Source of the DNA: Mycoemilia scoparia
Taxonomy: Eukaryota; Kickxellomycota; Kickxellomycetes; Kickxellales; Kickxellaceae
Assembly: GCA_027575805.1 (NCBI GenBank)
Contig: JANBPU010000246.1
Coordinates: forward strand, 1-23,863
DNA length: 23,863 nucleotides
Direction of reading: 5' to 3'
The notes below the pieces were generated by a model. It was not told where the DNA came from. It made no database searches and saw only the letters and a list, made by a program, of their open reading frames with translations. Below, piece after piece: positions 1 through 23,863 of this stretch (positions are counted from its first letter, which is position 1; every line of letters starts with the position of its first letter). Position numbers and translations under genes: made by a program.

Positions 1-429
1 AGGAAAATTGCCATGATGCGTCTCCTCCAGGGATAGGGGACTACCAAGGGAAAAAATTTGATTAAGTTTAGTAAAAAATAAAGCTAGATGCGACCCAGAA
101 GGGCCTAATCCCACTACTCGTTTGGCCTTTGGCCAAACATCGTATAAAACAACATTTGTTAAGCCATAAAAATTAATAGTACTCAAAACACCAACTCTTG
201 CTAAAATAATTTTCTCGGCATATTGCTAAACTTTTATTTAATCATTACAAACGTTTGAGTATTTATGAATGATGTGGTTGTGGAAAAAGTACCATCCTGA
301 GGCATATAAAACTCCTTTCTTTATACAACTTCCATAATAAATCCTCAATACACCAATAATACACATAGCAATTCTAACAACTTTCTTTTTTTACGCTGTT
401 TTTGGTTTGAGCTCACTTTCATTGAAACA
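1..429. other. Upstream region of the first gene
   Basis: No coding region is supported here. It contains a perfect 8-bp inverted repeat with a 3-base loop (GTTTGGCC TTT GGCCAAAC, about 120-138) and, further right, the TATA box and leader of the gene starting at 430. The first 110 bases look moderately structured but I do not recognise them. Confidence 0.5.
305..310 (+). promoter_or_regulatory. TATA box of the locus at 430
   Basis: TATAAA lies 120 bp upstream of the ATG at 430. The same spacing (about 80-140 bp) recurs for other genes in the window, which supports this as a genuine promoter and the locus as once or still transcribed. Confidence 0.55.
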
Positions 430-1059
430 ATGTCAACCAGTTCAAATATCCCATCTCCATCGCCACACTGCTCGCATGTTCCTGCTAGGGTGAAAAATAA
501 GCAATTATATCTCCAGCCATCCAAAAGTGAACCCACTATTCGCAGTTTCCAAGTGGACAAGAGAAAGCCACACATTAAGCGAAACCTTAGCAGCATTGAG
601 GAGCCATGCTTCAATGCATTGCACCCAAGTGGTCCTGGTGTTGGTACAAACTTTGTAGCACCTGGTTTTGCAGCCAACCGTGATAAAAGAAACGCAGCTA
701 TACTTGGAAACAAGGTTAGGCTCCCAAGGCAGTCAACCATTGAAAAGATCGACGAAAAATATAAGAACTCGGTTTCAAAGGAAACACCTGTTGCACAAAG
801 CACACAAAACTCAAGCATGGTCAACAACCGGCACGAACACCTGGAGTTCTTTGACGATGCTCGAGCTCAAATATATAAAGCGATTTTGTACTATGATGAC
901 CTCAAGCATTCGGAAACTCCCCAAGACAGCGCTTTTGCTGGTCCTACGCCAGTTTCATCAGTTTCCACTCCACAAAAGCTTGCTAGATCACCAAAATATC
1001 ACAATTTTTCAAGCTTTTCAAAGTCTTATACTGATGACAGCCAAGTCAACAAGGGATGA
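430..1059 (+). CDS. Hypothetical protein, 5' part of an interrupted locus
   Basis: An open frame of 209 codons from ATG 430 to a TGA at 1057-1059. The product is hydrophilic and rich in Ser, Pro, Lys and Asn, with no signal peptide or membrane segment. A short helical-looking stretch (FFDDARAQIYKAILYYDD) follows around residues 138-156. I recognise no family. The same frame continues open after the TGA from 1060 to 1296, so the stop sits inside what looks like one longer gene. Either the stop is a disabling mutation or a sequence error, or it lies in a small intron. A GT...CTAAC...CAG stretch at 1045-1074 would remove the stop in frame, but it is only 30 bases and its donor (GTCAAC) is poor. 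Confidence is moderate that this is coding sequence and low on the exact end. Confidence 0.5.
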   Translation: MSTSSNIPSPSPHCSHVPARVKNKQLYLQPSKSEPTIRSFQVDKRKPHIKRNLSSIEEPCFNALHPSGPGVGTNFVAPGFAANRDKRNAAILGNKVRLPRQSTIEKIDEKYKNSVSKETPVAQSTQNSSMVNNRHEHLEFFDDARAQIYKAILYYDDLKHSETPQDSAFAGPTPVSSVSTPQKLARSPKYHNFSSFSKSYTDDSQVNKG

Positions 1060-1299
1060 CTAACGCGGCCATCAGAATTGAGATCCCAAAGAATTGCCAA
1101 AAGCATAAGCTCAAAGTCCAGGTATCAGAGCTCTGAGCCTGATAAAATACCATCACTTGGGTTCATCCATGACAGCGACCCATTTGAAAGATTCCGTGAC
1201 ATTATTTCCTTTAATGATCAGGCTTCTATGAATTTGATGATGATTGCTCACATCACTTCTCAAACATTGCATTTGTTGATATGCATGTTTTTGAACTAA
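1060..1299 (+). pseudogene. Middle segment of the interrupted locus
   Basis: Reading on in the same frame after the TGA at 1057 gives about 79 further codons with ordinary, non-repetitive composition (for example SDPFERFRDIISFND) before a TAA at 1297-1299. From about 1218 a second frame (positions divisible by three) is also open and runs without a stop into the long ORF that ends at 2957. The natural reading is that coding sequence switches frame somewhere between 1216 and 1281. No convincing intron spans the switch. A GT...CAG stretch at 1196-1221 would restore the frame but is only 26 bases long. I therefore mark this part as broken, with an unusual splicing pattern as the alternative. Confidence 0.4.
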
Positions 1300-2957
1300 A
1301 ATACTTGTTAAAGCTTGATATGCGTTCCAGTCATAAAGAAAAGCAGCTTAGGGATATCAGCAAGGCCTTTTGGATGATTAACAATATGGCTGAGTTCACC
1401 TGGTCCAAGTATTTGGATGCTATGTCTATGAAGCATACTCTATATGTTAACAACAAGATGCACTCAATCAAGCATATCACTGGCTGGCTGGTTGAAGATG
1501 CCAAAATGACTGTAAATGGATGGATGTCAATGACTTCATTTGAGAAAACCATGAGTGATTCTATTGAAACCAATTTGTGCATACTTCAAAAGAAGCTTCT
1601 AAAATCCCAGCACCAGAGTCCTAGGTTATTGCTTATTAATGATAGAGGTCATAAAGCATCAGGAAAGACCAAAGCTTTGCCATCGTTACTTACAACAGCA
1701 ATCATGTCCTCTAAACCAACATTCTACGAAACAAGCAAGATTTCAGAACTTCTCATTGAAATTGGCATTGATAATTTATCATCCCAAATAACTGAGAGAT
1801 GCCAGTGTTTCTGTGATTACCTAAACACAAGAAAACAACTCCAGTTTCATATGAGATCAGATCAAAACAAATGTCCGATGGTTGAGTCCATAGTTGACTA
1901 TCTTTCAATTGAAAAGAGCCCAAACTCTCCAAAGTGTATTTGTCCAAAAATATGCAGCTCCAGATATGACTGTATAGTTTTGGCCAAACGGCGTTGGAAT
2001 TTGCAAAATGTGAAAAAGAAAGGAATAGATGTTGCATGGTTTGCTCGGCCTCCTACAGATGGCGATATGACAAGATCCGGCATTGTTGCTGGAGGCAGTT
2101 CAGAATTATCACTAGAATCTACTGGTTGTCCACAAAACCTTTATTCTCCTCACACTCCTCGTTTCATAGGCCAATATGACCAAGCAGCCTCAACTGTACC
2201 TCTTCCAGACACCATAGAAATAGATTTGGCTAACCCTTCAGTTGTAGGAAGTCATAATGGGATTCCTTTTACTGATAAATTGCAGATATCACCAGAATAC
2301 CATATTCCCGCCAATGCTGGTGATAGTAGTAAGGATGGCAGAGCAGGTGGAAATTCAAACCCCGCCAGTCCGTTATCTTTGAATAATGACATTTCATCGC
2401 CCTTCTCTCTTCAAAACAATGAGCTCAATAGCATTTCTGTCATTATCTCTGCTATCGACAACTTGCTAAATGAACCCCCGTACTCAACCAATGAAGACGA
2501 AGAGCCATTTTTAGATATGTCTAGTGTTGAAAGCGTAGATGGTGAAAATAAGACCAATCACAGTAAATTTTCAAGAAGCAAAATTAGCTTATTCAAACCA
2601 AGCATTGCCACCACTCCATATTACAGACACAACTTGGATTCCATTCCTTCAAAGCCTTGTTCGGCGAATGTAACTGCTACAACAACAATAACAGAGACTG
2701 ACACCAAGGGAAAGGGAAAGGCCAGGAGGGTTAGTAATAGGCGAAAAAAAGCACCGAATATTTCTTCTGCGGCCAGAACCTTTAGAGATGGCAGTAAAAC
2801 ATTGTCATCTGCATCTGAGAATGTTGATGATTATGATGCAAATGGCTCTGAAACTGGGTTGATTAGAAAGCTTTCTATCATTAGCTCAAACATAAATGTC
2901 ATTGATAATTTCTTGTCAGAACCAGCAAAATGTGCCAAAACCTCCGAGAATCTCTAA
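1281..2957 (+). CDS. Hypothetical nuclear-type protein, 3' part of the interrupted locus
   Basis: A 558-codon ORF from ATG 1281 to TAA 2955-2957; the frame is already open from 1218, so this ATG may not be the true start. The first roughly 260 residues look globular and helical (for example ISKAFWMINNMAEFTWSKYL), with several Cys around residues 216-235. The rest is disordered and Ser/Asn/Asp-rich. A basic cluster near residues 476-493 (KGKGKARRVSNRRKKAPN) resembles a nuclear localisation signal. Two related short motifs occur, IDNLLNEP at 392-399 and IDNFLSEP at 541-548. I recognise no family. The preceding 850 bases are probably the same gene, separated by a frame change near 1220 and a TGA at 1057. 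It could be a pseudogene, but the frame is clean for 1.7 kb, which suggests recent or no decay. Confidence 0.55.
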   Translation: MHVFELKYLLKLDMRSSHKEKQLRDISKAFWMINNMAEFTWSKYLDAMSMKHTLYVNNKMHSIKHITGWLVEDAKMTVNGWMSMTSFEKTMSDSIETNLCILQKKLLKSQHQSPRLLLINDRGHKASGKTKALPSLLTTAIMSSKPTFYETSKISELLIEIGIDNLSSQITERCQCFCDYLNTRKQLQFHMRSDQNKCPMVESIVDYLSIEKSPNSPKCICPKICSSRYDCIVLAKRRWNLQNVKKKGIDVAWFARPPTDGDMTRSGIVAGGSSELSLESTGCPQNLYSPHTPRFIGQYDQAASTVPLPDTIEIDLANPSVVGSHNGIPFTDKLQISPEYHIPANAGDSSKDGRAGGNSNPASPLSLNNDISSPFSLQNNELNSISVIISAIDNLLNEPPYSTNEDEEPFLDMSSVESVDGENKTNHSKFSRSKISLFKPSIATTPYYRHNLDSIPSKPCSANVTATTTITETDTKGKGKARRVSNRRKKAPNISSAARTFRDGSKTLSSASENVDDYDANGSETGLIRKLSIISSNINVIDNFLSEPAKCAKTSENL

Positions 2958-3179
2958 AGTTATTTGGGAATTCTTGTTATGCCCAGCATTTATTTTATTT
3001 ATGTATGATATTATTGCTATAGTTATCGATCGGTGTATGTTTCTTTTTTTAAAAATCTTTAGTGTTGATTTTTATCAGACATTGTTGTTTCACAATCCAA
3101 AAAGCTTATAAAACTAACTATTTTCAAGTTGGTATATTGAATCTGTTTAGATAATTTATAAACCGAGTGAATACAAAAT

Positions 3180-3323
3180 TGGCCAAAGTTCACAAAGCCT
3201 TAGACAAAAATGATGGATCCCCAGGAGTTGTATATGAAAAGGCTGATGACTAGGCCAAAACCAGAGGGCCCACGACTATTTCTGCCAGCCACATGTCTCA
3301 TCACTAGTCAAATTTCATCATAG
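3180..3323 (+). repeat. Dispersed repeat family, copy A
   Basis: Begins GGCCAAAGTTCACAAAGCC and ends near ATCACTAGTCAAATTTC. Clearly similar sequences occur at 7892-8036 (minus strand), 10511-10640 and 21692-21834. Shared landmarks are GGCCAAAGTTC, a GGATCCCC/GGGTCCCC block, TATATGAAA/CATATGGAA, AGGCCAAAA and the CACTAGT-type end. It forms the outer edge of the left arm of the inverted duplication. No coding capacity and no convincing pol III boxes were seen. Confidence 0.6.
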
Positions 3324-3355
3324 GTGTAATGCATAATCCATGGTTGTTGTCAAAT

Positions 3356-3361
3356 TTTATT
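3356..3361 (-). terminator. Poly(A) signal AATAAA of the left pair gene
   Basis: AATAAA on the minus strand about 140 bases beyond the stop codon. It matches the AATAAA at 7851-7856 after the right copy, position for position. Confidence 0.45.
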
Positions 3362-3501
3362 GTGCAAATAAAAAAGAAAATGCTAACGAACCATTATAAA
3401 TTCCAAAAGAATAAATGGATGACTCCATTTCCATGATAGTTATAGGTGATCATATATATTGTACTTTCTTTTCTATAATGCAAAACATATTTGCTGAAAA
3501 C

Positions 3502-4395
3502 TTAATTAGAACGACCCTGAGAAGATATGAACATACGATTAAGGGATGATGCCAAAGTAGAATATACATAATCAATGACTTCAACGCCATATCCACCATT
3601 ACCACTACTGCTACCAAGATTGAGTTTAATCATATCATCAAAAGACTTGGCCTTCCAATCATCAAAATGCACCTTGAATGAACTTTCAAAATGGTCCTTG
3701 AATTGGGTGAACAACAATGCTTTATCACCTTGTTTAACAAGAGGAAAAAGATTTCTGATAGGTCTTGACATTCGAGCAAGATCCCCATTGATAAAGTCAA
3801 AAATGTCCTCCTTGATCAACTTTCTTGCATTGTCATCAATACCTGGGCTTTCATGGTTATCGGTATTACCAAATATGCCATGATAACCATGGATATCATA
3901 AATGCACTGACGGAATCCATATAAATATAGATCAATTGCCTTGACCAAAGCACCTGTTTCTGATTCAGTTCCTTCACCACTGATTATGTCAACAAGTTTA
4001 CTGAAAATGTTTCCAGCTTGAATATTGAGATAATCCAAATGTGTCACTGGAATCATCGTGTTGCCACTTTTGATGTAAGTCTTATATTTGCCATCACCAT
4101 AATATCTCTCAACAAATGGCAGAGCACCATCCTTATGGAATTTCAAGAAAGCAGATTCAAGATGCTTTGCAGAAACATTTCCTTGCTTGAATTGATCACA
4201 AAGATTCATGATGTACTCACGCTTTCTTTCCATATGCTTTTTCAGAGCTGCCTTAAGATTGTCAAGAGTATCCATATCAATACCATGCTTGTTGAAATCG
4301 GTGAGTTCTAGGATATCCTCAATAGAACCCAAAAACTCTATGATTGCTTTACAGCATATTCTAGAATCAGTGTCTATAAATGCTGATAGGTTCAT
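3502..4395 (-). CDS. Rapidly diverging orphan protein, left copy
   Basis: Intronless gene of 297 residues starting at ATG 4395 (MNLSAFIDTD); the open frame continues upstream, but without an ATG and into the TATA region. The protein is soluble-looking, mostly helical and charged, with no signal peptide and no membrane segment. I recognise no known domain. Compared with the right copy at 6820-7710 it is about 73% identical. Residues 261-294 (GSSSGNGGYG to SSQG) are identical even at the nucleotide level, and the block around 186-205 (IDDNARKLIKEDIFDFINGD) is invariant. The rest is densely substituted, and nearly all substitutions change the amino acid. A TATATA core at 4528-4533, equivalent to the TATA box of the right copy, lies about 135 bp upstream. 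Function unknown. The pattern suggests a protein under diversifying selection. Confidence 0.75.
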   Translation of the reverse strand: MNLSAFIDTDSRICCKAIIEFLGSIEDILELTDFNKHGIDMDTLDNLKAALKKHMERKREYIMNLCDQFKQGNVSAKHLESAFLKFHKDGALPFVERYYGDGKYKTYIKSGNTMIPVTHLDYLNIQAGNIFSKLVDIISGEGTESETGALVKAIDLYLYGFRQCIYDIHGYHGIFGNTDNHESPGIDDNARKLIKEDIFDFINGDLARMSRPIRNLFPLVKQGDKALLFTQFKDHFESSFKVHFDDWKAKSFDDMIKLNLGSSSGNGGYGVEVIDYVYSTLASSLNRMFISSQGRSN

Positions 4396-4527
4396 GGCTG
4401 GAAGAACAGAGGTAGGGCTGTATAGATGAGTGTTGTGTCTTGGATGTGTGGCTGGATTGGAGGGAGGGATTGAAAGTGTTGAAGGATGATAAAGCAGAAA
4501 ATTCAGTATGGCAAACCACAATGGCTG

Positions 4528-4533
4528 TATATA
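4528..4533 (-). promoter_or_regulatory. TATA-like element of the left pair gene
   Basis: The minus strand reads CTGTATATACAG here, whereas the right copy has CTATATATAAAG at the same distance from the ATG. The left promoter therefore carries an altered, palindromic TATA element, which could mean different expression of the two copies. Confidence 0.5.
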
Positions 4534-4968
4534 CAGTTGAAAAAGTATGGCAGTGAATAAAAAACACAATTTTTGTAAACAAAATTATTTCCTAAACATT
4601 TCAAATTTCAGCAACTTTCTTTTCCACAATGATGGTGATATTCATTACAAAAAATATTGTTAGAAAAAATCAAAGACAAAATTTGACATGTATGTAAACA
4701 TGTGTATTGTAAAAACATTTTTGTATTATTTATCAACCAAATCACCTGTTATTTATTCAAAAAGATTGCAAAAATGTTTAATTTGTCAATAACATAGTTT
4801 TCGAACCAAAAAAGTTCAATAACTTGAAAGTCATCCTTTGACATGTAGAATATCAAAAAATACCTGGAATAATAAAAAATATTGTTGCAATAACAAGATT
4901 TACTAAAAAGTAAAAATATTATCTTCTGCTTGCTTATCAGGCAAGGAGTAATTAGAGCTGGCCTGACT

Positions 4969-5382
4969 ATATGGATCATAAATTTTGAAGAGTAAAAGTT
5001 TACTAGTAAAACTGGACACTCATTTGGCTATTGTCAATCTATAGGATTGGCTGCAATAAACTGCCAAGTTAAACCTTTAAAGTAGTAATAATTCTTAGTA
5101 GAAATATATATATCTAATTAAATCATTTCAACCTAAAGTTTATTAGAAAACAATTAGTAAAAGAATAGTATTAGATATAAAAGATAAAAGAAAAACTATA
5201 TATTATTCCTAATGTTCCAAACATATATCCTCAGGGTTTATTGTTTGGAACATTCAGAACCCTTGGAGTATTCTGATGATTCAGAATAGTCCAAATCAAA
5301 TAATGATTAGGCTAGTGATTATATCACAGCCTATCAACCCCTATAACCATTGGTCACCAAAATGTACCCTTCAAAAATTATT
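4969..5382. mobile_element. MITE-like element 1 (terminal inverted repeats)
   Basis: The left end ATGGATCATAAATTTTGAAG and the right end ACCCTTCAAAAATTAT are inverted matches of each other (reverse complement of the right end: ATAATTTTTGAAGGGT). Element 2 next door has the same ends in about 100 bp, so this one is either a longer member or has been enlarged by internal insertion. It contains the 12-bp palindrome at 5211-5254. No transposase is encoded. Confidence 0.45.
5211..5254. repeat. Perfect 12-bp inverted repeat with 20-bp loop
   Basis: AATGTTCCAAAC at 5211-5222 and its exact reverse complement GTTTGGAACATT at 5243-5254. It could form a stem-loop or be the ends of a tiny insertion. It lies inside MITE-like element 1. 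Confidence 0.7.
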
Positions 5383-5396
5383 ACTAATATACTCAT

Positions 5397-5520
5397 ACAT
5401 ATGGGTGATAAATTTTGAAGAGTGAAAGTTTACTAGTACAACTGGATATCCATTTAGCTGTGATTGATACTATAATCATCTGTCACCAAAATTTACCCTT
5501 CAAAAATTATGATCCATATG
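5397..5520. mobile_element. MITE-like element 2 (terminal inverted repeats)
   Basis: A compact element with ends GTGATAAATTTTGAAGAGTG (left) and ACCCTTCAAAAATTATGATC (right), which are imperfect inverted copies over about 22 bp. CATATGG is present just outside or at both ends. The interior (GCTGTGAT, ATAATCAT, GTCACCAAAA) is shared with the element at 12449-12552. Non-coding. Confidence 0.55.
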
Positions 5521-5754
5521 GTTGTCACAAATGATTTGTTCAGGATAGGAGAGATTTGAATTTAGTGTTAAAGAATTGCTTGGGATAACTTATATAAAGA
5601 TATAAATAATTTTTACTTTGTTAAATCCTTTTAACTACAACTTTATTTAAATAAAATAATAGTATAATTATATAAAGGTAAAAAAATGAGAGTGATAATC
5701 TCAAAATCAATTATAAAACTATTAATAAAGAAAATAATAAAAATAAGATCATTA

Positions 5755-5880
5755 TGATTCAGGGTGATCCTGAATCATTCTAATCTGTCCTGATCAATTA
5801 CTGGGTATTATAAAAAGGGATAAGTGATCCCATTAATTCTTGTCCAGAATCATTCAGGATGATTCTGAACTGTTATATGT
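5755..5880. repeat. Inverted-repeat cluster with GATTCAGG motifs
   Basis: Contains two short perfect palindromic structures, GATTCAGG GTGAT CCTGAATC at the left and CAGAATCAT TCAGG ATGATTCTG at the right. Related GATCC/ATTCT motifs recur at 6062-6110. It resembles another small non-autonomous element, but I cannot define exact ends or a target-site duplication. Confidence 0.35.
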
Positions 5881-6340
5881 GGGTGTGAATAGTCACAGCC
5901 CAACATATAGGTTAAAATTTAAAATTTATAATGTAGAGGGTAGACATTTTTATCATTTCCTCATAAAAGTATGATTATATAAAAGGTAATGAAGATAAGA
6001 AAAAACTCTTCATTAATGAAACTAACCTAATAAAAGAAGCATAAGGGCTGAGATCCTTACATTAAGATTCTAAGTGATCCAGGATCATTCTAGATGACCC
6101 AGTTTCATTTTGGTTTATTTGGTATGGATCATATTGGCCATGGCCTAAAAATAATATTTTCTATTTAAATTTATTTGTTCTATACTTATGGGTTAATCAT
6201 GTAATGGTAGTTGTAATTCTAGGAATCATCCTATTTAATTTGGTAAATACAAATTTTAGTGTATGTGGCATATAGCTACCTCCCTAGGAGTAATAAAATG
6301 CTTAATCAATCTATTATAGAAACCATCCCTAATAATATCA

Positions 6341-6472
6341 TTTTAGTATCATTATAATATTATTTTAGTATCATTGTAATATCATTTTAGTATCATTATA
6401 ATATTATTTTAGTATCATTGTAATATCATTTTAGTATCATTATAATATCATTTTAGTATCATTTTTACTAAA
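6341..6472 (+). repeat. 22-bp minisatellite, six units, with 44-bp higher order
   Basis: The unit start TTTTAGTATCATT recurs at 6341, 6363, 6385, 6407, 6429 and 6451, exactly 22 bases apart. Unit halves alternate between ATTATAATATTA and ATTGTAATATCA in units 1-4, so a 44-bp dimer has been amplified. The last unit diverges into ATTTTTACTAAAG. Inverted matches (ATGATACTAAAA) lie just beyond, near 6547. Confidence 0.85.
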
Positions 6473-6676
6473 GATAATATCTTGGTACTATCAGCCCTTT
6501 TTTAAAAATATTTGAGAATGGGTAGATAGTATCATGACAGTATCATGATACTAAAATTATTCTACTAAAAATGTATGTACCAGTATACTATAATACTAGC
6601 TGACAAAAGTTCTGATGTAGAAAACAATTTTGTTTACAAAAATTATGTTTTTTATTCATTGCCATACTTTTTCAAC

Positions 6677-6686
6677 TATATATAAA
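6677..6686 (+). promoter_or_regulatory. TATA box of the right pair gene
   Basis: TATATATAAA lies about 135 bp upstream of ATG 6820. It is a stronger match to a canonical TATA box than the equivalent site in the left arm. Confidence 0.6.
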
Positions 6687-6819
6687 GCCATTGTGGTTTG
6701 CCATACTGAATATTTTTCTTTATTATCCTTCAACACTTTCAATCCCACCCACCCATCCACCAACCACACATCCAAGACACAACACTCATCTATACAGCCC
6801 TACCATTGTTCTTCCAGCC

Positions 6820-7710
6820 ATGGACTTATCAAAGTTTACAGAAGCTAATTCCAGATTATGCTGTGAAGCAATCATAGAGCTTTTGGGTTCTATTGAGGAT
6901 ATCCTAGAAGATACCCAGTTCAACAAGCAGGGTATTGATATGGATACTCTTGAAAAATTTAAGGCAGCTCTGAAAAAGCATATGGAAAGAAAGTGTGAGT
7001 ACATCATGAATCATTGTGATTTATTCAGCCAAGGAAATGTTTCTGCAGAGCATAAATTTGCTTTCTTGAACTTCTGTAAGCATATTGTTCTGCCATTTGT
7101 TGAGAAACATTATGGTGATGGCAAATATAAGATTTACATCAAAAGTGGCAACATGATGGTTCCAGTGGAACCTTTGGATTTTCTCAATAAACTAGCTGAA
7201 AAAATTTCCAGTATCTTTGATGAGATATTCAGAGATGAAGGAACTGAATCAGAAAAAGTTGCTTTGGTCAAGGAAATTAAGCTATATTTATATGGATTCT
7301 GTCAGTGCATTAATGGCATCTACAATTATCATGAGGAATTTGGTCAAACCGGAAACCATGAAAGCCCAGATATTGATGACAATGCAAGAAAGTTGATCAA
7401 GGAGGACATTTTTGACTTTATCAATGGGGATCTTATTCAAATGTCCCAGTCTATCAAAGCCCTTTTTCTTCTTGTTCAACAAGGTGATAAAGAATTGTTG
7501 TTCACCCAATTCAAGGATCACTTTGAAAGTTCATTCAAGGTGCGTTTTGGTGATGGGGAGGCTGAGTCTTTTGATGATGTGATTAAATTCAATCCTGGTA
7601 GCAGTAGTGGTAATGGTGGATATGGCGTTGAAGTCATTGATTATGTATATTCTACTTTGGCATCATCCCTTAATCGTATGTTCATATCTTCTCAGGGTGG
7701 TTCTAATTAA
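6820..7710 (+). CDS. Rapidly diverging orphan protein, right copy
   Basis: Intronless gene of 296 residues starting at ATG 6820 (MDLSKFTEAN), one codon shorter than the left copy. The ATG is aligned exactly with that of the left copy and the frame upstream has no other ATG. Predominantly helical and charged, cytosolic by appearance, no recognised domain. The middle region (residues about 117-183 of the alignment) is the most divergent. The Gly/Ser hinge and C-terminal helix (GSSSGNGGYG followed by VEVIDYVYSTLASSLNRMF) are unchanged. Nearly every codon difference from the left copy is non-synonymous. An AATAAA follows at 7851. Function unknown. Such a pattern is known from recognition, effector and conflict proteins, but nothing here names the partner. 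Confidence 0.78.
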   Translation: MDLSKFTEANSRLCCEAIIELLGSIEDILEDTQFNKQGIDMDTLEKFKAALKKHMERKCEYIMNHCDLFSQGNVSAEHKFAFLNFCKHIVLPFVEKHYGDGKYKIYIKSGNMMVPVEPLDFLNKLAEKISSIFDEIFRDEGTESEKVALVKEIKLYLYGFCQCINGIYNYHEEFGQTGNHESPDIDDNARKLIKEDIFDFINGDLIQMSQSIKALFLLVQQGDKELLFTQFKDHFESSFKVRFGDGEAESFDDVIKFNPGSSSGNGGYGVEVIDYVYSTLASSLNRMFISSQGGSN

Positions 7711-7850
7711 GTTTTCGGCAAATATGTTTTGCATTATAGAAAAGAAAGTACAATATATATGACCACGTATAACTGTCATGGAAATGGAATCATCCATTTA
7801 TTCTTTTGGAATTTATAATGGTTCGTTAGCATTTTCTTTTTTATTTGCAC

Positions 7851-7856
7851 AATAAA
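7851..7856 (+). terminator. Poly(A) signal AATAAA of the right pair gene
   Basis: AATAAA about 140 bases after the stop codon, conserved in the left arm. Confidence 0.45.
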
Positions 7857-7891
7857 GCTTGAAAACAATCTGTGGATTTTTTATTATATTT

Positions 7892-8036
7892 ATGATGAAA
7901 TTTGACTAGTGATGAGACATGTGGCGGGCAGAAATAGGCATGTGTCCTCATAATATTTTGGTCCACAACCAGTCTTTTCATATACAACTCCCGGGGATCC
8001 ATCATTTTTGTCTATGGCCTTGAGAACTTTGGCCAA
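7892..8036 (-). repeat. Dispersed repeat family, copy B
   Basis: Reads on the minus strand from GGCCAAAGTTCTCAAGGCC to CACTAGTCAAATTTCATCAT. It is the partner of copy A at the opposite outer end of the inverted duplication, with several substitutions in its middle third. Confidence 0.6.
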
Positions 8037-8044
8037 TTTTATGT

Positions 8045-8551
8045 AAAGTCATAATAAAAGTTTGAGGTTCTTTAATACAAAGCATTGACTTAATACACTG
8101 CTATTAAGATTATAAAAATGGCTGAAGTGTAATGTACTATTATAAATAATAGCTAATGCTAAAACTAATGATATGATATGATATGGAATTTTTTATATAA
8201 TATCAGCTGAATAAACCTTATAAATGCGAATATAATAATGCATAGAATCAAAAAAATGAGGAAGAATTTATTGAATGCATTTTTGTATGTACGTATGTAT
8301 GTATGTATGTATGTATGTGTACGTGACTACACAAGGATAGGCTATAAGGAAATTAAAAAGTGAATAAGGAGAGGAGGGCTACTAACTAAAACAAAAAAAA
8401 TAATGATACTACTAATAACTATTATTGAAAATGAAAAATACTACTGTGAGATAAATGAAGAGCAATAGATGAGTTGAATCAAATCAAATCGAATTGAATC
8501 GAATCAAACCTATTGTGACGTATGGTGGTGTGTGGTGGTCATGGTAAGTTA
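8045..8551. other. Non-coding region with a GTAT microsatellite
   Basis: No gene seen. A GTAT/GTAC tetranucleotide run occupies about 8286-8322, and a short AATCGAAT-type repeat lies near 8476-8508. Otherwise AT-rich. Confidence 0.55.
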
Positions 8552-8758
8552 CTACTCATTTTCACAATCAGCAACATGACCAACCAGGTCATCGAAATTG
8601 GCAAAACTATGTCCACAGAATGGACAAACGCCACTGGCCCCCTCAAGCGTCTCATCATAATCGCCTCGAGGAATATCACCTTCGTTTGTGCCTGTGTCCA
8701 CGGAGCCGCTAAAGTAGGGGGTTTGGGTGTCCTGGTTTGCTGAATTGTTGAAATACAT
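8552..8758 (-). CDS. Small C2HC (UBZ-like) zinc-finger protein
   Basis: A 68-residue ORF from ATG 8758 to TAG 8552-8554. The C-terminal third holds one zinc-finger pattern, C45-x2-C48-x12-H61-x3-C65, with Phe (F52) and Leu (L59) in the usual core positions (CPFCGHSFANFDDLVGHVADC). This spacing fits single zinc fingers of the UBZ/C2HC type, which in other proteins bind ubiquitin or mediate protein contacts. The N-terminal 44 residues are acidic and disordered. An in-frame TAA lies just upstream of the ATG, so it is either a complete tiny gene or a last exon joined after an AG in the AAGCAGCA before the ATG. A TATAAAAA on the same strand lies about 90 bp upstream, favouring a complete gene. Ubiquitin binding is an inference from spacing only. 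Confidence 0.55.
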   Translation of the reverse strand: MYFNNSANQDTQTPYFSGSVDTGTNEGDIPRGDYDETLEGASGVCPFCGHSFANFDDLVGHVADCENE

Positions 8759-8846
8759 TGCTGCTTCTTATATCGTTGCTATTGTTTTTGAGGCCAATGG
8801 GTGGGGTCAGCTATTTTACTGCTGATGTATGTGGATATGATGTAGG

Positions 8847-8854
8847 TTTTTATA
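8847..8854 (-). promoter_or_regulatory. TATA box of the small zinc-finger gene
   Basis: The minus strand reads TATAAAAA about 90 bp before ATG 8758, a spacing like that of the other genes. Confidence 0.4.
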
Positions 8855-10510
8855 TTCGAGAGCTATCAACTATTTGGATAATGGTGATGATAACGGAGAG
8901 GGCGTGTTTTCAAAGCTGGTGCGGTAATGACAGTCGAGAGGGAGAGTGTTTGCAAAGCCGGTGTGGTAGTGATGAAGAATTGCAAGGTTTATTTGTGGCA
9001 GTGACGGCCCTGTTTATGGTATGTTTTTGGAATATATCAGTTTTGCTAAACGAGCTGGTGGTCAGTGAGTAGTGGGTGAGAGCGCTATGAGCAACAGAGT
9101 ACAAGCGAGGAAAATCCTGGTAATGTCCTAAATGTCTTTTGGCTTCTTACTGTTCTTGATAATCTATCCTGTCAGCAACAATGCTCTTGAACCACGGATA
9201 CGTATGTGTATGTATATTATATATCTTGTTTGTTTTGGCGATATTATTATAAATGCCCTGTGCTTTATACAATGGATTTTATCAATAACAAAAAGTAAAA
9301 ATGAAGTGAAAGAAAAGGGAACTATGCTCCAAATTTTATAATGATGATGGCGGTGGTGGCCAATGGATTTCTTGCTTTATTTATATCAATTTGCAAGAAT
9401 CTACTCGCAACAGAGATCAAAGAGGATAATGATGATGAGATGAGGCTGCTGCTGCTGCTGCTGTTGGCGAGGTGGCGATGGTATTCAGAAAAGAAGAAAA
9501 ATAGGGCATTTAGAGCCTGACCTTCAATGAGTGTTCGTCATGCATGTAATAACATCATTGGTGTCACCATCTCTGCCACTCTGAGGGAAAAACACACACA
9601 AAGCCAGCCCAAGGCATGCAAGAACGCCATGCATTTACTTTTTTCCTCAATAGATTATTATTGTGTCAAGTATCTGGGTACCTGTTTTGCATGTAAGAAT
9701 GAAGTCGTCCGATCTGGTTGTCTAAACAATAACTATTATTGTGATAATGATGACCCATGAATGTGATGATCAAATTGTTTGAATGACTTTAGAATCCCCA
9801 TAGGAGACTGTAACGCATCCTGTAGATTTGCTTTTCTTTTTTATATTGAAATAAAGATGTATTATTCAAGCCATGTATTTAGAAAGCTTTCAGAAATACA
9901 ACCTGTTTAGAATGTGTGGGAGAAAGAGAGAAACTGCGTGAGAGAGGTAAAAAATTCGATATTACAAGCCACACATCCGCTCGCTCACACTGGGCCTCAA
10001 GCGGGCCAAATAGAGAAAGAGAGAAGAAGAAGAAGATACGGTGGCCATGGCAAGAAACAGCGGCGATAGTGGCGACATATGCAAAGCCGTATATGCTTTT
10101 GATCATAGGTTCTGGATCGGTATTCTCTGCATACCAAGCACCAAAAAATTCCCATCCAACTAAACTGCTGCAAACACCTCTTTTACAACTCACATATTGG
10201 CCACCTGCCAGATGGTGCATCTCTTTTGCTGTGATATTTGGAAAATCCACCACATTTCTCTCTCTCTCTCTCTCTTTTATTATATGGCAAGTTCTCCACC
10301 AAAAGGGAATAGACAGATACCTTCGTGCATTTTAGCTGGAGTCTAAGTGATGATTGGCAGGTATCCAGGAGAATATCCTAGTGTCACTTCTTTAGAGGTG
10401 ACTACTACTCTGCCATATTTATCACTCATGACTTTTCTCATACATTAACGCAACCTTTTAGGCCGATTTAAAAGCCCCAAAGAAAAACCTTTTTGCTGCG
10501 CATTTATGGT

Positions 10511-10640
10511 TAAAGTCTATATGGCTTTGGGCAAAATGGTGGGTCCCCAGGAATGGCATATGAAATGGCTGATGCTTTGGCCAAAATCCGAGGAGCCACA
10601 CTTTTGCCTAATTCATGCCTGATCACCAGTTAAATATTCT
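10511..10640 (+). repeat. Dispersed repeat family, copy C
   Basis: Shares GGCTTTGGGCAAAATG, GGGTCCCCAGGAATGGCATA, TGATGCTTTGGCCAAAATC and the ATCACCAGT-type end with copies A, B and D, in the same order and spacing. It lies about 0.4-0.5 kb upstream of the gene at 11036. Confidence 0.6.
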
Positions 10641-10896
10641 CTTATTGGAATAAATTTATAAAAAAATATTTTTGAAATATTTGCATTTATAAACTCCAAT
10701 ATGCCATTATTTTAAAACGAATAGCAAAAAGATATCCTGAATTATGCCAATAAAAATTATATAAGTACGAGTATACCAAACATCAATGCGCGCTCATCAC
10801 AGCCAGCCAACTTTTTTATATTGGAGTTTACACTTACACTCAGGAATCTCAAGAATCATGCTCTATTTTCTAATTCAATTAAAAACAAGCAGTCTT

Positions 10897-10904
10897 TATA
10901 AATA
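10897..10904 (+). promoter_or_regulatory. TATA box of the gene at 11036
   Basis: TATAAATA followed by a C-rich tract, about 135 bp upstream of the ATG. Confidence 0.55.
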
Positions 10905-11035
10905 TCCCCCCTTCCCCATTTTTCTTTAAAAATCCAAACGCCAATCTATACATTACATATTACACATTTGCACTTATTCACGCAATTTGACTCCAGTAGC
11001 AACAGATAAGGTTGTTACCAGAAAAGACTTCAAAA

Positions 11036-12061
11036 ATGGCGGACTCTTCACCAGATGGTCTTGCTTCGATTGAGCTCCTGGTTGACCAAATTTTCCAGCA
11101 CTCGCTCTACAGAATCAACATCATTGGCGATCCCCAAGAAACTTTAAATTTCGGGTCTCGACTTTATGTCATCAAATATACAAAAATCAACAATATGTTG
11201 TTTGAACTTAATTATGATCTTGAAGAGCTCTTGAGCAAATCCTCTTCATCTTCTTGTTCTTCTTGTTCTTCTTTTTCTTGTTCCTCTTCTTGTTTGTCTT
11301 CTACAACCACAGCCACTACCGCCGCCGGCATCATCAACAACAACAAGAACATGAGCAGCAGCAGCAGTAGTAGTAGCGAGGATGGCAATGACGAAGGAAT
11401 CTCAGTTGAATCCATCCAGGATTTTGTAAACAACAAGCTCAAACAAAAGGCAATTTCATTTGCCCAATCTTGTTTGGAAGTGGCCGAAACCAAGCTTTCA
11501 GTATACTCCAAGAGTTTATCTGAATTTCCTTGGAAAGATACAGTAATGACCCAAAAGGAATATGAAGAAAAGGTTGCTCCAATCAACCCATCTGAACTTG
11601 TTGACGAATTGAAAGAGTTTATCGAGGTGTTGAGAAGAACTGGTCCAGAAGATGGTGAGAATGAAAAAGGCTGCAGGAATGGTGATGGTGTTATCCATAA
11701 CGACACAACTACCACTACCACTACCACATCTGCTGCTACAACAGCTGTTGGCAATGATTCGACAAACATAAAGAATTTGTCTTCATTTATTGCTCCCGCA
11801 ATCTATGTTGGATTCAGAGTTGTTTGTGCAATCTTTATCCAATCGGTGTTCTTTCATCGAGATGTTCGCTATTCCAGACTCCAATTCCTCTCCTCATCAC
11901 ACGATGATCAGAATGATGAATCAACCATTGCCACCATCGATAATGATGGTGATGATGACGATGATGGAGAAAAAGATTTGGAAATCAGTCTCCAGAGATT
12001 TTGTCAAAAAAATCCCAAAGTTGATATGAGTTCTGAATGGACTTATCTTGACACAAACTGA
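11036..12061 (+). CDS. Hypothetical protein with Ser- and Thr-rich inserts (possible Mis14/Nsl1-like)
   Basis: Intronless 341-residue protein from ATG 11036, chosen because the longer frame has no upstream ATG. A globular helical N-terminus (about 9-68) is followed by a Ser/Cys/Thr/Asn low-complexity insert (about 69-113), a helical segment (about 122-202, SIQDFVNNKLKQKAISFAQ to EFIEVLRRTGP), a Thr-rich insert (about 223-232), a short hydrophobic stretch (about 250-271) and an acidic Asp-rich tail (about 298-312). The segment ending in ELVDELKEFIEVLRRTGP vaguely resembles the C-terminal part of the fungal kinetochore subunit Mis14/Nsl1, but this rests on memory of a loose pattern and is weak. 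No catalytic motif is visible. AATAAA follows at about 12200. Real gene: confident. Identity: not. Confidence 0.7.
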   Translation: MADSSPDGLASIELLVDQIFQHSLYRINIIGDPQETLNFGSRLYVIKYTKINNMLFELNYDLEELLSKSSSSSCSSCSSFSCSSSCLSSTTTATTAAGIINNNKNMSSSSSSSSEDGNDEGISVESIQDFVNNKLKQKAISFAQSCLEVAETKLSVYSKSLSEFPWKDTVMTQKEYEEKVAPINPSELVDELKEFIEVLRRTGPEDGENEKGCRNGDGVIHNDTTTTTTTTSAATTAVGNDSTNIKNLSSFIAPAIYVGFRVVCAIFIQSVFFHRDVRYSRLQFLSSSHDDQNDESTIATIDNDGDDDDDGEKDLEISLQRFCQKNPKVDMSSEWTYLDTN

Positions 12062-12383
12062 GAATCATCCCGATCCAATTTACTCTCTTTTTGCTTTTGT
12101 TTGGTCATGCTCATCTATTTGTTTGTTTGTTTTGTATGCGCAAATGTGTATTTGTATGTTTGATTAGTTTAAAGTTTTTACTTGATTCAAGCGATATCGA
12201 ATAAACTTTGGCCATTATACAAAATGCACACATGAATTTTACAAAAATATAATGTATTGAGAATAAAATTTGCTGCTGCTGCTTCTGCTTCCGCCAAAAC
12301 TGTAATCCCTATTAGGCCAAGAATATCTATAGCTAAGCATATGTCCAGAATTCAAAAGACCTCAGGCTCTTACGACTCGCTTA

Positions 12384-12455
12384 GCAAGTGGTTTGGGATT
12401 GGGCCATTATCTGTCTACCATAGAATCGATCACTAGTGAAATCTTCCCATATTAT
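12384..12455 (+). repeat. Dispersed repeat family, partial copy E
   Basis: The stretch from about 12409 to 12452 (TCTGTCTACCATAGAATCGA, then CACTAGTGAAATCTTCC) matches the 3' half of copy D and the end of copy A. The 5' half is not convincingly present. Confidence 0.4.
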
Positions 12456-12552
12456 GATTATTTTTGAAGGGTTAGTCACCCACTTGACTGTGATAACCCA
12501 TATATAATCATAGACCATCAAAAGATGCACTTCAAAAACCATCCCTCATATC
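12449..12552. mobile_element. MITE-like element 3
   Basis: Left end ATTATTTTTGAAGGGTTAG and right end GCACTTCAAAAACCATC are inverted matches of each other. The interior (ACTGTGATAACC, ATAATCATAGACCATCAAAA) parallels that of element 2 in order. About 100 bp, non-coding. Confidence 0.45.
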
Positions 12553-12908
12553 ATTAATGTCACAAGAAAGCATTTGGAATAAGCAGATATTTTGAATTAT
12601 AAAATACAGTTAAACAAAAAGAAATTGCAGTGGTAAAGTGAGAGTAAGACAAAAGACTGCTATTGCTAATAGATTGAGTTTTTAAAAATGCACATTCAAA
12701 ATAGTTGGAAGTTATAATAAACTACCAATCCATATAGACCCGTTTTTCTTTTGTTTTCAAGAATTGATGTTGTTTTTTGAACCACACAGCGCCCGTGTTG
12801 TGTCATGTAATCTCTAAATTTTCAAAGGCAAATATTCACGTCACATTTCAGCCACCACGATCTGCATCATCGCCATAGTTTTTGAGGAGATAGGGCGCAT
12901 TCATGATC

Positions 12909-15900
12909 TCATTGTGCCACTGAAGAAGCAGTAGTAGCCGCAGCAACAGCAGCGGTAACAGCTTCATCGAATTTGACTCCAATACTTTGAGCTGACACAA
13001 TAACATTCTGCGAAAAGTTCCTCAAATCCTTTTCAGTTGCATAGTGTAGCCAAATATGCCCAAATTCCTTTACCAATGTTTTGAGCCCTTTGAGATATCC
13101 TCGATCTGGTCCTGGACATTGACTATTTAATTTACAACGTGGCTTATTGTCTACTGGAACTTCACCAGATGTTGAAAAGGGATGCAGTAGTTTTGTTGAA
13201 TGGTCGCGGTTTTGCTCGTCACAACTGCTGCTACTGCTGCTACTTATGTCATCGGGATTAATTGACGACCATGAATTTGGGAACTGTGACGATGTTTCCA
13301 GTATACTTGTTGTTGTTGTTCCCATACGAGAAGGGGCTGATGATCCAGATTCACTTATATCGCTGGCATTATTATTATTATTATTGGCTGCTGATGACGA
13401 CTCTGATGAAGCTGTAGATAACTGACGCTCACGGGAAGTGTTAAAGTGATTGCACACATCTGGCATTACCAGCGTTGGTTCGGCATAAGAGTCAGGGTCG
13501 ACAACATAGGTACACTTTACAAAATCAATGACACGAAGCTTTATCCCATTGGACATTGGTTTGGGTCTTTGTGGTGACTCTGGGCCATTGCCATAATTTT
13601 CACCAGAAGACGACGAACGGTGGTTATTGTATTGTTGCGAATGGTGAGGAGGACGAGCGCTTGTTGTAGAAATGTTTGGGAAAGACAACCCCGATGACGA
13701 TGACGATGAGGATGATGAATGATCAGGAGTTGCGATTCCATCATAGACCAACAAAAGACTGCTTCCATAAAACCTGAACCCATGCATATCCTTGACAATC
13801 CTGTACAGCTCACAAAGCTTGCAAATGAGCCTTGGAATATACTCAACATACAAGTGATCCCCATTATCCAAAAACTCGAGTAGACACTGTCTAAACAAGG
13901 AAGGGTTCATGGTACGACCATAATATTTATCTTGGAATAAATATTGCTGGCGACTGGCCTTGAACACCTGCAATCCACACATACGAACACCCAATTCTCG
14001 ACTGGTTGTGACCGCACACTTTATGGTCTGAGAAACCACTTTTTCTGGGACTGCATTGATACCGTGTTGGCGTGTCCCCATCTTGAGATCAAGGATCGAT
14101 GGCCGCTGTATCGAAGATGTCAAATCTTTCATCAAAATAAATTGATGCGTGCTACCTGAAACTGCATCGTCATGCGTAGGCATTCTCTTCGTGCATTTTG
14201 ACTTCCATAGATCATCGAACGTATCATTTGAATGCCGCCTGGCCCGGTTTTTTATTTTCAAGTTTCCTCTGCCATAGCCACTACTGCCGCTGCTGCTGCC
14301 CTTTCTTGCTGACTGTGCGTGGTGGTGATCTTGCACTTCACCACCGCTGCCATCGTTGGTTGATCCGGATACTAAGATCTCAGGGATGTTTGATTCTGCT
14401 GTTGCTGTGGTCGCTGTTGAAGTCTGTGACACTGGCTTTGTTTCTGTATTTTTGCTGTTGTTACTGAAATCGGCATCGCTGGTAGCAGTAAATCCTGAAC
14501 CCGATTTCGGTGGTAATGATGATTGCGGTGGTCTATTCATTGGTAATTTTGGGAATGGAATATCGCCTCGAATACGTTGCTGGTTATAATGACGGTGTCT
14601 GTGTTTGACCATTTCCATATTTATTCCACTAATGCCTGGTGCGGGCATGGATCCAGCAATTGAACCCACCATTGCTGCATTCATCGCGTGACCATTTGCA
14701 GTGTGAGAAAGTTTGCTTTTAGTGGTCACATCTACAGCCTCAATTGCCATATCACTACCATTTGCATTATTTAAAAGGTTATTATGACTGTGGTGGTTGC
14801 TACCATTTTTATCGGTTCCGATGCTATTGGCGGTGGTAGTATTAGCTCTATTATCTTGATTATCAGAAGACATTTCAGATATCCCCGAGATCAAGGTGCT
14901 ATTGTTGGAGTTGATTGTATAATTATCCCGATAAGCTGTGAATTCCTCACCAGTATTTTCCTCATCATCCTTGTTGTTTTTTGCTCCCGTGCCAGCAACA
15001 GAACTGATGTTATCAGAGGTAGCGGCGTCAGTAGCAGCAGCTACAGCGGCCTGATTCAAATGTGCAGATGAATGCCTGCGCCTGAGTGATTTTTGTTGGG
15101 CCTTTCTCTGAGCCCTTTGTCGTGCACGGATTTTTAAGGACAGGGGCGTCAATGCATCTTTGATGATCTCCTCTTGCATCTTGCGCCATGCCTCACAGAG
15201 GGGAATTTGGTGCAATCCATCATCATCATCATCATCACCAACGTAAACGCCGTTATCATTGCTTTTTGTTGTCGACGACCGCAGATCATTATTACCATTG
15301 GTACGATGTAGTTCTAGTTGTTTACAAATAGAAGTGGGCAATATGTGGCGGTTTTGTTGAAGTACAACCTCAGGAATCGGGTCTCCGCCTATTTCGGGAT
15401 TTTCGCGATATGTCACATTGACTACACCAAGATATTCGGGCAAAAAACTTCTAAGTCTCGGGTGAAGAGCTGCAACGCTCTCATAAAATTGCAGTTCGCG
15501 CTTATTAAGTGGTTTGCATATAGCCCTGCCGGAAAATTTTAGAAATGGTGTATGACCTCCTACAATGTTTGTAAATGGGGTCAGCTGAAATGACGATGGG
15601 GTCTGCAATTGGTGGTCTTCTTGGTAATATGAATCATCGCTTGATAGGCTGTCATCGCTGCTACTATTGCCGCCACTATAATTATTATTGTAATTATTAC
15701 CGCTGCCATATTCTATACCGCTATGACCATTATTGTCATATTGATTAGCACTGTAGGTCCCTACTATTGCATCATTATCATCACCTCCACCAAGAACGCC
15801 TTTATTTTCATCTAGCTCATCGGCAGCTAGATACCCATTATTTTGAGCTTCGTATTTATCATCGCCACATGCTTTGGAGCCACCGTCTCCTCCACAAGGT

Positions 15901-16232
15901 GGCGAAGAGACACCTGTGTTGGTTGAGGAAGTAATGGTGGTGGTGGCGTCGTCGTTTGTCTTGTTGGGAATATCCAGCCAAATTCCAGGTGGGTCCTCCA
16001 GCTTTTCATGCGAGCGACTGCGGCGCGGATATATATATATAGGATGCGATGGAAGAGACGTTGAAATAAAAGTAGTGTTTTTAGAAGTGGTGGGTTTTGG
16101 CTTAGGTATGTTTTTTGGTATGGCAGAAGAGGAAGAAGGTGCGTTTATGGTTTTTGATTTACGAGTATAAAAGTCCGAGGGGGGAGAAGAAGAAGGAGAG
16201 GTAGGTTCTAATAGAGTATGGTAAGGTTGCAT
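12909..16232 (-). CDS. KCS1: Inositol hexakisphosphate kinase (Kcs1-type)
   Basis: Intronless protein of 1107 residues from ATG 16232 (MQPYHTLLEP); the frame extends upstream but without an ATG. It belongs to the inositol polyphosphate kinase family, which phosphorylates IP6 to 5-IP7 and affects phosphate homeostasis and vacuole function in yeasts. Visible motifs are the N-lobe HTPFLKF (227-233) and FYESV, the family signature PSILDLKMG at 711-719 with D715 and K717, SSLLLVYDG at 824-832, and IDF at 902-904 with the metal-binding D903, then GYLKGLKTLVKEF near the C-terminus. The order matches fungal Kcs1, and the length is close to that of yeast Kcs1. The catalytic parts are separated by very large disordered inserts, one of about 430 residues between N-lobe and signature, rich in Asn, Ser, Thr, Ala and Asp, and one between SSLL and IDF. 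A TATA element lies about 80 bp upstream. Confidence 0.93.
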   Translation of the reverse strand: MQPYHTLLEPTSPSSSPPSDFYTRKSKTINAPSSSSAIPKNIPKPKPTTSKNTTFISTSLPSHPIYIYPRRSRSHEKLEDPPGIWLDIPNKTNDDATTTITSSTNTGVSSPPCGGDGGSKACGDDKYEAQNNGYLAADELDENKGVLGGGDDNDAIVGTYSANQYDNNGHSGIEYGSGNNYNNNYSGGNSSSDDSLSSDDSYYQEDHQLQTPSSFQLTPFTNIVGGHTPFLKFSGRAICKPLNKRELQFYESVAALHPRLRSFLPEYLGVVNVTYRENPEIGGDPIPEVVLQQNRHILPTSICKQLELHRTNGNNDLRSSTTKSNDNGVYVGDDDDDDGLHQIPLCEAWRKMQEEIIKDALTPLSLKIRARQRAQRKAQQKSLRRRHSSAHLNQAAVAAATDAATSDNISSVAGTGAKNNKDDEENTGEEFTAYRDNYTINSNNSTLISGISEMSSDNQDNRANTTTANSIGTDKNGSNHHSHNNLLNNANGSDMAIEAVDVTTKSKLSHTANGHAMNAAMVGSIAGSMPAPGISGINMEMVKHRHRHYNQQRIRGDIPFPKLPMNRPPQSSLPPKSGSGFTATSDADFSNNSKNTETKPVSQTSTATTATAESNIPEILVSGSTNDGSGGEVQDHHHAQSARKGSSSGSSGYGRGNLKIKNRARRHSNDTFDDLWKSKCTKRMPTHDDAVSGSTHQFILMKDLTSSIQRPSILDLKMGTRQHGINAVPEKVVSQTIKCAVTTSRELGVRMCGLQVFKASRQQYLFQDKYYGRTMNPSLFRQCLLEFLDNGDHLYVEYIPRLICKLCELYRIVKDMHGFRFYGSSLLLVYDGIATPDHSSSSSSSSSGLSFPNISTTSARPPHHSQQYNNHRSSSSGENYGNGPESPQRPKPMSNGIKLRVIDFVKCTYVVDPDSYAEPTLVMPDVCNHFNTSRERQLSTASSESSSAANNNNNNASDISESGSSAPSRMGTTTTSILETSSQFPNSWSSINPDDISSSSSSSCDEQNRDHSTKLLHPFSTSGEVPVDNKPRCKLNSQCPGPDRGYLKGLKTLVKEFGHIWLHYATEKDLRNFSQNVIVSAQSIGVKFDEAVTAAVAAATTASSVAQ

Positions 16233-16310
16233 AGGTAACAGCACAAAAGCATCACACACACAAGCAAAGACAAATGACGTGTGGTGGTGATGACTCAAAA
16301 GATAAACAAG

Positions 16311-16317
16311 CTTTATA
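16311..16317 (-). promoter_or_regulatory. TATA element of the IP6 kinase gene
   Basis: The minus strand reads TATAAAG about 80 bp before ATG 16232, after a CT-rich run. If it is the promoter, the longer frame without ATG is excluded as coding. Confidence 0.45.
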
Positions 16318-18171
16318 GAGACAAAGAAAGAGAGAGAGAGGGAGGGAGGAATAGTACAACAACAACAACAACAACAAGAATAATGATGTCAAGGATAAAC
16401 AAAATACTATGGTGTGTTGTGTATGTACTTGATAAAGATATGCAGTACAATAATAATATTGATGCGATGTATGCTTTGCTTTGAACAAAAGAAAGGTAGA
16501 GAAAGTTTTAAGCCAGGCTGTTTATAAAAAAAGGAGGTCAATGGAGAAAGGTGTGATTTGTGAGTGTTTATGTATGTATGTATGTATGATCTCTTTTATA
16601 TAAAGAGAACAAGAGATAGAGTAGAAGTTGTGGTGTTGGTAGTGGTAGTAGTAATAGTAATAATAACAGCGAGGGTGAAAGTGAGAAAGAAGGAGAGATA
16701 AAAAATTAAAAGCAAGATTGGGCTTTATGCAAGGGAGCTAATAAGAAGCGCAAAGGATTTATGCGAAGTGTAATAGAGAAGAGAGATCGAATATGCGCGT
16801 AGAGCAAAAAAAAGCCAGATAAACTAAACAAAAAAGGTGACAGAGCCAAGAAGACTCAGCAAATGGGCAGGCGCACCTTTTGTGTAATAGTATAGCAATA
16901 ATATATGGAAAATGACAGAATAAAAAAGCTGGTCAATAAAAAAGGACCAATTTTGCTACAACTAGTTTAAGGGGATATGTGTGTATGTATGTATGTCTGT
17001 GTGTGGGGTGGTTAAAAGTAAACCCAGAATTATGTGTGTAACAACCCAGAAACAGAAGCGAAGTGATAATTGGCGGGTTTTGGGAAAATAGTAGGAAATA
17101 AACTGATGAAAATAAAGGTTGTGAGGTCCAGAACACACCTTCAGGCCAGGCCAAGAAAAAAGTTGAATAAGCAGAGACCCAAAAAATAAAACAAGGGTCA
17201 GGAGCAATAATAAAAGGTGGGAAAGTTGAGTTGTTGGCCGAAAAGGAAATAAGTAAAAGGAAGAAGAAAGAAAACGCAGTCCAACAAATTTTCGATTGAT
17301 TTATAGTCAGCCAACAACAAATTGATAAAATGAGGAGGAGGAGGAGGAGACTGAAGAAGAATAAAATACTGTGTAAAGTAGTAGTAGTAAACCTGTAGTA
17401 GCAAACAGCTCCTCGATTGTTTAAATCAAAAGTTTGGGATAAAGGTCAAAAAGAGGCAAGAAGCTGTGTAAGGTTCGTCATCGGTCTCCCCAACCAAATC
17501 AACAGAAATAAAACAGAACAGAACATAGCAGAACAGAACAGAGCAAGCAGGTTTTCCTACAAAGTTTCCAGTAAATAGCGAGGGGGAAATTAGGACAGAT
17601 AACAACATCTCAGATCTCATAGTACGCCAAGCAGTGTATAAAGAGGTTAATCATGGTGGTGGTATGGCAGCAACCCCTTCTTTTCCATGGTAGAAAAGAG
17701 AATTCAAAAGGCCGAATACAAAACCTAAACAATTAAACATGCTTAAACCATTCAAGGGCGTAGTGCTGCGATTTTTGCAACACAAAACAACGCATGTGTT
17801 CTCTCGTTCATGGGTGGGTGGTTGCGTCTTGTGCGTTATTTTATATCCAACCAAACGAGCCCGTGTGCACGCAGTCAACTTCTAAATGGCTGTTGTCGCT
17901 ATTCCAGCCCAATAACGAAGGCAGTGAAGATTGTTTGGTTAAGCAGCAACATCAGCAGCAGCAGCAGCAGCTAATGGTCGGAAAAATCAAAACTGACCAA
18001 TCAGCTAGTGATAATTAATTTCTATCAAGCTCTAAATTTTAGTTCAATCAAACAAATCAACCCATAGATTCTGACTATGAGGTTAATCTTGTCTAGAGCC
18101 GCCTTCGATTTGATTGTTTCTACATAGTAGCGTTTATTGATCTACTTGTCTTGGGCTTTATCATCTGTACA

Positions 18172-18178
18172 TATAAAA
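18172..18178 (+). promoter_or_regulatory. TATA box of the mL49 gene
   Basis: TATAAAA about 136 bp upstream of the ATG. A TTAC tetranucleotide run and a GT dinucleotide run lie between it and the start codon, probably in the leader. Confidence 0.55.
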
Positions 18179-18313
18179 CCTTTTTATTATTGCTTACTTA
18201 CTTACTTACCAACCAATCTTAGCTCCATTGGTGTGTGTGTGTGTGTGTGTGTTTTGCCGCGTTCAATTCAAAACCCCCTTATCACAATATAATCAACAAC
18301 TAATTCTACAACA

Positions 18314-19233
18314 ATGTCTTTCCAAGCAATTCGTTCAAAACTTTTCACCGCACCTTTAATTACCACCAAAACTTCCAATGCTTTAAAATTTGTTGCTCGT
18401 TATAATTCAACAACAACAACAACAACAAGTAAGTTTATAATTAATTACCAACAAGACAAATCTCGATTAATGTCTCACATTAACAATCGATTGATTAGTC
18501 GCAGTTTAAATCTGAATCATTATATAAAAGCTGATAAAAAGCAAAAATCAGAAAGAAGAGAAATCTTTGATCCAACAACAGTGATGAATCGTTCTAGCTT
18601 GTCAATAACACACGCATTTATCTTCTTATAGTAGATGGGGGATCAGCACAGCAGGAACTACAACAACAGCAACAACAACGACTAGCATATACCATTCGCA
18701 GAACAAAATCAAACCAACTTCCCGTGTATTCAGATTACAAAAATGGTGGTACGAATATTCTGACTATTATTCGCAGGATCGATGGTGATATTCATGTAGG
18801 TATTAACAGCCATTTCCTTATCTGTTGTCTGGCTAGTAGCATAGCATTGCTGATTGGATTGGCGTGGATTCATTATATGCTACTACAAGGTGCTATGCGT
18901 GGTGCATACATACATACATACATACATACATACATAGACAGACACATATTGCATCCAAAATAAAAAATAATGCTAAAGACTCTGTTCTATTGTATCTATC
19001 TATCTATCCATCTAATATACTTGCATGTATGCGTTTGTCACAACAATTTCTAATACTCTCTATCGTATATATGCATATATGCAATGCTGTTATGTATGTA
19101 GGCATTGAAAAAAGATCTCGATGAGGTATTCACTCCAGAAAAAGTAAACATCAAGGGACTGAGCGGTCAAGTTGTTGTTAAAGGAAATGTGGTTCATGAG
19201 ATTCGTGAATTTTTAACCAACAAAGGTTTTTAA
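18314..19233 (+). CDS. IMG2: Mitochondrial large ribosomal subunit protein mL49 (Img2 family), three exons
   Basis: Exons 18314-18428, 18632-18795 and 19102-19233 join in frame to 136 residues. The N-terminus (MSFQAIRSKLFTAPL to VARYNS) is a typical mitochondrial presequence: basic, hydroxylated, no acidic residues. A short poly-Thr and poly-Gln stretch follows, then the mL49/Img2 domain: YTIRRTKSNQLPVYSDYKNG, GGTNILTIIRRIDGDI, HALKKDLDEV, and the C-terminal INIKGLSGQ-like strand and EIREFLTNKGF. The protein is a component of the mitochondrial 54S ribosome. Introns start GTAAGT and GTAGGT and end TAG. Intron 1 ends in TAGTAG, so two acceptors three bases apart are available; both stay in frame and exchange one or two residues (Ile-Asp versus Asn). 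Intron 2 carries an ACAT microsatellite. AATAAA follows at 19250. Confidence 0.9.
18429..18631 (+). other. mL49 intron 1 (tandem acceptor)
   Basis: GTAAGT donor at 18429 and TAG acceptor at 18631, with a second TAG at 18634. Length 203 or 206 bases. Removing either keeps the mL49 frame. Confidence 0.8.
18796..19101 (+). other. mL49 intron 2 with ACAT and TATC microsatellites
   Basis: GTAGGT donor at 18796 and GTAG acceptor at 19101; 306 bases. It contains an ACAT run at about 18906-18935 and TATC repeats near 18992-19008. The protein continues from GDIH to ALKKDL, as expected for the family. Confidence 0.8.
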
Positions 19234-19249
19234 TCTATATACAGAACAG

Positions 19250-19255
19250 AATAAA
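19250..19255 (+). terminator. Poly(A) signal AATAAA of mL49
   Basis: AATAAA 17 bases after the stop codon. The next gene converges from the other side within 300 bases. Confidence 0.45.
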
Positions 19256-19410
19256 TATAGCCGCTACTACTTGCTACACGTTAAAACATGTCTACTATGT
19301 CTTTTTATCATTCTCCTCAACCAACTATTCAAAAGCTCAACAAAATGGCTTATTTATAATGTAAATTGTTTATGGAATTTAATACTCGAAATATCATCAC
19401 AATAACCTTA

Positions 19411-19442
19411 AAAGCAAAGCAAAGCAAAGCAAAGGAAAGCAA
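19411..19442 (+). repeat. AAGCA pentanucleotide repeat
   Basis: Five or more AAGCA units with one variant (AAGGA), in the short convergent intergenic region between mL49 and the Tic20-like gene. Confidence 0.7.
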
Positions 19443-19532
19443 TACAAAACAGACTTAAAAAAAAAACTAAAATATTCACCAGCCCCATCATATTGGCTAC
19501 CAATTACTCTCTCTCTATTACTACTACTACTA

Positions 19533-20258
19533 CTATTGCTGGTTGTTGCTATTATTACCATTAAAGGTAGGCAATTCAAGGTTCTTGTCAGCTCTGGCTT
19601 CAGCCCAATCACCCAACGGCCCAAGTTTAAACAACTTTCCAGTTTTAGCATTCTTCCAGGCCTTAATCATACACACAAGCATTAAACAGAACCCAACAAC
19701 ACCAAGCAACCAGTTGACAAACCTAATCCAAAAGAACGCCAGCCATCCAAGAGTCATGATTACTTGGAATCCAAGTGACTGGTATGCGTGGAATCTAACA
19801 TATCGATCACGTTTAACCAACAATATAATCACAAGCGCTCCAAAAAATCCGATAAAATACGAAAGTGGTGCCAAGAAACTGGATGGAACTGATACTGTTG
19901 AAGATGGTGCACGTTGTTGTTCTTGTTGCTGCTGCTGCTGGTTATAATTATTTGCAAATTCTTGATAACTTTGTCGTTGTTCTTGGTAAAAGTTTCGGAA
20001 AGATGTCACGATACCTTGAACCAATCTTTCTCCAGATGTACCACCGCCTTCTTGGTGGTGGGATGACGACGATGCAGCATTATTGTTGTTGGGGACAGAG
20101 TTTCCAATTGACTGGTAAGACGTTTGTTGATGCTGACTCTCATCTGCGCCACTGCCTTGCGAAAAGGGCTGGTTCTTGGCGTCGTATTCAGGGTTGGCCA
20201 TAAAGTTATAAGGTGGGGGTGGTGGTTGTTGTTGGTTTGGGTCTTGTTCAAAAGTCAT
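19533..20258 (-). CDS. DUF4870/Tic20-like small membrane protein
   Basis: Intronless 241-residue protein from ATG 20258 (MTFEQDPNQQ); the longer frame lacks an ATG. The N-terminal 120 residues are disordered and rich in Gln, Pro, Asn and Ser. Residues about 126-222 form the DUF4870 (Tic20-like) domain: a first hydrophobic segment (about 128-148), the conserved basic RYVRFHAYQSLGFQ (152-165), a second segment (about 166-182) and a third (about 183-200), then a lysine-rich helix and KLFKLGPLGDWAE at 208-220. This RFHAxQS pattern is typical of the family, whose members sit in cellular membranes; the molecular role in fungi is not established. The protein converges on mL49. A TATATA lies about 85 bp upstream. 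Confidence 0.8.
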   Translation of the reverse strand: MTFEQDPNQQQPPPPPYNFMANPEYDAKNQPFSQGSGADESQHQQTSYQSIGNSVPNNNNAASSSSHHQEGGGTSGERLVQGIVTSFRNFYQEQRQSYQEFANNYNQQQQQQEQQRAPSSTVSVPSSFLAPLSYFIGFFGALVIILLVKRDRYVRFHAYQSLGFQVIMTLGWLAFFWIRFVNWLLGVVGFCLMLVCMIKAWKNAKTGKLFKLGPLGDWAEARADKNLELPTFNGNNSNNQQ

Positions 20259-20340
20259 TGATTGACAATAAATAATAACCTCTTGAATTAGCAAGTGTTA
20301 CAAAAATAGACACACACGAAAAATAAGGAATAAATCGCCC

Positions 20341-20346
20341 TATATA
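20341..20346 (-). promoter_or_regulatory. TATA element of the Tic20-like gene
   Basis: TATATA flanked by an A/T run, about 85 bp before ATG 20258 on the minus strand. Confidence 0.35.
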
Positions 20347-20877
20347 AAAAACAAAAAAGAAAAGAGAGAGAGAGATAAATATAGTGGGAATAGGTTTTGC
20401 CAAGAAAGTTGTTTTGGCTACTATTCTTTAGTATGTCCAAAATTCGGGTAATGTGTTTCAGTCACGATTATAAGCGCTTAATTCTATATAGAAAGACCGT
20501 GTGTTCTGAAGGAACAAATGCAATGGAATCATGGTGACCGCAAGACCTGCCTGCGACCACCCACCACACATAAACACATACATAATATTTGCCCTTTGCT
20601 CTTTTTTTTCTGCGTTAATTTATGCCAAGAACAATACAGGGTCTCATCTACTTTATCGTCAAAGTCCAGGATTTAATTAACAGGCTCAAGATCTAATCAC
20701 AAGCTTAAATAAGAGAGTGAGAGCGGGCAGAGGGATAAATAAGCGATGATAATTCATGTTGGTGGTGGTTTGTAATAACACATTGCAGCAAAAAGCCTGA
20801 TCTTTACCTTATAATATTAAAACTCTTGAATATTTTGCTACCTATTGTCAGTTTGGGTTTGGCTAGCACACCAATAA
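20347..20877. other. Intergenic region
   Basis: Upstream of the Tic20-like gene. No gene, tRNA or structured RNA recognised. A short GA run is present at about 20361-20373. Confidence 0.5.
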
Positions 20878-21558
20878 AGCATTTGGCGAGCTCTCCATCA
20901 ATTGGAAACACATTGGTGCCCTCATACATTCACTGAAAGTCCGCCCATAAGATATACATTTTGGCTGGAGCCTGACAGATTATTAACTATTATCAAGGGT
21001 ATTCTTCTGGTACATACCTTCAAAGAAGGTTCTGACATTTGTTTGGGTTCAGTGGTTGATAATGAGTTGAGTAATCCTGATCAGTTGGTTTGGACGCCTG
21101 GCTATTCTGATAACATTCCTTGTGAACAAACTGGAACTACCAGACAATCAAATCATACAACTTCCTCCTCCTCCTCCTCCTCTGGTGGTATCGTTGAAGG
21201 AGTTAGTTTTGAAGGAAATAAGAAATGGGCTTATTATTCTAACAATTTATAGTCCTTTTACTTCTGATCGGTATTCACCTCAACCTCATACAAACAATCC
21301 TTTTGGTGCCATATCTCTTGATAATAGCAGCAATACTACTAATGAAAATATTTCTAAAAAGTCTGTTTATTCTAAATGAACATAATCTTTTTCTCTCAAA
21401 AATAGCAGCAGAAATAATCATTCGATGGCTAAATGGTATGAAGCTGATCCTCTTAAAATTTTAATCTTGTCCAAGACTTGACTCCTGCTAAATTGATTTC
21501 GATTATTATTACAGATGTTGGGTTGATTCCTGTTGTTGATCGTGAACATTCAATCTAA
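20878..21558 (+). pseudogene. Decayed protein-coding remnant, unrecognised
   Basis: Several open segments with ordinary protein composition follow one another in changing frames. The first, from 20878, has no ATG, contains RYTFWLEPDRLL and a Ser run, and ends at TAG near 21250. A second frame continues from about 21245 with YSPFTSDRYSPQPHTNN to a TGA at about 21377 and a TAA two codons later. The same frame is then open through MAKWYEADPLKIL. After another shift near 21465, LVQDLTPAKLISIIITDVGL follows and ends at TAA near 21558. At least two frame changes and two stops therefore interrupt one apparent gene. I cannot name the parent. Confidence 0.45.
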
Positions 21559-21691
21559 ACTAAATCATCATAAATCGGGAAAGAGGAGGGTTTGAAGCAA
21601 AAGAAAACAGAAATTGATTGATGTTTTATCAGAGTTCTTTTTTATTTGTTTGTTTATCAAATATTATTATCATCATCGCCATTATTATTAA

Positions 21692-21834
21692 ATGGCCAAA
21701 GTTCACAAGGCTTTGGGCAAAATGGGTTCCTAGTAGTAGTTGCATATGGAATGGCCCATGAATAGGCCAAAATCTGATAATGGTTCATTTCTACCTACCA
21801 TAGATTCGATCGAGAGTGTAATCTTCCAATATGG
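21692..21834 (+). repeat. Dispersed repeat family, copy D
   Basis: Begins ATGGCCAAAGTTCACAAGGC and keeps the landmarks CATATGGAATGGCC, AATAGGCCAAAATC and CTACCATAGATTCGATC. It separates two stretches of decayed coding sequence. Confidence 0.6.
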
Positions 21835-21939
21835 ACTATTAATTATAGCGAAAGTGGCAGTGGTGACAAGGATCTATCATCAGGACTTTAAAAAACAATT
21901 TGTAACGCCAAATATTCCTAAAACTCAAAGCAGCTACTA

Positions 21940-22500
21940 ATACCATTCAAAAAGATAGCCATGTTAATGCTCTATGGAATGAATCCCTATCTACAAAACC
22001 ACTTTAAAGAAAAGAAGGAGAGGGACAACAAATTGCGTCATCGCCCTATAACCAACAACAAAAACAGCAACAATACCCGACCCCAGCCAATGCAATAGAT
22101 ATTGAACAAGCAAACACTACTTCTGTTTCATTTGAAAATATGCAACTCACATCAAGAATGCTTTACTTTTTGCAACCATTTCCAAAGCTCAAGAAACTGG
22201 AAATATAGCTAGGCAGATATTTTGATAGCACAGTCATGTTTGGGATAATCCACATAAAACCACCAAGCACAGCCTTTCTCAAAATAAATGCAATGACAAA
22301 AATTCGTGTTGATAGTATAATAGCATTTATTGAACTATACCCAAATGTTAGAGTAGTAAAATTATGATGATATATCACTTCCTTTATTCAAGCTGTCAAA
22401 GCAAAATTTCCTAACATCATCTTTACAATATTATGTATGCTCAACCCTGATGCTCGCCAATGGAATTTTATTGGTCAAGATATTGGTGGGTTTCAGTAAT
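21940..22500 (+). pseudogene. Second set of decayed coding fragments
   Basis: Short stretches of protein-like sequence in different frames: NTIQKDSHVNALWNESLSTK, a Gln-rich stretch, IKNALLFATISKAQETGNIA, KIRVDSIIAFIELYPNVRVV and, near 22382-22498, FIQAVKAKFPNIIFTILCML then NPDARQWNFIGQDIGGFQ with a stop. They suggest one old gene or mobile-element ORF with many frameshifts. No reverse transcriptase, integrase or transposase motif is visible, so the type of parent stays open. Confidence 0.35.
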
Positions 22501-22685
22501 CACAATTTGAAAACGTTATGGCATAATTATGCTTTGAATAGATTTATTTTAAAACATTGTTATAAACTATTTAAAAACTAAAAAAACATAAAGTAGAAAA
22601 AAAAAGTGAGAACCTGGGTCAGAATTTTCAAGATAGAACAACACAATGAATTGAGTATACAGTAGTAAGAAACATCCTAATACTG

Positions 22686-23522
22686 CTACTGCTGTTGTTT
22701 GGGTAAGATAGTTTTAAAGTCCTTAAGTTTGGATCTAATATTCAAAACTGTATAAGTTCCCTTATACTTCTTATTCAAAGTATCATTTACCCAAGTCTCT
22801 AATTGCAAGGTAATATCATCCAAACTAATTTTTAGAGTTTCTTCTATAGCTTTCAACTTACTAATAATTTCTTTGCACAAAGCATCAACAGTAGGGTCTG
22901 GCCCAAATGTATTACACACTGAAATTAAATTTTCCAAGCTTGGGTGATCATTGGTAGACATATTGATAGAATGATTTGTGGCACTTTCCATTATGTCTTT
23001 TGGTATTTTTTTCAACTCAGCACCAAGTTTTTCCAACAATTCCTTGGCCTGTTCCAAATTACCAGGGTAGAAAAGATCCTGGTCATCATCAATGATTGGG
23101 TTAATACCAATATTAATCTGATGGCTAACAAACAAAAACACCCCTCCCTTATAAATGAGAGTAATGATTTCATGCAAGTTTTTGCCTTGATTAGTATTAA
23201 AAGCTATTTCACCTGTATGATTGCTATCATAATAGTTTTTGACAGCAGTGATGTAATGCAACCCAATTTCCTTAATTCTGTTAGCTATATAGCTAACAGT
23301 TTCAGTCTCATTTGGCAAAAGAGCATATAAATGGAGGGTCTTGTATCCCACTGTGGCACACCAATCAGCAAAGGCATTATATACAGCATTGTTAGCATTT
23401 TCTGGTCCATAAGCTAATTCTTTTGCTCTTTCAATGAGTTCATAATAACCAGCAATACATTTTTTAGTTTTTTCATTGAGGGCAGATGTTTCTTGAGGTG
23501 GTAAGTTGGTAATGCCTGACAT
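22686..23522 (-). CDS. Orphan helical protein, 278 residues
   Basis: Intronless gene from ATG 23522 (MSGITNLPPQETSALNEKT) to TAG at 22686-22688. No signal peptide or membrane segment; predicted by eye as a bundle of amphipathic helices, with a polar Gln-rich C-terminus. I recognise no family. In size, lack of introns and cytosolic helical appearance it resembles the inverted gene pair at 3502-7710, but I find no convincing alignment, so I do not call it a paralogue. A TATAAATA on the same strand lies about 105 bp upstream, and the leader is CT-rich, like that of the pair genes. It lies next to decayed coding sequence, in an accessory-looking region. Confidence 0.7.
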   Translation of the reverse strand: MSGITNLPPQETSALNEKTKKCIAGYYELIERAKELAYGPENANNAVYNAFADWCATVGYKTLHLYALLPNETETVSYIANRIKEIGLHYITAVKNYYDSNHTGEIAFNTNQGKNLHEIITLIYKGGVFLFVSHQINIGINPIIDDDQDLFYPGNLEQAKELLEKLGAELKKIPKDIMESATNHSINMSTNDHPSLENLISVCNTFGPDPTVDALCKEIISKLKAIEETLKISLDDITLQLETWVNDTLNKKYKGTYTVLNIRSKLKDFKTILPKQQQ

Positions 23523-23863
23523 TGTTGGGGGAATTGATTTGTGGAGCTTGGTTGAAGAAGAATGAGGGGAAGTAGGTGAATTGAAGGTGGGGTGGAAATA
23601 AATGTAGAGTGAGTGGAAATTTGGTGCTATTTATATTGATTTGCAGCATACAAGGATTCTTCAAATTTGGCATTTTTAGACCAATTATGTTGTATTTGTT
23701 TAAAAAGGAGGGCAAGCAAAGTTATTATTTTGTATTGGAAGTATCCACTAAAAGAAATCTCAAACTCACAGTTTTTTCAAAAAATATTGTTTTAAAATTT
23801 ATGATGTTCAGGTGTAATGCTCATAGGCTTTGGTTTACTTTTTTGAATGAGTCAAAATAGCAA
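23523..23863. other. Promoter region of the orphan gene and window end
   Basis: Contains the CT-rich leader (minus strand) and TATA box of the gene at 22686-23522. Beyond about 23640 the sequence is AT-rich and I see no gene. Confidence 0.5.
23628..23635 (-). promoter_or_regulatory. TATA box of the orphan gene
   Basis: The minus strand reads TATAAATA about 105 bp before ATG 23522. Confidence 0.5.

Follow-up and report, generated by a model that had tools for sequence, protein, structure and literature searches.

The window, a 23,863-nucleotide stretch of a contig of the early-diverging fungus Mycoemilia scoparia, carries two related genes in divergent orientation, with their 5' ends towards each other. 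Copy A lies on the minus strand (3502..4395) and copy B on the plus strand (6820..7710). Both are single-exon ORFs, encoding 297 and 296 aa respectively, and both belong to subfamily 1 of the family described below. The two reading frames are intact, and the pseudogene state considered in the initial annotation is not borne out. Each gene sits with its flanks in one arm of an inverted repeat (3175..4594, minus strand, for copy A; 6618..8040, plus strand, for copy B), and the arms are 88% identical over 1,427 columns. The end of the coding sequence and the adjoining 3' flank have been homogenised between the two copies (3355..3616, minus strand, aligned with 7596..7857, plus strand), and the C-terminus of copy B is common to copy A and absent from the C44, C259 and P0003 members. 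The 3' element TTCRTTAGYRTTTTCTTTT occurs 111 bp past both stop codons (3372..3390, minus strand; 7822..7840, plus strand) and also behind other members. The region upstream of copy A (4431..4792, minus strand) differs at one of 362 aligned bases from that of the C44 paralog, a near-identity that points to recent exchange or duplication.

The two genes are members of a family found at 22 places on 16 contigs of the M. scoparia assembly, none of which has a stop codon within the matched stretch. In subfamilies 1 and 2 the genes are each one uninterrupted open frame encoding about 276-298 aa. Across 11 diverse members, 17 alignment columns are invariant and a further 15 nearly so. Protein database searches found no relative outside M. 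scoparia, and by this measure the family appears to be an orphan, lineage-restricted one. Copies A and B had no Pfam match at E ≤ 1. A search with 16 members returned 10 families at chance level, with no NACHT or WD40 domain and none of the HET or HeLo type, the domains of incompatibility proteins; no internal repeat array was detected in the family proteins. The AlphaFold model is all helical (pLDDT 63.4, pTM 0.64), and no fold stood out when it was compared with PDB structures. Sixteen family proteins were scanned by hydropathy alone: the top 19-residue means were 0.78-1.87, with no clear transmembrane segment, and near the N-terminus (roughly the first 35 positions) the top 10-residue mean was 2.12, with no signal-like hydrophobic stretch. 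Membership of another ORF in the window (22686-23522) was considered and is not supported (hhalign probability 0.2%).

Codon alignment of copies A and B reproduced the counts made by eye in the initial annotation, with 79 replacement codons, 6 silent codons and 1 indel codon; the copies differ at 110 of 888 aligned bases, where about 110 had been given. The differences are spread 41/42/27 over the three codon positions and comprise 64 transitions and 46 transversions, which does not suggest RIP-like C-to-T hypermutation as the source of the excess. The comparison of 6 with 79 exaggerates the effect because silent steps are hidden in codons with several changes: counted by steps, 15.5 changes are silent and 94.5 replacement (NG86 omega 1.67, Fisher p = 0.08). 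Codon maximum likelihood gave an omega of 2.06 for the pair (p = 0.015) and 2.29 for codons 1-246 (p = 0.008), so an omega at or below 1 is not borne out; copy B is the faster branch (omega 2.4-3.0). The neutral ratio had been put at one silent change per two to three replacements, and the computed silent fraction of 0.23-0.26 corresponds to the upper end of that range, about 1:3. When neutral evolution was simulated under the fitted model, silent codons numbered 19.3 on average and were as few as 6 or fewer in 1 of 5,000 runs; with the actual sequence of copy A as the start, this happened in none of 5,000. Multinucleotide mutation was rejected as the source of a false omega above 1, since codons with a single change are significant by themselves (58 replacement and 6 silent, with 16.8 silent expected; p = 0.0015, about 0.024 after Bonferroni correction for 16 pairs). 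The same test gave p = 0.022 for copy B and the C44 member, and the remaining 14 pairs were not below 0.05. A histone gene pair taken as a control was uninformative, differing by a single silent change and no replacement. The replacement excess in the pair is real but moderate.

The reported 5 differences in 141 positions after the stops agree with our alignment, which has 7 over 148 bp (4.7%). The claim that the proteins evolve faster than neighbouring non-coding DNA holds against this stretch and against the 5' flank (16 of 199 positions, 8.0%) but not against the distal 3' flank (32 of 179, 17.9%). As a neutral yardstick the proximal 3' flank fails, because it contains the conserved element and lies within the tract homogenised between A and B. 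When gene conversion and constraint on a 3' element combine in this way, a flank of low divergence may mislead a by-eye test of selection. The element itself does not serve as a marker of many further family genes: with up to 2 mismatches it had 50 matches in the genome against 24 for the reversed pattern, 8 of the 50 sit behind family genes, and of the 25 loci that were read most others are part of another dispersed repeat or have no ORF. It was found in none of 6 subfamily-3 genes tested at up to 3 mismatches.

The genes of the family are mosaic, with near-identical blocks interleaved with blocks that differ by up to about 35%. Runs of identity exceeded those of all 2,000 permutations for A with B, C44 and C259 in subfamily 1, and for C84 with C329 in subfamily 2; the other pairs (3 of 6 and 9 of 10, respectively) did not reach this level. 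Both A and B trade blocks with paralogs located on other contigs, which could not be seen in the initial annotation, and its implied picture of a single inverted duplication drifting apart is not supported. A second inverted pair, C347 of subfamily 3, is alike at its ends (4/180 and 12/392 positions different) around a divergent middle (201/597).

Site models were fitted with recombination allowed for by giving gene segments their own trees. In subfamily 1, M2a was preferred over M1a with one tree (LRT 36.1), with 4 segments (LRT 17.8, p = 1.3e-4) and with 6 segments (LRT 18.9, p = 7.9e-5). Subfamily 2 independently gave a selected class (LRT 53.9; with 4 segments 40.8, p = 1.4e-9), and the models identified candidate selected residues. 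All 24 neutral simulations stayed far under the observed values, with a top LRT of 8.79 without and 3.55 with segments and a top omega of 0.97. Selected sites were more polar than invariant sites in subfamily 2 (p = 0.011) and not in subfamily 1 (p = 0.44). Gene-wide, the omega with segments was not significantly above 1 in either subfamily (1.30, p = 0.089, and 1.27, p = 0.12, in subfamily 1; 1.16, p = 0.23, in subfamily 2). Among 20 family pairs, 14 were indistinguishable from an omega of 1 and 3, those involving C84r (dS 1.3-1.6), were below it. Subfamily 3 showed no gene-wide excess (omega 0.55, p = 0.002, for the C347 pair). With gene-wide values of just 1.3-2.1, the word "overwhelming" used for the excess in the initial annotation is too strong.

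That most pairs have a gene-wide omega close to 1 is what relaxed constraint would give, with redundant copies drifting neutrally and the 2.06 of the A/B pair a matter of sampling luck. One pair alone could also escape stop codons by chance, because 110 random changes placed in copy A, although creating 2.77 stops on average, left it free of them in 190 of 3,000 runs. We nevertheless consider neutral drift unlikely, given the preference for M2a with segments in both subfamilies, which none of the 24 neutral data sets approached, the lack of stops within the matched stretches of all 22 places and the many invariant residues.

Diversification by positive selection together with ectopic gene conversion is very probably what has shaped these genes. 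The proteins would be intracellular, mostly helical and confined to the M. scoparia lineage. The family would have expanded through dispersed and head-to-head duplication of units of 1.2-2 kb, and conversion would swap blocks between members, keeping the promoter and N-terminal blocks and the C-terminal and 3'UTR blocks alike in some copies. Selection would drive replacement changes chiefly in the middle of the protein. As to function, the recognition or conflict class proposed in the initial annotation fits: families of that class typically combine confinement to one lineage with positive selection, gene conversion and the lack of an enzyme signature, and on this analogy we tentatively regard the proteins as candidate intracellular variable recognition or conflict factors. 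Their role may be non-self recognition, or antagonism towards a partner that itself changes quickly, for example a virus, a selfish element or a competing allele. Taken as a whole, a diversifying orphan family of recognition or conflict proteins is the account we somewhat favour. A bolder and rather unlikely extension is a fungal cassette system for protein diversity, in which conversion keeps the ends alike while the centre is swapped and selected, yielding a strain-specific repertoire of recognition proteins or antagonists. Ends kept alike between inverted or dispersed copies would then preserve the ability to recombine, and M. scoparia strains would be expected to differ in copy content and in gene middles. 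The 22 places, with their coordinates and candidate selected residues, offer a concrete starting point for testing, and the two inverted pairs are sites where gene conversion could be measured.

A more specific alternative is that the genes are killer meiotic drivers, selfish genes that kill gametes lacking them and whose poison and antidote must be matched within each copy, as in the wtf family of drivers and suppressors in Schizosaccharomyces pombe. According to the published account (PMC6526906), the wtf genes are species-restricted and fast-evolving, and gene conversion between non-allelic copies is pervasive among them, promoters included. The M. scoparia family resembles them in its species restriction, more than 20 copies, rapid replacement change and non-allelic conversion extending to promoters, with the 22 places and the block-identity permutation tests as the evidence here. 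The same account gives the wtf genes five or six exons, alternative poison and antidote transcripts and predicted transmembrane proteins, whereas the M. scoparia genes are single open frames, the protein model is helical and the hydropathy scan gave no clear membrane segment. Database matches of its proteins were confined to M. scoparia, and the likeness to wtf is one of features rather than of directly compared sequences. A driver of this type seems quite improbable.

The proteins might instead be secreted effectors directed at another organism. Small lineage-restricted proteins under positive selection are often effectors. The absence of a signal-like N-terminal stretch in the hydropathy scan would speak against export, and a review calls the Kickxellales putative saprotrophs (PMC10386755); this reading is improbable as well. 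Very improbable is an assembly artefact, in which short-read stitching of paralogs produced spurious mosaicism and part of the excess: the assembly is a draft of 466 contigs, and the annotated member P0003, on a 5.7-kb contig, has no near-identical place in it, but paralogs joined at random, or errors in reads, would be expected to disrupt frames that are open here, the C44 protein has an identical deposited counterpart whose recorded contig differs in length, omega also exceeds 1 in gene parts analysed separately with their own trees, and the unrelated C347 pair repeats the pattern of a divergent middle between like ends.

Among Ascomycota, gene systems behind genetic conflict and the recognition of self and non-self are well documented (wtf, NWD); for Kickxellales, the open-licence literature searched yielded no description of a similar family. 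For the diversifying recognition or conflict family that we favour, a close fungal parallel is the NWD/HNWD family (het-D, het-E) of Podospora anserina, whose recognition surface is diversified jointly by positive selection and concerted evolution (PMC1805685). Both families combine positive selection with concerted evolution. NWD proteins contain NACHT and WD40 domains, and their genes trade short repeats, whereas the M. scoparia genes encode no Pfam domain or repeat array and exchange whole paralog blocks. Mosaic gene families in general, such as Plasmodium var and rodent Esp, concern other proteins, hosts and settings, and no relation to them is claimed; what they reportedly share with the present family is the joint occurrence of block mosaicism or gene conversion and positive selection.

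Copy A (3502-4395, minus strand, 297 aa) and copy B (6820-7710, plus strand, 296 aa) are intact open frames held in the two head-to-head arms of an inverted repeat with 88% identity (3175-4594 and 6618-8040). They belong to a family with 22 places on 16 contigs in the 21.16-Mb draft assembly of one strain, and none of the matched stretches at these 22 places contained an internal stop codon. Subfamily 1 comprises five places (A, B, and the members C44, C259 and C84r, named after their contigs), subfamily 2 another five (C84, C437, C405, C329 and C347), and subfamily 3 the other 12; subfamily 2 was linked to B (E 7.8e-14) and subfamily 3 to A (E 6.6e-5). Different subfamilies lie near one another on C84, C329 and C347, and the members on C26, C180 and C97 are apparently incomplete or at contig ends. 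The C44 protein is identical to Mycoemilia scoparia H4219_004224, C416 matches H4219_002824 at 100%, and a 23rd member, P0003, is known from the deposited protein only. No relatives outside M. scoparia were detected among 5.77 billion proteins by a search that finds only relatives sharing short exact words.

The initial annotation had described an overwhelming excess of replacement changes between A and B, and its codon counts proved exact, with 79 replacement codons, 6 silent codons and one gap codon (110 of 888 bases differ). The dN/dS ratio was also above 1. Counted by steps rather than codons (NG86), omega was 1.67 (dN 0.148, dS 0.089; Fisher p = 0.08), and pairwise codon maximum likelihood (GY94 type, F3x4, own code) gave 2.06 (dN 0.163, dS 0.079; p = 0.015 vs omega 1), or 2.29 over codons 1-246 (p = 0.008). 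Six or fewer silent codons arose in 1 of 5,000 neutral simulations of the pair. Restriction to single-change codons, which removes multi-hit bias, left 58 replacement and 6 silent changes (16.8 silent expected; p = 0.0015). The excess is located mostly on the B branch, where omega was 3.0 on one tree (p = 0.005 vs 1) and 2.4 when four segments allowed for recombination (p = 0.0498 vs 1); the doubled log-likelihood gain of a separate ratio for B over a single ratio was 4.56 and 2.06, respectively.

The 3' flank, which had served as the neutral yardstick in that reading, is a poor one where its divergence is low (7 of the first 148 bp, and 32/179 in the distal part), because it contains the element TTCRTTAGYRTTTTCTTTT and is part of a tract homogenised between A and B. 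The element recurs 107-113 bp past the stop in other members and was found within 2 mismatches in 8 of the 10 subfamily-1 and -2 members of this assembly; it was not found at that threshold after C259, and C329 reaches its contig end there. In the homogenised tract, 37 consecutive variable columns at the CDS end are identical (0/2,000 permutations). In the 5' flank 16 of 199 positions differ, or 0.085 by Jukes-Cantor, and since dS (0.079-0.089) is near this value, the silent sites of the pair resemble ordinary non-coding DNA; dN exceeds both. The 3'-element pattern also caught another dispersed repeat (TTCATTAGTAATTTCTTTTATTAGCAG...), which is unrelated to the family genes, at loci L042-L048, L052, L053, L057, L058 and L061.

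In two of the subfamilies, some of the codons are under positive selection. For subfamily 1 (A, B, C44 and C259), the site model with a positively selected class (M2a) improved on that without (M1a) by a likelihood ratio statistic (LRT) of 36.1 on one tree, and of 17.8 (p = 1.3e-4) and 18.9 (p = 7.9e-5) with separate trees for each of four or six segments, the selected class holding 39-42% of codons at an omega of about 3 in the segmented runs. For the five members of subfamily 2, the LRT was 53.9 on one tree and 40.8 with four segments (p = 1.4e-9; 27% of codons at omega 4.1). The codon models were our own code, checked by 24 neutral simulations under a segmented null fitted to subfamily 1 only, in which the LRT peaked at 8.79 when segments were left out and at 3.55 when they were used. 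Gene-wide omega with segments was 1.27-1.30 in subfamily 1 and 1.16 in subfamily 2, neither significantly above 1. Constrained codons mixed with positively selected ones give this combination of an open full-length frame, many invariant residues and an omega near 1 over the whole gene. Pairwise, omega exceeded 1 at p < 0.05 in 3 of 20 pairs (A-B, B-C44 and C405-C84), was below 1 in three others, all involving C84r, and was neither in 14; the subfamily-3 pairs tested gave 0.55, 0.57 and 1.08.

The family genes are mosaics. Upstream, A and C44 show one difference in 362 aligned bases; in the CDS they are without difference over bases 203-322 and differ at 21/60 over bases 437-496. C259 is near-identical to A in the initial CDS, with up to 26/57 differences in later blocks. 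Permutation of variable columns placed A-B, A-C44 and A-C259 at 0/2,000 and the remaining three subfamily-1 pairs at 76-144/2,000; in subfamily 2, one of ten pairs (C84-C329) reached 0/2,000. Mosaicism is plainest in a second head-to-head inverted pair, of subfamily 3, at locus L028 (C347:1-9000; 4332-5210, minus, and 6002-6883, plus), where a strongly divergent middle (201/597) lies between near-identical ends (4/180 from -116 to +63, and 12/392 from CDS base 661 into the 3' flank).

Upstream of copy B, an 11-bp unit (ATAATATCATT / TTAGTATCATT) forms a run at 6332-6474. A dispersed repeat of ~125 bp, with ends alike in both orientations, lies at 5397-5522 and 4966-5029, and also at many other loci examined, e.g., directly upstream of the C259 gene; it looks like a small non-autonomous element. 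The inositol polyphosphate kinase gene (12909-16298, minus; Pfam PF03770, E 2.7e-43) and the gene for a DUF4870 protein (19533-20294, minus; Pfam, E 1.1e-6) are ordinary neighbours. The ORF at 11012-12061 (plus, 349 aa) carries low-complexity inserts and has a 37%-identity relative ~2.4 kb upstream of the family gene on C44, so that a second unnamed family occurs in a common neighbourhood. Another single-exon orphan ORF (22686-23522, minus, 278 aa), without a Pfam match, has relatives on C461, C219 (one internal TGA), C269, C259 and C374, and on both C164 and C259 its family is found close to genes of the main family; in a profile comparison with the latter it showed no similarity (hhalign probability 0.2%).

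No credible match for the family proteins was found in Pfam, PHROGs or PADLOC. In a simple hydropathy scan neither a signal peptide nor a membrane segment stood out clearly, so an intracellular location is likely. A structure model from six sequences was wholly helical (pTM 0.64, pLDDT 63.4) and had no structural neighbours above the helical background; an earlier model from four sequences was poor, with a few short strands.

In sum, the family is lineage-restricted, its frames are intact, its members exchange blocks, and some pairs have conserved ends. The variable middle of the protein may contact a fast-changing partner, and we favour a recognition or conflict protein within the cell; host defence, allorecognition and selfish drive are all candidate roles, with none preferred. 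Non-self recognition, by the NWD genes of Podospora anserina (PMC1805685), and killer meiotic drive, by the wtf genes of Schizosaccharomyces pombe (PMC6526906), are the two best-studied fungal settings. The M. scoparia family has its evolutionary mode in common with both, and differs from the NWD genes in domain make-up and from the wtf genes in gene structure.
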